Shown: positions 1-64,000 of the stretch, in pieces
Position numbering within the stretch: the first letter of the stretch is position 1
Layout of the letters: each line of letters starts with the position of its first letter
Origin: Microbulbifer sp. MI-G
Lineage (GTDB): Bacteria > Pseudomonadota > Gammaproteobacteria > Pseudomonadales > Cellvibrionaceae
DNA: 64,000 nucleotides
NCBI RefSeq assembly: GCF_030440425.1
Contig: NZ_CP098023.1
Span: 2,655,501-2,719,500 of the forward strand
Reading direction: 5' to 3'
Notes under the pieces: model-generated
Told to the model about the DNA's origin: nothing
The model's input: only the letters and a program-made list of their open reading frames with translations
The model's database searches: none
Position numbers and translations under genes: made by a program

Positions 1-1747
1 CGTATTCATTGGATTTGAAGTCCGACAAACGTACGATTACGGGATTGGGTGTAAAGGCGGCCGCCAGAGTGGCAATCCCTTCCACCAGTTTTTCCACAAT
101 AAAGTCTTCCGGAGAGGGATAGCCGCCGATACGCTCACGGATATTCACTTGCAGATCCTGAGGCAGACTATCCAGCTCCAACAGTGCTTTTGGGTGGATA
201 CCGATCATGCGGTTCAGGATAAACTCAAGGCGCGCCAAACCGACACCCCGGTTGGGCACACGACTGAAGGCAAAGGCGCGATCAGGGTTGCCCACATTGA
301 GCATAATGTTAAAAGGCAGCTTGGGCATATCGCTGACCTCGGCCTCCTCGCGCCGAAAGTTCAGCTCACCGGACATCACAAAGCCGGTATCCCCCTCTGC
401 ACATGACACAGTTACCGGGGTGCCGTTTTGCAGGATCTCAGTGGCATTGCGGCAGCCCACCACCGCTGGAATACCCAGCTCCCGCGCCAGAATTGCCGCA
501 TGGCAGGTGCGGCCACCGCGATTGGTGACGATTGCACCGGCCTTTTTCAGAATCGGCTCCCAGTCCGGATCGGTCATATCGGTCACCAGGACTTCTCCAT
601 CCTGCATCTCTGCCATTCCCCTGGCAGAAATCAGTTTGCGCACGCGGCCGGTACCGATACGCTGGCCGATGGCACGGCCTTCGCACAACACTTCTCCGCG
701 TTCCTGCAGGCTGTAGCGTTCAATGCTGGTGCCCATGTCGCGGGAGCGCACCGTTTCCGGACGCGCCTGAATGATAAACAGCTCGCCGCTATCCCCATCC
801 TTGGCCCATTCAATATCCATCGGACGACCGTAGTGCTGTTCAATTTTGCGCGCCTGCAGCGCCAGGCGGGTCAACTCCTCATCATTGAGAGCAAAGCGCT
901 GGCAATCTTCTTGCGCCACCTGAACTGTCTTTACCGAGTAGCCGCACTCGCCACACTCGCCGTAGACCATTTTGATTGCCTTGCTACCCCGGTTGCGGCG
1001 CAAAATCGCCGGACGGCCCGCATCCAGCGCGGGCTTGTAAAGATAAAATTCATCGGGGTTTACCGCACCCTGCACCACCGTTTCCCCCAGGCCAAATGCC
1101 GCGGTAATAAAAATCACATCGCGAAAACCACTCTCGGTATCCAGGGTAAACATCACACCGGCAGCACCAGTTTCACTGCGCACCATATGCTGGATACCGG
1201 CACAGAGAGCCACCCCCATATTCCCGTAACCGGTGTGCTCCCGATAGGCAATGGCGCGGTCATTATAAAGAGAAGCAAAGACCCTTTTCACCGCCTGCAG
1301 CACTGATTCGATACCGCGGATATTCAGGAAGGTTTCCTGCTGCCCGGCAAAAGAGGCGTCCGGCAAGTCCTCTGCAGTGGCCGAAGAGCGCACCGCAACG
1401 GCGGTCTGGCCACCGCCCAAGGCCTCATAGCCTGCGCGAATTTCCCTCTCCAGTTGCGCGGGAAGCGGCGTTTGCAAAATCCAGTTGCGGATCTCCGCAC
1501 CGACTTGGGCAAGGGCCGTGACATCACTGACATCCAGCCCCCTCAGGCGCTCGGCAATACGCTGCGCCAACTGCCCCTGGGCAAGAAAAGCCCGGTAGGC
1601 TTCTGCATTGGTGGCGAAGCCCCCCGGCACACTGACACCGGCATCGGTGAGCGACCCGATCATCTCACCGAGCGATGCATTTTTACCGCCGACCTTGTCG
1701 ACATCATCCATACTCAGTTTTGCAAAGTCGATGGTGAAGTTCGTCAA
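1..1747 (-). CDS. ppsA: Phosphoenolpyruvate synthase, N-terminal part (cut by window start)
   Basis: Converts pyruvate, ATP and water to phosphoenolpyruvate, AMP and phosphate, the gluconeogenic reverse of pyruvate kinase. About 582 residues are visible: the N-terminal PEP/pyruvate-binding (ATP-grasp-like) domain with [11 protein letters not shown] near residue 20, then the phospho-histidine domain with GGRTCHAAI, whose catalytic His is at about residue 416 (codon at 500-502), close to His421 of the E. coli enzyme. The rest of the C-terminal barrel lies left of the window. The likely start is a TTG at 1745-1747, preceded by GAGG; no ATG fits before the conserved N-terminus. The gene is divergent from ppsR, which encodes its regulator, as in many proteobacteria. 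The identity is secure; the exact start is less so. Confidence 0.95.
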
Positions 1748-1835
1748 GTGAAGGCCCTCTAAAATCCTGTGTCTGTGGCGGCTGATTATAAGGATGCGGC
1801 TTGTAAAAAATAGCCCGGAAAAAGCGGCGGGCTTG

Positions 1836-1852
1836 TTGTAAATTTTCTACAA
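1836..1852. promoter_or_regulatory. Palindrome in the ppsA-ppsR divergent promoter region
   Basis: TTGTA and TACAA arms flank a 7-nt AT-rich centre in the 204-bp gap between ppsA and ppsR. It resembles an operator for a dimeric regulator. No known regulator is assigned; this is a visual observation only. A possible -10 for ppsR, TATACT, lies at 1902-1907 without a convincing -35. Confidence 0.3.
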
Positions 1853-1951
1853 GGTCATGGAAAGCATGAAAATAAAAGTCCCCTGACAGCACACCTCTTA
1901 TTATACTAACGCCCCTGAACCAGAGGCCCTTGCAACAACCCGAGAAGAGAT

Positions 1952-2779
1952 GTGGCAAAAGACAAGCGTACCGCCTTTTTTATTTCCGATGGAACCGGAC
2001 TCACTGTGGAGGCTATTGGCCACAGTCTGCTGGCGCAGTTTCAGGACCAGCATCTCGAGCAGGTTACGCTGCCTTATATCGACTCTGCCAGCAAGGTCCA
2101 GCAGGCTCTACAGCGTATTGAAAAGGCCGCCAGCGAGTCGGGATTACAGCCCATCATTATCACCAGCATTGTGTCCGACCAGATTCGCCAACAACTGCAC
2201 CAGAGCCCGGCCCTGATGCTAGATATTTTCGAAAACTACCTGACGCCCCTTGCCAGTCTCTTCAATCGGGACCCCGCCCAATCGGTCAACATCTCGCGCG
2301 GAATTGCCGACAGTCACCGCTACAATGACCGCATCCAGGCGGTGCACTTCGCCATGGACAACGACGACGGGCGCCGCACCAGCGGGTTCGAGCAGGCGGA
2401 TGTGGTTCTCCTCGGAGTCTCCCGCTCCGGCAAGACCCCCACCTGCCTGTACCTGGCTCTGCAATTCGGCCTGCGCGCGGCCAACTACCCGATTACCGAA
2501 GAGGACATGGATTCCACCAATCTACCGAGAATACTGCTTCCCTACCGCCGCAAGCTCTTCGGACTGACCATAGATCCGACTCGTCTGGTGCAGATTAGAC
2601 AGGAAAGACGCGCCAACAGCCGCTACGCTTCTAAGGAGCAGTGTGATTTTGAGGTGCGCCAGGTTGAACAGATGTTGAGGCGGGCCCAGGTACCCTTCCT
2701 CGATGCCACACAACTCTCGGTGGAAGAGCTTGCCACCCGTCTCATGTCCCAGGCCGGCATCGAGCGAAGAATTGACTAA
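1952..2779 (+). CDS. ppsR: PEP synthase regulatory protein (bifunctional kinase/pyrophosphorylase)
   Basis: A DUF299 family protein that inactivates PEP synthase by ADP-dependent phosphorylation of a Thr near the catalytic His, and reactivates it by Pi-dependent phosphorolysis. The 275 residues match the family (277 in E. coli). A P-loop GVSRSGKTPT sits near residue 153 and the N-terminus FFISDGTGLT is typical. The start is GTG at 1952, with AGAAGAG just upstream; an ATG two bases earlier is in another frame. The gene is divergent from ppsA, its substrate. The pabB start lies 73 bp downstream on the same strand, so the two may be co-transcribed. The assignment follows from family motifs and gene order. 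Confidence 0.96.
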   Translation: MAKDKRTAFFISDGTGLTVEAIGHSLLAQFQDQHLEQVTLPYIDSASKVQQALQRIEKAASESGLQPIIITSIVSDQIRQQLHQSPALMLDIFENYLTPLASLFNRDPAQSVNISRGIADSHRYNDRIQAVHFAMDNDDGRRTSGFEQADVVLLGVSRSGKTPTCLYLALQFGLRAANYPITEEDMDSTNLPRILLPYRRKLFGLTIDPTRLVQIRQERRANSRYASKEQCDFEVRQVEQMLRRAQVPFLDATQLSVEELATRLMSQAGIERRID

Positions 2780-2852
2780 AGTGCCCCCCGGCCTTTTCTA
2801 GCTGCCGCAAACTGTGTAGTGTGCGCCGTCTTACGGATGGCCGTGTTGTAAA

Positions 2853-4184
2853 ATGAAAATTGTCTCTCTGCCCTATTCGCTTAACTCAGCAGCCGCTTTC
2901 ACCGCAGTGGCCGACCTACCGGTACCTGTCTGGCTCGACAGTGGCCGGCCACTGTGCAGTGGCGGCCGCTATGATATTGTCAGTGCAGACCCACTGAATA
3001 CCCTGGTTCTAGGTGCCGACAGTCCAGGACCGTTTACCCAGGTGGATGACCTGATACGCGAACTCTGCCCACAGGACAGAAACTCGCAATTGCCCTTTTG
3101 TGGCGGTGCCATTGGCTACGCCGGCTATGAGCTGGGGGTAGAGGGCAATTACCTGCCGGCAGACCTCCGCCCAACCGACCTGCCCGCAGGCTTTTTCGGG
3201 CTTTACAGTTGGGCTTTTATCGCGGATCACCAGTTGGGCAGCAGTCATCTGATCTTTCACCCCGCCTGCCCGGCCCGACAAGTGCGAGAGTTGATCGGCC
3301 GGTTTAAATCCATACAGTGGCAGACGTCCCCCATGCCGGGCGAATTCCGCCTGTTGGCCCCCTTCGAGCACGAGCTGAGTGCCGAGGGTTACCGCGCGCG
3401 TATTGAACGGATTCTAGGGTACATCGCTGCCGGCGACGTGTATCAGGCGAATTTTACCCAACGCTTTTGCGCCCCCTACGAGGGCGACCTCTTCAGCGCC
3501 TACCTTGCCCTGCGCAAGCGGGCTGCAGGGCCTTTTTCAGCCTATATGGCGCTGCCCCAAGGCAGTCTGCTGAGTATGTCACCGGAGCGGTTTATTCGCG
3601 CCGATGGCTGCAGCCTGCGCAGTGAGCCCATCAAAGGCACTGCCGCCAGGGCGGCCGATGCACCCGGGGACCAACAGGCGGCCTCAGCCCTGCAGAAAAG
3701 TCCGAAGGACCGCGCTGAGAACCTGATGATTGTGGATTTGCTGCGCAACGATTTCAGCAAGCGGTGTCGCAGTGGCAGTGTACGCGTGCCCGAACTGTTT
3801 CAACTGGCCAGCTTCGCCAATGTGCATCACTTGGTCAGTATTGTTACCGGAGAAATGCCCGAAGACACCGCCTACAGCGAGCTGTTAGCCGCCTGTTTTC
3901 CCGGTGGTTCCATAACCGGGGCACCAAAGCGACGCTCCATGGAGGTGATTCGCGAACTGGAGTCAAGCCCAAGGGGGGTCTATTGCGGCAGTATCGGCTA
4001 TATCAGCAGCTGTGGCCGTGCCGACACCAACATTGCCATCCGCACCTTTACTGCCAGCAAGGGCCGTATAACATGTGCAGCAGGCGGTGGTATTGTTGCA
4101 GATTCCGAGCCGGCAGCCGAGCACCGGGAATGCCTTGCCAAGGTCAACCTGCTGCTGGAGACCACTGAGCAGTTTCTCTGCTAA
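2853..4184 (+). CDS. pabB: Aminodeoxychorismate synthase component I
   Basis: Makes 4-amino-4-deoxychorismate from chorismate and ammonia supplied by PabA, the first step of the p-aminobenzoate branch of folate synthesis. At 443 residues it is the usual length. The chorismate-binding domain fills the C-terminal half; the sequence SEPIKGTAAR carries the Lys of PIKGT, which separates PabB from TrpE (PIAGT). GGSITGAPK and the terminal GGGIVADS are family hallmarks. The partner for the next step, pabC, is in this window at 24,590-25,360. No glutaminase gene is adjacent. The start is ATG at 2853 after a weak Shine-Dalgarno; homologues begin at a similar place. Confidence 0.95.
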   Translation: MKIVSLPYSLNSAAAFTAVADLPVPVWLDSGRPLCSGGRYDIVSADPLNTLVLGADSPGPFTQVDDLIRELCPQDRNSQLPFCGGAIGYAGYELGVEGNYLPADLRPTDLPAGFFGLYSWAFIADHQLGSSHLIFHPACPARQVRELIGRFKSIQWQTSPMPGEFRLLAPFEHELSAEGYRARIERILGYIAAGDVYQANFTQRFCAPYEGDLFSAYLALRKRAAGPFSAYMALPQGSLLSMSPERFIRADGCSLRSEPIKGTAARAADAPGDQQAASALQKSPKDRAENLMIVDLLRNDFSKRCRSGSVRVPELFQLASFANVHHLVSIVTGEMPEDTAYSELLAACFPGGSITGAPKRRSMEVIRELESSPRGVYCGSIGYISSCGRADTNIAIRTFTASKGRITCAAGGGIVADSEPAAEHRECLAKVNLLLETTEQFLC

Positions 4185-4368
4185 TACAGTGGATCCACAC
4201 CTCGACCGAAGTTTGCCTTACATCTTGGGCAATCTGCTGTTTTGGGGTGCTTATACAGCGTTTGGTTATAGAAGTATCAAAGATTGATATTTCATAGTTA
4301 TTAAAGATGCTGATAATTTCAATGCCAGAAGTGGTCTGTGCCCTAACATTCGAATCTAGGAACCTACC

Positions 4369-4653
4369 GTGAAGATCACGCTGGTTAAAAAAGTGCTCGC
4401 CGATGGCTCCCTCTGCGGCAAATGTCGCGACGTACAGGAGCGGCTGGAAGCAAAAGGACACCTCAGCCTGATTGACCGGACGCTGATCGCGGATGTGCGC
4501 GATCCCCAGAGCGCCGGTATTACAATCGCCCGCCAGTACAAGGTTGAGCGCGCCCCTTTCTTTATCGTTGAGCGGGAAGGTCAAGAGGCGGAAATCTACA
4601 CCATTTACGCCAAGTTTGCCAAAGAGGTTTTGCAGCCAGCGGGTCGGCTCTAG
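4369..4653 (+). CDS. Small thioredoxin/glutaredoxin-like protein with a CGKC motif
   Basis: A 94-residue protein with a short beta-alpha start, a C-G-K-C pair near residues 16-19, and a cis-proline-like APFF segment near residue 63. This is the order expected for a thioredoxin-fold protein without an N-terminal helix. No signal peptide is seen, so it should be cytoplasmic. The start is GTG at 4369 with AGGA upstream; no ATG is available. It is convergent with cysB, whose 3' end is 41 bp away, which makes a role in sulfur or thiol metabolism possible but unproven. It is not one of the standard Grx or Trx proteins. I do not recognise a named gene. Confidence 0.7.
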   Translation: MKITLVKKVLADGSLCGKCRDVQERLEAKGHLSLIDRTLIADVRDPQSAGITIARQYKVERAPFFIVEREGQEAEIYTIYAKFAKEVLQPAGRL

Positions 4654-4694
4654 CCCTGCTCACCCCCGCTTCTCACTCCCGATAGCGCCCCCAC

Positions 4695-5687
<993 letters not shown>

Positions 5688-5875
5688 TCACCCCGCCCCA
5701 AGGCGAGCGCCACGCTGACAGATAAATTGTTTGTTATAAAGAACATCAAAAATTATGCGCAAAAAGAATAGCAGTGAATGCTAACCCAGACCAACTGACG
5801 GACGAATATCCAGTTTAGAGGGGCGGGTGTCAATCAGATTTGGGAAACCCGTCCCATTCTGCGCGGCTGTTGCGG

Positions 5876-6778
5876 TTATGATTCAATATTGGCAATACCG
5901 TGGGGAACATGGCCAGTAGCTACATGCTCAGCGGCTGACGCACAGTGGTCGAGTTGGTCGTCAAAAAAGACATCGGCACCAAAAGCACGCAGAAACGCTC
6001 CCTTGGGCAGCCCTCCGAGAAAGACGGACTCATCCACACGTATATCCCAGGCACGCAGTGTACGGATTACCCGCTCGTGCGCCGGTGCTGACCTCGCCGT
6101 GACAAGCGCGGTGCGGATAGGGCAGGCATCCGGCTCGAACTCCGCCTGCAATTTCTGCAAAGCCTCCAGAAAACCCTTGAAGGGGCCACCGCCCAGCGGT
6201 TTCTGCGCCGAAGCGCGCTCCACCTCGGTGAAAGCGGCAAGCCCGTCGCGTTTGTAAACCTGCTCCGCCTCGTCAGAAAAAATGACTGCATCACCGTCAA
6301 AGGCAAAGCGTAACACGTCTTCCTGCTGCTCATGGCCGCCACCCGCCACCAGGGTGGCCGCCGCCACACCCTGCTCCAGGGCACGCCTGACATCCAGCCC
6401 ATCCGTGGACAGGAACAAATCACAGCCGAAAGGGCCAATATAGCGATAGGGACTCTCGCCATTGCAAAAGGCTGCGCGGGTTATATCCAGTCCATAGTGC
6501 TCAATGGAGTTAAAAATACGCAGGCCGGTATCGGCACTGTTGCGGGAAAGCAGAATCACCTCCACACGGGGTTCGCCTCCCAGCAACTTATTGATCTTGA
6601 GGAATTTCTCTACCAGCGGAAAAGCGTCACCCTTGTCCAGAATGTCATTCTCACGCTCAACCTGATACCTGGAAAACGCATACAACCCCTGTTCTTCAAA
6701 CACGCGGTGACTGTCGTTCAGGTTAAACAATGCCCGGGAAGAAATTGCAATAACCAGCTTATCCGGCAGGGTGCTCAT
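5876..6778 (-). CDS. 5'-nucleotidase, cytosolic type I-like
   Basis: A 300-residue member of the 5'-nucleotidase family related to eukaryotic cN-I (Pfam 5-nucleotidase, PF06189), which dephosphorylates nucleoside 5'-monophosphates such as AMP. The N-terminal segment VIAISSRALFNLNDSHRVF and the C-terminal VFLGGLPKGAFLRAFGADVFFDDQ are typical; the acidic FFDD near the end is expected to bind magnesium in this HAD-like fold. The start at 6778 has GAGGG nearby. The frame stays open 216 bp further upstream to 6994, but that extension has no recognisable similarity. No signal peptide, so cytoplasmic. The gene appears monocistronic. Confidence 0.85.
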   Translation of the reverse strand: MSTLPDKLVIAISSRALFNLNDSHRVFEEQGLYAFSRYQVERENDILDKGDAFPLVEKFLKINKLLGGEPRVEVILLSRNSADTGLRIFNSIEHYGLDITRAAFCNGESPYRYIGPFGCDLFLSTDGLDVRRALEQGVAAATLVAGGGHEQQEDVLRFAFDGDAVIFSDEAEQVYKRDGLAAFTEVERASAQKPLGGGPFKGFLEALQKLQAEFEPDACPIRTALVTARSAPAHERVIRTLRAWDIRVDESVFLGGLPKGAFLRAFGADVFFDDQLDHCASAAEHVATGHVPHGIANIES

Positions 6779-7346
6779 CAGCGGACCCTCGCAACAGATG
6801 GCACTCCGTACCAGTAGCACGCCGTTACTGCCACTGGCGACCGCCCGCAACCCATGAGGTGCCACGTCAACTGTGGCTTCACCAACCTGACAAGCCACGG
6901 CCTGCCCCTGGCACAGACATTGGGTTGACCACGGGCCAAAAGCCGCCTGGTAGTAGAGTAATTCTGCCGGAGTGCTCCACACACGCGGACCCACCTAGGC
7001 CCACACATGGATATATGCTGACAATTGCGCGTTTGTCCCCTGATGTTGGACAAGATTGACCCTCCGGTAATGACTCAGGGTACTTTATCACCAATCCGCC
7101 CTACCATCTCAATGTAAGGGCGATTCCACAGGCACACCGGGGAAATCGGCAAGCGAAACCAGCTTCACCGAAAATTCTGCCTTGGGGCGATTCTATCGGA
7201 CTGTGTCATCCAAGACTTTTTTGCACTGATTGCCGATCAAACGTCGGTGTCGCTATGACCGCACCCAGGATTGTTAGAGGCCGTGTCACTGGCCAATGTG
7301 CCACAAAGTGGTTACAGCCACCGGCCTCAGATTAGAGATAAACGGC
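6779..7346. other. 568-bp gap without a supported gene
   Basis: Lies between the 5'-nucleotidase start and the puuB-like stop. Several overlapping frames of 70-90 codons exist on both strands, none with a recognisable product. An in-frame extension of the nucleotidase up to 6994 (GTG start) is open but unsupported. I see no RNA gene or clear terminator. Confidence 0.5.
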
Positions 7347-8636
7347 TTAACGACCGAATCGATCCAGCAGGCTGTGATAGAGCATTCCCAGCACCAGGCA
7401 GGGCCAGCGCAGCAGCGTTCCCCCCGGAAAACGGTGCGCAGGTAACTGCGCCAGGATATCAAAGTGCTCTTCTGTACCGGCGATCACTTCCGCAAGCAGT
7501 TTTCCGGCAAAAGTCGCTGTGGGGACACCGTGGCCTGAATAGCCCTGACTGTAATACACATTCGGCTCTAACCTGCCTAAATTTGGCAGGCGATTCAGAG
7601 TGATGGCAAGGGTGCCTCCCCAACCGTAGTCAATCCGTATATTGGCTAACTGGGGATAGACGCGCAGCATATACTTGCGCACAAAGCCAGGTATATCCTT
7701 GGGAAATCTGGTCGTGTAGTTTTCCCCCCCGCCAAAAATCAGGCGATTATCGCCGGAAAGCTTCCAGTAATTGATCACAAAGAGGGTATCCTGCACAGCG
7801 TAATCATTGGCGATCAACTCTTTGCCCAGCGATATCGATAGTGGCTCAGTGGCAAGCACAAAATTATTAATCGGCATTATCCTGCCAGCCAGGCGCGGCT
7901 CAAGTTTCCCGAGATACCCATTGCAGGCCAGCACAATATTGCGCGCTTTAACCTGCCCGCTTACCGTTTCAACTGTACAGGAGCTCCCGCCTCGATAACA
8001 CAACGCCCGGCTGTGCTCATAGAGGTCAACACCGGAAGCGGCACAGGCCGATGCCAGCCCCAGAGCGTAACTCAAGGGGTGTAGATGCAGAGAGCCACGA
8101 TCCAGCTGCCCGCCCAGATAGCGCTTGGAGCCAACAAGATCGCGAACTTCTCCCCTATCCACATAGCGGATACGGCTGTAGCCGTAACGCTCCTGCAACA
8201 GTTGCACTTCTCTGCGCAGATCACTGTCATGGCTGGACTTGGCTGCCAGGCGCATAATACCGCGCTTCAGGTCACACTGAATAGTGTGTTTTTCGATCAG
8301 GTGTTCAACAAGCTGTACCGCCTCGACACTGAACTGCCACATTGTGTGTGCCGTATCCTTGCCGAGCATGTTCTCCAGGTCGGCCTGACTGCGGCGCTGG
8401 CCCACCCCAACATGGCCGCCATTGCGACCCGATGCGCCCCAGCCAACCCGCTCCGCCTCCACAACTGCCACCTTGTAGCCCCGCTCTGCCAGATGTAATG
8501 CAGTGGAAAGCCCTGTGTACCCGGCGCCAACCACACAGACATCCACAGAAACAGGGCCGGTCAACCGGGGAAAAGACGTTGCAGCAGTTGCACTTGCTGC
8601 GTAGTAGGAATCTGCGTGGCCCTGTAACTTTTTCAT
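7347..8636 (-). CDS. puuB: FAD-dependent amine oxidoreductase, gamma-glutamylputrescine oxidase-like
   Basis: A DAO-family flavoprotein of 429 residues. The dinucleotide-binding GAGYTGLSTALHLAERG motif starts near residue 37, followed by WGASGRNGGHVG, the signature of PuuB/OrdL proteins that oxidise gamma-glutamylputrescine to the aldehyde. The C-terminal GYSGHGVPTATFAGKLLAE closes the FAD site. It is divergent from a glutamine-synthetase-like PuuA homologue 245 bp away, which supports a role in polyamine catabolism. The rest of the pathway (PuuC aldehyde dehydrogenase, PuuD hydrolase, PuuP importer, PuuR repressor) is absent here, so the precise substrate is inferred. Other amine oxidases share the fold. 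Confidence 0.8.
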   Translation of the reverse strand: MKKLQGHADSYYAASATAATSFPRLTGPVSVDVCVVGAGYTGLSTALHLAERGYKVAVVEAERVGWGASGRNGGHVGVGQRRSQADLENMLGKDTAHTMWQFSVEAVQLVEHLIEKHTIQCDLKRGIMRLAAKSSHDSDLRREVQLLQERYGYSRIRYVDRGEVRDLVGSKRYLGGQLDRGSLHLHPLSYALGLASACAASGVDLYEHSRALCYRGGSSCTVETVSGQVKARNIVLACNGYLGKLEPRLAGRIMPINNFVLATEPLSISLGKELIANDYAVQDTLFVINYWKLSGDNRLIFGGGENYTTRFPKDIPGFVRKYMLRVYPQLANIRIDYGWGGTLAITLNRLPNLGRLEPNVYYSQGYSGHGVPTATFAGKLLAEVIAGTEEHFDILAQLPAHRFPGGTLLRWPCLVLGMLYHSLLDRFGR

Positions 8637-8881
8637 TTACTGGCGATCCTTCAAGTACACCAACGCGTTACTCCATGCCAAAGTCGAATCAATAACCAGA
8701 CCATATTGAATAGCGAGGCGTATTTTTATGCTCATCAAAATCCCCATGTCACCCTATACTGCTGACGACAACCGCCGCGGTATCTACGCTGGGGCAATCC
8801 GCAAGGCAGCACCCCCAGACTGCAGTCCCAAAGTATACTAAAGCAATACTACTGGCAGGAGCATTTGCCCAAAGGGGCTCC

Positions 8882-10216
8882 ATGGACAAAATCAAGCACT
8901 GGCTCGCAGAGCACAAAATTGCCGAAGTGGAATGTCTGGTGCCGGATATGTCGGGCAATGCCAGAGGAAAATTCACCCCCACAGACAAGTTCCTGACCCA
9001 GGACAGCCGCTTACCGGAAAGTATTCTGGTGCAAACCGTCACCGGTGGCTTTGTGGATGAGCACAATACACTGGTGGATCCGGCGGATACCGATATGCTG
9101 CTGGTGCCCGATCCCAATTCCGTTCGCCTCAACCCCTGGGCCAATGACCCCACTGCACAGATTGTCCATGACTGCTACACACGGGATGGCCAGCCGCATC
9201 CCATCAGCACACGCAATATTCTCAAATTTATTATAGAAAAATATCTATCAAAGGGTTGGAGACCGGTCGTGGCACCGGAAGTGGAATTTTATCTCATCAA
9301 GCGCAATCTGAATCCCGATGAAAAGCTTTCCGCCCCCGTTGGCCGTTCAGGACGCACGGAAAAAAACCGGCAGCCCTATAGCATTGATGCAGCGAATGAA
9401 TATGAACCCATCATTGAAGATATGTACGATTTCTGTGAAGCACAGGGCTTGGATGTAGACACGCTGATACACGAATCGGGCACCGCACAGATGGAAATCA
9501 ACTTCCTCCATGGCGACCCTTTAACAATTGCCGACCAGGTTTTTACTTTTAAGCGCACCGTGCGCGAGACCGCTCTGCGCCACGGTATTTATGCAACCTT
9601 TATGGCAAAACCCATGCAGGATGAACCCGGTAGTGCGCTACACCTCCACCAAAGTGTTGTCAGTGTGAAAACCGGGGAGAATATTTTTGTTGATAATCAC
9701 GGAAAAGAAAATGATAATTTTCTGAATTTTATTGGCGGCATGCAAAAATACACCCCCGGATTTATCAGCTTCTTTGCCCCTAACGTAAATTCCTACCGGC
9801 GTTTTATCCCGGAAATGGCAGCGCCAATCAGTTTACACTGGGGATACGATAACCGCACTACAGGACTTCGAGTGCCCGATAGCACGCCAGCAGGAAAAAG
9901 GCTGGAAAACCGCTTCCCCGGTGCCGACTGTAATCCCTACCTGGCAATTGCTGCCTCCCTTGCCTGCGGCTATCTGGGCATGATCAATGAAGTGGCACCG
10001 AGTGCACCGTATCAGGGCGACTGCTCAAAAGAGCCCATTACTCTGCCCCGCACACAGGAGCATGCGCTCAGCCTCTTATTGGAATGCAGTGAGGCTGCTG
10101 AAATATTTGGCAGCAAGTTCGTAAAAGCATGGAGTGCCATAAAACGCGATGAATATGAAGAATTCAATAGAGTTATCAGTTCCTGGGAGAGGGAATTTCT
10201 CCTTCTAAACGTGTAA
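8882..10216 (+). CDS. puuA: Glutamine synthetase-like gamma-glutamylputrescine synthetase
   Basis: A GS-III/PuuA-type ATP-dependent ligase of 444 residues that is expected to join glutamate to an amine such as putrescine. It has an N-terminal beta-grasp part (VECLVPDMSGNARGK) and a catalytic domain with PEVEFYL, ESGTAQMEINF, GSALHLHQS and the ATP/Arg segment DNRTTGLRVP. The Tyr adenylylation region of true GlnA is not evident. The neighbouring divergent puuB-like oxidase argues for amine catabolism rather than nitrogen assimilation. The ATG at 8882 was chosen; there is a GGGGCTCC stretch just before it rather than a classic Shine-Dalgarno. Alternative: a glutamine synthetase acting on another monoamine. 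Confidence 0.82.
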   Translation: MDKIKHWLAEHKIAEVECLVPDMSGNARGKFTPTDKFLTQDSRLPESILVQTVTGGFVDEHNTLVDPADTDMLLVPDPNSVRLNPWANDPTAQIVHDCYTRDGQPHPISTRNILKFIIEKYLSKGWRPVVAPEVEFYLIKRNLNPDEKLSAPVGRSGRTEKNRQPYSIDAANEYEPIIEDMYDFCEAQGLDVDTLIHESGTAQMEINFLHGDPLTIADQVFTFKRTVRETALRHGIYATFMAKPMQDEPGSALHLHQSVVSVKTGENIFVDNHGKENDNFLNFIGGMQKYTPGFISFFAPNVNSYRRFIPEMAAPISLHWGYDNRTTGLRVPDSTPAGKRLENRFPGADCNPYLAIAASLACGYLGMINEVAPSAPYQGDCSKEPITLPRTQEHALSLLLECSEAAEIFGSKFVKAWSAIKRDEYEEFNRVISSWEREFLLLNV

Positions 10217-10433
10217 ACATCCCTAAAGAATAATCTCGAACTTTTCTGCAAATAATTAATTAACTGGCGTACCGTTTATACGATGTTTACTTCCCATCCA
10301 CCAAAAAAATTATCCGGCAGGATATTAACTTCTGATTTGTGACTACCTGGGCAAAACTATCGAAAACATTTAAAATAAATGAATTTTCCATGATTTTTTT
10401 ATTGCCAGCATGTGTATGCAGAGTACTCTTTCA

Positions 10434-10454
10434 GTACCCGACAATATCGGGTAC
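10434..10454. promoter_or_regulatory. Perfect inverted repeat upstream of the M4 protease gene
   Basis: GTACCCGA and TCGGGTAC arms surround the 5-nt loop CAATA. A related, inverted-looking motif ACCGGGTATCCGGTTT lies near 10,600, just before the protease Shine-Dalgarno. Either operators or a stem-loop in the leader could explain this. The rest of the 431-bp gap (10,217-10,647) is AT-rich on the left and shows no gene. Confidence 0.4.
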
Positions 10455-10629
10455 CCGGTTTGAGAAAGCGTGCGTCAATACCGCAAATGCGGCCCTACCC
10501 CCTTGACGCCCGGTCACCTTCTGACGTCTTACCAAACACAAAGACCGGCCAGTACCCGCCAGGTTTTCCACACTTCCCCACAAGGGAGGATTTCCGGTAC
10601 CGGGTATCCGGTTTCGTATAAAAAAGTAA

Positions 10630-12780
<2,151 letters not shown>

Positions 12781-12898
12781 ACCCGTGCACCGACCACTGT
12801 ATCGGTGACGGGCCCAGGCCAATTAACGAGGTATCTTGTGGCTATCCCCGCATTGGCGCGAGACTGGGGAACGCAAGCCGATCAGTGCCAACAAGAAA

Positions 12899-12921
12899 GG
12901 CGGCCCCTTGGCCGCCCTTTT
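12899..12921. terminator. Bidirectional hairpin between the protease and the AGCS symporter
   Basis: GGCGGCC and GGCCGCC arms with a CCTT loop. A CTTTT run follows on the plus strand (its last T shared with the symporter stop) and TTTCTTG on the minus strand. It sits directly after the symporter stop codon and 118 bp past the protease stop. Confidence 0.75.
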
Positions 12922-14624
12922 CACTTTCGAGCAAGCACTTCGGAATCAGCCAGTTTCTTTTGGCTGGGATCTTTCCAATATTCCTTTACCGTATCCTTCA
13001 TTTCTTTTGCCAACACCGTAATACCAAACAGGTTGGGCAGGGTCATGATCACAATCGCCACAGCAGACAGGTTCCAAATGATGGTTGTGTCCTCGATTGC
13101 CGCCCAGAAAAAGGCAACCACATATACAATTCTGTAAGGCATCACCGCTTTGGGCCCGAACAGGTAGATCATCGAGCGATCGCCGTAATAAGACCAGGCA
13201 ATAGCTGTGGAGAAGGCAAACAGCAGAATGCCTATGGTAACAATCAGCCCACCATATTCCCCAAAGAAACCGCGCTGGAAAGCCTTGTTGGTCAATGCCA
13301 CCGAGTGCACCAGGGATTTACCCCAGATATCGACATCCGCATTGGCGAATTTGCCATCCACCACAGTGAGAACACCCGTGAAGCTGTCATCGCCAACGCG
13401 AAAATCCAGATCCTCGGCAATAGAACGCGCATGAATCAGGGTAAAATCCCGAGCATTCTGCACAAGACCGTCGTCCACTACTACAGAGCCATTATAGGTT
13501 TTTACCGTACTTGGCTGGCCACTCAGGTAATTAAACAGCTGTTTCACATCCTCAGCATTGTTCTCATCAAAACGGCCTTCCACAACATAGGTGTCCGCCC
13601 CTTCAAACAGGTTCTCATGCTTTTCTGTCCAAACCCCGGAGGAGAGAATCACAAGGCCGGTCAGAGTACAGATAATGATCGTATCGATAAACGGTTCCAG
13701 CAGGGAAACCATACCCTCAGAAACTGGTTCATCGGCACGCGCTGCGGCGTGCGCAATCGGGGCTGAGCCCTGCCCCGCCTCATTGGAGAAGAGGCCCCGG
13801 TTTACCCCGCGATTAAAGGCGTAGGCAAAGCTGGCACCCAGAAAACCGCCTACCGCAGCACTACCGGAAAAAGCATCGCGGAAAACGGCCCCAAAGGAAG
13901 GAATAATATTTTCATAGTTATATAAAATAACACCAAGGGCACCGATCACATAAATGAAAGCCATGGTGGGAACGATGGTGGAAGTCACCTTGGCAATCCG
14001 CTTGATACCCCCAATGATCACCATTCCCAGCAAGATAGCGAGCACTCCACCGGTCAACCCTTTGCTGATACCAAAGGAATCGTGCATGGCCTGGGCGATA
14101 TTGTTGACCTGGGGAAGACTCCCGGTACCAAATGAACAGATCACCGTGGCAATGGCAAACAGAACAGCCAGCCACTTCATATTGAGGCGGCGCTCCATAT
14201 AGAACATGGGGCCACCGGCAAAGTAGCCGTCCGCGGCTTTGATACGGTATTTATGGGACAACGTCACCTCAACAAACTTGGTTGTCATGCCAAGGAAAGC
14301 GGTCATCCACATCCAGAATAGCGCAGCCGGTCCTCCCAGGAAGATAGCGAGGCCCACACCACCGATATTACCGGTACCGACAGTACCGGAAAGCGCGGTC
14401 GCAAGGGCTTGAAAGTGCGAGGCATCACCGGGATCGCCGGGCTTGTCGTACTTGCCCTGTACGACTTTGATCGCGTGCCCGAAGTAACGAATCTGCGGGA
14501 ACCCCAGATAGATAGTGAAAAAGAAACCGACTCCCAGCAACACCCAGGGAAACCAGGGCGCTGAACCGAGAAAGCCGTCCAGTGACAGCATTAGTTGATT
14601 GAAGGACTCCAAGCTAACCCCCAC
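12921..14624 (-). CDS. Sodium:alanine/glycine symporter (AGCS family) with a large extra loop
   Basis: An inner-membrane Na+-coupled amino-acid importer of 567 residues. Family motifs include [20 protein letters not shown] (about residues 78-97), [18 protein letters not shown] and [16 protein letters not shown]. About 10 hydrophobic segments are visible. Most homologues are 450-540 residues; here roughly 85 hydrophilic residues (about 335-420) are inserted after LVILSSGVW and before the transmembrane part resumes. The insert looks like a small soluble domain of unknown role. ATG at 14,624 was chosen; no close Shine-Dalgarno is striking. A stem-loop follows the stop. The substrate (alanine, glycine or serine) cannot be read from the sequence. 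Confidence 0.92.
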
Positions 14625-14719
14625 GGTTCTGACTTAGTTCTGATTATTTTATATACAGACAAAGCTGTAATGCGTTGCGCAGGTTAGCAGCTTCCAGGGC
14701 GCTAGAACAGTAATGCCGG

Positions 14720-15766
14720 TCAATCCCCCAGAAATGAAAAGTGCTGTCGGTAGGGAAACAGGGCAAACTGCCCCCCCGTATGGACAAAAACCAGATTCTT
14801 AGCCCCAGCATATTTCCCCATGTTCAAGTCCTGCAAGAGCCCGTGAAAGGCCTTGCCGGTATAGACCGGGTCCAATAACAGTCCTTCGAGGCTTGCCACT
14901 TCAGCGATGGTTTGATAAACCGGTCGCTCTGCTTGGGCATAACCCGGCCCGATGTAATCCGCATTGACACAAACCGCAAGTGCATCGGTTTCAATTTTTT
15001 CTCCCACCAATGCACACCAATGGCGAATATCCTCCCTGACCTTGGCCTGAAAATAGGCCGCATTGTCACAAACAGCATAGCCAGTGACTTTGCACCCGGT
15101 CTCCAGAAGGTGGCAACCCAGTGTCAGACCAGCCTGGGTCCCCCCGCTTCCGGTAGCGCACACAATATGCTCAGGTTCGAAACCATAGGCCAGGCAGTCA
15201 GTCATCAACTCCCGGGAGGCTTCGATATAGCCCCAGATACCAAGACCGTCGCTGGCACCTGTGGGAATACAGAAAGGCCGATGGCCTCGGGACCGATAAT
15301 CCTCAGCCCAGTATTGAAAAAGCCCGGACAACGCCTCTTTGTATTCTCTTGCCAGATACACTGCCACGCTTGCGTCAGCGAGGTGATCCAGCAGGAAATT
15401 GCCATCCATCTCCTCACTGGTTCCCCCACGCAGTAACAACTGTACCTGCAAACCGAGCCGAGCCCCTACAAGCGCTGTGGTGCGACAGTGGTTGGATTGT
15501 ATTCCTCCGCAGGTGATTAACGTATCACAGCCCTGCCCAGTGGCAGCAGCGGTGACAAACTCGAGTTTGCGAAGCTTATTGCCCGACATCCCGGATTCAG
15601 TCAGGTCATCCCGTTTCACCCAGATTCGCGGCCCACCACAGGGGTAGGAAAAGCGCTCGCTGATTCGACTCAGGGGCTGTAACGGTGTCGGCAGATTGGC
15701 CAGCCGCAGACGGGCGGGCAACTCGATAGGCAGGCTTTTGCGCACGGCGGTTCCATCCCGGTTCAT
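14720..15766 (-). CDS. PLP-dependent D-cysteine desulfhydrase / ACC deaminase family enzyme
   Basis: A 348-residue fold-type II PLP enzyme. The sequence GMSGNKLRKLEF contains the lysine that binds PLP, followed by CGGIQSNHCRTTA, which holds the phosphate and catalytic residues of this family. Members deaminate 1-aminocyclopropane-1-carboxylate or release sulfide from D-cysteine. Residues needed for true ACC deaminase activity cannot be judged here, and gammaproteobacterial members are usually D-cysteine desulfhydrases, so that is the more likely activity. It is cytoplasmic. Transcribed towards the symporter gene with 95 bp between them, so the two may share a transcript. Confidence 0.82.
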   Translation of the reverse strand: MNRDGTAVRKSLPIELPARLRLANLPTPLQPLSRISERFSYPCGGPRIWVKRDDLTESGMSGNKLRKLEFVTAAATGQGCDTLITCGGIQSNHCRTTALVGARLGLQVQLLLRGGTSEEMDGNFLLDHLADASVAVYLAREYKEALSGLFQYWAEDYRSRGHRPFCIPTGASDGLGIWGYIEASRELMTDCLAYGFEPEHIVCATGSGGTQAGLTLGCHLLETGCKVTGYAVCDNAAYFQAKVREDIRHWCALVGEKIETDALAVCVNADYIGPGYAQAERPVYQTIAEVASLEGLLLDPVYTGKAFHGLLQDLNMGKYAGAKNLVFVHTGGQFALFPYRQHFSFLGD

Positions 15767-16185
15767 TGGATCAATGGCGACGGTGACCGAATGGGAATCT
15801 CTCAGCCACTCTGGCTAGTCTCTCCAGGGTCGGTATTACCAAGGCCAGTGCGAGTGGAACAGCTGATACCATGGCTTGCCCACTGAGTCAGCCTGACCAA
15901 TTTCCCTCATTGCCTCAGTCACTTCCTGCAGCAGATTAGCCAGGATAGTTCCACTGACCAAAAACACCCGATTGAAGACGATCTGTGAGAACCATCGACC
16001 AGGGAATAGAAACCGTTCTCCCCTTTCACAAGGCGTCGAACCGAACCCCACATTGCTATTTTTCTTACTGACAGGGTCTGTTATCAGGCTTTTGCAACAG
16101 ATTTTTATGCACCGGCTCCCCCTAATAGCGAGTGCCTTATCAAACAGCGAGCAGGGGGATTCACTGCATAATCGAATCAGACACA
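15767..16185. other. Gap of about 420 bp without a supported gene
   Basis: A 116-codon minus-strand frame (15,836-16,186) is open. It has no recognisable domain, and its beginning falls in the T-tract of the yajC terminator. Its last 45 or so codons look mildly protein-like (ending in a QLFHSHWPW-type sequence), so a decayed gene cannot be excluded. Confidence 0.4.
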
Positions 16186-16213
16186 ATAAAAAAGCCCGGC
16201 GACTACCAGGCTT
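16186..16213 (-). terminator. Rho-independent terminator of yajC
   Basis: On the minus strand AAGCCTGG pairs with CCGGGCTT (one G-T pair) across a 6-nt loop, followed by a TTTTTTAT tract. It lies 40 bp beyond the yajC stop. Confidence 0.8.
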
Positions 16214-16252
16214 TCTTTGCCAAACAGCTCAAAGCGCACATCGCATAACGTA

Positions 16253-16585
16253 TCAGATTTTTTTGATGGTACCTTTAGGCAATACAGCGTGCACTGCCAC
16301 TTTCTGGAATTTCAGGGACATATTGTCCGCTACCTCCAAAACAATGTAATCGTCATCGACTTTGTCGACCCGGCCCAACATACCACTGCTCATGACCACT
16401 TCATCGCCTTTTTTCAGAGCACCCACCAATGCCTGATGTTCTTTCTGGCGCTTGCGCTGGGGGCGGATAATAAAAAACCACATAAACGCGAACAGCCCCG
16501 CAAACATCAGCAGGGTAATCATTGAATTACTCTGGGGTGCCGGCCCGGTTTGCTGTGCCATAGCGGAAGGGATAAAAAAGCTCAT
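16253..16585 (-). CDS. yajC: Sec translocase accessory protein YajC
   Basis: A small inner-membrane protein that associates with SecDF and the SecYEG translocon. At 110 residues it equals E. coli YajC. A single transmembrane segment (about residues 22-40, ITLLMFAGLFAFMWFFII) is followed by the hallmark RPQRKRQKEH and the KGDEVVMSSGMLGRV segment. The ATG at 16,585 is preceded by GAGGA at good spacing; a TTG four codons upstream would overlap that site. Unusually, secD, secF and tgt are not next to it: an unrelated gene lies on each side and a terminator follows. It may therefore be a relocated or second copy. Confidence 0.92.
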   Translation of the reverse strand: MSFFIPSAMAQQTGPAPQSNSMITLLMFAGLFAFMWFFIIRPQRKRQKEHQALVGALKKGDEVVMSSGMLGRVDKVDDDYIVLEVADNMSLKFQKVAVHAVLPKGTIKKI

Positions 16586-16696
16586 GCAAATCCTCAAAGA
16601 GTCAGCCTATAAAATTGTCGCTAACTCTAACGGGTTTACCTCGCCGAGGCAACGGATCGGACCGACCCGGGATGGACCGGTCAATCCCATTTGTGC

Positions 16697-17143
16697 TCAA
16701 AAGCGCTGACGGACCTGACGCCGGTAGCCCGTTGGCGACATACCGGTCCAGCGCTTGAAGGCACTGGTGAAACTGGTTCTGTCCGAGAAATCGAGAATTC
16801 TAGAGATACCGTCGACACTGAGCGCGGTATCCTTAAGAAAATGCACTGCATGGCGGAATCGCACATGATCGCGCAGCGAGGCAAAGCTCAAGCTGTGCTC
16901 CTGCAGACGGCGCTGTAAAGTGCGGGTAGACATGCTTAAATCGGAAGCGACCGGGCGAATCGCGAGAGAGGCCTTGCCAATGCGCTGTTCCAGCACATCA
17001 ATCACCCGGGCGGCAATGCCAAAGCTGGTTGCCTCCGGGGGGGCCAGGAGCTGGTCGAGAATATTCGGATCTCCGGATAATCTGGCCTGCTGAAGGGATT
17101 TGTCTTCAGATAGCGAAGTCTGGTCGGGCTGAGTTTGGTTCAT
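16697..17143 (-). CDS. Short AraC-family transcriptional regulator
   Basis: A 148-residue DNA-binding protein. The C-terminal 100 residues carry two helix-turn-helix motifs of the AraC/XylS type: SDLSMSTRTLQRRLQEHSLS in the first, and the SVDGISRILDFSDRTSFTSAFKRWTG segment in the second, with the family P-x-x-Y (SPTGYRR) at the end. There is no effector-binding domain, only about 45 variable residues before the HTH. It may be a truncated form of the longer 330-residue type that shares the TRTLQRRL motif, but no stretch of the missing part is apparent upstream. Target genes are unknown. Confidence 0.85.
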   Translation of the reverse strand: MNQTQPDQTSLSEDKSLQQARLSGDPNILDQLLAPPEATSFGIAARVIDVLEQRIGKASLAIRPVASDLSMSTRTLQRRLQEHSLSFASLRDHVRFRHAVHFLKDTALSVDGISRILDFSDRTSFTSAFKRWTGMSPTGYRRQVRQRF

Positions 17144-17550
17144 CGAGCTGCTCCTTTTGAGTTCCGTGAGCCGCAGTTATTTTTCTATGTCCGCTTCCAG
17201 CGAATCCCGGTGACCATTGCCCGCACCTGCATACCAAACCTTTTTCGGGCTACCTCTTGATGCGGGATGCATCGAAAGCTGACATCGAATCCTTCACAGA
17301 GATGTACAATTTTTAAACTAACCGCCCCGGCAATACCCCATAGAGAAACACTCTCTTGCCGGCGCACCTTTCCTTTACAACAGCCAGTATAGACCAAGAT
17401 TTGAGAAAGCAAGGGGCGACAGCGCTTTTTTTTATCTTCTTTTGCGGCAGGCACAATACCCAGCCCCCGAGCCAGGGCTCAAAGGGCGGGAAAAGCGGGA
17501 CCTAGGGAACAGTCAATCGATACACTACCGAAATCCACTCTGTCCGGCAG
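17144..17550. other. 407-bp gap with one doubtful small reading frame
   Basis: An 89-codon minus-strand frame (17,185-17,454) begins with a lysine-rich stretch and contains VYTGCCKGKV, faintly like a 2Fe-2S ferredoxin Cys cluster, but the remaining cysteines are not placed as expected. I do not call it a gene. Confidence 0.4.
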
Positions 17551-18027
17551 TCAGTTAAGATGTTCATCGATCCAGTTGAGTACTTCGGTATCGTGGGTCT
17601 TGGTTTTCACCCGGTCAATGATATGTCGGAGACGTCCGCTTTTGTCGATGATATAAGTGGTCCGTATCAGGCCCATATACTCCCGGCCCATAAACTTTTT
17701 CAGGCCCCAACAGCCATATTTTTCGGCGATTTTATGCTCTTCATCGGATAAGAGATCAAAGTTGAGCCCGTGCTTCTCAATAAACCGCTGTAACTTGCCT
17801 GTGCTATCTGGGCTGACCCCCAGCACTACGGTGTTGCGTTGCTCGAACGCCTCGGCACTATCTCTGATACCGCAGGCCTGAGTGGTGCAACCCGGCGTCA
17901 GCGCTTTTGGGTAGAAGTAGAGCACCAGATGCTTTTTGCCACGAAAATCCTTTAGCGAGACTTTCTCACCATTCTGGTTGGTCAAGGTAAAAGCCGGTGC
18001 CAAATTGCCAATTTTGGGAAAAGCCAT
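17551..18027 (-). CDS. bcp: Thioredoxin-dependent peroxiredoxin (PrxQ/BCP)
   Basis: Reduces hydrogen peroxide and organic hydroperoxides using thioredoxin. The 158 residues form a complete thioredoxin-fold peroxiredoxin. TPGCTTQAC near residues 44-52 supplies the peroxidatic Cys and, five residues on, the resolving Cys of the BCP subclass. Upstream FYPKALTPGC has A-L instead of the more common D-N/D-D before TPGC. The C-terminus includes RTTYIIDKSGRLRHI. It is cytoplasmic and appears to be transcribed alone. BCP homologues often sit by nadA, dapA or hda; none of these is near. Confidence 0.94.
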   Translation of the reverse strand: MAFPKIGNLAPAFTLTNQNGEKVSLKDFRGKKHLVLYFYPKALTPGCTTQACGIRDSAEAFEQRNTVVLGVSPDSTGKLQRFIEKHGLNFDLLSDEEHKIAEKYGCWGLKKFMGREYMGLIRTTYIIDKSGRLRHIIDRVKTKTHDTEVLNWIDEHLN

Positions 18028-18110
18028 AGGAAGTCCCCCGGGGAGCTGGAGTGTAGGATGCGGGGATTATAACGAAAAGAAGTTATAGAAACGCCAGTTC
18101 GGTACAAAAA

Positions 18111-18632
18111 TCAAAACTGGTGCAGTTGAAACGCCCTCTCTTTACGCGCGCAGATACCCACATGTCCCAATCGCTCAACCAACTCCGCCTTTTCCGCATC
18201 GGTCAAGAATTCCCCCACTTCCAGACACCCCTCAGGGCCGCTAAAGCTCACCGAGGCCGGTTCTGCAGTCCCGCTACCCATACGCACCAGAACCACCAGG
18301 CTGTCCCTGGTGAACTCCCGATGGTAAATGCTCTGTCCGCGAAACCCCCTGCAACAATCGAACACGACCTGCTTGTCATCGATACGAATCACTTCGCGAC
18401 GGGTGCCCTCCAGACACACATAGGCAAACAACACCGCCAGTAACAGCATTTCCAAACCCGCAAACGGCAGGATCATCCAGGCACCGGCAAAGGCGAAGGC
18501 CAGGCTGATACCGAGGGAAACAGCGACCAGGGAGAAGAACACCCACAGATTTGCAGAAACAGACAGGGACTGGTTTGGTTGAAGAAGGATACAGGCGCAG
18601 CGGGGGGAGTAACGGCCGACTTCAGTAACCAT
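18111..18632 (-). CDS. DUF2244 family inner-membrane protein
   Basis: 173 residues with two adjacent hydrophobic segments (about 22-42 and 46-64, LWVFFSLVAVSLGISLAF and ILPFAGLEMLLLAVLFAYV) and a soluble C-terminal half. N-terminal LQPNQSLS and the spacing fit the DUF2244 family, often found near cytochrome oxidase genes, though not here. Function unknown. The ATG at 18,632 places homologous sequence near the start; an in-frame codon at 18,710 would add 26 unconserved residues and run towards the mdh terminator. Confidence 0.75.
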   Translation of the reverse strand: MVTEVGRYSPRCACILLQPNQSLSVSANLWVFFSLVAVSLGISLAFAFAGAWMILPFAGLEMLLLAVLFAYVCLEGTRREVIRIDDKQVVFDCCRGFRGQSIYHREFTRDSLVVLVRMGSGTAEPASVSFSGPEGCLEVGEFLTDAEKAELVERLGHVGICARKERAFQLHQF

Positions 18633-18745
18633 GGCAGACGGTCCCGGCAAGTACTTACCCTCAGTGTAGTGTCGCTGCCAGAAGCCCACATTGGCGAAAC
18701 AGCCCCTCAAGTCCCCCCAAGTGCGGGTCCAGAGCAGACACTGCC

Positions 18746-18771
18746 AAAAACCCGCTGGACCGGGCGGGTTT
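18746..18771 (-). terminator. Rho-independent terminator of mdh
   Basis: On the minus strand AAACCCGC and GCGGGTTT arms flank an 8-nt loop and are followed by TTTTTGG. It lies about 43 bp after the mdh stop codon. Confidence 0.8.
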
Positions 18772-18813
18772 CTTGGCGAGTGACCAGGCGCAATGACCGG
18801 TCGATCGGGCGGA

Positions 18814-19794
18814 TTATGGCAGCAGGTGCGCTACTGCATCGCGCTCTTCCACCAGCTCCTGTTCGGTGGCTGCCATCTTTTCACGGGAGAAAGCGTTGTT
18901 TTCAACACCTTGAACAATTTTCCAGTGACCATCTGCGCAGGTACAGGGAAAAGAATAAATCAGGCCTTTCTGAATACCATAGGAACCATCACTGTACACT
19001 GCCATGCTGGTCCAGTCGCCTTCAGCAGTACCCAGGGCCCAATCGCGCATGTGGTCGATCGCCGCATTGGCAGCAGATGCCGCGGAGGAGGCACCTCGGG
19101 CCTTGATAATTGCCGCACCGCGCTGCTGAACAGTGGGAATAAAGTCCTTTTCGTACCAGTCCTGCGCGACCAGATCCATAGCCGCACCGCCGGAAACTTT
19201 AACCTGGTACAGATCCGGATACTGGGTGGAGGAGTGGTTGCCCCAGATCGTCAGATGGGTAATGTCATTCACGCTGGACCCCGTTTTGTTGGCCAACTGA
19301 GACAGCGCGCGATTGTGGTCCAGGCGGGTCATCGCGGTGAAATTGCGCGGATCCAGATCCGGGGCGTTGCGCTGGGCAATCAGCGCATTGGTATTTGCCG
19401 GATTGCCAACCACCAGAACTTTTACGCTGCGCGAAGCAACATCGTTCAGGGCCTTACCCTGCGCAGAAAATATTGCAGCATTGGCTTCCAGCAGATCCTT
19501 GCGTTCCATGCCGGGCCCGCGGGGGCGTGCACCGACCAGCAGTGCGTAATCGACGTCTTTAAAGGCAATAGTGGCATTATCGGACTGAACGATACCCGCA
19601 AGCAGTGGGAAGGCACAGTCTTCGAGTTCCATGGCGACCCCTTTCAGCGCCTCCAGTGCCGGCGTAATTTCCAGTAACTGCAGAATAACCGGTTGGTCTT
19701 TACCCAGCATCTCGCCGGAAGCGATACGAAACAGCAAAGAATAGCTGATCTGGCCGGCAGCGCCGGTGACAGCAACACGAACAGGTGCTTTCAC
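18814..19794 (-). CDS. mdh: Malate dehydrogenase
   Basis: Oxidises malate to oxaloacetate with NAD+ in the TCA cycle. The 326 residues match the long cytosolic-type bacterial [21 protein letters not shown] at the N-terminus forms the NAD loop; [15 protein letters not shown] carries the substrate arginines of the mobile loop; [12 protein letters not shown] contains the catalytic His. The start is GTG at 19,794, with AGGGAGA seven bases upstream. TATAAT on the minus strand (19,825-19,830) is a likely -10. It is flanked by a terminator on its 3' side and seems monocistronic. Confidence 0.97.
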
Positions 19795-19924
19795 GATAAT
19801 TCTCCCTGGTTGGTAAGGGGCCGCATTATAGGGCCTCGCAGGTAAAATTCATCTTACTCCGCAAATAGCGGCTCAAATTTAAGGGCGAGAACACTCCACC
19901 TGTGCCAACACCACACAAGACCGC

Positions 19925-20551
19925 TTAAGCCCGTACAGCTCCCCGGTAACGTGTTTGCAGAGCGCGATAAACCTGATCACTGTAATCGGCAGCAGCAGAA
20001 TCGAGCTGGTTGGCGATCTCGGCCAGGTGCTCATTGTCTTCACGGCCAGACCAGTGCTTCAAATAGGTACCCTCCTGGTAACCATTGTCCTGGCGGAAGC
20101 GATTGAGCACATTTTTACCGACATAGCGCCGATAAAGCTCCGCAAATGACATAGTGGTATCGGCGAGCAATTGGGCAAATCCCACCAGGTCAAACTGCTT
20201 GCTGGCCAGTGTATTCAGGGTGAAAGTCTCCAGGTTCTCGCGAAAATCACCCGGTGCGCGCCGCCCGCTTTCAAGCGCCTGCAGCATGCTCACCGCCACC
20301 CGCTCGGGGGCACCCTGTTGTAACTCCAGGCTGAGTCCGAAATGCCAGATATCCACCAGCTCCAGTTTTACCTGCTCCATATCCGGCTGTTGTTTTTTCC
20401 ACCACTTCCAGCCGTAATGGTCCAGCAGCTCGGCACTTTCCACCCATATTGCCCGATACCAGGCAAAATTTTGCGCGCGCCAGTTGTCATTGACCAAGGT
20501 ATTGATCTCGTCTTGCAGGGTCAGCATGACCTGCAGCTGCTGTTTCATCAT
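19925..20551 (-). CDS. Dimeric (all-alpha) dUTP diphosphatase
   Basis: A 208-residue protein of the dUTPase_2 family (MazG-related all-alpha NTP pyrophosphatases) that hydrolyses dUTP to dUMP and pyrophosphate. The metal-binding pattern is visible: AIWVESAELLDH (ExxE) and, about 20 residues later, KLELVDIWHF (ExxD). The WKWWKK stretch between them is typical. ATG at 20,551 has AGGAAG seven bases upstream; the frame remains open 27 bp further. It starts 23 bp after the tatD stop and so is the last gene of the long replication/envelope operon. E. coli uses an unrelated trimeric Dut. Confidence 0.85.
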   Translation of the reverse strand: MMKQQLQVMLTLQDEINTLVNDNWRAQNFAWYRAIWVESAELLDHYGWKWWKKQQPDMEQVKLELVDIWHFGLSLELQQGAPERVAVSMLQALESGRRAPGDFRENLETFTLNTLASKQFDLVGFAQLLADTTMSFAELYRRYVGKNVLNRFRQDNGYQEGTYLKHWSGREDNEHLAEIANQLDSAAADYSDQVYRALQTRYRGAVRA

Positions 20552-20574
20552 TGGTGTACTTCCTGTTGCCCGAA

Positions 20575-21351
20575 TCAAGCGGCTCGGGAGAATAATCGGA
20601 AAAAGTTTTCTGTGGTCATCCCGGCCAGTTGTTCATAGGGGATCCCTCGCAAGTCGGCGACAAACTGAGCAACTTCCCGCACATAGGCGGGGATATTTGG
20701 CTTGCCTCGATAGGGAACCGGGGCCAGATAAGGGGAATCCGTCTCCACCAGCAGACGATCCAGGGGCAGCTTGCGCGCTACATCACGCAGCTCCTGCGCA
20801 TTTTTAAAGGTGACAATGCCGGACAGGGAAATATAGTAGTTGAGATCTAGTGCGGCCTTTGCCATCTCCCAGCTCTCGGTAAAACAGTGCAGAACTCCTG
20901 CCGTTTCCAGGTTGCCGTATGTGCGAATCAGATTGATGGTGTCCTCGCGGGCATCGCGGGTATGCACAATCACCGGCAGCACCGCGCGGCCAGCTGCCTC
21001 CAGGTGCGCGGCAAAGCTCTGCTGCTGAACTTTCTTGTTTTCTGTACTGTAGTAATAATCGAGACCGGTCTCCCCCAAAGCAACCACCTTGGGGCGCTCG
21101 GCCATTTTTATCAAAGCATCGACACCGGCCAACCCCGATTCCACATCCAATGGGTGCACTCCAACGGAACAGACAACATCCTCGTGGCGAGAGGCGATCT
21201 CCACTACCGTATCCGCATTTTCCAGGCTGACCCCTACACACAGGAACCTGCCAACCCCGCGTTTGCGGGCAAGCTCCAGCACGGCATTGATATCGCCAGC
21301 AAAATTGTCGAGTTTCAGTCTGTCCAGATGACAGTGAGAATCTACGAGCAT
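20575..21351 (-). CDS. TatD-family metal-dependent hydrolase / DNase
   Basis: 258 residues of a TIM-barrel hydrolase with two metal ions: DSHCHLDRL near the N-terminus, GETGLDYYY (about residue 95), VIVHTRDA, LHCFTES and VETDSPYLAP. This is the YcfH subgroup of TatD, with 3'-5' exonuclease or related deoxyribonuclease activity. ATG at 21,351 fits homologues; the open frame upstream adds 32 unrelated residues over the pilZ end. It follows pilZ by seven bases, so the genes are translationally close. The order holB-pilZ-tatD is common in gammaproteobacteria. Confidence 0.93.
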   Translation of the reverse strand: MLVDSHCHLDRLKLDNFAGDINAVLELARKRGVGRFLCVGVSLENADTVVEIASRHEDVVCSVGVHPLDVESGLAGVDALIKMAERPKVVALGETGLDYYYSTENKKVQQQSFAAHLEAAGRAVLPVIVHTRDAREDTINLIRTYGNLETAGVLHCFTESWEMAKAALDLNYYISLSGIVTFKNAQELRDVARKLPLDRLLVETDSPYLAPVPYRGKPNIPAYVREVAQFVADLRGIPYEQLAGMTTENFFRLFSRAA

Positions 21352-21358
21352 CGATAAT

Positions 21359-21724
21359 TTACAACGTATGTGTGGGCCGGCTCGATTCCAGAGTGCCTGC
21401 CAGATAAGTCTCAATTTTATTCTGGGCAATATTATCCTTGTCCCCAAACTGAACGCCGATACCCGGCGTGCGGTTGCCCTGGGCCCCGCTCGGAGTTATC
21501 CAGATCACCTTGCCAGCCACCGGGATTTTTTCCGGCTCATCCATCAGACTCAGCAGCAGGAAAACCTCATCTCCGAGACTGTAGGATTTTTCCGTACTGA
21601 TAAACAGACCCCCATTCTTTACGAAAGGCATATAGGCCGCATAGAGAACGGACTTATCCTGGATCTTCAGCGAAAGAATGCCGCTGCGGGCACCGCCTCC
21701 CATGGCTTTCATGCTCATTCCCAC
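21359..21724 (-). CDS. pilZ: PilZ domain protein
   Basis: 121 residues. It begins GGGARSGILSLKIQDKSVLY and contains the core FVKNGGLFISTEKSYSLGDEV, typical of the type IV pilus assembly protein PilZ, for which this operon position (between holB and tatD) is standard. The RxxxR motif needed for cyclic-di-GMP binding is missing, as in classical PilZ itself, so binding of that nucleotide is unlikely. Cytoplasmic. The start may be either ATG at 21,724 or the one nine bases later. Confidence 0.9.
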   Translation of the reverse strand: MGMSMKAMGGGARSGILSLKIQDKSVLYAAYMPFVKNGGLFISTEKSYSLGDEVFLLLSLMDEPEKIPVAGKVIWITPSGAQGNRTPGIGVQFGDKDNIAQNKIETYLAGTLESSRPTHTL

Positions 21725-21809
21725 TTTTTGACTATCGCACTAACTTATCCGAGCCCACCGGTCCTGTCCAGAATACACATTTTCTCTGACTCAGGATGGG
21801 GGCCGGTCT

Positions 21810-22835
21810 CTAGGAAAACAGCCTCGCCCAGCGAATCATGAGTTCCTCAAGGAGGAGGCGGCGGTTGGGATTTGCTCCCCCCATCAATCCTCTGCGCGCC
21901 TGAGCAAGGAGGTCGTAGCATCCAAACAGCGGTCGCAGACTTTCCTCCCCGGTGCCGGGCAGTCTTTGCAACAGGGCCATCACCTGGGCATCCCCACTTA
22001 AATCACAGCTGCGCATGTGCACCATCTGCGCAAGCCATTGCTGCCAGAACTGTAAAAGCTGGTCCAGCGCCGTGTGCTCGGGGGGTGCCTCCCAGCGGGC
22101 GGCCGCAGTAACGGCATTGACGCTTCCCTGAGCCAGGGCGGTCAACTCCTGCAGAAACTGTTCACGCTCCGCTCTGGCTTCCGTTCCAGCCAGAGCCGCC
22201 GCCATAAGTGGTGCCCCACCGGACAGAGCCAGGGATCGTCGCGCCACAGCGTTTTCGAAGCCGGTGTTTTCCAGCCACTGCAAAGCCATTTCCTCCGATG
22301 GCGGCGGAAAGACAATCGACTGACAGCGGCTGCGTATAGTTGGCAGCAGGCCCGAGGGCGAGCCCGTAATCAACAGGAAGATGACCGACGGCGCCGGCTC
22401 CTCCAGGTTTTTCAAAAGCGCATTGGCCGCATTGATATTCATCGCTTCCGCCGGCGCCAGCCATACCAGCCGCGCACCTCCACGCCCGCTGGTACGTGCG
22501 ACAAAGTTACCCAGTTGGCGAATTTGCTCCACTTTGAGGGCTCCTCCCGGCTTCTCAGGCTCCAGTCGCAGAAAATCCGGATGAGAACCCGCCTGCCAGA
22601 GCCGACAATCCCGACAACCGCCACAGGCCTGTCCGTTACGCGGCTGTTCACACAGTACCAGGGCAGCAAAAGCCTCGGCAAAGCGTCGCTTGCCCAGCCC
22701 CACCTGGCCTGTCAGCAACAGTGCGTGCGGACAGCGCCCTGCCCGCCACTGTATCCCGAGGCGCCGCCACTGCTGAGCCTGCCAGGGTAACGGGGAGGGA
22801 ATGGAAGTCTGTTCAAGTGTTTCAGATACGGACAT
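21810..22835 (-). CDS. holB: DNA polymerase III subunit delta'
   Basis: A component of the clamp loader that places the beta clamp on primed DNA. 341 residues, AAA+ fold. The N-terminal LTGQVGLGKRRFAEAFA is a P-loop-like motif with the degenerate form seen in delta', followed by a zinc-binding cluster LCEQPRNGQACGGCRDC (about residues 62-78). LLKNLEEPAPSVIFLL is the sensor-1 region and TIRSRCQ follows it. It lies between tmk and pilZ as in many relatives, with 72 bp separating it from tmk. Confidence 0.95.
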   Translation of the reverse strand: MSVSETLEQTSIPSPLPWQAQQWRRLGIQWRAGRCPHALLLTGQVGLGKRRFAEAFAALVLCEQPRNGQACGGCRDCRLWQAGSHPDFLRLEPEKPGGALKVEQIRQLGNFVARTSGRGGARLVWLAPAEAMNINAANALLKNLEEPAPSVIFLLITGSPSGLLPTIRSRCQSIVFPPPSEEMALQWLENTGFENAVARRSLALSGGAPLMAAALAGTEARAEREQFLQELTALAQGSVNAVTAAARWEAPPEHTALDQLLQFWQQWLAQMVHMRSCDLSGDAQVMALLQRLPGTGEESLRPLFGCYDLLAQARRGLMGGANPNRRLLLEELMIRWARLFS

Positions 22836-22907
22836 TTGCCAAGTTCATATTAAAGGGAAACCGCCATCCGCAGGCAGCACTTTTTTTCAGGAGAGCCTAA
22901 CACGCAG

Positions 22908-23531
22908 CTACAACAAGTGTGCCAGTTCCTGCCCCAGCGCTCTCTGTACCTGTTCCAGGGGTTGACTGGCATCGACGATGGCATACCGCCCCGGGAAGGC
23001 CTGTGCACGCGCATGATAAGCGCTGCGCACTCGATGGAAGAACGCCAGGTGCTCACTCTCGAAGCGATCTGCCACCCCCTTTCGGCCAGCGCGCCGCAAA
23101 CCAGTTTCCGGGTCCAGGTCCAGCAACAGTACTTTGTCCGGGCGCAAGTCGCCCTGCACAGCCTGCTCCAGTTGCTCAATTCGTGTTCTATCGAGCTGGC
23201 GGCCACCGCCCTGATACGCATAAGTGGCATCCGTAAAACGATCACAGACAACCCAATCACCACGTTGCAGTGCCGGCACGATCACTTGGGCCAGGTGCTG
23301 GGCCCGTGCGGCAAATACCATTAACAGTTCAGCCATCGGGTCCACCACTTCCTCGCGCCTGGTGAGCAACAATGCGCGCAACTGTTCTGCCAGGGGCGTA
23401 CCCCCGGGCTCCCGGGTCTGCACAAATGGGATTTTGCGATCGTTTAACCATTGGGTAATAAACTGCAGGTTGGTGGACTTGCCAACGCCTTCCACCCCCT
23501 CCAGAGTTATGAATTTTCCGCGCGACACCAT
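22908..23531 (-). CDS. tmk: Thymidylate kinase
   Basis: Phosphorylates dTMP to dTDP with ATP. 207 residues; P-loop [12 protein letters not shown] near residue 12, the DR(F) motif [14 protein letters not shown] near residue 93, and the lid [13 protein letters not shown] with arginines near residues 143-155, which is the E. coli-type arrangement. [11 protein letters not shown] (residues 39-49) is the dTMP-binding segment. Its start ATG is immediately after the mltG stop codon, so translation is coupled. Confidence 0.97.
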
Positions 23532-24593
23532 TTAATTTCCTTCTGCCGGGCTGGAGCGATAATCTGCTCGCCGCTTCAGCTGATACTCCCGCACTGCACG
23601 GTTATGCTCTGTCAGAGTTGCTGAAAAGTGGTGGGAGCCATCACCCTTGCCTACAAAGTAAAGGCTTTTGCCCGGCTTGGGGTTGAGCGCTGCGCGAATG
23701 GCCGCGCGCCCAGGCAGGGCTATAGGCGTTGGGGGAAGCCCGTGGATGACGTAAGTATTATAGGGGGTCGGCTGGCGCAAATGCGCGCGGGTAAGATTTC
23801 CGTTGTAACCCTCACCCAAACCATAGATCACCGCAGGGTCCGTCTGCAGCCGCATACCCCTGTTCAAACGGCGCACGAAAACTCCGGCAATTTGGCCGCG
23901 CTCGGAAGGCTGACCGGTTTCTTTTTCGATTAGCGAGGCCATGATGAGGGCCTCATAGGGGGATTTGTAGGGAAGCTTGTCTCCCTTCGCCCGCCATTCT
24001 TCGCCCAGCACCTGCTGCATGCGTTCATAGGCCTGCTGCAGCAACTCGATATCCGTGGTGCCTGAGCGATACACATAAGTGTCGGGGAAAATCCAGCCCT
24101 CGACCGCGCCTTCTTCCAGGCCGAGCGCTTGGGCTGCAGCATGTACCGTGCTGCCCGCTGCAGATTTCACGATCTTATGCTCCGACCTGATCTTCTGCAG
24201 TGCCTGGCGAAACGTCCAGCCCTCCACAAGAGTAACCCGGTAGCGCATCACCTCACCGCGGTGCAGGCGGGAAACCAGGTCTATAGCGCTGCTGCCTTTG
24301 GGCAGCAGGTATTCCCCGGGATGGATATCGGTCTTGCCCGCCCAATAGGCATAGGCGAGCACAAGACGGGGCCAGTGGATAATGCCATCGCGCTCAAGGT
24401 GCCTGAGCGCCCTGGACAAGCTGCTGCCCTTTTCCACTTGGAACTGCCACCCGTTTTCCTCTATCGGCAGTGCAGCGGTCAAGGTGGCATTCGCCATCCA
24501 CAGCGATAGCGCCGCCAGCAGACACACCAGGAAGAACCCACCAAATGTGGCCTTACAAAGCTTTGCGAGGACACTGGGTCGCTTTTTCTTCAC
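23532..24593 (-). CDS. mltG: Endolytic murein transglycosylase MltG
   Basis: Cuts nascent peptidoglycan strands within the chain, releasing 1,6-anhydro ends and setting glycan length. 353 residues: short cytoplasmic start, one transmembrane segment (FFLVCLLAALSLWMANATL), a LysM-like portion, and the YceG/MltG catalytic domain with MASLIEKETGQPSERG, whose Glu is catalytic, and MRLQTDPAVIYGLG. The start is GTG overlapping the pabC stop (GTGA); a second GTG one codon earlier is possible. tmk follows with no gap. The pabC-mltG-tmk-holB order is standard. Confidence 0.95.
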   Translation of the reverse strand: MKKKRPSVLAKLCKATFGGFFLVCLLAALSLWMANATLTAALPIEENGWQFQVEKGSSLSRALRHLERDGIIHWPRLVLAYAYWAGKTDIHPGEYLLPKGSSAIDLVSRLHRGEVMRYRVTLVEGWTFRQALQKIRSEHKIVKSAAGSTVHAAAQALGLEEGAVEGWIFPDTYVYRSGTTDIELLQQAYERMQQVLGEEWRAKGDKLPYKSPYEALIMASLIEKETGQPSERGQIAGVFVRRLNRGMRLQTDPAVIYGLGEGYNGNLTRAHLRQPTPYNTYVIHGLPPTPIALPGRAAIRAALNPKPGKSLYFVGKGDGSHHFSATLTEHNRAVREYQLKRRADYRSSPAEGN

Positions 24594-25360
24594 CACAATT
24601 CTTCCACAATCAACTGCTGCAATCTTCGCGCACCGGCGCTTATTGACCAGTTCTTGATACCAATAACCTCTACCACCGGGAGCACCCCCCGGACACTGTT
24701 ACACAGCACTACCTCATCGGCGCTGCTGAGTAGTTGAATATCCATATCCCGCTCCTGCCACCTGACCCAATCAGAAAGCCATGCACGCATGACTCCCCGG
24801 ACACCACAGCGTTGCAGATCCGGGGTCACCCAGGTCTCGTCGAAACGTGCCAACAGGTTACAGCGCAGGCTTTCTATTACCCTGCCAGCGCTATCGAACA
24901 TCAGGCCGTCCAGTCGCTCACCCGCCGGCAGTTCAGCTTTAGCTGCATTATATCGGCTGCGAGACAGGAATTTGCAGCCCGAATTCATCAAACCAGAAAT
25001 TGGCAGGCGTGTGTTGCAAGGAAACAAGTGAACACCGAGTTCCGCCTCCAGAGAGCACATCATCGGAAAAAAGGACAGATCCCAGCATCTGTCACCGCCA
25101 ACAAGACCAATACGCAAGCGGGCGACCGCTTCTCCCCGGATATACCGGGCGGCCAGATGTGGGATGCAACGATCGATTTCATTGAGCAGGTCCCGATTCA
25201 AAGAGGCGCAGCGGATCAAGCGGTCCCGGTGCAGTGGCCACAACGGCAGGCTGCCGCTGTGGCAACGCATGGTTTCGAGGATGCCCTCTGTATAGTCACT
25301 GTCGGGGGCCAACCGGGGCACAGCCCGCCCCCGCAGGAAGAGTTGTGGTAACTGGAACAT
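24590..25360 (-). CDS. pabC: Aminodeoxychorismate lyase
   Basis: A fold-type IV PLP enzyme that releases pyruvate from aminodeoxychorismate to give p-aminobenzoate; PabB for the previous step is at 2,853-4,184. 256 residues, slightly shorter than E. coli (269). The PLP lysine is expected in SGCKFLSRSRYN, and DGLMFDSAGRVIES matches the usual E-x-x-x-N region, with D-S in place of the more common E-x-T/S. The gene overlaps mltG by four bases and lies 45 bp after fabF, as usual in this cluster. Confidence 0.9.
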   Translation of the reverse strand: MFQLPQLFLRGRAVPRLAPDSDYTEGILETMRCHSGSLPLWPLHRDRLIRCASLNRDLLNEIDRCIPHLAARYIRGEAVARLRIGLVGGDRCWDLSFFPMMCSLEAELGVHLFPCNTRLPISGLMNSGCKFLSRSRYNAAKAELPAGERLDGLMFDSAGRVIESLRCNLLARFDETWVTPDLQRCGVRGVMRAWLSDWVRWQERDMDIQLLSSADEVVLCNSVRGVLPVVEVIGIKNWSISAGARRLQQLIVEELW

Positions 25361-25405
25361 CCTTCCCCCAGCGGAGCGTGTCCGCCCCCTGTTCGGGCGA
25401 GTGCA

Positions 25406-26647
25406 TCAGACTCGCTTGAAGATCAGCGACCCGTTAGTGCCACCAAAACCAAAGGAGTTTGAAAGCACCGCGTCTATCACCATGGACTGGGGCTCATGGG
25501 GAACAAGGTTCATACCGCGACAGACATCGTCCGGGTCATGCAGGTTGATGGTAGGCGGTGCTACCTGGTCGCGCAGAGACAAAACGGAGAAAGCCGCTTC
25601 TATTGCACCCGCAGCCCCGAGCAAATGACCCGTCATCGACTTGGTGGAACTCACTGCCAACCGACTGCTTGTATCCGCAAAGATACAGCGCACCGCCTGA
25701 ATTTCAGCCCTGTCACCCAATGGCGTTGAGGTACCGTGAGCGTTGATGTACTGAATGGCATCCGCATTGAGTCCGGCATCTTTGAGCGCATTTTGCATTG
25801 ACAGTGCCGCACCTGCACCGTCCTCGGGGGGAGAGGTCATGTGGAAGGCATCGCTGCTCATACCAAAACCGGCGGCTTCTGCATAAATTGTTGCCCCTCG
25901 CGCTCTGGCCCGCTCGTACTCCTCCAGTACCAGCACGGCAGCTCCTTCCCCCAGCACAAAACCGTCGCGGTCTTTGTCCCAGGGTCGACTGGCGGATTTC
26001 GGATCGTCATTGCGGGTCGAAAGTGCCCTCGCTGCGCAGAATCCACCGAGTCCGACGGGTGTTGTAACCATTTCGGCACCGCCACATACCATGACATCTG
26101 CGTCGCCATATTGGATTGCGCGCATGCCCAGGCCCAGCGCGTGCGTACCTGTTGTACAGGCCGTGGTCACAGCGAGATTCGGCCCCCTCAGGCCATACTT
26201 AATCGACAAATTGCCCGCGACCATATTGATAATGGCGCCCGGCACAAAGAAGGGGGACACCCGGCGCGGCCCTTTTTCAGCAATCAGCATGCCATTGTTT
26301 TCAATGGCCAGGATGCCCCCCATGCCGGAACCGATACAGGTACCCATGCGCGGTGCGTCGCACTCATTGACTTCCAGACCACTGTCTTCCACCGCTTGGA
26401 TACCCGCAATCAGGCCATATTGCAAAAAGGTATCCATTTTGCGTGCATCTTTGGCGGGCATATAAGGGGTGGGATCAAACGCTTTCACTGTGGCCGCAAA
26501 GCGGGTAGAAAAAGCGGAAACATCAAATGTCTCTATCGGAGCTGCACCACTGGTCCCTGCGAGAATACCGGACCAAGTCTCTCCCAAGGTATTACCCAGC
26601 GGGCTGACACCCCCCATTCCGGTTACTACCACTCTTCTGTGCGACAC
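25406..26647 (-). CDS. fabF: 3-oxoacyl-ACP synthase II
   Basis: A condensing enzyme of fatty-acid elongation. 413 residues of the thiolase fold. The catalytic triad is visible: Cys in [12 protein letters not shown] (about residue 165), His in [11 protein letters not shown] (about 304) and His in [14 protein letters not shown] (about 340). The C-terminal [12 protein letters not shown] is characteristic. The gene lies 192 bp downstream of acpP, with a terminator-like hairpin between, so its expression may partly depend on read-through or its own promoter. Confidence 0.97.
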
Positions 26648-26740
26648 TCTGATTCCCCCGAAGCTCTTGCTGCCGCCGTAGATTCCAACCCAGTGGAGAG
26701 AACAACCCCCGGCCAGCAGTCATCATTCCATGGTGCGAAT

Positions 26741-26778
26741 AAAAAGAGAGCCGCGCTATGTAACACATAGAACGGCTC
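26741..26778 (-). terminator. Terminator or attenuator between acpP and fabF
   Basis: On the minus strand GAGCCG and CGGCTC form a stem that continues, after a 2-nt internal loop, with CTATGT/ACATAG around a 3-nt loop; TCTTTTTATT follows. It probably stops most transcription after acpP, whose product is needed in large excess over FabF. Confidence 0.7.
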
Positions 26779-26839
26779 CCGGAGTCGCTTGGCCAAGTAT
26801 CGAAAGGATACTGCCAGCGCCTAAACTACCCAGCAGAAA

Positions 26840-27076
26840 TTAACCAAGGTTGTCCTTGATGTAATCCATTGCCAGCTGAACAGTAGTGATTTTCTCAGCT
26901 TCTTCATCGGGGATTTCGGTCTCGAATTCCTCTTCCAAAGCCATTACCAGCTCAACTGTGTCGAGCGAGTCCGCGCCCAGATCTTCAACAAAAGAGGCTT
27001 CAGGCTTGACATCTTCTTCCTTCACGCCCAATTGTTCAGCAACGATCTTTTTAACGCGCTCTTCAATGCTGCTCAT
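26840..27076 (-). CDS. acpP: Acyl carrier protein
   Basis: A small acidic carrier of fatty-acyl chains. 78 residues. The phosphopantetheine attachment Ser is in [10 protein letters not shown] (Ser38 or so). [18 protein letters not shown] at the start and MDYIKDNLG at the end are typical. It lies between fabG and fabF as expected. The 224-bp upstream gap has a minus-strand TACAAT (27,193-27,198) that may be the -10 of a separate promoter, and a CCCCAA/TTGGGG hairpin at 27,199-27,214. Confidence 0.98.
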
Positions 27077-27300
27077 GATTCAATTTAACTCCTAGTGGGT
27101 AAAAATCTGTTTTGGTCGCTATTGTTATTTCACCAAATCCAACCATTGGTGACAACGACCGGCTCACACAGCTTCTGGATAATTCAGAGGCCATTGTACC
27201 CCAAGTTTTTGGGGATGTAATGCACGGCCCTTCACCACCTTCAGAAAACAAGCATATACTTTTGAAATCAATAAGTTATAAAATTAATTGCAAATGCTGG

Positions 27301-28056
27301 TCAAGTCATGTACATGCCGCCATTGACCTGTATTGTCTCACCGGTGATATAACCACCGGCGTCACTCGCCAGGAATGCCACCACAGACGCAATCTCTTCG
27401 GGCTGGCCAAGTCGACCGAGAGGGATCTTTTCCAGGAGTGTTGCCCGCTGCGCCTCAGGCAACACTTTGGTCATATCGGTATCAATAAATCCGGGCGCAA
27501 CGGTATTGACTGTAATACCGCGAGAGCCGATTTCCGCCGCCAATGAGCGCGCAAATCCTGCCACGCCGGCCTTGGTAGCGGCATAATTACTCTGGCCCGC
27601 ATTTCCCATACTGCCTACAACAGAACTGATATTGACAATACGCCCCCAGCGCGCCTTGGTCATATCGCGCAAGCAGGCCTTGGTCATACGGTATACGGCG
27701 GTCAAATTTGTTTCAATCACTGAGTCCCACTCATCATCCTTCATGCGCATCAGCAGGTTGTCCCGGGTGATGCCCGCATTGTTGACCAGGATAGTAGGCG
27801 CACCAAAATCACTTTTCACGGCAGCGTGCAATTGTGTGATGCTCTCCGACTTGGTGACATCGAGAACCATGCCAACACCGCTGAAGCCTTTTTCGGCAAA
27901 GCGCAGAGTGATTTTCTCAGCGCCGGCAGCACTCGTGGCAGTACCAATGACCGTGGCACCCAGACCGCCCAACATATCTGCCGTCCCCGCGCCAATACCC
28001 CGGCTGGCTCCGGTAACCAGGGCGACTTTGCCCGCTAGGGAAATCTGTAACGTCAT
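27301..28056 (-). CDS. fabG: 3-oxoacyl-ACP reductase
   Basis: NADPH-dependent short-chain dehydrogenase that reduces 3-oxoacyl-ACP. 251 residues. TGASRGIGAGTADML is the nucleotide-binding glycine motif, NNAG follows near residue 88, and the catalytic Ser-Tyr-Lys set is in SSVVGSMGNAGQSNYAATKAG (Tyr and Lys in YAATK). The C-terminal GETIQVNGGMYMT is characteristic of FabG. It lies 45 bp downstream of fabD. Confidence 0.97.
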   Translation of the reverse strand: MTLQISLAGKVALVTGASRGIGAGTADMLGGLGATVIGTATSAAGAEKITLRFAEKGFSGVGMVLDVTKSESITQLHAAVKSDFGAPTILVNNAGITRDNLLMRMKDDEWDSVIETNLTAVYRMTKACLRDMTKARWGRIVNISSVVGSMGNAGQSNYAATKAGVAGFARSLAAEIGSRGITVNTVAPGFIDTDMTKVLPEAQRATLLEKIPLGRLGQPEEIASVVAFLASDAGGYITGETIQVNGGMYMT

Positions 28057-28101
28057 AGTGGCTTTGTCCTTGTGAATAGTCGCACCGAGCTTTTGTACGG
28101 T

Positions 28102-29046
28102 CTATGCCGCAGTGGATCTCAGGGCTTCATTAAAGCTGTATGGATTATCAACAGCATGGCAGGTAATGTTGCGATCGATTCGCCTGACCAGTCCAGCCAA
28201 CACCTTGCCGGGCCCGCATTCAATCAACTGCGCCGTACCATCGGCGATGATTTTTTGCGTACAGGCGGTCCAGCGTACAGGGTGATAGATTTGCTCGATC
28301 ATCAGGGCCTTTATTGCCGCCGGATCTGATTCTGCTTGTGCATGCACATTGTGCACAATGGGAATTTCAGGTGTATCAAACTGCACCGCTTCAATCTGGG
28401 GCGCAAGTTTTTCGGCAGCGGGTCGCATCAACTCGGTGTGGAAAGGGGCGCTAACCGGCAGAGACATGGCCCTCTTGGCACCCGCCGCCCTGCAGGCCTG
28501 TATCGCTCTCTCCACTGCAGCGCTATTGCCGGCAATCACAACCTGACCGGGAGAGTTATAATTCACAGCAGCAACCACTTCGCCCTTTGCAGAACCAGCA
28601 CAGGCAACTTCCACTGCCTCATCATCCAGACCAATCACTGCTGCCATGCTTCCGCTGCCCAAGGGTACAGCCTCCTGCATCAGGCGACCGCGTTCACGCA
28701 CCAGGTGCACCGCCTCTTTAAAAGCCACAACACCGGAACAGACCAGTGCCGACCACTCCCCGAGGCTGTGGCCTGCCATACGGCCCGGCAAAGCGCCACC
28801 GCGCCCGCGCCAGAGACGATACAGGGCAACGCTTGAGGTCAAAAGCAGGGGCTGGGTGCGCTGGGTGAGATTGATATCCTCCTGCTCGCCATTTTGACAG
28901 AGGTCCCAGAGGTCGTACCCCAAAACTTCCGAAGCCTCGGCAAAGGTGGCCGGGATTTCGGGAGCCTCCAAGGCAATCTCGGAAAGCATCCCAATCTTCT
29001 GGGATCCCTGCCCCGGAAAGACAAATGCAAGTGCAGCATTGGTCAT
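28102..29046 (-). CDS. fabD: Malonyl-CoA:ACP transacylase
   Basis: Transfers malonyl from CoA to ACP for fatty-acid synthesis. 314 residues. The nucleophile is the Ser of MAGHSLGEWSALV (about residue 92); FPGQGSQKIGML at the N-terminus and VSAPFHTELM (catalytic His) near residue 200 are conserved. FabD normally follows fabH; here it follows plsX directly with 46 bp between. Confidence 0.97.
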   Translation of the reverse strand: MTNAALAFVFPGQGSQKIGMLSEIALEAPEIPATFAEASEVLGYDLWDLCQNGEQEDINLTQRTQPLLLTSSVALYRLWRGRGGALPGRMAGHSLGEWSALVCSGVVAFKEAVHLVRERGRLMQEAVPLGSGSMAAVIGLDDEAVEVACAGSAKGEVVAAVNYNSPGQVVIAGNSAAVERAIQACRAAGAKRAMSLPVSAPFHTELMRPAAEKLAPQIEAVQFDTPEIPIVHNVHAQAESDPAAIKALMIEQIYHPVRWTACTQKIIADGTAQLIECGPGKVLAGLVRRIDRNITCHAVDNPYSFNEALRSTAA

Positions 29047-29092
29047 AAGATATCCTTAAACCTAAGTGGCAATTATCAGCAGAGGCTATTTC

Positions 29093-30139
29093 CTACCCTG
29101 CTTCATTCGGGTTCCGCGCGCCGGATTGCGCCAGAGCTGCATCAACCCTGGCGGCAAGATTGGCATCGGCGCACTCCTTGGCCGTTACCAGCGCCCGGTA
29201 GAATGCCTCGCTGCTGGCCCCGCCGTGACTCTTGATCACATTGCCTTTCACCCCTACAAAACTGGCGCCATTATAGCGGGCAGGCTCCAGCTGTGTACGC
29301 CATTTTCGCAACAGTTTTATGGCCAATTGGCCAAAAAAACGCTTGAAATATCCCTTTTTCTCGATGGTGAACACTTTTTGACCCATTAGTCGAATCACGC
29401 CTTCAGCGGACTTCATTGCCACATTCCCCATCAAACCATCGCAGACAACCACATCCACGGCCCCGGTAAAAATATCGTGCCCTTCCACAAAACCCACATA
29501 GTTAATCCGGGGATCAGTCTCAAGCAGATTTGCGGCTTTTTGTATCTCGGCTGTTCCCTTGTGCGCCTCCGCACCGATATTGAGCAGGGCCACCTTGATG
29601 TCCTCGCGGGCAATCGCCGTGTGGATATGCTGCGCCTCAATGCCCATCCGTGCAAATTGCAGCAGGTCTGTTGCATTGCAGTCCACATTCGCCCCGAGAT
29701 CCAGAAGATAGCAGGAGCCCTTACCCGAAGGCACAGACTTACCCAGCGCCGGCTTTCGAACCCCGTCAATATTACCCAGAATACTGCGGCTTAGCGCTAA
29801 CAGTGCGCCGGTATTGCCTGAGGTGACAACGGCCTGGGCATCACCACGGGCAACCGCCTTCAGTGCCAGGGCCATTGTGGACTCACGCCTGTGACGCACA
29901 GCCTGCAGGGGATTGCATGCCTGGGTGATCATTTGTTCGCAGTGAATGATCTCAAACCGATCGGGGGAACTCTGGCGGTACTGCCTGGATAGCTGAGCCG
30001 CGAGCACGTTGCGCGGGCCAAAAAGCGTTAAGTGCGCCTCCGGGAAGCTCTGAAGAAATCGGATGCAGGCCGGAACGACAGAGCGGGGACCTAAGTCCCC
30101 GCCCATCGTATCCACGGCCAATCGCAATCGGTTGACCAA
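29093..30139 (-). CDS. plsX: Phosphate acyltransferase
   Basis: Converts acyl-ACP to acyl-phosphate for the PlsX/PlsY route of phospholipid synthesis. 348 residues. Family segments are present: LAVDTMGGDLGPRSVVPA at the start, SGNTGALLALSR, DLGANVDC and NVAMKSAEGVIRLMG. It starts three bases after the rpmF stop; the spacing indicates translational coupling. Peripheral membrane/cytoplasmic. Confidence 0.97.
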   Translation of the reverse strand: MVNRLRLAVDTMGGDLGPRSVVPACIRFLQSFPEAHLTLFGPRNVLAAQLSRQYRQSSPDRFEIIHCEQMITQACNPLQAVRHRRESTMALALKAVARGDAQAVVTSGNTGALLALSRSILGNIDGVRKPALGKSVPSGKGSCYLLDLGANVDCNATDLLQFARMGIEAQHIHTAIAREDIKVALLNIGAEAHKGTAEIQKAANLLETDPRINYVGFVEGHDIFTGAVDVVVCDGLMGNVAMKSAEGVIRLMGQKVFTIEKKGYFKRFFGQLAIKLLRKWRTQLEPARYNGASFVGVKGNVIKSHGGASSEAFYRALVTAKECADANLAARVDAALAQSGARNPNEAG

Positions 30140-30142
30140 GAC

Positions 30143-30334
30143 TTACTCTTCTTCGGTGCCGCCGGTTGCGATCACCTTGCGGCCACGGTAGAAGCCATCT
30201 TTGGTCACGTGGTGACGGCGGTGCTTTTCGCCAGTCGTCGGGTCTACCGAAAGCGTTGTATCGTCACCCAAGGCGTCGTGAGAGCGGCGCATACCGCGAC
30301 GGGAACGAGTCTTCTTGTTTTGTTGAACAGCCAT
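30143..30334 (-). CDS. rpmF: Ribosomal protein L32
   Basis: A 63-residue 50S subunit protein. The start [20 protein letters not shown] is diagnostic. Like other gammaproteobacterial L32 it lacks the four-cysteine zinc ribbon. It lies in the classical yceD-rpmF-plsX arrangement, with 74 bp after yceD. Confidence 0.98.
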
Positions 30335-30408
30335 TACCAGCTCCTAAAATAAACAGATTTCGCTGGAACCGGGGCGCCTACCGGCGAGCCCTAACCCATC
30401 GGGCCAAT

Positions 30409-30951
30409 CTACGACTTGCCCGATGAACCCTTCAATTGCTCCAGCACTTTAAAGGGGTTTTCCCGTTGCCCACCCGCTTCGGTATCACTCTCACCAAACT
30501 GGAAATGCCCCTTGGGGACACACTTCTCCTGATGATAAGCCACCATCGGCAGATTGAGCAGAATTTCATCCTCGAGAATCTGGTACAGATCCAGCTCATC
30601 GCCGCCCTGTATCACTGGGTCCAGGTCTCTGGGGAGAGACTTGCCCTGCGCCTCGGACCATACAATACCCCAGTAAAATGGCGCTTCCAACTGCTCGCGT
30701 ACCGGGTGCAGACAGCGCTGACAAAGCAGCTCGACAGTACCAGTGACTCTACCGCGCACAGTAAGGCGCCCTTGTAGGTCCCGCCCAAATCGCAGTTCCG
30801 CTGAAATTGCGCCATCAATAGACTCTACCGCACTATTTAGCCGCTCAAGGGCATCCGGCGGCAAAATGCCGTCGAGAGACTGCTCGCGTTGCGCCAACTT
30901 TCGCGCGTCAATACACTTCGGTAACAATGATCTAGAGGGGTCTGTCGGCAT
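30409..30951 (-). CDS. yceD: DUF177 (YceD) family protein
   Basis: 180 residues, YceD/DUF177. Bacterial members affect 23S rRNA accumulation; the chloroplast relative is needed for 23S processing. The Cys pair in LLCQRCLHPV and DLYQILEDEILLNLPMV are conserved landmarks. The start MPTDPSRS is the only reasonable ATG. A near-consensus promoter ends nine bases before it, so the mRNA may have almost no leader. It is the first gene of the rpmF-fab cluster. Confidence 0.9.
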   Translation of the reverse strand: MPTDPSRSLLPKCIDARKLAQREQSLDGILPPDALERLNSAVESIDGAISAELRFGRDLQGRLTVRGRVTGTVELLCQRCLHPVREQLEAPFYWGIVWSEAQGKSLPRDLDPVIQGGDELDLYQILEDEILLNLPMVAYHQEKCVPKGHFQFGESDTEAGGQRENPFKVLEQLKGSSGKS

Positions 30952-30960
30952 AAGCGCGCA

Positions 30961-30989
30961 ATTCTATGGACTCACCCCACCCTTGTCAA
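30961..30989 (-). promoter_or_regulatory. Near-consensus sigma-70 promoter for yceD-rpmF-plsX-fab
   Basis: On the minus strand the -35 is TTGACA (30,984-30,989), the spacer is 17 bp and the -10 is TAGAAT (30,961-30,966). Transcription would begin about 30,954, within three bases or so of the yceD ATG, giving a leaderless or nearly leaderless transcript. Confidence 0.75.
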
Positions 30990-31058
30990 AGCCATTGAGG
31001 CACTGCAGTATCCCCCGAACTTAAACCGCAACCGGACAAAAGTGGAGACACGGTAAGC

Positions 31059-31673
31059 ATGGCCCAGCCCCTGATACTCGCCTCAAGTTCTCCCTATCGA
31101 AGGGCCCTGCTCAGGCAACTGCAACTCCCTTTCCAGTACGCCGCCCCCTTAACTGATGAGGAGACGAAACCCGGGGAGAACGCTGGCACCCGGGCCCTGC
31201 GCCTCGCCGAAGAGAAAGCCCGCGCCCTGGCCTGCACATATCCGCAGGCCCTGATTATTGGAGCGGACCAAGTGGCCGAATGCAGCGGCCACATCCTCCA
31301 CAAACCGGGCTCCCGGGAGCGCGCCATAGCGCAATTGGGCACCTGCGCCGGCAAACGAGCCACTTTCCATACAGGCTTGTCTGTCCTCGACAGCGCAAGC
31401 GGCAGGCAATCGACCTGCCTAGAAACCTATACGGTCTATTTTCGCCCACTCAGCAAAGCACAGATTGAACGCTACGTGGAACTGGAGAAACCTTACGACT
31501 GCGCGGGCGCATTCAAAGTGGAGGGACTGGGGATTACGCTATTTGAAAAGCTGGAAGGTACCGACATCAATACCCTGGTGGGCCTCCCGCTGATCCGTCT
31601 AACAGACCTGTTGTGCGAGCACGGTATGGACCCACTGGCACCGCCTCTCAAGACACCAGGGGCGGCCAGCTGA
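31059..31673 (+). CDS. Maf-like nucleotide pyrophosphatase (YceF subfamily)
   Basis: A house-cleaning enzyme that hydrolyses non-canonical nucleotides; the YceF group prefers m7GTP. 204 residues. ASSSPYRRALL at residues 8-18 and IIGADQVAE (catalytic Asp) near residue 68 are conserved, and KPYDCAGAFKVEG is the substrate segment. Divergent from yceD, as in E. coli (yceF-yceD). Its end overlaps the convergent HAD phosphatase gene by 26 bp. Confidence 0.92.
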   Translation: MAQPLILASSSPYRRALLRQLQLPFQYAAPLTDEETKPGENAGTRALRLAEEKARALACTYPQALIIGADQVAECSGHILHKPGSRERAIAQLGTCAGKRATFHTGLSVLDSASGRQSTCLETYTVYFRPLSKAQIERYVELEKPYDCAGAFKVEGLGITLFEKLEGTDINTLVGLPLIRLTDLLCEHGMDPLAPPLKTPGAAS

Positions 31674-32292
31674 GCAACTCGGTGAAGCGGTGGATAATGG
31701 CTTTGGGGCCACATTCCCGCAAACGCGCCGGACAATGTACACCGTAGCTGACCCCGACGGAGGGCATGCCTACCGCCGCCGCCATCTCCAGATCGTACAC
31801 TGTATCTCCCACCATGACCGCCTGTCCAGCGGAGCGGCCTGTCTCCCGCAGCAGTTCCCGCAGCATCCTCGGATCAGGTTTGGAGGCCGTCTCGTCTGCG
31901 CAGCGGCTCGCTGCAAACAGGTGCCCCAGACCATGCTGCTCAAACTCGCGATTGAGGCCGCGGCGGCTTTTGCCCGTGGCCACTGCCAGCTGATGTCCAG
32001 TGCAACGCAATTGATCCAGGGTATTCAACACCCCGTCAAACAGCGGCAGGGGCTCGGCCCGGGCAGCCAACCACTCCTCGGAATACAATTGACGCAGCGC
32101 CTGTTTTTCCTTAACACCGGCATCGGGCAACAGTGCCTCCACCGCCTCCGGCAACCCGAGCCCGATAATATCGCTCACCGCCTCTGCAGCAAGCACTGGA
32201 AGCCCCACCCGCTCAGCAGCGCGCTGCATGCACCCCACGATACGGGACTCGGAATTACAGACAGTGCCATCCCAGTCGAGAATAACCAGCAT
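31648..32292 (-). CDS. HAD-superfamily phosphatase, Gph-like
   Basis: 214 residues. The nucleophile motif LDWDGTVCNSE starts near residue 5, the Lys is in TASKPDP, and VMVGDTVYDLEMA provides the last acidic pair, with an alpha-helical type-1 cap between. This gene neighbours rluC in Pseudomonas and relatives, where it is annotated as HAD-IA hydrolase or phosphoglycolate phosphatase. The substrate is not certain. Its ATG shares one base with the rluC stop; the 3' end overlaps the Maf gene. Confidence 0.9.
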   Translation of the reverse strand: MLVILDWDGTVCNSESRIVGCMQRAAERVGLPVLAAEAVSDIIGLGLPEAVEALLPDAGVKEKQALRQLYSEEWLAARAEPLPLFDGVLNTLDQLRCTGHQLAVATGKSRRGLNREFEQHGLGHLFAASRCADETASKPDPRMLRELLRETGRSAGQAVMVGDTVYDLEMAAAVGMPSVGVSYGVHCPARLRECGPKAIIHRFTELLSWPPLVS

Positions 32293-33293
32293 CAGCCCAT
32301 TTCCTCGCGCAATCTCTTCAGCAGTGCCCCCAGTTCATCGGGTAACGGCGCCGCCACAACTACCTTTTCCCCATCGGGGAGCTGACAACCCACAGAGGCG
32401 GAATGCAGAAAGAGACGCTTGAGGCCCAGGCTGCGAAACCTTCGGTTCACGTCATCTGGTGTGTACTTGTCATCACCTGCCAGTGGACAACCGACAAACT
32501 GCGCATGTACCCGGATCTGATGAGTGCGACCCGTCACCGGTTTTACCGCAAGCAGGGTCGCCGCCCGAAAGCGCTCCAGCACCTGAAACCGGCTCACAGA
32601 GGGTTTGCCGTCGGGATGAACGGATACCATCCGTTCGCCGCTCTTAAGAGTATTCTTGCGCAGGCAGGCCTCTACTACCCGCCGGCTGCGCGGCCATTTA
32701 CCCGCAGCCAGCGCCAAATACGATTTATCCACGCGACCACTGCGCAGATCAGCCTGCACATGCTGCAGCACTGCGCGTTTGCGCGCCACCATGATCGCAC
32801 CACTGGTATCCCGGTCCAGGCGGTGTACCAGCTCAATAAAGGGGCTTTGCGGATAGATCTGGCGCAGCACCTCAATAAGCCCGAGCCGTATACCGCTGCC
32901 GCCATGCACCGCCAAACCCACAGGCTTGTTGATAACCAACAGCCCATTGTCATCGTAGAGAATCGACGCTTTCACCAGCTGACGCAGTGATGCCCCCGCC
33001 AGCGGGGCAGGCGCTGTGTCGGCCACGCGTAGTGGCGGCACGCGCACCACATCACCCGTCTTTAGCTTGTATTCCGCTTTCACACGCCCTTTGTTTACTC
33101 TGACCTCCCCCTTGCGCAGGATTCGGTAGATCCTTGAACGGGGCACCCCCTTGAGGCGTGCCAGAAGGAAGTTATCGATCCGTTGCCCCGCCAGCTCAAG
33201 CGGCACAGTCAAAAATTGCACGCCACCAGAGGGAGTCCAGGTACCAGAGGAATTGTCGGCCGCAGCCAACTTAAAGGAGGGTGTACTTCGCAT
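32292..33293 (-). CDS. rluC: 23S rRNA pseudouridine synthase RluC
   Basis: Makes pseudouridine at positions 955, 2504 and 2580 of 23S rRNA (E. coli numbering). An N-terminal S4 domain (IDNFLLARLKGVPRSRIYRI) is followed by the RluA-type catalytic domain with VHRLDRDTSGAIMV, in which the second Asp is catalytic. 333 residues from the ATG at 33,293; the frame is open to 33,392, but the extra 33 residues look non-conserved. No start has a convincing Shine-Dalgarno, so the exact N-terminus is uncertain. Divergent from rne, as in E. coli. Confidence 0.93.
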   Translation of the reverse strand: MRSTPSFKLAAADNSSGTWTPSGGVQFLTVPLELAGQRIDNFLLARLKGVPRSRIYRILRKGEVRVNKGRVKAEYKLKTGDVVRVPPLRVADTAPAPLAGASLRQLVKASILYDDNGLLVINKPVGLAVHGGSGIRLGLIEVLRQIYPQSPFIELVHRLDRDTSGAIMVARKRAVLQHVQADLRSGRVDKSYLALAAGKWPRSRRVVEACLRKNTLKSGERMVSVHPDGKPSVSRFQVLERFRAATLLAVKPVTGRTHQIRVHAQFVGCPLAGDDKYTPDDVNRRFRSLGLKRLFLHSASVGCQLPDGEKVVVAAPLPDELGALLKRLREEMG

Positions 33294-34094
33294 GGCAGGC
33301 ATCATAGCGTTGCAACTGGGACAATTGAAGCACTCTTCTGTCCATGCTATATTCAGGCAGACCGGATTCGGCAGGTTTTCGACTGTTGGCATCTTGCCAC
33401 TGTAAAAAACAGCTCTGTTTTCAAAGAAAATATCGCCGTTCGGCCGGTGCGCGGAAATGCCGCGTTATCGATAACAACCCAGCCGGTGAGGCGTTACCCA
33501 GCATTGCAAACCCCTGGGGCCTCATCGTAAGTAACAACCCGCAGTTGCGCGGGTATTTATCGCGAAGGTAAGACGGGCCGTGACCCGCAGCGCTTGAAAG
33601 GACGACTCATTAACTTGCGTCCCATTCTGTAGCAGATAACGCCAGCGACCGCACTGGCTACCCGGGTTTCTCCGCTTACGCAGACCCGGCGCACAAAATA
33701 TAGAACTGCTGGTCTCGGTCAAAAGCCGCGCTACACAACCAGCAATGTTGACGCAAACCTTGCCACCCCGCCTGAAACTGACCGACGGGTGGCACCCGAC
33801 CCAGCCATGCAAGCCCATGGTACGGGTACCGGGCAGTACTCACAGAAAGTACTGAAGGAAAAATGGTACAGAAGGTACCAATGGATCACGTGGCAGCAGT
33901 GCGTATCCAGAGTTTTTGCAGTGCCAGAAAGGGTGCACACTGGTTTCAATCAGCCGCACAGATCGAATCAGCGGCAGAGCATAGTGCCACCCTTGTCCCT
34001 GCCCCGCCATCTGGTCCTCTCCTCTTGGCGGCCCACAAGCAAGCCTGTGAACAGCGGTTGTCCTCCTTTGCGTAACGCAAGGAAAACGACACGC
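33294..34094 (+). promoter_or_regulatory. Long leader region of rne (about 800 nt)
   Basis: No gene is supported between the divergent rluC and rne. The E. coli rne mRNA has a 361-nt structured leader through which RNase E controls its own message, so a similar role is likely. Visible hairpins include CCCGC/GCGGG at 33,538-33,553. The rne frame is open from 33,789, but the added codons lack similarity to RNase E. Confidence 0.55.
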
Positions 34095-37049
34095 ATGAAG
34101 AGAATGCTAATCAACGCAACCCAGCCAGAGGAGTTGCGTGTTGCCCTGGTAGACGGCCAGTGGCTCTACGATCTGGACATTGAAAACCGTACCCGCCAGC
34201 AGAAAAAAGCCAATATCTACAAAGGCAAGATCACCCGTGTGGAGCCTTCCCTGGAAGCTGCCTTTGTCGATTACGGCGAAGAGCGCCACGGCTTCCTTCC
34301 ACTAAAGGAAATCTCCCGCGAGTACTTCCTCAAGCACGAAGGCCGCATCAAGATCAAGGATGTGGTTAAGGAGGGCATGGAAGTCATTGTACAGGTAGAT
34401 AAGGAAGAGCGCGGCAACAAGGGCGCAGCGCTCACCACCTTTATCAGCCTTGCCGGGCGCTATCTGGTGCTCATGCCAAACAACCCCCGCGCCGGTGGTA
34501 TTTCCCGGCGCATTGAAGGTGATGAGCGCTCTGAGTTGCGCGATGCCCTGGCCAGCGTGGAAGTCCCTTCGGGCATGGGTATTATCGTGCGCACCGCTGG
34601 TGTCGGCCGCAGCAGTGATGAACTGCAGTGGGACCTGAACTACCTGCTGAAGCTGTGGGCAGCGATCAAAGAGGAAGCCGACTCCTCCAAGGCGCCACAC
34701 TTCCTATTTCAGGAAAGCAACGTCATTATCCGCGCAATTCGTGACTACATGCGCGACGATATCGGCGAAGTGATTGTCGATGACAAAGGCGCTTACCAAT
34801 TGGCAGCGGAATTCGCCCGCCAGGTCATGCCCCACTATACCAGCAAGGTAAAGTACTACGAAGATGCTATCCCGCTGTTCAACCGCTACCAAATCGAAAG
34901 CCAGATAGAAACCGCCTTTGAACGGGAAGTAAAGCTGCCCTCTGGTGGCTCCATCGTGATTGATGTCACAGAAGCGCTCGTATCTATCGATATCAATTCC
35001 TCCCGCGCAACCAAAGGGGGAGATATTGAGGAGACTGCCCGCAATATCAACCTGGAAGCGGCAGATGAAATTGCCCGCCAATTGCGCCTGCGCGATATGG
35101 GGGGCCTGGTTGTTATCGACTTTATCGATATGCAGAGCAAATCCAACCAGCGCGAAGTGGAAAAGCGCATGGAGAAGGCCCTAAGCATGGACCGCGCCCG
35201 GGTCCAGGTTGGCCGAATCTCCCGCTTTGGCCTGCTGGAAATGTCCCGCCAGCGCCTGCGCCCCTCTCTGGGTGAGACCACTTTCCGGATCTGCCCCCGC
35301 TGCAGCGGTCAGGGCACCATTCGCGGCACAAAATCCCTGGCGCTCTCCATTTTGCGCCTGGTGGAAGAAGAGGCCAAGAAAGAGCGCAGTGCAGAGATTC
35401 GTGCGATCACGCCAGTCAATGTCGCCACATATCTGCTCAACGAAAAGCGCAAAACCATTTCGCAGATCGAATCCCGAAATAATACCCGTGTCGTTGTCGT
35501 GCCCAGTGCGGAACTCGAAACTCCACACTTTGAAGTGCAGCGCCTGCGCGATGACGACACGGCCACTCCGGAAACCTCCTATAAAATTTCCGGCACTGTC
35601 GAAGAGGTCGCTACCAGAAAAGAGGAGAAGCCCCAGCGCACAGCGGTTCAACCCGCTGTACAGCAGATCGCACATACCGCTCCGGCACCCACCCCGGAAC
35701 AAAAGCTCGAACCCGGTCTGCTCAGCCGTTTGATTAACGCCATTGCCTCTCTCTTCTCAAGCGGGGAAAAAGCGTCTGACAAACACAAAAAATCCAAACA
35801 TCGCAGCAAAGGTTACCAGCGCAATCGCAATCAGCGCGGTGGCCGCAGCAACCGCAATGGGCGTCCCGCACGCCGCAAGGATGACCGCCGCGAGGACACC
35901 AGACAAGAAGACAAACGCCAGGGGAAGCAAACCGAGGAATCCGAGACCGGTTCAGGGCGGGGCGATGGCCAACGCCGACGCCGTCGCCGTCGCAGCCACG
36001 ACAACCGTGGCCAAGACGACAACCGCTCTACAATTACTGATACCAAAGCTGAGCAGGCTGGTGAAGCCACGGGGCAACAACAGAAGCCGGCACGCCGCCC
36101 AAGCAATGTTCGCGGACGCCCGCAGGCACGCCGCCGCGGCCGCCGTGGAGAAGTTGCCACAGCCGCAACCCAAGGCCAGGAAGAACTGAACCGCGAAATC
36201 AATGAAGCCATTGACGAAGCGGAAGGTGAAGCCAAAAAGTCACAAGCCATTGCCAATAAAAACCGCAGTGCAGCGCCGCCTGCAGCCCAGGAAACCAGAT
36301 CCAGGAGGCGGCACGAGCGCCAGCCCAAGACATCAAAACCCGCACCTCAAACAGAGCAAGTTGCGCAGGTAGCAGAGGTTTCAACAAGCCCTCACTTGAT
36401 GGAACAACCTGAACCCACAGCAATACAAAGTGATACCGCCAGAGGAAATAGAGCCAAGGCCGAAACGGCATCTACACTCGCAGAACCGACGATCACTATT
36501 GATACCGAAAAGCAACCGATCCCGGCAGCATCTGAGGAGCCGTCTGTTGCCAACCCAATGGCAGAAGCACAGGCTCCCGGCAAAGTGGAAATAGACACTG
36601 CTGTTGAGAAAGCGGTTGCCGAAACACCAATAACAGATCCCTCTCCGCTGGAGAATGCTTCTGCTATTGAGCCGGTGGATGTCGAAGAGATTGCCTTAAA
36701 AGAAGCCAATGACGCCGCTTTGTGGGAACAGCGCGATGCGGGCGACGGCGCCCAGGAAGCCGTGTTGGCCGCGGAAGCTGCGGCATCGGAAAAAGCACCC
36801 TCCCCAGCACTGCAGGGCCGCGCCGGTAATGATCCCCGGATCAACCCCAAGCCGCTGCACGAGCTTTCGATTGTCACAGAACACCATAAAATGGGTCTAC
36901 AGCAGCCGCTGGACACAGATCAGCCCGCTGCCGTCGAGCACAGCCCGCGCACCCTGCCCCGCCCCACCAATGATCCCCGTGTGAGCCAAGGGGAAGCGCA
37001 GAATCATGCCGATACCGACATCGGCCGCAACTCAGCAGAGGCCAGCTGA
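34095..37049 (+). CDS. rne: Ribonuclease E
   Basis: The principal endonuclease for mRNA decay and rRNA/tRNA processing, and the degradosome scaffold. 984 residues. [20 protein letters not shown] is the conserved start. The S1 domain is at about 35-125; catalytic Asp residues are in [15 protein letters not shown] and [11 protein letters not shown]; the zinc-link [11 protein letters not shown] is near residue 400. The last 480 residues are disordered: a basic Arg-rich block (about 565-700, [18 protein letters not shown]) for RNA binding, then an acidic and Ala/Glu-rich tail. I chose the ATG at 34,095, which matches homologues. A stem-loop terminator follows the stop by 11 bp. Confidence 0.97.
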
Positions 37050-37060
37050 GCACACAGGGT

Positions 37061-37090
37061 AAAAGCCACCTGCCCCTGGAGGTGGCTTTT
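37061..37090 (+). terminator. Rho-independent terminator of rne
   Basis: AAAAGCCACCT and AGGTGGCTTTT are perfect 11-bp arms around an 8-nt loop. The A/T ends allow function in both directions. Confidence 0.88.
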
Positions 37091-37169
37091 ACCCGTGCAA
37101 CGCTGTGGCAAAAACTGTCCAACAAATCGTCTAACTTATTGAACTATTTGAAAAAATTTATAATGATGC

Positions 37170-37197
37170 TTGTATCCAGCCAGGAGCCAGGTATAAT
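37170..37197 (+). promoter_or_regulatory. Promoter of tRNA-Ser
   Basis: TTGTAT (37,170-37,175), 16-bp spacer, and TATAAT (37,192-37,197), followed by a CCCGGGC GC-rich discriminator, which is usual for stringently controlled stable-RNA promoters. The mature tRNA begins 15 bp after the -10. A second TATAAT lies at 37,159-37,164. Confidence 0.65.
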
Positions 37198-37211
37198 CCC
37201 GGGCACAAATT

Positions 37212-37299
37212 GGTGGGGTGGCTGAGTGGTCGAAAGCGGCGGTCTTGAAAACCGTTGACTGTAACAGGTCCCAGGGTTCGAATCCCTGCCCCACCGCCA
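37212..37299 (+). tRNA. tRNA-Ser (anticodon UGA)
   Basis: 88 nt including the encoded CCA. Acceptor arms GGTGGGG (37,212-37,218) and CCCCACC (37,289-37,295) pair perfectly. The anticodon loop CTTGAAA places TGA at 37,246-37,248; a long variable arm and GGTTCGAATCC T-loop complete a class II serine tRNA. It marks the left border of the accessory island. Confidence 0.97.
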
Positions 37300-37340
37300 G
37301 TAAAAAATCTTTTAAATCATATAGTTAAAAGATGCAAAAA

Positions 37341-37373
37341 GGCGCAACCAAATATCTTGGTTGCGCCTTTTTT
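37341..37373 (+). terminator. Terminator after tRNA-Ser
   Basis: GGCGCAACCAA and TTGGTTGCGCC arms (11 bp, perfect) with a 5-nt loop followed by six T. A run of A before the stem makes it potentially bidirectional. Confidence 0.9.
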
Positions 37374-37548
37374 CATTGAGGTGTCAACACAAAAATATCT
37401 CTTACTGCCAGAGACGCGCAAAGTGCATGTGCATATAGCGCCCCTCCCCCGCTTCTCAGCCGATTTATTAGCAAGCAAAGCCGACTGAAAGAAAAAGAAG
37501 CCAGCTGCAGTAAGAAAAAGCAGAAGTGCCATTTGAAAAGGAGTTTAT

Positions 37549-38066
37549 ATGGCGGGCTATAAGCTAAACATGCGCGAGGAGCTAGAGCGCAGATATACCG
37601 AACTCAGGCGGCAATCAATCCAAATGGCTTATGAAGCACTGGGCCTGCCGGATACCCGCCTTGCACTTGTCGATAGCACTTCCTATGCCGCTTTCCAACA
37701 CTGGGAAAATCACCCTAACAGGAGGGTTAATTGGGACTGGCCTTCTTCTTGGATATGCTGGAAACTTAAATTCCCTAAACGATTTGAGGCTGCCACTTGG
37801 GCTGGCAATCGCTTGGTAGGCTTTGCCATGGGGCGCCCAACCTATCACGCTACAGGGCTAAGACTTGACTACATCGAGAAGTCACCAGAAGCAGGGGAGC
37901 CACATTTAGACCTAACTTATTTGGCCTATACGCCTATGCCACTCTTCTTGGTGCCACGCATGTGAAAATCATGCACCCCATAAATAGTGATGTCCGAGAT
38001 TACTATGAACACAAGGGGTTCCAGTACGACCCCAAAAGCGACAGCTGTATCCGGAGAATTATTTGA
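37549..38066 (+). pseudogene. GNAT-family N-acetyltransferase, frameshifted
   Basis: The first 130 codons run in one frame to about 37,930, where coding similarity moves to another frame: the first frame ends in a PMPLFLVPRM tail while the shifted frame continues AYATLLGATHVKIMHPINSD and then VRDYYEHKGFQYDP before TGA at 38,064. The segment GATHVKIMHP and the YYEHKGF near the end match the acetyl-CoA fold of GNAT enzymes. A single missing base near 37,930 restores the protein (about 171 residues). It has an AAGGAG site at 37,538. A sequencing error is possible. The substrate is unknown. The next small gene overlaps its stop codon by one base. Confidence 0.75.
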
Positions 38067-38281
38067 TGAATGACAAAATCAAAGACTTCAATACTGCTCA
38101 TGATGAGAGGCTCAAAGGGCTTTCCAAAGAAGAACGAGCAAAAGCTGGGCTAAAGAAGCTGGCTCAACAAATGAGAAAAGAGAAAGGCAAGATCAAAGAG
38201 CCTAAAGGCTTGGCGTCCGGCAAAAGTGACAAAGACAGAAAGATGATCATTGATCTCGATAAGGACCATGACAATGAGTAA
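38066..38281 (+). CDS. Small lysine-rich protein of unknown function
   Basis: 71 residues, about one quarter Lys, with many Asp and Glu; predicted helical, no signal or membrane segment. It begins MNDKIKDFNTAHDERLKGL. The ATG overlaps the TGA of the GNAT gene (TGATG), and its own end overlaps the next small ORF by eight bases, so the three were probably translated as one unit. I do not recognise a family. Confidence 0.55.
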   Translation: MNDKIKDFNTAHDERLKGLSKEERAKAGLKKLAQQMRKEKGKIKEPKGLASGKSDKDRKMIIDLDKDHDNE

Positions 38282-38361
38282 CAAGCCGCTAACTGTAGTG
38301 GTCTACTAAACCCGGACACCATTTTAGGTGGTAAAGTCGCCACCTGAGTTAGAGGTGTTCA

Positions 38362-39524
<1,163 letters not shown>

Positions 39525-40022
39525 CCACTACAAACCGACAAGGAAAAACAGTTCACTGTTCTACCTAATGAAGCAGACCCAAAGAGTTCATACACAAAGG
39601 CAAAGAAAGCAATCTCCAAGGCATTAGCTGAAGTAAAGAAAGGTAAAGGCACAAGATAACTGCCTGACCAGCGCTGCCATTACAAATCAAGCCAGAGCGC
39701 GCCAGCCCTAGCTGCAAAGATGCTCCTGTCGCCCTCTTCCCTTGTAGCCCGTACCAGTACTCTGAGGTTCTGATCAGTGAAAAATCTGTTCAAAGCGCTT
39801 CAATACCTTTCATTTTGTGAAATCTCCACTGGCTGTAGACCCCGCACCAGCTCAGGCCCTAGCCTCTTATGCCATTTCATCAACTAAAAGAGCGCCCAAA
39901 ACCGGCAGGCGTGGGGAGGAGTGACCTGCGGCCCTCTTCTCTGTGCAATTAACGATCAATTACGCATTATTGGTTTAATGGATCCTTTTCTAATTTTTGG
40001 GATCATATTGCATCCTAAAAGC

Positions 40023-40300
40023 CTATATTGGATTATCAATCGGAACACTTTCAGACCAGTAAAAATTAACAGGATTTTCATAATTATATTCTTCATAGCC
40101 CCCCTCTAGAGTAGCCAATTTGATTGACCATTGGATTTGAAAATGATTTTCTTTAACAGTGTGACTGTCATATTCATCTGACCTTAGTCGTATATGCAAG
40201 CATATAGAACCGACGCAGAGAATAGGAAGGATATCTACTTCAAACAAGGTGCTGTGCCCGATCTTAGACTTGGGAATGGGTATTCACAAAAATTGGACAG
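40023..40300 (-). CDS. Doubtful small AT-rich ORF, possibly a frameshifted gene
   Basis: Within an 826-bp stretch (39,661-40,486) that has no clear gene. The minus-strand frame reads protein-like (for example KENHFQIQWSIKLATLEGGY), with only a TTG start at 40,247 and an upstream stop. Another minus frame (40,235-40,429) also looks coding, and the two could be one gene broken near 40,290. No family recognised. Low confidence. Confidence 0.25.
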
Positions 40301-40486
40301 CCCAAGAGATGCGAAAAGGTCACTATTACCAGAAAATCTTGGGTTTAATTCATCGCAATTTTTATCTGGCACTATTTTTGTTCTCTTGGGTAATTGGAAA
40401 ACCTGGTTGATCTTTGCGTTGGCACTCAAAAGTAGAGCTCAGGTGAACAACGGAAAATATGGTTTATCGCGAGACAGTTCTTCCTG

Positions 40487-42100
40487 TCAAAGTGACTCCA
40501 AGCTCCAGCCTTGTTCAGTAGCAAGCAAGAAATCTGTTAGTTCGAGGTTTTCCAAAAATGAGTCATCATGCGATACTATTACCAACGTACCTTGGTAACT
40601 ACGCAACATGATTTCCAGTGCCTGTATCGAGGGTAAATCAAGGTGGTTGTTCGGTTCATCCAGCAACAGTAGCTGCGGTGGTGAATCGGCGTAGAGTATG
40701 CATGCTAGAGCCCCCTTTAGACGCTCTCCACCGCTCAGCGATCTGCTGGGTATTGCTATTTTCTGCGCATTAAGGCCTAGTTGCGCCAAACGCATGCGAA
40801 GATCCCCTTCGATAGCTTTACGATTGGCTAATTGTAGCTGTGCGAGTACCGTCTTATCCGGATCAAGATTCCCTAACTCCTGGTTGAGGTATGCATTCTC
40901 GGAGGTCACCTTGCATGACCCGGTCAAGGGCTTTAGTTGGCCCGAAAGCACACGAAGCAACGTGGATTTGCCACAACCGTTCGGGCCGACAACACCTATA
41001 CGCTGTTGCCCACTCAAGATCAGGCTGATGGCACGAGTTGATGTAGTTACGTAAGGTAGCTCTACGCGATCCAACTCTGCCACACGACGTTTTACGGATT
41101 GGGTGATTGCTATTGCATGCAGGATTATTTGTGACTCATCTTCAACTTGCTGCGCTGCTTCGCGCACATGTTGGTTTAGTTGCGCTCGAATAGCGGCGTG
41201 TTTCTTACACAACTTGCCTGACGATGTTTCGCAACGCTCTTTTTGTCGATCCAGCAAGCTCTTAGCTTGGTTGGCTATTTTACCTTGTCGATAGCCCCGT
41301 GCTTGGCGTCGCTCTTGGCGTTCACGCTGCTTCCGCGCAGCTTGCTCCTGACGCTGGCGTTCAAGCTTGCGCTCATTGAGATTCTGTAGGGCATGCTGCC
41401 GCTCGTGTGCCTTAGCCTCGGCATAAAATGAGTAGTTTCCCCCGTAGCTGTGCAGTCCCTGAGATGATAATTCCACGATGCGTTCCATGACTTCCAGCAA
41501 TTGCCGATCATGACTGACCACAATCAGCCCGTGCGGCCACCGTTGTAGTTGTTCGATCAGTGCTTGACGATTCGGTCTGTCGAGATGATTGCTCGGCTCA
41601 TCAAGAATCAAGAAGTCTGCATCCGAGAGCGTGGCACCAATCAGGGAAACTCGCACCGCCTCACCGCCGCTCAGAATGCCGGCAGGTGTATCTGCCACAA
41701 GGTGGCCCAAGTTGTTGTGTTCAAGCTCATATTGAAGTCGCTGGTGTATGTCCCAGTCATCCCCTACGGCATCGAAATCCTCCGATGCCGTACTGCCAGA
41801 CTCGATCCGTGCTAGTGCATCCAGTGTACGCTTTACTCCCACCAAGTCGGCCACTGTAGAACCATCAGGATATATCACTTGCTGGGCAAGATAATACACG
41901 CTGCCGGAACATTGACAGTACCCGGAGGTTGGTTGTAACAACCTAGCCAGTATGCGTGCCAGCAAAGTTTTTCCCACACCATTACGTCCAACCAACCCCG
42001 TTGAGCGCAGGTCAAACAGTTCATTAAGGTCGGAAAAAAGAGTTCTGCCGTCTGGCAGCACGTGAGACACGTCTTTTAGTACGAGATGGGTATTTGTCAT
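40487..42100 (-). CDS. ABC-F family ATPase
   Basis: A soluble protein with two ABC domains and no membrane part. Domain 1: Walker A GRNGVGKT (about residue 38), LSGGEAVRVS, FLILDEPSNHLD. Domain 2: GPNGCGKST (about 374), SLSGGERLKGA, LLLLDEPNNHLD. Between them is a charged Arg/Gln-rich coiled-coil linker (about 230-320). ABC-F proteins act on ribosomes in translation or confer ribosome-protection antibiotic resistance. At 537 residues it is of Uup/YheS size. It is not next to core genes but among mobile fragments, so an acquired role is plausible. The subgroup cannot be fixed by eye. Confidence 0.88.
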   Translation of the reverse strand: MTNTHLVLKDVSHVLPDGRTLFSDLNELFDLRSTGLVGRNGVGKTLLARILARLLQPTSGYCQCSGSVYYLAQQVIYPDGSTVADLVGVKRTLDALARIESGSTASEDFDAVGDDWDIHQRLQYELEHNNLGHLVADTPAGILSGGEAVRVSLIGATLSDADFLILDEPSNHLDRPNRQALIEQLQRWPHGLIVVSHDRQLLEVMERIVELSSQGLHSYGGNYSFYAEAKAHERQHALQNLNERKLERQRQEQAARKQRERQERRQARGYRQGKIANQAKSLLDRQKERCETSSGKLCKKHAAIRAQLNQHVREAAQQVEDESQIILHAIAITQSVKRRVAELDRVELPYVTTSTRAISLILSGQQRIGVVGPNGCGKSTLLRVLSGQLKPLTGSCKVTSENAYLNQELGNLDPDKTVLAQLQLANRKAIEGDLRMRLAQLGLNAQKIAIPSRSLSGGERLKGALACILYADSPPQLLLLDEPNNHLDLPSIQALEIMLRSYQGTLVIVSHDDSFLENLELTDFLLATEQGWSLESL

Positions 42101-42295
42101 GGGCTATTTCCAAGATGCCAAGTACTCCCCCTGCTACTGGGGGCTGGTGGAGACTGGCCGTTATAACAACGGCGGCATCAATAGCGCATTGGACAAATAC
42201 CTCATATTGAAGGGAGCTGGCGAAAGATCATACAAGAATTTACAAAATTGGACAATGCAAGAAATTCAACTAATTGAACCATCGTACTCAGATCT

Positions 42296-42838
42296 ATGAC
42301 TGAAATACTGAATAACATCCTGCCTCTGCTTAATTACCAAGTGTTGGGTTGCCATTCCACCGACGACGAAATACGCCACCAGGTAGCCGCGCTCAATCCC
42401 ATTGCTTGCGAGGAATGCGGCGTGCAGGTCGAGTTCGGGCAGTTCGGCAAGCGTGATGTTCCCTACCGTGATCTGCTCCTCTCTGGTAAGCAGGCCACCC
42501 TTTAGGTGGTCCGCCGCCAGTTTACCTGCTGGGCCTGCAAGATCACCTTCAGGCCCCAGCTATCGGAGATGGTGGACGGCTACCGCATGACGCTGGACTG
42601 CATGAGTACGTGGAAAAAGAACCCTTTAACCACCCCCTACACTCTCATAGCAGCTCATGCCGGGCTGATCAAAAAGACGGTATGCGACATATTCGGCGCC
42701 CGTGCTGAGCTTCTGGGGTGCAGGCACCGATTCGGTGAACCCCACATTCCGGGCATCGACGAGCTGTACCTGAACAAGCGCTTCAAGGGGGGAGGACCAA
42801 GTGGTTCAAGGAGACAAATGCGCTATTTTTACAGTTAA
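42296..42838 (+). pseudogene. ISL3-type transposase remnant
   Basis: Starts MTEILNNILPLLNYQVLGCH, then a zinc-finger part with ACEECGVQVEF and FTCWACKITF and the start of a transposase domain with HIPGIDELYLNK. An in-frame TAG at 42,503-42,505 splits it and, after about 42,800, similarity stops. About two thirds of a full transposase is missing. Dead. Confidence 0.75.
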
Positions 42839-42932
42839 AGCATTATTCAGAAAAAATTTCTAGGAAGATGTATTTTCAAGATAGATAATTGTATAATAGG
42901 TAAGATTGCACACAAGGCTCAGGCTTTTTGAT

Positions 42933-43183
42933 ATGAGGATACATTGCATTAAATGTGAGCCCAAAGCAGTGATCACCGTAACAACAGGATAGTTCCCAAA
43001 CTCACACAGCTATATTGCGCCTGTAAAAATCAGGACTGCGGACACACCTTTGTGTGTGATGTCGGTTTCTGTCGCACCATCAATCCACCAAAAAATAATC
43101 AACACGCCTTACTTAAAAACTGGCTATTGACACTGCCCGCAAAGGACCGTCTGACTTTGTTTGAATCCTTAAACAAGCATTAA
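42933..43183 (+). pseudogene. Ogr/Delta-like phage late-transcription activator, frameshifted
   Basis: MRIHCIKCEPKAVIT from ATG 42,933, then one missing base near 42,980, then NNRIVPKLTQLYCACKNQDC and GHTFVCDVGF in the next frame. The pattern C-x2-C and C-x4-C (CACKNQDCGHTF) is that of Ogr/Delta zinc-finger proteins, which activate late genes in P2-like phages and P4 satellites. The shifted frame continues past the finger by about 40 residues to TAA at 43,181. An intact gene would encode about 83 residues. This shows a decayed P2-like prophage. Confidence 0.75.
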
Positions 43184-43234
43184 TGACTACTCACAACATG
43201 CCAGCCTGCGATCAACATTATTGTGTAGGGGTGA

Positions 43235-43438
43235 TGGAAAGCTCACGCATTTCGTGATGGCGTAATATTCTACCTAACCGAACAAAATATCCATCAGATA
43301 ATCTACGGTGTGCTGAAGTATCTGAGCGCACTGCAGTCCCGTTTTGCCGAACTCAACGAATGGATCGGCGAAGCGGTAGTGCAGTTCCAGTCCTACCAGA
43401 TCGACAGCGGCAACGAGCCGCACGCCCAGCCCGCCTAA
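43235..43438 (+). pseudogene. C-terminal fragment of an unknown gene
   Basis: An open frame of 67 codons directly after an in-frame TGA, ending at TAA 43,436-43,438. It reads protein-like (ALQSRFAELNEWIGEAVVQF), GC-richer than the neighbourhood, but has no start and no family I recognise. Probably a phage or plasmid remnant. The remainder of 43,184-43,586 shows nothing. Confidence 0.35.
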
Positions 43439-43586
43439 GTCACGCTCACCTCTTTGACTCCCTGGCCACCTTGTGCAGTCTTTTTAATTGTAAGCGGTAC
43501 GTAAATCCTATTGTTCATAAAAAGAATGAAACTGGTATACCCTTTACAAGGTAAAACGTTTGGCAGTCAAAGATATCCTCCAGTTA

Positions 43587-44780
43587 TTAGGTATCCTTTG
43601 CTAACTGTTCTGCTCCCTCTGTTGTGTTACCCTCGGTATACGCATTTGCACCGGCCCCTGCAAGAGAACCATTTTTAACAATGAAGTACTCCTCACGAAT
43701 AGCCCTACCCGTCAAAAAGCACTCTAAAATTTCTCTGACGCCTGCAGCATAGCGTGCCTGAGCAGATAGGCTTGTGCCCGAAGTGTGGGGTGTCATTCCA
43801 TTGTGGGGCATTGATCGCCAGATATGGTTGGCAGGGGCAGGCTGTGGAAACCAAACATCACCAGCGTAACCACTGAGTTGACCTGACTCAAGGGCCTTGG
43901 CAATGGCTTCACGGTTGCAGATTTTACCTCGGGCTGTATTGATCAAATAAGCGCCGGGTTTCATTTGATCAATAAGCTCTGTAGTAAATAGATTCTCAGT
44001 TGCGGGGTGTAGGGGGCAGTTGATGGAGACAACATCGCAAGCAGCGAGCATAGAGATTAGTTCATCATGATAATTAAGACCAAGCTCTGTCTCAATGCTT
44101 TCTGGCAGACGATGCTGATCAAAGTAATGCAAATGGGTCTCAAAAGGCTTTAGTCTGCGTAATACGGATAAACCGATTCTGCCTGCACCTAAAACTCCAA
44201 CATGCATGCCCTCCAAATCGTAAGAACGCGCCACCGCATCCGCAATATCCCACCCGCCTTGTTTAACAATGTCGTGCTGGTGAATGTAATCCCGCACCAA
44301 TGCCAAAATCATCATGACGACGTGTTCGGACACAGAAATCGAGTTAGACCAAGTAACTTCCACAACATCAATGCTATGCTTAATAGCGGCACCCAGATCG
44401 ACATGATCAGAACCAATACCGGCCGTGATCGCCAGTTTGAGATTTTTGGCTTTTCTCATCAAACTCTCTGTCAGGTAAAAAGGCCAGAAAGGCTGTGAAA
44501 TAACAATATCAGCATCTTCAAGTTCTCTTGCTGCTGTTGAGCTGGGGCCATCCTTATCGGATGTAACAACTAATGTATGCCCAGCACTTTCAAGGAACTT
44601 GCGTAAACCCAATTCTCCTGAAACAGACCCCAACAGTTCACCTGGAGTAAAATCAATACTCTGTGGGCTAGGCAAACTGGACCCATCTGGATAGCTTGTA
44701 AGTTCAGGCAGTTTTTTGAGTGGATATTGTGAAGGCATTCCCTCTTTTGGATCACTGTACAAAACAGCCAATATCTTCAT
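43587..44780 (-). CDS. fdh: NAD-dependent formate dehydrogenase
   Basis: Oxidises formate to CO2 with NAD+ without metal or cofactor other than NAD. 397 residues, highly like Pseudomonas sp. 101 FDH as I recall that sequence: IDFTPGELLGSVSGELGLRK, VVTSDKDGPSS, ISQPFWPFYLT, AITAGIGSDHVDLGAA (substrate Asn is further on in TWSNSISVSEHV), GVLGAGRIGLSVLRRL (NAD loop), NTARGKICNREA and GMTPHTSGTSLSAQARYAAG with the catalytic His. ATG at 44,780 has AAGGA upstream. It lies alone in the island, with no formate-producing or C1 genes nearby. Confidence 0.93.
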   Translation of the reverse strand: MKILAVLYSDPKEGMPSQYPLKKLPELTSYPDGSSLPSPQSIDFTPGELLGSVSGELGLRKFLESAGHTLVVTSDKDGPSSTAARELEDADIVISQPFWPFYLTESLMRKAKNLKLAITAGIGSDHVDLGAAIKHSIDVVEVTWSNSISVSEHVVMMILALVRDYIHQHDIVKQGGWDIADAVARSYDLEGMHVGVLGAGRIGLSVLRRLKPFETHLHYFDQHRLPESIETELGLNYHDELISMLAACDVVSINCPLHPATENLFTTELIDQMKPGAYLINTARGKICNREAIAKALESGQLSGYAGDVWFPQPAPANHIWRSMPHNGMTPHTSGTSLSAQARYAAGVREILECFLTGRAIREEYFIVKNGSLAGAGANAYTEGNTTEGAEQLAKDT

Positions 44781-45351
44781 GGTCAGCATTCCTTTATTTA
44801 ATTTAGATAACAAGTGAGATATTGATTGTAGATTAAGATAGGAAAATAGACCGGCATTGTCGCGATTACTTTTTATAACGTCATAAACCTGCTCTTACTT
44901 GATCATTCATCCCGGTTATAGTTGATTACTTTTCTGGGCTTTCAAAATAGTGATCAACGGTCAGAATTACTCATCCAATCTTCCCTGCCTCTCTCATTTT
45001 ATGTTGATAAATATGCCGCCCCGGCTACCCACTCACATTTTCATCTGTAAGGAGGGGGCGGTGAGATCGAAGACGTGCTGTGACTACCCCATGGTGCTGA
45101 TCCGAGCCAGAGAGATGTCGCTCAAGCTCTCATTGTCTCCAGTGGCGTGAGAATAATTGTCTTAACTGTATCTAGCAGGTCGGTTACGCTGGTCGCTTTC
45201 CACTGACCTCGGTGAGCACGTTAGGAAGCTTACTATTCCCTTCTCAACCCCCCATCTGTCATTGTCCGCCTCCAAGACCACTCGCAGCCTGTCACACACC
45301 TCGTATCATCCCGGCACGCGCAGTCAACCCCCCGCCTCGCCTACGGTCTTT

Positions 45352-45414
45352 CTGCTGACTGGTGCGCGCTCTTGCCTTTGCGCCACAGTGGGGACAACAG
45401 AGGCCGATGCGCAT
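45352..45414 (-). pseudogene. Ogr-like zinc-finger N-terminal fragment
   Basis: Encodes MRIGLCCPHCGAKARARTS, the shape of the Ogr/Delta N-terminus (MRI-x-CPHC-x-KARART), after which the sequence loses the second Cys pair. It is a second, independent hint of a P2-like phage in this island, on the opposite strand to the better one at 42,933. Confidence 0.4.
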
Positions 45415-45751
45415 AGGGGTTGTGTCCATTACCGGTTTGGGTCCTATCTCGTTGATTGCCTGGGTATCCATCACTGTGCCCTCGATCAGTTGTTCATAGT
45501 AATAGTACCCGATGCACCTGTTGTGGGAAGCTGAAGCTACAAATATTGGCGTTTTTATAGAGTGATCAAATTATTGGCCATAGAAATTATGCTCCAGATA
45601 CAGATAGTTCTACTCATTTACATAAGTGGTGTGTGAATCACGTTTGTTCTCAATACACAAACACAGAATCGGCACTCCATATTGGTGAAAGCATATAATT
45701 CATACCGGCCATGGAGCACCACAAATTGCTAAAGCTGGCTGAGTGCCACGG

Positions 45752-45937
45752 CTAAGTCTGGCAATGAAGCCAATTCGGCAAACTGGACAGGTCCACTTCC
45801 GCCTCTGCACATAACCATTTAAGCTGCCCATCAATGATGTGCAAGAACGCCCCTCTGGCCTCCCTGGGCGCATCCGGGTTCAGCGCACACAGCGCCAGAC
45901 GGATATTAACTAACTCTTGGATTAGCTTTGGCGACAC
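45752..45937 (-). CDS. Possible small protein of unknown function
   Basis: 61 codons from GTG 45,937, directly downstream of an in-frame stop. The sequence (IQELVNIRLALCALNPDAP) looks like a helical protein and could be a truncated phage gene. No family, weak start. Confidence 0.3.
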   Translation of the reverse strand: MSPKLIQELVNIRLALCALNPDAPREARGAFLHIIDGQLKWLCAEAEVDLSSLPNWLHCQT

Positions 45938-46087
45938 CGCTCAAACGCTGCTGTTTCTGCTGCCGGTGCACGCACCGGTCGATTATCATGATTCGGCATA
46001 GTTCCAAAACTCCTTTTTCCGTTGTAAAGTGTAATTCCATAACGCCTATAGTCGTCCTATTGGATTCAAAAGAAAAAGGAAATATCC

Positions 46088-46813
46088 ATGAAATTTGTTT
46101 TACTTTTTATATCGATGATGCTTCCACTGTCAGTATTAGCCAATCCTGTTCCAGACTTTCCTTTTGTAATAGTCACGGAAACGGCACAGGAAAAGGTTAA
46201 ACCAGATTTAGCAAGTATAAGATTCACACTCATCGCTTACGAAAAAGACTCTGAAAAAGCAATGGCGTCATTGACAAGCTCAAGCATTAAAATGCTCGAG
46301 TTACTTAAAGAGCATGACATATCGGTATCACAGCTAGAATCAACACAGATCGACAAACGCACCAAACGGGCAAGAAAGGAAGGTGTTTACGATTTGGAAA
46401 TTTTAGGCTATGAGGTTGAGCAGGGTTTCACCCTAAAGCTGAATGTCCTAGAAAAATATCCTGCCATTATGAATGCATTGGTTAAAACCGATGGAATTCA
46501 AGGTATTGATGCGCTTTTTGAAACCTCACAAGAGGAGCAATATAAGGATAAGCTTATTGCTGAGCTTAGCGAAAAGACAAGAAATAAAGCAGAAACACTT
46601 GCTCATGCCCAATCCAGAGAGGTAAAAAGTGTTTATGGTATAACTACGGAAGGTAACTTCGGACAGGCGTATGCGATTTTCTCCTTAGAATACAGTCCTA
46701 CAATGTCTGCTATGGTAGCGTCACCTGACTATTATGGCATGGATTTGATTATGGCAGCACCGGAATACATCAATATACAACAACGAATTACAGCAATCTA
46801 TGAATTGAAATAG
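46088..46813 (+). CDS. SIMPL-domain (DUF541) periplasmic protein
   Basis: 241 residues. A signal peptide (MKFVLLFISMMLPLSVLANP) is cut near residue 19. The SIMPL domain follows, with the typical VTETAQEKVKPDLASIRFTL opening and a TRNKAETLAHAQ helix near residue 165. Bacterial members are periplasmic or outer-membrane-associated oligomers linked to oxidative stress (E. coli YggE), but the exact function is not known. The gene is AT-rich compared with the core part of the window, suggesting transfer. AAGGAAAT precedes the ATG at good spacing. Confidence 0.85.
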   Translation: MKFVLLFISMMLPLSVLANPVPDFPFVIVTETAQEKVKPDLASIRFTLIAYEKDSEKAMASLTSSSIKMLELLKEHDISVSQLESTQIDKRTKRARKEGVYDLEILGYEVEQGFTLKLNVLEKYPAIMNALVKTDGIQGIDALFETSQEEQYKDKLIAELSEKTRNKAETLAHAQSREVKSVYGITTEGNFGQAYAIFSLEYSPTMSAMVASPDYYGMDLIMAAPEYINIQQRITAIYELK

Positions 46814-47051
46814 ACGAAATATATTGATAGCAGTCTGAGAAATATAAAGATGAATTCAACCAAAACCAGCTTGTGTAAATATTTTTTAATTTATGCTCCG
46901 ATCAAACTGAATAAAGTAATTTCCCTCCCATCAGAAAAACTGCATTGCCCTCTTGCTTTCGTCATACCTGATAATTTATCATTAAAAAACTCCTATAAGA
47001 AAGGAAATGATACACTGACCTATTAACTCCCTACTTCCATAGTGTTATACA

Positions 47052-47492
47052 ATGAAAAAGCTAATAATATCTTTACCAATTTTAATTTCTGGATGTTTCC
47101 GTATCCCTATTCCTTACCCAGATATAGAATGCTTACCCAACATTGAGTGCCCATCCTATGGGGATTGCCCCCATCTTATCGGCTCCCTTAAACCCAATAA
47201 AGAACAAATAGAAAATGCAAAGAAAAGAGGCTGGGCAGTACCAGTATATAAAACCCAAGCAATATATCCAAGACTCGCCTTAGACCAAAACATTGAAGGC
47301 TATGTGATTGTTAAATTTGATGTACATCAAAATGGTGATCCGATTAATCTAAAAGTTGTTGAAGCTATGCCAGAAAATATTTTTGAAGAAGCCGCGATTC
47401 AGTCAGCAAAAAATTATAAATATGAATCGAGCAATCAAGGGTTCAAAGATATGAGCACAAAGATATTTTTTAAGATAGCTAATTCTAATTAG
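47052..47492 (+). CDS. Lipoprotein with a TonB C-terminal-like domain
   Basis: 146 residues. The N-terminus MKKLIISLPILISGC ends in a lipobox (LISGC), so residue 15 should carry lipid. The C-terminal 80 residues match the TonB C-terminal (energy-transducer) fold: AIYPRLALDQNIEGYVIVKF and then the D-x-x-G pattern DVHQNGDPINLKVVEAMP and FEEAAIQSAKNYKY. There is no transmembrane anchor for coupling to ExbB/ExbD, so it is not a true TonB; it may be an outer-membrane or periplasmic helper. Five Cys residues lie in the segment before residue 45, an unusual cluster. AT-rich, like the SIMPL gene before it. Confidence 0.8.
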   Translation: MKKLIISLPILISGCFRIPIPYPDIECLPNIECPSYGDCPHLIGSLKPNKEQIENAKKRGWAVPVYKTQAIYPRLALDQNIEGYVIVKFDVHQNGDPINLKVVEAMPENIFEEAAIQSAKNYKYESSNQGFKDMSTKIFFKIANSN

Positions 47493-47582
47493 AACGCAAA
47501 CACGCGAGTATTGGCCTTCTTTTTTCTGGTCCTCCCCCCTTGAAGTGGTCGACCCGTATAATTAGGAGATGGAAGACTAAAC

Positions 47583-47861
47583 ATGGGAATCAAACATCAT
47601 AAGCCGGAAGAAATTGTCACGAAGCTGCGGCAGATTGAGGTGCTCTGCGGTCAGGGAATGTCGCGTTTGGATGCGATACGCCAGATGCAAATAACTGAGC
47701 AGACGCTCTATCGCCGGCGTAAGCAGTATGGCGGGATGGGAACCGACCAACTGAAGGAACTCAGGCGACTACAAAAGGAGAATGAGCGGTTGCGCCGAGC
47801 AGTACCGAATCTCACGCTGGACAAGTTGGTTCTGTCAGAGGCTGCCAAGGGAAACTTCTGA
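47583..47861 (+). CDS. IS3-family OrfA
   Basis: 92 residues: MGIKHHKPEEIVTKLRQIEV at the start, the HTH QMQITEQTLYRRRKQYGG, and a Leu/Arg-rich helix near LRRLQKENERLRRAVPNL. It differs from the intact IS in this window, so the two elements are of different subgroups. With the OrfB partner destroyed it is unlikely to act alone. Confidence 0.8.
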   Translation: MGIKHHKPEEIVTKLRQIEVLCGQGMSRLDAIRQMQITEQTLYRRRKQYGGMGTDQLKELRRLQKENERLRRAVPNLTLDKLVLSEAAKGNF

Positions 47862-48558
47862 GCCCTTCACGTCGCCGTGCTTGTATTGCCCGCCTACGAA
47901 GTCGATTTCACATTTCTGAGCGTCGGGCGTGCCGTGTTTTGGGCCAGTATCGATCCACACAAAGGCGCCTGCCTGTTGGTCGTTCCGACGAAAACCGTTT
48001 GGTTGCTGACATGGTCGAGCTTGCGCGACAGTATGGTCGATACGGCTATCGCCGGATTGCAGTTTTACTGAGAGATGTGGGCTGACAAGTGAACAACAAG
48101 CGCGTGGAGCGACTGTGGCGGCGTGAGGGGCTGAAGGTTCCAATGAAACAACCAAAGAAGGGATAGCTCTGGCTAAATGACGGGTCGTGTGTTCGACTGC
48201 GTCCGGAGTATCCGCACCATGTCTGGTCGTATGACTTTGCTCACCATCGGACTAGCGATGGGAAAGCATTCCGAATGCTGAACATCCTGGACGAGTACAC
48301 CCGAGAATGCCTGGCAATCCGGGTGAAACGAAAGCTGAACTCAACGGAAGTGATTAATGTATTAACAGATCTGTTCATTTTACGCGGTGTTCCCGCCTAC
48401 ATCCGGTCAGACAATGGTCCGGAGTTTATTGCACAGGCGGTCAGGGACTGGATCACATTTGCTGGTGCAAAGGTGGCTTACATAGAGCCGGGTTCACCCT
48501 GGAAGAATGGGTACTGTGAAAGCTTCAACGCCCGGCTCAGAGACGAGCTTCTAAACGG
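47862..48558 (+). pseudogene. IS3-family OrfB, broken
   Basis: One frame carries SRRRACIARLRSRFHISERR, then a TGA after LLRDVG, then VNNKRVERLWRREGLKVPMK, a TAG, and the DDE core with YDFAHHRTSDGKAF, YIRSDNGPEFI and the WKNGYCESFNARLRDELLNG segment. Two stop codons and loss of the C-terminal 30-60 residues make it non-functional. Confidence 0.85.
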
Positions 48559-48844
48559 GTGTCGAAGCTGGTCTGTTCGCAGCGATAGCGCTGCGCATCC
48601 AGCGCGCTGGGGTATTTGGTCTGGCGGTCCTGGTCGCCGGGGAGTCGGTGATCGCCATCCCCACCAGGTAGGCCTCACCACTGCCGGCAAAATCCGGGTC
48701 GACCTCAATGGAGGAATACAGCTTCTGGCGCTTCTTGTTCATTTGCACCAGCTCTTTGGTGGGATCGATCTGTCCCAGCAGCGCCATTTTCTGTTCACCA
48801 TCGACGGTGAGTGCTTCCGCTTTTACCGCCAGGATACTCGATGG
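48559..48844 (-). pseudogene. P2-type phage capsid scaffolding protein (GpO) fragment
   Basis: The minus strand reads VKAEALTVDGEQKMALLGQI, then KELVQMNKKRQKLYSSIEVD and FAGSGEAYLVGMAITDSPA. As I recall P2 GpO, it has closely similar sequence (DDLIAMNKAAQKVYTSMEI and ANTGKCYLVGLAVTDDPAS). Frame is lost at about 48,635. The gene was probably interrupted by the IS to its left; the rest is gone. It adds to the Ogr remnants as evidence of a P2-like prophage. Confidence 0.65.
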
Positions 48845-49381
48845 TATCGAACCGCCGCTTTCACCACTTCTTGAACTCCCAGTTCCCGGCCCTCGAAAAC
48901 AGGGATAACTGGGCACCTAGAGTTGGCCAGCATCAAGCACCTCTCTTCCTGTCAAGAATTTTACATGTCAATTGACCATCCGGGGCCACCACTACAACGT
49001 CACCATCTACAGGGGGTAGAGATCAATCGACAATGAGCAAGTCATGGTCATGGATACCCACAACGAACTTCTGGTAAGATAAAATTTTGATATTGAGTTT
49101 CAATTGAATCGAATTGTTTATTTCATACTCTGTTTATAGTAGTACTTCGCTTGGTCTGTGAAAATGACAGGTTTGCCAGGTACCTGTTAAATAGATCAAT
49201 TTTGCTATCTGGCTAAAATCCTGTAATATCTCTCGCCGCACTGGCCCACAGGAATGTTACCTATTTGTCTACTGGTCATATTTCAATCAGTTAGCAAAAA
49301 TACAGATTATTTTGTTTGTCTGACTCATCGGTCTTCTGAGAATGTGTCGCTCTGTCACCAAAAGTAAAATCTTAAGAGTTC
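48845..49381. other. 537-bp stretch without a gene
   Basis: Low-complexity AT-rich sequence with no frame of interest on either strand. It could hold the promoter of the small secreted protein gene at 49,382. Confidence 0.4.
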
Positions 49382-49726
49382 ATGCCAATGAAAACAAAGT
49401 CATTATTGATATTTCTTTGCATTATCATACCTAGCACATGTTTCGCAGAGTTTCATTACTCTGGAAAAATTAGCCAAATACACGCTGGCCCTCAATATCA
49501 AGATAAGGTATTGATTAAAATTGCTGGGGAACCATCAGGCGAAGTAGCGTGCTCTACTAACGCCAGCTTCACCTTTGCATTCAATGGTGCGGGAGACGGT
49601 AGCATTTATTTCAGCTTACTACTGAGCGCACTAGCTGCTGAAAAAACCGTCACCCTTAGAAGTAGTGACGATTGTACTGTACATAGCAATGTTGCCGATC
49701 TAAGAAATATATCAATCGTACCTTAG
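49382..49726 (+). CDS. Small secreted protein of unknown function
   Basis: 114 residues with a Sec signal peptide (MPMKTKSLLIFLCIIIPSTC, cut after CFA near residue 22). The mature part has two cysteines (in VACSTNASF and SSDDCTVHS) that could form one disulfide. It is predicted mostly beta. No family recognised, although the layout C-x-Asn and LLxAlaLAA is shared with the next ORF. Start uncertain between 49,382 and 49,388. AT-rich. Confidence 0.6.
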   Translation: MPMKTKSLLIFLCIIIPSTCFAEFHYSGKISQIHAGPQYQDKVLIKIAGEPSGEVACSTNASFTFAFNGAGDGSIYFSLLLSALAAEKTVTLRSSDDCTVHSNVADLRNISIVP

Positions 49727-49804
49727 AATTATCAGCAGGTTGGCACTCGAATAGAATTTTGACACCAGCTATTCTTTAATCCGCTTATATTCAGAAATTA
49801 TTTT

Positions 49805-49993
49805 TTGGAAAAAACAAATTTGGATTGCACTCCTAACGCTAATCAATACCTTATTCTGAATATGAGCCTTCCATTAGGCAAAGAGGCTCTTTCACTATTA
49901 CTTGCAGCACATCAAGCCCAATCAGAGTTTTGGATAAACAGTTCTGGCACAGGCACAGAATGCACAGTTGTCTCGATCCGATCAGATAAATAG
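49805..49993 (+). pseudogene. N-terminally truncated paralogue of the preceding secreted protein
   Basis: 62 codons from a TTG; it lacks a signal peptide. It lines up with the C-terminal half of the protein before it: a Cys-T/S-x-Asn start, SLLLAAHQAQ versus SLLLSALAAE, and a late Cys (GTECTVVSI versus DDCTVHS). Probably the tail of a duplicated gene. The correspondence was seen by eye. Confidence 0.45.
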
Positions 49994-50332
49994 ATATGTG
50001 CAGATACTGGCTGACACTTTGTATTTTTGCAAATCCCAACGGGTAAAAAACAGGCAGCAACGCCCGGTCAGATCCTGATCCGCTACCGCGTCGCGGTAGA
50101 TCACGCCAAGGCCCACATAGCAGTGAATGATGGTGGGCCAATTCACTACAAGGGCGCCGTGGGCAAAGCTGCACCCGAACTGCCTCACTGCAATATCCTC
50201 TGCCCACCCCGGCCCCGCAATCTCCTGTCCGCGCAGTAATACCTAGCCCAGATAGTGCTCCTCGCCCCGATGCAGGTGCCGGTCCAGCGCGTAGTTTTTC
50301 ACCGCGTTGACCTCGGCCAGTACAGCTGCGCA

Positions 50333-50455
50333 CTACGCTGCTTCTGTCATCGCACCTGCTTCGGCAGACTGGGTACTGGCAGCAACAAGGTTGCCACTAT
50401 CTTGGATACTCTGCACCAGGCGATCAAGGCCATCGTAGCTGTTATTTTCTAGTGA
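50333..50455 (-). pseudogene. Displaced RHS/YD-repeat fragment
   Basis: The minus strand reads YDGLDRLVQSIQDSGNL, then AASTQ, a few unrelated residues and TAG at 50,333. The full RHS gene has YDGLGRLVQSIEDSGNL-AASTQ at about 54,375-54,445. It is a short piece of a second RHS copy. The region 49,994-50,332 to its left contains minus-strand protein-like pieces (for example PTIIHCYVGLGVIYRDAVAD) that I cannot assign. Confidence 0.6.
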
Positions 50456-50487
50456 TGGTTGATCGGGACCAGTTGCTCTGTAATGGC

Positions 50488-50539
50488 TCTGAAGTGGTCA
50501 ACGGCTTTCGGTCAACTGGCCACTATAAATCACTTCAGA
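50488..50539. repeat. Inverted repeat and relic IS3-like end
   Basis: TCTGAAGTG (50,488-50,496) is repeated inverted as CACTTCAGA (50,531-50,539). From 50,490 the sequence matches the terminal repeat of the intact IS3 element at about 19 of 25 positions. The right arm overlaps the stop codon of the FAD monooxygenase gene. Either the scar of an excised element or a small non-autonomous one. Confidence 0.35.
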
Positions 50540-51605
50540 ACTCAACTACAAACTGCCCCAGCTTTCTGCGCACCACAGGTAGGGAGCTGGCAACAGCAAG
50601 GAAAGCTCTAAATTCAAGCCTTGCTTTTATGGACCTTCCGGTGACGATTTTGCGGACACGCTCGGTAATCTCTATGATTTTTTTATCTTCGCGGTGACGC
50701 AGCTCTGAATAGCCTGAAAGTCGCCTCTCCACAACGCGCTTGGCCAGTTCGGCAGCGTCCGCAATACCAAGGTTCATACCACGCCCTCCTATAGGTGAAT
50801 GGCAGTGCGCTGCATCGCCGGCAAGATGCACCCTGCCTTTTGAGTATCGCTCGGCTTGGCGAATAGAGATTTTAAAGGTTCCCTCCCGATGAATCTTGCA
50901 AACCTTCAATCCCATTGGAAAAGCATCTATAGCATTATCACAACTGGCCACTAAACGGTGACGATCTTTTCCAATCGGAACCGCAACCGCCACTGTGCCA
51001 GACGATGACCTCACCAAGGTGAATTTTTCACGAGATGGCCAACCCTCTGTGTCCACATCCGCAATAGACCACTTTTCTTCCAGGTCAAATCCTAGATAGT
51101 TGATTCCAGCTGCTTCCCGCACTTTGCTATGAATACCGTCTGCACCAATGATCAAATCAAATCTCTCTTCCACTCCGCTGGAGAGCAGTGCCACGACACC
51201 TTTGGACTCCTCTCTCAGGTCCTGAAGCTCATTTTGGTATCCCACTTCAACGCCCATGCTCCCGAGTGTGTTAGCCATAATCGCCTCTGTACGATCCTGA
51301 GGGAGCCCAAGGATAGTTGGGAAATAGATGCGATTCGAATGCAGCGGTAGCTCCAGAGCCAGTCGCTCTCTCTGGTAAATACAAGCGCCGCGTATCGGCA
51401 CCCCTTCCTCAATCAACGTTTCCGAAACTCCCGAATGGGATAGCAACTCCAGACTACGAGAAGTGATGCCTACAGCCCGACTCAACGTTGATGCATTATC
51501 CCGCCGGTCAATTACCTTGGCCAGTAAACCTCTCCTGGCCAATTCAATTGCAGCGGTAAGGCCAGTGGGCCCAGCGCCAACAATCAATATTTTCACAAGC
51601 TTCAC
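50535..51605 (-). CDS. FAD-dependent aromatic-ring monooxygenase (PHBH family)
   Basis: 356 residues. ILIVGAGPTGLTAAIELARRG is the FAD-binding glycine motif; DLIIGADGIHSKVREA is the DG motif near residue 155; and VHLAGDAAHCHSPIGGRGMN holds the GD motif near residue 262. This is the class A flavoprotein hydroxylase family, acting on phenols or related rings with NAD(P)H. Family members are often 380-550 residues; here the C-terminal region is short. GTG start at 51,605 with AAGGGA upstream. No pathway gene is adjacent, so the substrate is unknown. Confidence 0.85.
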   Translation of the reverse strand: MKLVKILIVGAGPTGLTAAIELARRGLLAKVIDRRDNASTLSRAVGITSRSLELLSHSGVSETLIEEGVPIRGACIYQRERLALELPLHSNRIYFPTILGLPQDRTEAIMANTLGSMGVEVGYQNELQDLREESKGVVALLSSGVEERFDLIIGADGIHSKVREAAGINYLGFDLEEKWSIADVDTEGWPSREKFTLVRSSSGTVAVAVPIGKDRHRLVASCDNAIDAFPMGLKVCKIHREGTFKISIRQAERYSKGRVHLAGDAAHCHSPIGGRGMNLGIADAAELAKRVVERRLSGYSELRHREDKKIIEITERVRKIVTGRSIKARLEFRAFLAVASSLPVVRRKLGQFVVEF

Positions 51606-51783
51606 CCAGTTCCCTTACCTGTCAGTCAGTACGATAGCAGATGACAAAGTTTGTGAAGAAATTGAGGCCCGGCATCCCGGCTATTTGGGTTCCCAAGACA
51701 TGCAGCACATGCCGTGTAGGGTGTACATGACCACAAGAGCTAGTGAAAATCGCATTGTGAACTTGCAGTGTCAATAGAACCAG

Positions 51784-52236
51784 CTATGGATAACCAGCAA
51801 GCAGGGAAATGAGCTCCTCCAGACTTGCATAAGATTCAAGCTTGTCATCGATAGACTTAAAATTCTCATTTTTAGGATCAAACCACTTGGGATTTTTTTT
51901 CATGAGCACAGAGAGCTGCTGCTTTACAGATTCAAAAGAGACTTTCTCGGGCTCAGATAATTCAAACTGAATATTGGTAGAAAGCTCCTCTTTTGGCCTC
52001 AAGAAAAAATCCAGTGCAACATCAATAATATTTTTGACTTGCACGTAAAAGCTATCACGCGCCTCATAACCCAAAACAGAAAATTTATGACCTTTCGAAT
52101 CAATAATTGTTAAGTCGTCAAAAAGTTTTTGCTCTACGCTTTTTCGCGTCCTTATGCACAAATCTTTTTCGGTGTTGAGTTGCCCCTGAATAAATTTCTT
52201 ATTAAATATCAAAACTGGATAGGTTAAGGATTGCAT
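51784..52236 (-). CDS. Probable immunity protein for the RHS tip toxin
   Basis: 150 residues, acidic, no signal or membrane segment, so cytoplasmic. The start MQSLTYPVLIFNKKF lies inside the end of rhs: the ATG at 52,236 overlaps the RHS stop by 13 bp, so it is translated in step with the toxin. It is AT-rich, unlike the GC-rich RHS core, which is normal for exchangeable toxin tips and their partners. I recognise no immunity family; the assignment rests on position, size and composition. Confidence 0.7.
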   Translation of the reverse strand: MQSLTYPVLIFNKKFIQGQLNTEKDLCIRTRKSVEQKLFDDLTIIDSKGHKFSVLGYEARDSFYVQVKNIIDVALDFFLRPKEELSTNIQFELSEPEKVSFESVKQQLSVLMKKNPKWFDPKNENFKSIDDKLESYASLEELISLLAGYP

Positions 52237-55200
52237 TCACAACCTCCACCCCCGCCTACTGAATTCCCAGCAACACCTCCTGCAATGCCCCCACCTACTT
52301 GCCCTTGCTTATACCAGCTTGGAGTTCCATACCACCACCGTTGGGCGGCATTGAACTTTGGCTGCCCTTGCCAGGAGCCATGAATTCTGCGGTGAATATT
52401 CTTTGGTAGCGGGTTTAAATTTAGAGGATGGTTTCTCCAACTAGGGCCTGTCCTGCCACCACGGCCAAATGCCCAGTGATGCGCTTCCCAGTCCCCTCGG
52501 GGTGCTGATCCATTTCGATTATGATACCTCCTGTATCTCCGTTGAACATTATTCCACCTTTTGCTTGATCTTGCCCACTTGGCTCCTGAAACGGAGTGTT
52601 TAAAGGCATTCGTTGTAGCAGCGCGCCCCAAGCTTCCTAACCCCCCGGTTACTGCGCCAAGTGCCGCTGAACCCGCAACCTGGCCCCAATTGACACAGTT
52701 CAGATTTCCACCGTTTTGGGCAAGCTGAAGTCCCAAATCAACAAGGCCACCAATAACGCCACCTAGAACCCCAAATTCGCCGGTAGGGTCTGTGTAAATT
52801 AATGGGTTGTTGTCAACGTAGGTGTATGTGTTCAAACCGTCATATAAACCCAGCGGATCACCTTGGATGAACCTGCCGATCATTGGTTCATAGTCACGGT
52901 AGTAATTGTAATAGTGTGGTGCTTCAGCAACTTTAATCTGTCCAGGAAAGCGCAGGTTCACTACCGTCTGATTGTTATCACCATCCGGATCAGTATCCGG
53001 CATTGACTGCCCAAAGGCATCGCTGTCCCAGCGCCAGACCACGGTTTCATTCTGGCTGGTGCCCACCCTTGGCGTGTACAAGTGGTCTGTATGCAGGTAA
53101 GTCAGAGCCGCACTCTGAACCTGCCCTCCAGTGTAAATAGCCTCTACCTGTGCAATGGGCATATTGTCCAGGTAAATATAGTCCACCCGATTCTGCACGG
53201 CACCAGCTGCGCTGAGGTGGGTTTCACTCAGGTACTGGCCGTTCAGATCGTAGTGCAGCAGATTGTCTTCCGTCTTGTCGGTGCGTACCCGCTGGCCGAT
53301 GGCATTGTAGTAGTAGGTACCCTTGAGTGTGCCGTTTTCGCTGTAGGTGTTGAGCCGGTTGGCGTGGTTGTAGGTGTACTGCCTGGCGCCATCATTGGTG
53401 CTGGTAGTATTGCCGGCGCTATCGGTGCTCCAGGCCTCACCACCCTTTTCGCTGAGGCGGTTCGAGTTGCTCTCGTAGCCATAAGCGATCACCTCACTGG
53501 TATTGTTTTTTGTGGTGGTCTGCTGGGTACGGTTGCCCAGCAGGTCGTAGGTAAAACGGTTTTGCCCTGCCACAGAGCTGTCATCGGTGAGGCGATAGAG
53601 CGTATCGTAGTCGTAGCTGCGGTTTTTTACCGCATCCAGACTGTCGGTGATGCCGGTGATATTGTCGACCGGATTGTAACTGTAGCTTTGCGACAGAAGA
53701 TCGCCCCCGCTGCCGGTGGCGCTCACCGATTGCAAACGGCCGTCCTGGTCGTAGCCGTAGTGTTGGGTAATGCCGTTGCCGTAGTCCATGGCGGCAACAC
53801 CACCGAAGGGCTGGTAACGCACATTGCTGACCAGGGTCTGGGCTTCCGCTTCGGCATTTTCCCGGGTGGTGACTGTGGCGATACGCCCCAGGGCATCGCG
53901 CTCATAGTGGACGACGCGCCCGGAAGGATAGGTGATTTCAATCACCCGCCCTTCGCTGTCGTAGCGGTAGCCGGTGCTGAAAGCCTGCCCGGCGATGGTG
54001 TCGTCCTGCCGAGTGATGCGACCCAGTACGTCATAGGTCAAACTGGTACTGCCGGCGTCATTGCTATAGCTGGTCAGGCGGCCGATGCCTTTGTTGCCGT
54101 CAACAGTGCTGTCGTAGCTAAAGTTGGCATTTTCGCCGGGGCTGCCTGGATAATGAATGCCGATAAGACGGTTGAGGGCATCGTAACTCCGCTGACTGAC
54201 AATACCGCGGGCATCGATGCTGGATATGCGGTTGCCGGCAGTATCATAGGTATAGCGGCTGGCGCCGCTGTCGGGGCTGACCAACTCCAGCAGGTTACCG
54301 GCCAGGTCGTATTGATAGCTGGTGCGGTTACCGCGAGGGTCGGTGACTTCCGTTACACGCTCCTCGGCGTCATAGGCAAATTGGGTACTGGCAGCCAGGT
54401 TGCCGCTGTCCTCAATACTCTGCACCAGGCGCCCGAGGCCGTCGTAGCGATGATCGGTATCATTATCCAGAGCGTCTTTGACTCCGGTCATGCGCCCAAG
54501 GCCGTCGTAACTGAACAGGGTGCGCTGCTGCTCGGCGCCGAGGGTCTGTTTGAGGCGGTTGAGGGCATCGAAGGTGCGGCTCAGGGTGCGGTTCAGCGCG
54601 CCCTGGCTGTCGAGCACGTCCTCTTTGCGGATATTGCCCTGGGAGTCGAGGGTATAGCGTATCCTGTTGCCCTCACCGTCCTCGATCCGGGTCAGGCGGT
54701 TGCGGGTGTCGTAAGTGAACTGGAGGCTATTGCCATCTGACTGGGTCACCTTGGTAACATTGCCGCGGTCATCGTATTCGTAGGCAGTGACGATATCGCC
54801 GTCGCTATCCTCTCCCCCGGCATGGATCACCTGCTCCTGCAACCAGCCGCGGGGGTGGTAGCGGTAACTGGTAGTTAAGCCGTTGGCATCGCGGGTGCTG
54901 GTGACACGGCCGGCGGCATCGTAGGCAAGGTATTCCAGGGTCTGGCCTAGGGCGTTGGCCAGGGTTTTCAGGTCGCCTTTGCGGTAGCAGTTGCCACCAC
55001 TGGTACAGCCGCTTTGATCGGTGGTGTCGTAATAGGTGTAGGTAACAATATCCTGCACGTCGGTGCGGGGGCCGTCGATCTGTTTCACCAGGGCGCTGTC
55101 GGGGCAGCCGGTTTCGCCGCTGCAGTAGGTATAGGTGGTGATGGCGTCGGTGTTGTCGTCCTGGCGCTGCCGCATACTGGCAATATGCACCGGGCGATTC

Positions 55201-56618
55201 TGTGCGTCGCGTACAAAGGTGTATTCGGTGTGGAACACCCGTTCGGGGGCCAGGCTTGAGACCCGTTCCATACTGGCCACGCGGCCGTGGTCGTAGGTCC
55301 AACGCTCGGTGATCACTTCACCGCTGGCGAGGGTGGTGCTGGCGCTGGTCTTCTGTGCCTGGCTGTTGTAGGTGTAATCGGTGGCGGTGAGCAGGGTTAA
55401 GTCATCGCCCTGCTTTTCCCAGTACTCGCTGCGAACCCGGTCCTTGCTGTCGTTGTAGATCTGGCGCAACTCGTTGCCGAGGGGGTCGATGCGTTTAGTG
55501 AGATAGCCCACCTCGTCAAATTCATAGGTGCTGTTGCGGGTGTCGAGCACTTCGCCACTGGCACTTTTCACCGTCTCGGTGATTTGGGTAATGCCGGTCT
55601 CCAGATATGCCAGCTCAATACTATTCTGCCCCTCCACCTGCTTTTTCACCCGGCCCTCATCGTCGTAGGTGTTGGTCACCCAGACAGCGCCGGCACCGCG
55701 CTGCAGGCCGGTGATGCGGTGGGCATCCGCGCTGTCTTCGTATTGAAAACTGTGCTGGTAGTTGTCCAGGCCCGCCACCTGTACCAGGTTGCCGCGGGTG
55801 GCGGTTTGCCATTGGTCGTGGTGGTAATCGATACGGCGGCCATCGCTGGCGATCACGTGGCTGAGGCGGCCGCTGTTGTCGTCGTAGAAGAAGTCGACTG
55901 CGGCACCGGTGGCGGCGCCGTCCGCACCCCGCTCTTCAATGCGGGTCAGGCGCGGCTGGTAGGCCACCACCATCGGCTTGCTGGGGTCGACACTGTTGGG
56001 GGAAGTGCCGATCAGCGGCAGGCGCCCGCGCTCGTCGTAACTTAGACGGTGGCTCTGGCCCTGTTGATTGATGATCGCCACCAGGCGCCCATCGGTGTCG
56101 AACTCGTCGCGCTTGCCGCTGGCATAAGTAAAGGTGTAGCTGCCGTCGCCGTGCTCCTCCAGGGTGCCCTGGGGGGCATCCCGCGGCGTGACATAGGCGC
56201 CGCCGGTAAACACAAAGGTATCGCGGCGGCCGCAGCCGGAGCGCAGCAGCACCGAGCCATCGGGATATTCAAACAGGCGGCGGTCGTGGTCGAAGGCCCA
56301 GCCGTAACCGAGAGCATTGTCGAACTGAGAATTGCTATCAAAGCGACGCAGCAGGCGGATGGGATAGTTGACCCCCACCTGCAGGTCGGTGTCGGCCAGG
56401 TAAAAGCCCCCATCGAACGTGCGGATGGGGTCGCCCACGGAACTGGTGCTGCTGTCACAGCAGGGGTTAGGGCTGCGCTCGCAGGGCGGCGGCTCCGGCG
56501 GCTCCGGCGGGTGGTCACCGGCCGAATCGCCACCAAAATCATGCGCCGTCGCGGCCTGCATCAATACAATCGCACAGAACCCGGCGAGCACTGTGCGCAC
56601 CTTTCCCCAACTGGTCAT
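52224..56618 (-). CDS. Exported RHS/YD-repeat polymorphic toxin
   Basis: 1,464 residues from ATG 56,618 (AAGGA upstream; the open frame goes 51 bp further without benefit). A signal peptide (MTSWGKVRTVLAGFCAIVLM ending AATAHDF) is followed by a Pro-rich Cys region, about 20 YD repeats (YDxxGR/L patterns such as YDGLGRLVQS, YDALNRLIGI), and the RHS core end YYRDYEPMIGRFIQGDPLGL at about residue 1,245. After DPTGEFG (about 1,283) the sequence changes: 181 residues with an Arg/Trp-rich block, EAHHWAF, NHPLNLNPLPKNIHRRIHG and a Gly-rich end. The two His, Asn and His-x3-His resemble an HNH/xHH nuclease. No VgrG or PAAR gene is in this window. Confidence 0.88.
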   Translation of the reverse strand: MTSWGKVRTVLAGFCAIVLMQAATAHDFGGDSAGDHPPEPPEPPPCERSPNPCCDSSTSSVGDPIRTFDGGFYLADTDLQVGVNYPIRLLRRFDSNSQFDNALGYGWAFDHDRRLFEYPDGSVLLRSGCGRRDTFVFTGGAYVTPRDAPQGTLEEHGDGSYTFTYASGKRDEFDTDGRLVAIINQQGQSHRLSYDERGRLPLIGTSPNSVDPSKPMVVAYQPRLTRIEERGADGAATGAAVDFFYDDNSGRLSHVIASDGRRIDYHHDQWQTATRGNLVQVAGLDNYQHSFQYEDSADAHRITGLQRGAGAVWVTNTYDDEGRVKKQVEGQNSIELAYLETGITQITETVKSASGEVLDTRNSTYEFDEVGYLTKRIDPLGNELRQIYNDSKDRVRSEYWEKQGDDLTLLTATDYTYNSQAQKTSASTTLASGEVITERWTYDHGRVASMERVSSLAPERVFHTEYTFVRDAQNRPVHIASMRQRQDDNTDAITTYTYCSGETGCPDSALVKQIDGPRTDVQDIVTYTYYDTTDQSGCTSGGNCYRKGDLKTLANALGQTLEYLAYDAAGRVTSTRDANGLTTSYRYHPRGWLQEQVIHAGGEDSDGDIVTAYEYDDRGNVTKVTQSDGNSLQFTYDTRNRLTRIEDGEGNRIRYTLDSQGNIRKEDVLDSQGALNRTLSRTFDALNRLKQTLGAEQQRTLFSYDGLGRMTGVKDALDNDTDHRYDGLGRLVQSIEDSGNLAASTQFAYDAEERVTEVTDPRGNRTSYQYDLAGNLLELVSPDSGASRYTYDTAGNRISSIDARGIVSQRSYDALNRLIGIHYPGSPGENANFSYDSTVDGNKGIGRLTSYSNDAGSTSLTYDVLGRITRQDDTIAGQAFSTGYRYDSEGRVIEITYPSGRVVHYERDALGRIATVTTRENAEAEAQTLVSNVRYQPFGGVAAMDYGNGITQHYGYDQDGRLQSVSATGSGGDLLSQSYSYNPVDNITGITDSLDAVKNRSYDYDTLYRLTDDSSVAGQNRFTYDLLGNRTQQTTTKNNTSEVIAYGYESNSNRLSEKGGEAWSTDSAGNTTSTNDGARQYTYNHANRLNTYSENGTLKGTYYYNAIGQRVRTDKTEDNLLHYDLNGQYLSETHLSAAGAVQNRVDYIYLDNMPIAQVEAIYTGGQVQSAALTYLHTDHLYTPRVGTSQNETVVWRWDSDAFGQSMPDTDPDGDNNQTVVNLRFPGQIKVAEAPHYYNYYRDYEPMIGRFIQGDPLGLYDGLNTYTYVDNNPLIYTDPTGEFGVLGGVIGGLVDLGLQLAQNGGNLNCVNWGQVAGSAALGAVTGGLGSLGRAATTNAFKHSVSGAKWARSSKRWNNVQRRYRRYHNRNGSAPRGDWEAHHWAFGRGGRTGPSWRNHPLNLNPLPKNIHRRIHGSWQGQPKFNAAQRWWYGTPSWYKQGQVGGGIAGGVAGNSVGGGGGCECNP

Positions 56619-56688
56619 GCTGTATTCCTTTTTTATTCCGCTATTACCGGGCGTGTCTGAATCGACCACGCTTGAAGGATGATTAAAT

Positions 56689-57111
56689 TCAGTTCTTGTC
56701 CAGTGCCCGGTACCGGGCGTAGGCCTGATCGGCCTCGTCCTGCCGGCCCAGCTGCTCGAAGGCCTGACCGCGGCGCAGGTGGATATCCGCCCGCTGCGGG
56801 GCCAGTGCCAGGGCCAGATCGTAGGCTTCCAGGGCCTCTGCCCACTGGCCCCAGGCCCGCCACAGACTCCCCATCAGCAACCAGCCCTCAATATTTTTGC
56901 GATCATGTTGCAATAAAAGATCGAGCTGCTGGTAGGCCCGCTCCAGTTTGCCCAGGCGGTAGTAGTGATCTCCCAGTGCCAGGAGCTGCCCGGCGCTGCG
57001 CGCGTGGAGACGAATGCGTTCGATCGCCTTGATACGCGCGTGGTAATTTTGCTCCGCCGCCTGTGCGGGCAGGCAGAGCAACAGGGCCAAAAACAGGACA
57101 AAGCGTTTCAT
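56689..57111 (-). CDS. Exported TPR-repeat protein
   Basis: 140 residues. The signal peptide MKRFVLFLALLLCLPAQAAE is cut near residue 18. Then come about three TPR units: LLALGDHYYRLGKLERAYQQ, then GWLLMGSLWRAWGQWAEALE and HLRRGQAFEQLGRQDEADQA. TPR proteins bind partner proteins, so it may hold or guide the RHS product in the periplasm. It lies 70 bp before rhs and 49 bp after the FlgD-Ig gene. ATG at 57,111 with AAGGA upstream. Confidence 0.85.
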   Translation of the reverse strand: MKRFVLFLALLLCLPAQAAEQNYHARIKAIERIRLHARSAGQLLALGDHYYRLGKLERAYQQLDLLLQHDRKNIEGWLLMGSLWRAWGQWAEALEAYDLALALAPQRADIHLRRGQAFEQLGRQDEADQAYARYRALDKN

Positions 57112-57160
57112 GGGAAAAATTCCTTTTTGTTGTCGGCTTGTTACCATTTCAGTGTCTGCA

Positions 57161-58276
57161 TCAGGGCTCGGACGCCGCCGGTGGCCGCTCTACCCAGAGC
57201 TTCAGGGTGGCGGTGCCGAAGTTGCCTTCGTAGCCGCGCACATTCACCGTGACAAAGTGTTCCCCTGCACTGACGCGGCGGCTGTCCCACTGCCAGGTCA
57301 TGGGCAGAAAACCCACCTCGTTTTCAAAGGCGAAAATGCCATCCACATAGAAAACCGGTTCAAAGCGCTGGGCCAGCAGGCGCGCGCGGTCTTTCTGTGC
57401 CACATGCAAACGCAGCGGCACGGTGCCGGACACCCGCCAGCGCCCTTCGCTGTCGCGCTCGGCGTCGATCCCCAGGCTCAGGTGTGTGGCAATATCGCCG
57501 CGGCGCTCCAGGGGCTGGTCGGCGTGGTGGTACATACGCTTGGTCCGCGGACCCGTTGTGTTTTTCTCACGGCGCTTTTCTGCGGGGAGATCCGCAAAGG
57601 CCACCCGCTGCGGCCGCTCGCCCACAAACAGGGTGTTCTGCGGCAGTGCATAGGCGGTGACCGCCAGATTCAGACGCGGGTGGGCATCGATCTTCAATAC
57701 CTGGGATTCGTCCCAGCCGTCCCAGGATTCCGCCTGGGCACCCCCCGGACGCGGGGCCCAGTCGAGCAGGGTGCGCAGCAGCGGGCCACCCGCTTTCAGA
57801 CCCAGGCGGATACTGACCCGCGCGGGCTGACTCAGGTGGTAGCGGATCCGGCCCGCATCCGTATCCCAGCGCACATCCGCCACTTCGACCCGTGCACCGC
57901 CGGTGAGATCGGTCAGGTCATGGGTAACACTGCGCTCATTATTTGTGGCGCTCAGGGTGTAGCTGTAGGCTTCCGCCGGCACCGGGTGCCCGTGCAGATC
58001 CAGGCCGTCCCAGCTCAGTTGCTGCACGCCGGCGGCGACTTCGCCGCCCTCCACCACCCGCACCAGGCGATCGCGGCCATCGTAGAGGGCCAGGGCAATC
58101 CGGGCCGGTTCATCCAGGACAAAACGGATCCGGGCGCGCTCGCCCCTGGCCGGTTCGAATACCTGCTTGTCCACGCTCACCTGGGTGATTGCCAGCGCCT
58201 GTACCCCGATGCTCAACAGCCCCGTGGCCAGTGTGGCTATGGCTGCCAGGGCCCGGCCCCAGTTCGATTTGTACAT
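57161..58276 (-). CDS. Exported FlgD-Ig-like protein
   Basis: 371 residues with a signal peptide (ALAAIATLATGLLSIGVQAL, cut near residue 28). An Ig-like fold of the FlgD_ig type is visible at about 30-115 (QLSWDGLDLHGHPVPAEAYS is the W-D-G-x-D/N-x-x-G hallmark) and probably again near 150-200 with ESWDGWDES. The rest is beta-rich. FlgD-Ig domains cap or sort surface structures; the same module is found at the C-terminus of the beta-helix protein upstream. Six bases separate it from the propeller gene, so the genes are co-transcribed. Confidence 0.75.
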   Translation of the reverse strand: MYKSNWGRALAAIATLATGLLSIGVQALAITQVSVDKQVFEPARGERARIRFVLDEPARIALALYDGRDRLVRVVEGGEVAAGVQQLSWDGLDLHGHPVPAEAYSYTLSATNNERSVTHDLTDLTGGARVEVADVRWDTDAGRIRYHLSQPARVSIRLGLKAGGPLLRTLLDWAPRPGGAQAESWDGWDESQVLKIDAHPRLNLAVTAYALPQNTLFVGERPQRVAFADLPAEKRREKNTTGPRTKRMYHHADQPLERRGDIATHLSLGIDAERDSEGRWRVSGTVPLRLHVAQKDRARLLAQRFEPVFYVDGIFAFENEVGFLPMTWQWDSRRVSAGEHFVTVNVRGYEGNFGTATLKLWVERPPAASEP

Positions 58277-58282
58277 ACTTTT

Positions 58283-59242
58283 TTACCTCCCTAGCCCGAG
58301 CGCCGCCGCTCCGTCCGCCTTTTCTCCATCCACTTGTTCTGCAGAGGATGCGGCCCCTGTATTGCCGTCGGTCGGCGCCCACACCGGTTGGCGTGCGCCC
58401 CCGGCACTGCGGGTCAGCGCCATTGCGGTTTTGCTGGCAAGATCGTACAGCCAGATATTCAGAGCACCGTCGCGGGTGGAGTGGAAAACCAGTTGATCCC
58501 CTCGGGGAGACCAGTTGGGGCGGGCATCCAGTGCCGGTCTCTGTGTCAGTCGCTCGCTGCGCCCGTCGGGGCGGCGCAGCCACAGTTCGTAATCGCCGGA
58601 GCGATTGCCGGAATAGGCGATGGCGCCATCCGGGCGCACCGCCAGATCGAAGTGATAGAGATCGCCCACGGTAAGCTGCTCGGTGGCGCGGGCGGCGACA
58701 TCCACTTTCCAGATATCGTGTACCTGGCCACCACTGCCGGAGAGGAAATACACCGCCGCACCATCCGGCGACCAGTTGGGCTCGTGCTGCAACCGCGGCA
58801 TCGCGGTGAGCTTGTCCAGTTTCTTACTGGCCAAGGTGTACCGATAAATATCGTTGTCATCGATACTGCTGGAGGTGCTAAGGGAAAAAGCCAGGCTGTC
58901 CCCGTTGGGGCTGATCACCGCATCCAGAATATTCGGCAGGGGCGCTGCAATCTGGGTCAGTGCCCGGCTGTGGCTGTCCAGCCGGTACAATTTGCCATCG
59001 TGCAGGTTCACCAGCAGATGGCGCCCATCCGGATACCAGGAGATGCGCGAGACATCGGCACCAAACCGGGTTAATTGCTCAAACTCCTCACCTGCGGTAT
59101 CGGTGCGCCACACTTCCCAGTAGCCGTCGGCCACACCTAGGTAGGCGATATCGTCTGCAGTGCCAAGCTGCGTGAGAAAGCCGAGGTAAAGCAGAGAAAC
59201 TAATCGAGTAACTGTTTTAAATGACATACAGTTTCTACCCAC
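58283..59242 (-). CDS. TolB-like (PD40) beta-propeller protein
   Basis: 319 residues, exported. The signal peptide FKTVTRLVSLLYLGFLTQLG is cut near GTADD. Six or so WD40-like/PD40 blades follow: SRISWYPDGRHLLVNL, DAVISPNGDSLAFSLS, EPNWSPDGAAVYFLSG, DLAVRPDGAIAYSGNR, RPNWSPRGDQLVFHST and QPVWAPTD. The fold is like the TolB C-terminal domain but without its N-terminal domain or Pal neighbours. It is a probable periplasmic binding platform. The start is either GTG directly after the upstream stop (TGAGTG) or ATG at 59,227. Confidence 0.85.
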   Translation of the reverse strand: MGRNCMSFKTVTRLVSLLYLGFLTQLGTADDIAYLGVADGYWEVWRTDTAGEEFEQLTRFGADVSRISWYPDGRHLLVNLHDGKLYRLDSHSRALTQIAAPLPNILDAVISPNGDSLAFSLSTSSSIDDNDIYRYTLASKKLDKLTAMPRLQHEPNWSPDGAAVYFLSGSGGQVHDIWKVDVAARATEQLTVGDLYHFDLAVRPDGAIAYSGNRSGDYELWLRRPDGRSERLTQRPALDARPNWSPRGDQLVFHSTRDGALNIWLYDLASKTAMALTRSAGGARQPVWAPTDGNTGAASSAEQVDGEKADGAAALGLGR

Positions 59243-62200
59243 TCAGCGATACAGATTCACAACACCGCGGTACAGGGTGCGCTCGCCGCTCTGCGGCGAA
59301 GTGGCCTGGATCGCAAAGGTGTACACCCCTTCCTCCCCCACCAGCACCGCGTTGGGATCGGACTCGTTGTAGCCGCGCCACGCCACTTCATGTAACAGGG
59401 CATTGCCCTCGGTATCCTGCGCGCGCATCAGCTCCTGATCCACCAGCACAATGGCCGAGGGGTGCTGGGGATCGACAATACCGGGGGGCAGCAAGCTGAA
59501 GGTGACGATGGCATCCGTGCTGACCTGGTAGGCCATGCGCGTCTGCTGCTCGTAACTGTGGCTGACGATATAGGGATCGGATTTGACTTCGATACTGGGG
59601 GCCTCTGCGGCACCGGTGATGCGCGGTGCAGTGCCTGCGAGATAGAGGGCAGTACTGCGCAGCGGCTTGGGTGCCGGATAGTAAATAGCAACCGGGGACT
59701 CAACAATACGGCCTTCCCGATCGCGCCCATCCCAATAGAGCCAGTGCTGGCCCTTGGAATAAAACACGTCTTCGAAGGCGTAGAAAGGGGGTTCGCCATT
59801 TGGAGTGACCCGCATACTCACCAGGCTCGGGCCCGCGACATTTACTGAGATTTTGTAAAACTCATTGGCGTAAGCGTTGTAATCGCGCGGTACAGAACCG
59901 GACACACTGCCCTGTCCCCCCGGTTGTGGCACCTCATAGACAAATTCATCGAGCCCATCATTGGCGCGCAGCACGACATGATAAAGCCCCTCTGCTTGCA
60001 GGGCATTCTGGTTATCGCGCCCATCCCACTGGATCGGATAGTCACCGGCTGTGGCATAGTTTTCCGCCACCTGATAAACCAGGCTCTCGTCGGCATCCCT
60101 GCGGATCTCGATGCTGACACTGGCAGCGCGGTTGACACGGAAACTGCCCAGGGCCCGCTCCCCTTCCAGGGGATAGAACTTTGCTATTGGCAGAGCCACA
60201 TCGGTGAGATATACCGCCGGCAGGCCGGGGGCGACTTCCAGGTAACCACTGAAATCCACTTGCGGGGAGGACGCTGAGGCCGTATAGATTTGCGATGTAA
60301 TGGTGGCTTCATCCACCGTACCCCACCAGTTACCGGTGATATCCAGGCTGGTGTTGGCGGGATCGCCAAAGTCCGTGGCATAGAAATCGTACTGGTTATT
60401 GCCGTAGAGGCTGTTGCCGGTTACCACCGGCTGGGGATTATTGGCAACACTGCCATCCCCTTTGACATAAATCCCATAATTGTTGAGGGTAATTTCGTTG
60501 CCACCGGTAATCAGGGGACTTCTGCCGGCACGCACATAAATGCCGTAAGTATTAAAACGGAACAGGGAGTTGCGCACCCTGCCCTGGCCACCGTTGAAGT
60601 CGAGGCCGTACTCAGCTCCCTCGATACGGGCATAGTCCAGATCAACACTGCCGCCGGCAATCACTTCAATGCCGTACCACTGCCCCGGGGCGGGAATGAT
60701 CGAGGGCGGGGCAAAGGCCACGCGGGATGTGGCGATACCCTGGGCGATCAGGGTACCGGCCACCTGTAGTTTCTGATTGGGGGCTGCTCTCAGGCTGGCA
60801 CCCGCTTCCAGAGTCAGGGTGACTCCGGGCTCTATCAACAGGCCACGCAGCATCAGATGATGGCCGGCGGGCAGGACAGTATCCTCCGCAATCGGTCCGG
60901 ATAAAGTGAGGCCGTCATAGGCTGGCTGGCCATTCAGGCCATCGAGATAGCTGCCATAGTTCACCAGCGGCAGACTTGGAGTATCAACCCTGTCGTAAAT
61001 GGAAGCGGTAATAATGGTCAGGTCAGTACTACCCCACCAGTTGCCGGTGGCATCCAGGGTGGTCTGTGCCGCATCCGCAAAATAGCGGGTGTAATAGCTG
61101 TAAGAACTGTTGTCGTAGAGACTGTTGCCGGTGACTACCGGTAGCGGGTTCTGCGCCGCATCGCTCCTGTGGCCCTCGGCGTAGATACCATAGGTATTCC
61201 CGGCAATCACATTGCCGCCGCTGATCTGCGGGGCACTGTTGCGATACACATAGATACCGCTTTGGCTGCCGCGAATGGTATTGCCGGCTATCTGCGGGGC
61301 TATCACCGCTTCTGTCGAAGCGGCCCGGGTATCGATACCGGTGTAGTTGTTCAGCAACTGTGAATGGCGCAGCGAACCATCGCCGCCATTAAAATAGATA
61401 CCCTTACTGGCACAGTGCACTTCGGCGTATGCGATGCTCGCCGTGGCCCCGGTAACAATTTCGATACCCGACCAGTCCTGCCGCTTGGTATTGATACCAT
61501 CACAGGCTTCTGCTGCCGGCTTGAAAATAATGGGCGAGGCCTCACTACCCGCTGCCGTCAGTGCACCTCTGACCAGTAACGGAAATTTGCCGGCAAACTG
61601 CAGCTCTGTGCCGGAACCAATGCCCAGGGTGGCACCCGCCGCAACTTCCACCCGGCCCAGCACCAAATAACTGCCTTCTGACAAGTCCGCATCTTCCTTG
61701 AAAGGACCCAACAGTATCTCTCCAACATAGGCCGGATCACCCTCGGCCCCATCCAGAAAGCTGCGGTAGTCCACGACCGGATAGGTGCCCTGGTTATCCG
61801 TCCAGTCGTAGATCTTCTGTGCAATCTGTCCCGCATCTGTGGTGCCCCACCAGTTGCCGGTGGCATCCAGGGTGGTCTGTGCCGCATCTGCAAAATACCG
61901 GGTGTAATAGCTGTAAGAACTGTTGTCGTAGAGACTGTTGCCGGTGACTACCGGTAGCGGGTTCTGCGTCGCATCGCTCCTGTGGCCCTCGGCGTAGATG
62001 CCATAGGTATTCCCGGCAATCACATTGCCGCCGCTGATCTGCGGGGCACTGTTGCGATACACATAGATACCGTTTTGGCTGCCGCGAATGGTATTGCCGG
62101 CTATCTGCGGGGCTATCACCGCTTCTATCGAAGCGGCCCGGGTATCGATACCAGTATAGTTGTTCAGTAACTGTGAATGGCGCAGCGAACCATCGCCGCC

Positions 62201-64000
62201 ATTAAAATAGATACCCTTACTGGCACAGTGCACTTCGGCGTATGCGATACTCGCCGTGGCCCCGGCAACAATTTCGATGCCCGACCAGTCCTGCCGCTTG
62301 GTATTGATACCATCACAGGCTTCTGCTGCCGGCTTGAAAATAATGGGCGAGGCCTCACTACCCGCTGCCGTCAGTGCACCTCTGACCAGTAACGGAAACT
62401 TGCCGGCAAACTGCAGCTCTGTGCCGGAACCAATGCCCAGGGTGGCACCCGCCGCAACTTCCACCCGGCCCAGCACCAAATAACTGCCTTCTGACAAGTC
62501 CGCATCTTCCGTGAAAGGACCCAACAGTATCTCTCCAACATAGGCCGGATCACCCTCGGCCCCATCCAGAAAGCTGCGGTAGTCCACAACCGGATAAGTG
62601 CCCTGGTTATCCGTCCAGTCGTAGATCTTCTGTGCAATCTGCCCCGCATCTGTGGTGCCCCACCAGTTGCCGGTGGCATCCAGGGTGGTCTGTGCCGCAT
62701 CTGCAAAATACCGGGTGTAATAGCTGTAAGAACTGTTGTCGTAGAGACTGTTGCCGGTGACTACCGGTAGCGGGTTCTGCGTCGCATCGCTCCTGTGGCC
62801 CTCGGCGTAGATGCCATAGGTATTCCCGGCAATCACATTGCCGCCGCTGATCTGCGGGGCACTGTTGCGATACACATAGATACCGTTTTGGCTGCCGCGA
62901 ATGGTATTGCCGGCTATCTGCGGGGCTATCACCGCTTCTATCGAAGCGGCCCGGGTATCGATACCGATATAGTTGTTCAGTAACTGTGAATGGCGCAGCG
63001 AACCATCGCCGCCATTAAAATAGATACCCTTACTGGCACAGTGCACTTCGGCGTATGCGATACTCGCCGTGGCCCCGGCAACAATTTCGATGCCCGACCA
63101 GTCCTGCCGCTTGGTATTGATACCATCACAGGCTTCTGCTGCCGGCTTGAAAATAATGGGCGAGGCCTCACTACCCGCTGCCGTCAGTGCACCTCTGACC
63201 AGTAACGGAAACTTGCCGGCAAACTGCAGCTCTGTGCCGGAACCAATGCCCAGGGTGGCACCCGCCGCAACTTCCACCCGGCCCAGCACCAAATAACTGC
63301 CTTCTGACAAGTCCGCATCTTCCGTGAAAGGACCCAACAGTATCTCTCCAACATAGGCCGGATCACCCTCGGCCCCATCCAGAAAGCTGCGGTAGTCCAC
63401 AACCGGATAAGTGCCCTGGTTATCCGTCCAGTCGTAGATCTTCTGTGCAATCTGCCCCGCATCTGTGGTGCCCCACCAGTTGCCGGTGGCATCCAGGGTG
63501 GTCTGTGCCGCATCCGCAAAATAGCGGGTGTAATAGCTGTAAGAACTGTTGTCGTAGAGACTGTTGCCGGTGACTACCGGTAGCGGGTTCTGCGTCGCAT
63601 CGCTCCTGTGACCCTCGGCGTAGATACCATAGGTGTTCCCGGCAATCACATTGCCGCCGCTGATCTGCGGGGCACTATTGCGATACACATAGATACCGCT
63701 TTGGCTGCCGCGAATGGTATTGCCGGCTATCTGCGGGGCTATCACCGCTTCTATCGAAGCGGCCCGGGTATCGATACCGGTATAGTTGTTCAGCAATTGT
63801 GAATTACGTACCGAACCATCGCCGCCATTAAAATAGATACCCTTACTGGCACAGTGCACTTCGGCGTATGCGATACTCACCGTGGCCCCGGCAACAATTT
63901 CGATACCCGACCAGTCCTGCCGCTTGGTATTGATACCATCACAGGCTTCTGCTGCCGGCTTGAAAATAATGGGCGAGGCCTCACTACCCGCTGCCGTCAG
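59243..64000 (-). CDS. Giant right-handed beta-helix protein with C-terminal FlgD-Ig-like domains (cut by window end)
   Basis: At least 1,585 residues; the frame is open to the window edge, so start and signal peptide are not visible. The upstream part is built of 271-residue units, each with parallel beta-helix motifs (EVHCASKGIYFNGGDGS, SGIYVYRNSAPQISGGNVIA, LDATGNWWG and TLGIGSGTELQFAGKFP). The GNWWG motif is typical of surface beta-helix proteins. Next comes a more diverged unit, then about 400 residues with FlgD-Ig-like WDGRDNQNALQAEGLYHVV and WDGRDREGRIVESPV, and a final beta domain. It is probably a surface filament or anchor. The gap to the propeller gene is zero bases. Confidence 0.88.
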   Translation of the reverse strand: MTAAGSEASPIIFKPAAEACDGINTKRQDWSGIEIVAGATVSIAYAEVHCASKGIYFNGGDGSVRNSQLLNNYTGIDTRAASIEAVIAPQIAGNTIRGSQSGIYVYRNSAPQISGGNVIAGNTYGIYAEGHRSDATQNPLPVVTGNSLYDNSSYSYYTRYFADAAQTTLDATGNWWGTTDAGQIAQKIYDWTDNQGTYPVVDYRSFLDGAEGDPAYVGEILLGPFTEDADLSEGSYLVLGRVEVAAGATLGIGSGTELQFAGKFPLLVRGALTAAGSEASPIIFKPAAEACDGINTKRQDWSGIEIVAGATASIAYAEVHCASKGIYFNGGDGSLRHSQLLNNYIGIDTRAASIEAVIAPQIAGNTIRGSQNGIYVYRNSAPQISGGNVIAGNTYGIYAEGHRSDATQNPLPVVTGNSLYDNSSYSYYTRYFADAAQTTLDATGNWWGTTDAGQIAQKIYDWTDNQGTYPVVDYRSFLDGAEGDPAYVGEILLGPFTEDADLSEGSYLVLGRVEVAAGATLGIGSGTELQFAGKFPLLVRGALTAAGSEASPIIFKPAAEACDGINTKRQDWSGIEIVAGATASIAYAEVHCASKGIYFNGGDGSLRHSQLLNNYTGIDTRAASIEAVIAPQIAGNTIRGSQNGIYVYRNSAPQISGGNVIAGNTYGIYAEGHRSDATQNPLPVVTGNSLYDNSSYSYYTRYFADAAQTTLDATGNWWGTTDAGQIAQKIYDWTDNQGTYPVVDYRSFLDGAEGDPAYVGEILLGPFKEDADLSEGSYLVLGRVEVAAGATLGIGSGTELQFAGKFPLLVRGALTAAGSEASPIIFKPAAEACDGINTKRQDWSGIEIVTGATASIAYAEVHCASKGIYFNGGDGSLRHSQLLNNYTGIDTRAASTEAVIAPQIAGNTIRGSQSGIYVYRNSAPQISGGNVIAGNTYGIYAEGHRSDAAQNPLPVVTGNSLYDNSSYSYYTRYFADAAQTTLDATGNWWGSTDLTIITASIYDRVDTPSLPLVNYGSYLDGLNGQPAYDGLTLSGPIAEDTVLPAGHHLMLRGLLIEPGVTLTLEAGASLRAAPNQKLQVAGTLIAQGIATSRVAFAPPSIIPAPGQWYGIEVIAGGSVDLDYARIEGAEYGLDFNGGQGRVRNSLFRFNTYGIYVRAGRSPLITGGNEITLNNYGIYVKGDGSVANNPQPVVTGNSLYGNNQYDFYATDFGDPANTSLDITGNWWGTVDEATITSQIYTASASSPQVDFSGYLEVAPGLPAVYLTDVALPIAKFYPLEGERALGSFRVNRAASVSIEIRRDADESLVYQVAENYATAGDYPIQWDGRDNQNALQAEGLYHVVLRANDGLDEFVYEVPQPGGQGSVSGSVPRDYNAYANEFYKISVNVAGPSLVSMRVTPNGEPPFYAFEDVFYSKGQHWLYWDGRDREGRIVESPVAIYYPAPKPLRSTALYLAGTAPRITGAAEAPSIEVKSDPYIVSHSYEQQTRMAYQVSTDAIVTFSLLPPGIVDPQHPSAIVLVDQELMRAQDTEGNALLHEVAWRGYNESDPNAVLVGEEGVYTFAIQATSPQSGERTLYRGVVNLYR
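61032..64000. repeat. 813-bp near-identical tandem repeats inside the beta-helix gene
   Basis: Identical landmarks (for example CCCCACCAGTTGCCGG) recur at 61,032, 61,845, 62,658 and 63,471, exactly 813 bp apart (271 codons, in frame). The copies differ at only a few positions each by eye. At least 3.6 copies are in the window and the array continues beyond it. A diverged, older copy lies at about 60,300-60,960. Confidence 0.95.

Follow-up and report, generated by a model that had tools for sequence, protein, structure and literature searches.

An eight-gene operon around an RHS toxin gene

At the right end of the window (the whole stretch of 64,000 nucleotides of Microbulbifer sp. MI-G that was analysed) lie six genes in a row on the minus strand. 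In the direction of transcription, they encode a giant beta-helix protein (in-window part 59243..64000, the N-terminus lying beyond the window), an exported PD40 beta-propeller protein, TolB-propeller-like by domain match (58283..59242), an exported FlgD-Ig protein of 371 amino acids, assigned from a domain match and a structure model (57161..58276), an exported TPR protein of 140 amino acids counted from the ATG at 57111 (56689..57111, in a reading frame open to 57147), an RHS toxin of 1481 amino acids counted from GTG, with a likely start at the ATG at 56618 (52224..56669), and an immunity candidate of 150 amino acids from the ORF list, whose gene has 13 bases in common with the end of the RHS gene (51784..52236). 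The gaps between these genes are 0, 6, 49, 70 and -13 bases, as an earlier note on this DNA had given them, if the internal ATG starts of the TPR gene (57111) and the RHS gene (56618) are used.

The six-gene row described in that note is genuine and correctly placed, but it is incomplete. Extension of the contig to the right, which the note had proposed, revealed the start of the beta-helix gene and two more genes on the same strand. According to the ORF list right of the window, the whole beta-helix gene encodes 2414 amino acids (L009:7744-14988, window-equivalent 59243-66487, minus strand). Upstream of it, outside the window and also on the minus strand, are the genes for a heme-type membrane protein with four conserved histidines (L009:15138-15896, window-equivalent 66637-67395) and a ChrB_C-rhodanese protein (L009:15850-16827, window-equivalent 67349-68326). 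The operon is made up of eight co-directional genes, two of which precede the beta-helix gene, and the comparison of loci indicates that these two belong to the conserved set. Domain searches of the operon's proteins revealed no VgrG, PAAR or Eag partner and, with Pfam and NCBIfam, no TcA/TcB partner domains of a Tc/ABC toxin.

The RHS protein, its variable tip and the immunity candidate

Profile searches assigned DUF6531, RHS repeats and an Rhs core to the RHS protein. Its N-terminal part carries an export signal, a mature N-terminus HDFGG and a Pro-rich linker with C-x6-CC, and the predicted mature N-terminal motif together with the cysteine linker marks these RHS proteins. The linker cysteine is present in all 14 RHS proteins inspected, and among 72,556 plasmid records the N-terminal match extended over the motif only in the two records with FlgD-Ig.

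Sequence comparison placed the variable C-terminal tip at 52224..52778 on the minus strand, after DPLGL...DPTG. We take the DPxG pair to be the RHS cleavage motif; the first DPxG is found in all ten loci compared and the second in seven of them. The RHS proteins of the window and of locus L035 are 86-100% identical in each 50-residue block from residue 101 to 1250, and beyond residue 1250 the identity of successive 50-residue blocks falls to 60, 30, 14, 12 and 0%. At E 0.01, only one of the 45 tip pairs from the ten loci is similar, and weakly so, and none of the 45 pairs of immunity candidates is; the window's own candidate is unrelated at this threshold to those of the nine other loci and has no match in Pfam, NCBIfam or PADLOC. 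A small gene, the candidate immunity gene, follows the RHS gene in all ten loci. Outside the ten-locus comparison, G189 and G1037 share an identical tip end and near-identical immunity genes, and the tip of P0213 equals that of the window at 99%. The window's tip type is also found on RHS proteins with different N-termini. Because the RHS cores are alike while the tips and immunity candidates diverge, the protein may be regarded as a polymorphic toxin, and the locus is apparently a variant of the Sec-dependent RHS polymorphic toxins.

The last 180 residues of the RHS protein gave no Pfam match. The tip contains the HNH-like residues EAHHW...HRRIH and ends in CECNP, and AHH and HxxxH are kept in four aligned tips, two of which are 99% alike. 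Tox-GHH2-like HNH/EndoVII motifs are given as s[AGP]HH and HxxxH in the available part of a survey of polymorphic toxins (PMC3482391), whereas the residue preceding AHH in the aligned tips is E or D, not a small one. The tip is probably an HNH-type nuclease. These features also bear on another explanation, that the RHS and beta-helix proteins form an adhesive layer of the surface or matrix and that the RHS tip is no toxin. Several exported proteins of the operon are indeed beta-rich, and a connection of RHS/YD proteins with pili and motility has been described, as far as the available text goes (PMC3818213). However, the tips vary by locus, each with its own small gene after it, the L035 operon is followed downstream by RHS fragments bearing other tips, and the window's tip has the HNH-like residues. 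We consider an adhesive layer quite improbable.

Recurrence of the gene set

The same gene order was sought in relatives, and the neighbourhood proved to be conserved. The FlgD-Ig marker was found in 7 of 293 genomes of the order and the rhodanese marker in exactly those seven; in the genus, each was found in 5 of 48 genomes, and the two sets of five are identical. With at most five candidates scored per genome, the two markers are together in 4 of 369 genomes of the class, and a survey of a phylum sample gave 3 of 398 genomes, all of them known before. The hypergeometric chance of such co-occurrence is 3e-14 (order), 6e-7 (genus) and 2e-8 (class), by a formula that assumes independent draws, which genomes are not. 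Six of the seven order genomes had gone into A2, and its re-finding of those six is by construction. G1021 is Microbulbifer litoralis (L034; 13,788 of 13,788 bases identical) and was counted once, and L033 is the same contig as G015:C55. In the class survey, G525 and G438, two of the six rhodanese hits, matched in the rhodanese part only (E about 1e-16) and were not counted.

The gene order is kept across several gammaproteobacterial orders in two forms, a beta-helix form and a PKD/FlgD-Ig form, the latter having no beta-helix. The repetition of the gene order goes beyond chance, and the co-occurrence in the order and genus samples led us to reject chance neighbours. The helpers are not a set that always occurs without rhs, an outcome the earlier note had raised against its own idea: RHS adjoins them in 11 of the 12 distinct genomes with both markers, and the twelfth is fragmented. 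The clear exception is G585, where FlgD-Ig is the only marker and no RHS was seen in 28 kb. In G476, the rhodanese pair is on one contig and beta-helix-PD40-FlgD-Ig on another (4.7 and 4.4 kb); a gene on the opposite strand follows the pair, and no RHS was seen on these short contigs. G498, below the rhodanese threshold of the class survey, carries FlgD-Ig and PD40 on a contig of 4776 bases, where tblastn also detects part of the rhodanese gene; the contig stops short of any RHS gene.

Exported helpers

By a crude hydrophobicity score, all five genes before the immunity candidate begin with a hydrophobic export signal. The earlier note had read signal peptides on the four N-termini visible to it, and the beta-helix N-terminus is of the same kind. 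In nine loci taken together, the hydrophobicity is at least 1.9 for 43 of 45 exported-gene rows, against a background of 10 of the 28 ORFs of at least 200 amino acids in window positions 1-47000. The two rows below this value belong to the beta-helix of L034, which is cut off by the contig end, and to the PD40 protein of G284, which scores 1.89. The FlgD-Ig modules noticed earlier in two proteins were both recovered, one in the 371-residue protein and one near the C-terminus of the giant protein, which also has a Beta_helix match and six copies of an 813-base unit. The model of the FlgD-Ig protein (mean pLDDT 94) shows a helix at the N-terminus and, after it, Ig-like domains rich in beta structure. 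In 12 regions of 20 kb that hold further RHS loci of this genome, nothing matched any of the helpers at E 1e-4; the first look for RHS loci scored 150 of 197 candidates and may therefore have missed some.

The rhodanese and membrane-protein pair

Cys148 and Cys257 are invariant in ten rhodanese rows, and four histidines in nine rows of the membrane protein. The latter weakly resembles ferric reductase/MsrQ in sequence: Ferric_reduct matches three of nine members, the MsrQ model matches one (E 8e-4, 18.9 bits against a cut-off of 130), and all these family matches are weak. Among the neighbours in the loci listed, no MsrP was noticed. At the Photobacterium locus, the rhodanese protein lacks the ChrB_C part. 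The Thiodictyon plasmid locus is without rhodanese domain and membrane protein; it encodes a protein with ChrB_C alone and an ABC transporter whose annotation is iron type. Since its RHS protein keeps the linker cysteines without the redox pair, the cysteine and a relay are not strictly tied.

The two genes might be a metal/redox stress pair that merely adjoins the toxin operon. ChrB_C is named after chromate resistance, the Thiodictyon transporter is annotated as of the iron type, and the rhodanese/membrane pair is divergently transcribed in G189 and G1037. On the other hand, the pair occurs in the same genomes as FlgD-Ig in the order and genus samples, and it stays adjacent to the operon in different orders and in either operon form. 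A mere stress pair seems unlikely to us.

Delivery route

The earlier note had proposed a Sec-dependent RHS helper operon without a VgrG/PAAR/Eag partner, and our analysis supports this and shows that the operon is conserved. A type VI cluster beyond position 64,000 was also sought; none lies in the 20.5 kb to the right, and the only VipB genes found in this genome lie at C1:205-220 kb, at a distance of some 2 Mb or more. VipB is present in five of nine carriers, including the genome of the window; of the four carriers without it, three have a listed completeness of 100% and the fourth of 88%. The best solved-structure sequence matches of the RHS protein include type VI Rhs effectors such as Tse5, and these matches and the VipB genes in the same genome would suit a type VI effector cluster with unusual neighbours. 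However, the RHS protein begins with an export signal and did not match PAAR at E 0.1, VipB is absent near the operon, and four of nine carriers are without it. Type VI delivery is unlikely on these grounds, and we give such an effector cluster very little credence.

The type II secretin (GspD) scored over the cut-off in all nine carriers, which shows only that this route is available. Bcn-A, an RHS bacteriocin of Xanthomonas perforans, lost its activity in a type II secretion mutant, and the activity in the supernatant needed helper ORFs and the secretin, according to the part of the report available (PMC7259588). The operon could encode a freely secreted bacteriocin of this kind, with the helpers as periplasmic folding or maturation factors, no surface display and the beta-helix protein as a separate adhesin. 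The secretin in the nine carriers and the lack of a beta-helix in the PKD form are consistent with this. However, the Bcn-A helper ORFs (124, 100 and 290 amino acids), compared by their description in that partial text, differ in number and size, and a large exported protein with FlgD_ig is kept in both operon forms, as if a scaffold were needed. We regard a freely secreted bacteriocin as rather doubtful.

Proposed system and its relation to known toxins

What is established, at the level of sequence, is an eight-gene conserved set, export signals on the toxin and helpers, and a conserved RHS core followed by variable tips and immunity genes. With moderate confidence, we propose an accessory polymorphic-toxin system of Gammaproteobacteria, in which an RHS shell toxin and its immunity gene are accompanied by fixed exported helpers. 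The RHS protein would enter the periplasm via Sec, where its mature N-terminal motif and cysteine linker may dock it to the Ig, propeller and TPR helpers. It would then either cross the outer membrane via the type II system or stay on the cell surface, carried by the giant beta-helix protein or its PKD/FlgD-Ig counterpart; once cleaved off within the shell, the tip would enter a neighbouring cell without the immunity protein. Least certain, the rhodanese and the four-histidine membrane protein might form a quinol-to-periplasm thiol/persulfide relay that maintains the proper state of cysteines in the exported components. More tentatively, and rather improbably in our estimate, this may be a distinct RHS delivery pathway, in which a periplasmic rhodanese and a heme membrane protein supplied by quinol control whether cysteine in the N-terminal linker is in the persulfide or thiol state; through this linker, the Ig/propeller/TPR helpers would dock the Sec-exported shell on a giant beta-helix or PKD/Ig surface scaffold, to be released on contact. 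The core idea of the earlier note holds, and we infer the export route, the surface display and the redox role; the single surface assembly and the dedicated export system that it suggested are putative. Absent from it were the rhodanese/heme-type pair, the PKD/FlgD-Ig form, the tip polymorphism and a possible type II crossing of the outer membrane.

RHS toxins that carry just an ordinary signal peptide are already known from Gram-negative bacteria. The likeness to MsrPQ, an MsrQ/ferric-reductase-type membrane heme protein with a periplasmic redox partner, is an analogy with a weak family match, and the partner here is ChrB_C-rhodanese, not MsrP. The type VI Rhs effectors (Tse5, Tre23 and Tse15) share the RHS shell and Rhs core but differ in the points given above. 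The Bcn-A locus also has an RHS toxin with its own immunity gene (a candidate here), whereas the available description, by which we set it apart, mentions neither a beta-helix, FlgD-Ig or TPR protein nor a rhodanese or heme protein (PMC7259588). The Sec/T2SS class of polymorphic toxins likewise combines a signal peptide, RHS repeats, a variable C-terminal toxin and an immunity gene (again a candidate here), but Table 1 in the part of the survey available lists no signature neighbour genes, in contrast to the fixed set here (PMC3482391). Bacterial teneurin-like proteins have a YD shell, a variable C-terminal toxin and, in Gram-negatives, Sec targeting, and in the available text their authors see no obvious delivery machinery (PMC13018210); for the NHL and FN-plug domains of that description, the window's RHS protein gave no Pfam match. 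In the open literature searched, we found no description of an operon of this kind and no redox pair tied to an RHS toxin.

Finally, the operon, with the redox protein pair as its unexpected part, may represent a delivery mode for RHS toxins that is new. With the conserved helper set, the question of how signal-peptide RHS toxins are handled after Sec can be addressed one gene at a time in marine bacteria from the environment.

Results

All six minus-strand genes of which the earlier note had composed the operon were found in the window (C1:2655501-2719500 of the 4.48-Mb genome), with the spacing it reported: immunity candidate (51784-52236), RHS toxin (52224-56669), TPR protein (56689-57147), FlgD-Ig protein (57161-58276), PD40 protein (58283-59242) and the beta-helix gene, which continues past the right edge. 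With the sequence extended rightward, the beta-helix gene is complete, and its product has 2414 aa and an export signal. An 813-base unit occurs six times in the gene, 300-base stretches of the copies being 96-97% identical to a reference copy, and these repeats are probably the reason why the contigs of relatives break at this gene. To the left of the operon, an ORF at 48275-48874 resembles an integrase-core transposase by eye, a possible trace of past insertion. To the right lie an M4-like peptidase (L009:17454-18962) and, beyond it, giant OmpA/DUF11-like repeat proteins (L010:2936-13990), all identified by eye. A single interrupted gene may account for two long frames that overlap on one strand of the latter locus.

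The gene set occurs in two forms. Form A runs rhodanese, membrane protein, giant beta-helix, PD40, FlgD-Ig, TPR, RHS and immunity candidate; it lies on a single contig in our genome, G254 and G371 and over two contigs each in G015 and G1021, while in G189 and G1037 the rhodanese and membrane protein genes are divergent. Form B (genomes G265, G284, G019 and G339) runs rhodanese, membrane protein, PD40, FlgD-Ig, an 846-864-aa protein, a small exported protein, RHS and immunity candidate; the 864-aa member of G265, the one searched with Pfam, carries PKD, DUF11-like and three FlgD_ig stretches. In Photobacterium, a form B locus, the large protein has 694 aa and the rhodanese ORF lacks ChrB_C. The Thiodictyon plasmid pTs485 carries what looks like form B after rearrangement: a protein annotated as PKD, a gene taken for the small one from its position, RHS and another small gene; after insertion sequences come FlgD-Ig, PD40, an ABC transporter and a protein with ChrB_C only. 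The transporter, annotated as iron-type, consists of solute-binding protein, permease and ATPase (L086:15999-19814, between the PD40 and ChrB_C genes). These two cases suggest that the rhodanese and the membrane protein act as a pair, since they remain linked to each other and ChrB_C can be separate.

The FlgD-Ig protein and a rhodanese alignment (A2) served as markers of conservation. Each matched 7 of 293 genomes of the order, the identical seven, and 5 of 48 of the genus, again the same five. In the class sample each matched 6 of 369, two of the rhodanese matches covering only the rhodanese part, and four genomes had both. Pooling the three samples gave 12 distinct two-marker genomes, and an RHS gene adjoins helpers in 11 of them (our own, G015, G189, G1037, G1021 or M. 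litoralis, G254, G265, G284, G019, G371 and G339), though it is broken in G1037. On the short contigs of G476 no RHS was seen, and the gene after its rhodanese pair lies on the opposite strand. Contrary to the pattern, G585 has FlgD-Ig without the rest of the set across 28 kb; a 4.8-kb piece of G498 bears FlgD-Ig and PD40 together with a fragment of the rhodanese gene. RHS is present, too, at two loci from the plasmid collection, those of Photobacterium sp. GJ3 and Candidatus Thiodictyon syntrophicum. Equal contig sizes in two protein listings suggest that five FlgD-Ig and rhodanese matches share a contig (28 and 42 entries of at least 10 kb compared, the rhodanese side from 120 listed of 269 matches). 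Since the set is rare in the genus yet spread across orders, horizontal transfer would fit. A second FlgD-Ig copy in G1037 (C1:585578-586662), split over two frames, may be left over from an additional system of this kind.

The RHS core is nearest to solved type VI shells such as Tse5. By a crude score, toxin and helpers carry export signals. A type II secretin scored above the cut-off in all nine carriers examined and the type VI marker VipB was found in five; three of the four without it are listed as 100% complete and one as 88%. None of 12 other RHS regions fetched from the genome of the window has any helper. Elsewhere in this genome (L014, G000:C1:201117-220222), a 1034-aa RHS ORF within a few kb of the VipB genes may be the effector of that system, unlike the RHS of the operon. 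At L017 (G000:C1:964120-972853), two RHS gene pairs lie in tandem at a distance of about 7.9 kb; their N-terminal ORFs look alike at the compared ends and their C-terminal ends are different, as after a recent duplication.

Past the presumed cleavage site, RHS proteins of form A start with an HDFGG-like motif and those of form B with a YHFPWDQGHD-like motif, and the linker behind it has one to three cysteines in all 14 proteins inspected. The form B N-terminal stretch gave ten matches among 72,556 plasmid records; the match spans the motif only in the records of Photobacterium and Thiodictyon, which are also the two with FlgD-Ig, and in the other eight it begins at query residue 38 or later. 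Judging from these sequences, the motif may be an address for the helpers.

The RHS of the window and that of G015 (L035) are 86-100% identical per 50-residue block over residues 101-1250, after which the blocks drop to 60, 30, 14, 12 and 0%. G265 and G284 break similarly near residue 950-1050, and the M. litoralis RHS (L034) declines more slowly from about residue 850. Among ten loci, no pair of immunity candidates is similar at E 0.01 and 1 of 45 pairs of tips is, weakly (E 0.01); outside this set close relatives have tips in common (G189 and G1037; our genome and P0213). The tip of the window, which has no Pfam match, is also borne by RHS proteins whose N-termini are different (P0214 and P0215, 54-55% identity), and its conserved [ED]AHHW and HxxxH residues are near the Tox-GHH2 motif as tabulated in a part of PMC3482391. 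The region downstream of the operon in G015 (L035:9204-19815) holds small genes and pieces of RHS that end in different tips, with unrelated genes among them; these resemble silent toxin cassettes.

Discussion

We propose that Sec would carry the shell toxin and its helpers out and that the N-terminal motif would dock the RHS, which would then pass the type II system or be displayed on the large FlgD-Ig-bearing scaffold. The tip would be released into a neighbouring cell, and the rhodanese and membrane protein, as a redox pair, may look after thiols. A strict tie between this pair and the linker cysteines is argued against by Thiodictyon, whose RHS keeps the cysteines although the locus has neither rhodanese domain nor membrane protein. 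For RHS killing that depends on the type II system and involves helper ORFs, Bcn-A of Xanthomonas perforans (PMC7259588) is a precedent from experiment. In the open papers searched, nothing describing this set of genes turned up. RHS toxins with signal peptides are a known kind, and what is possibly new here is the delivery pathway.
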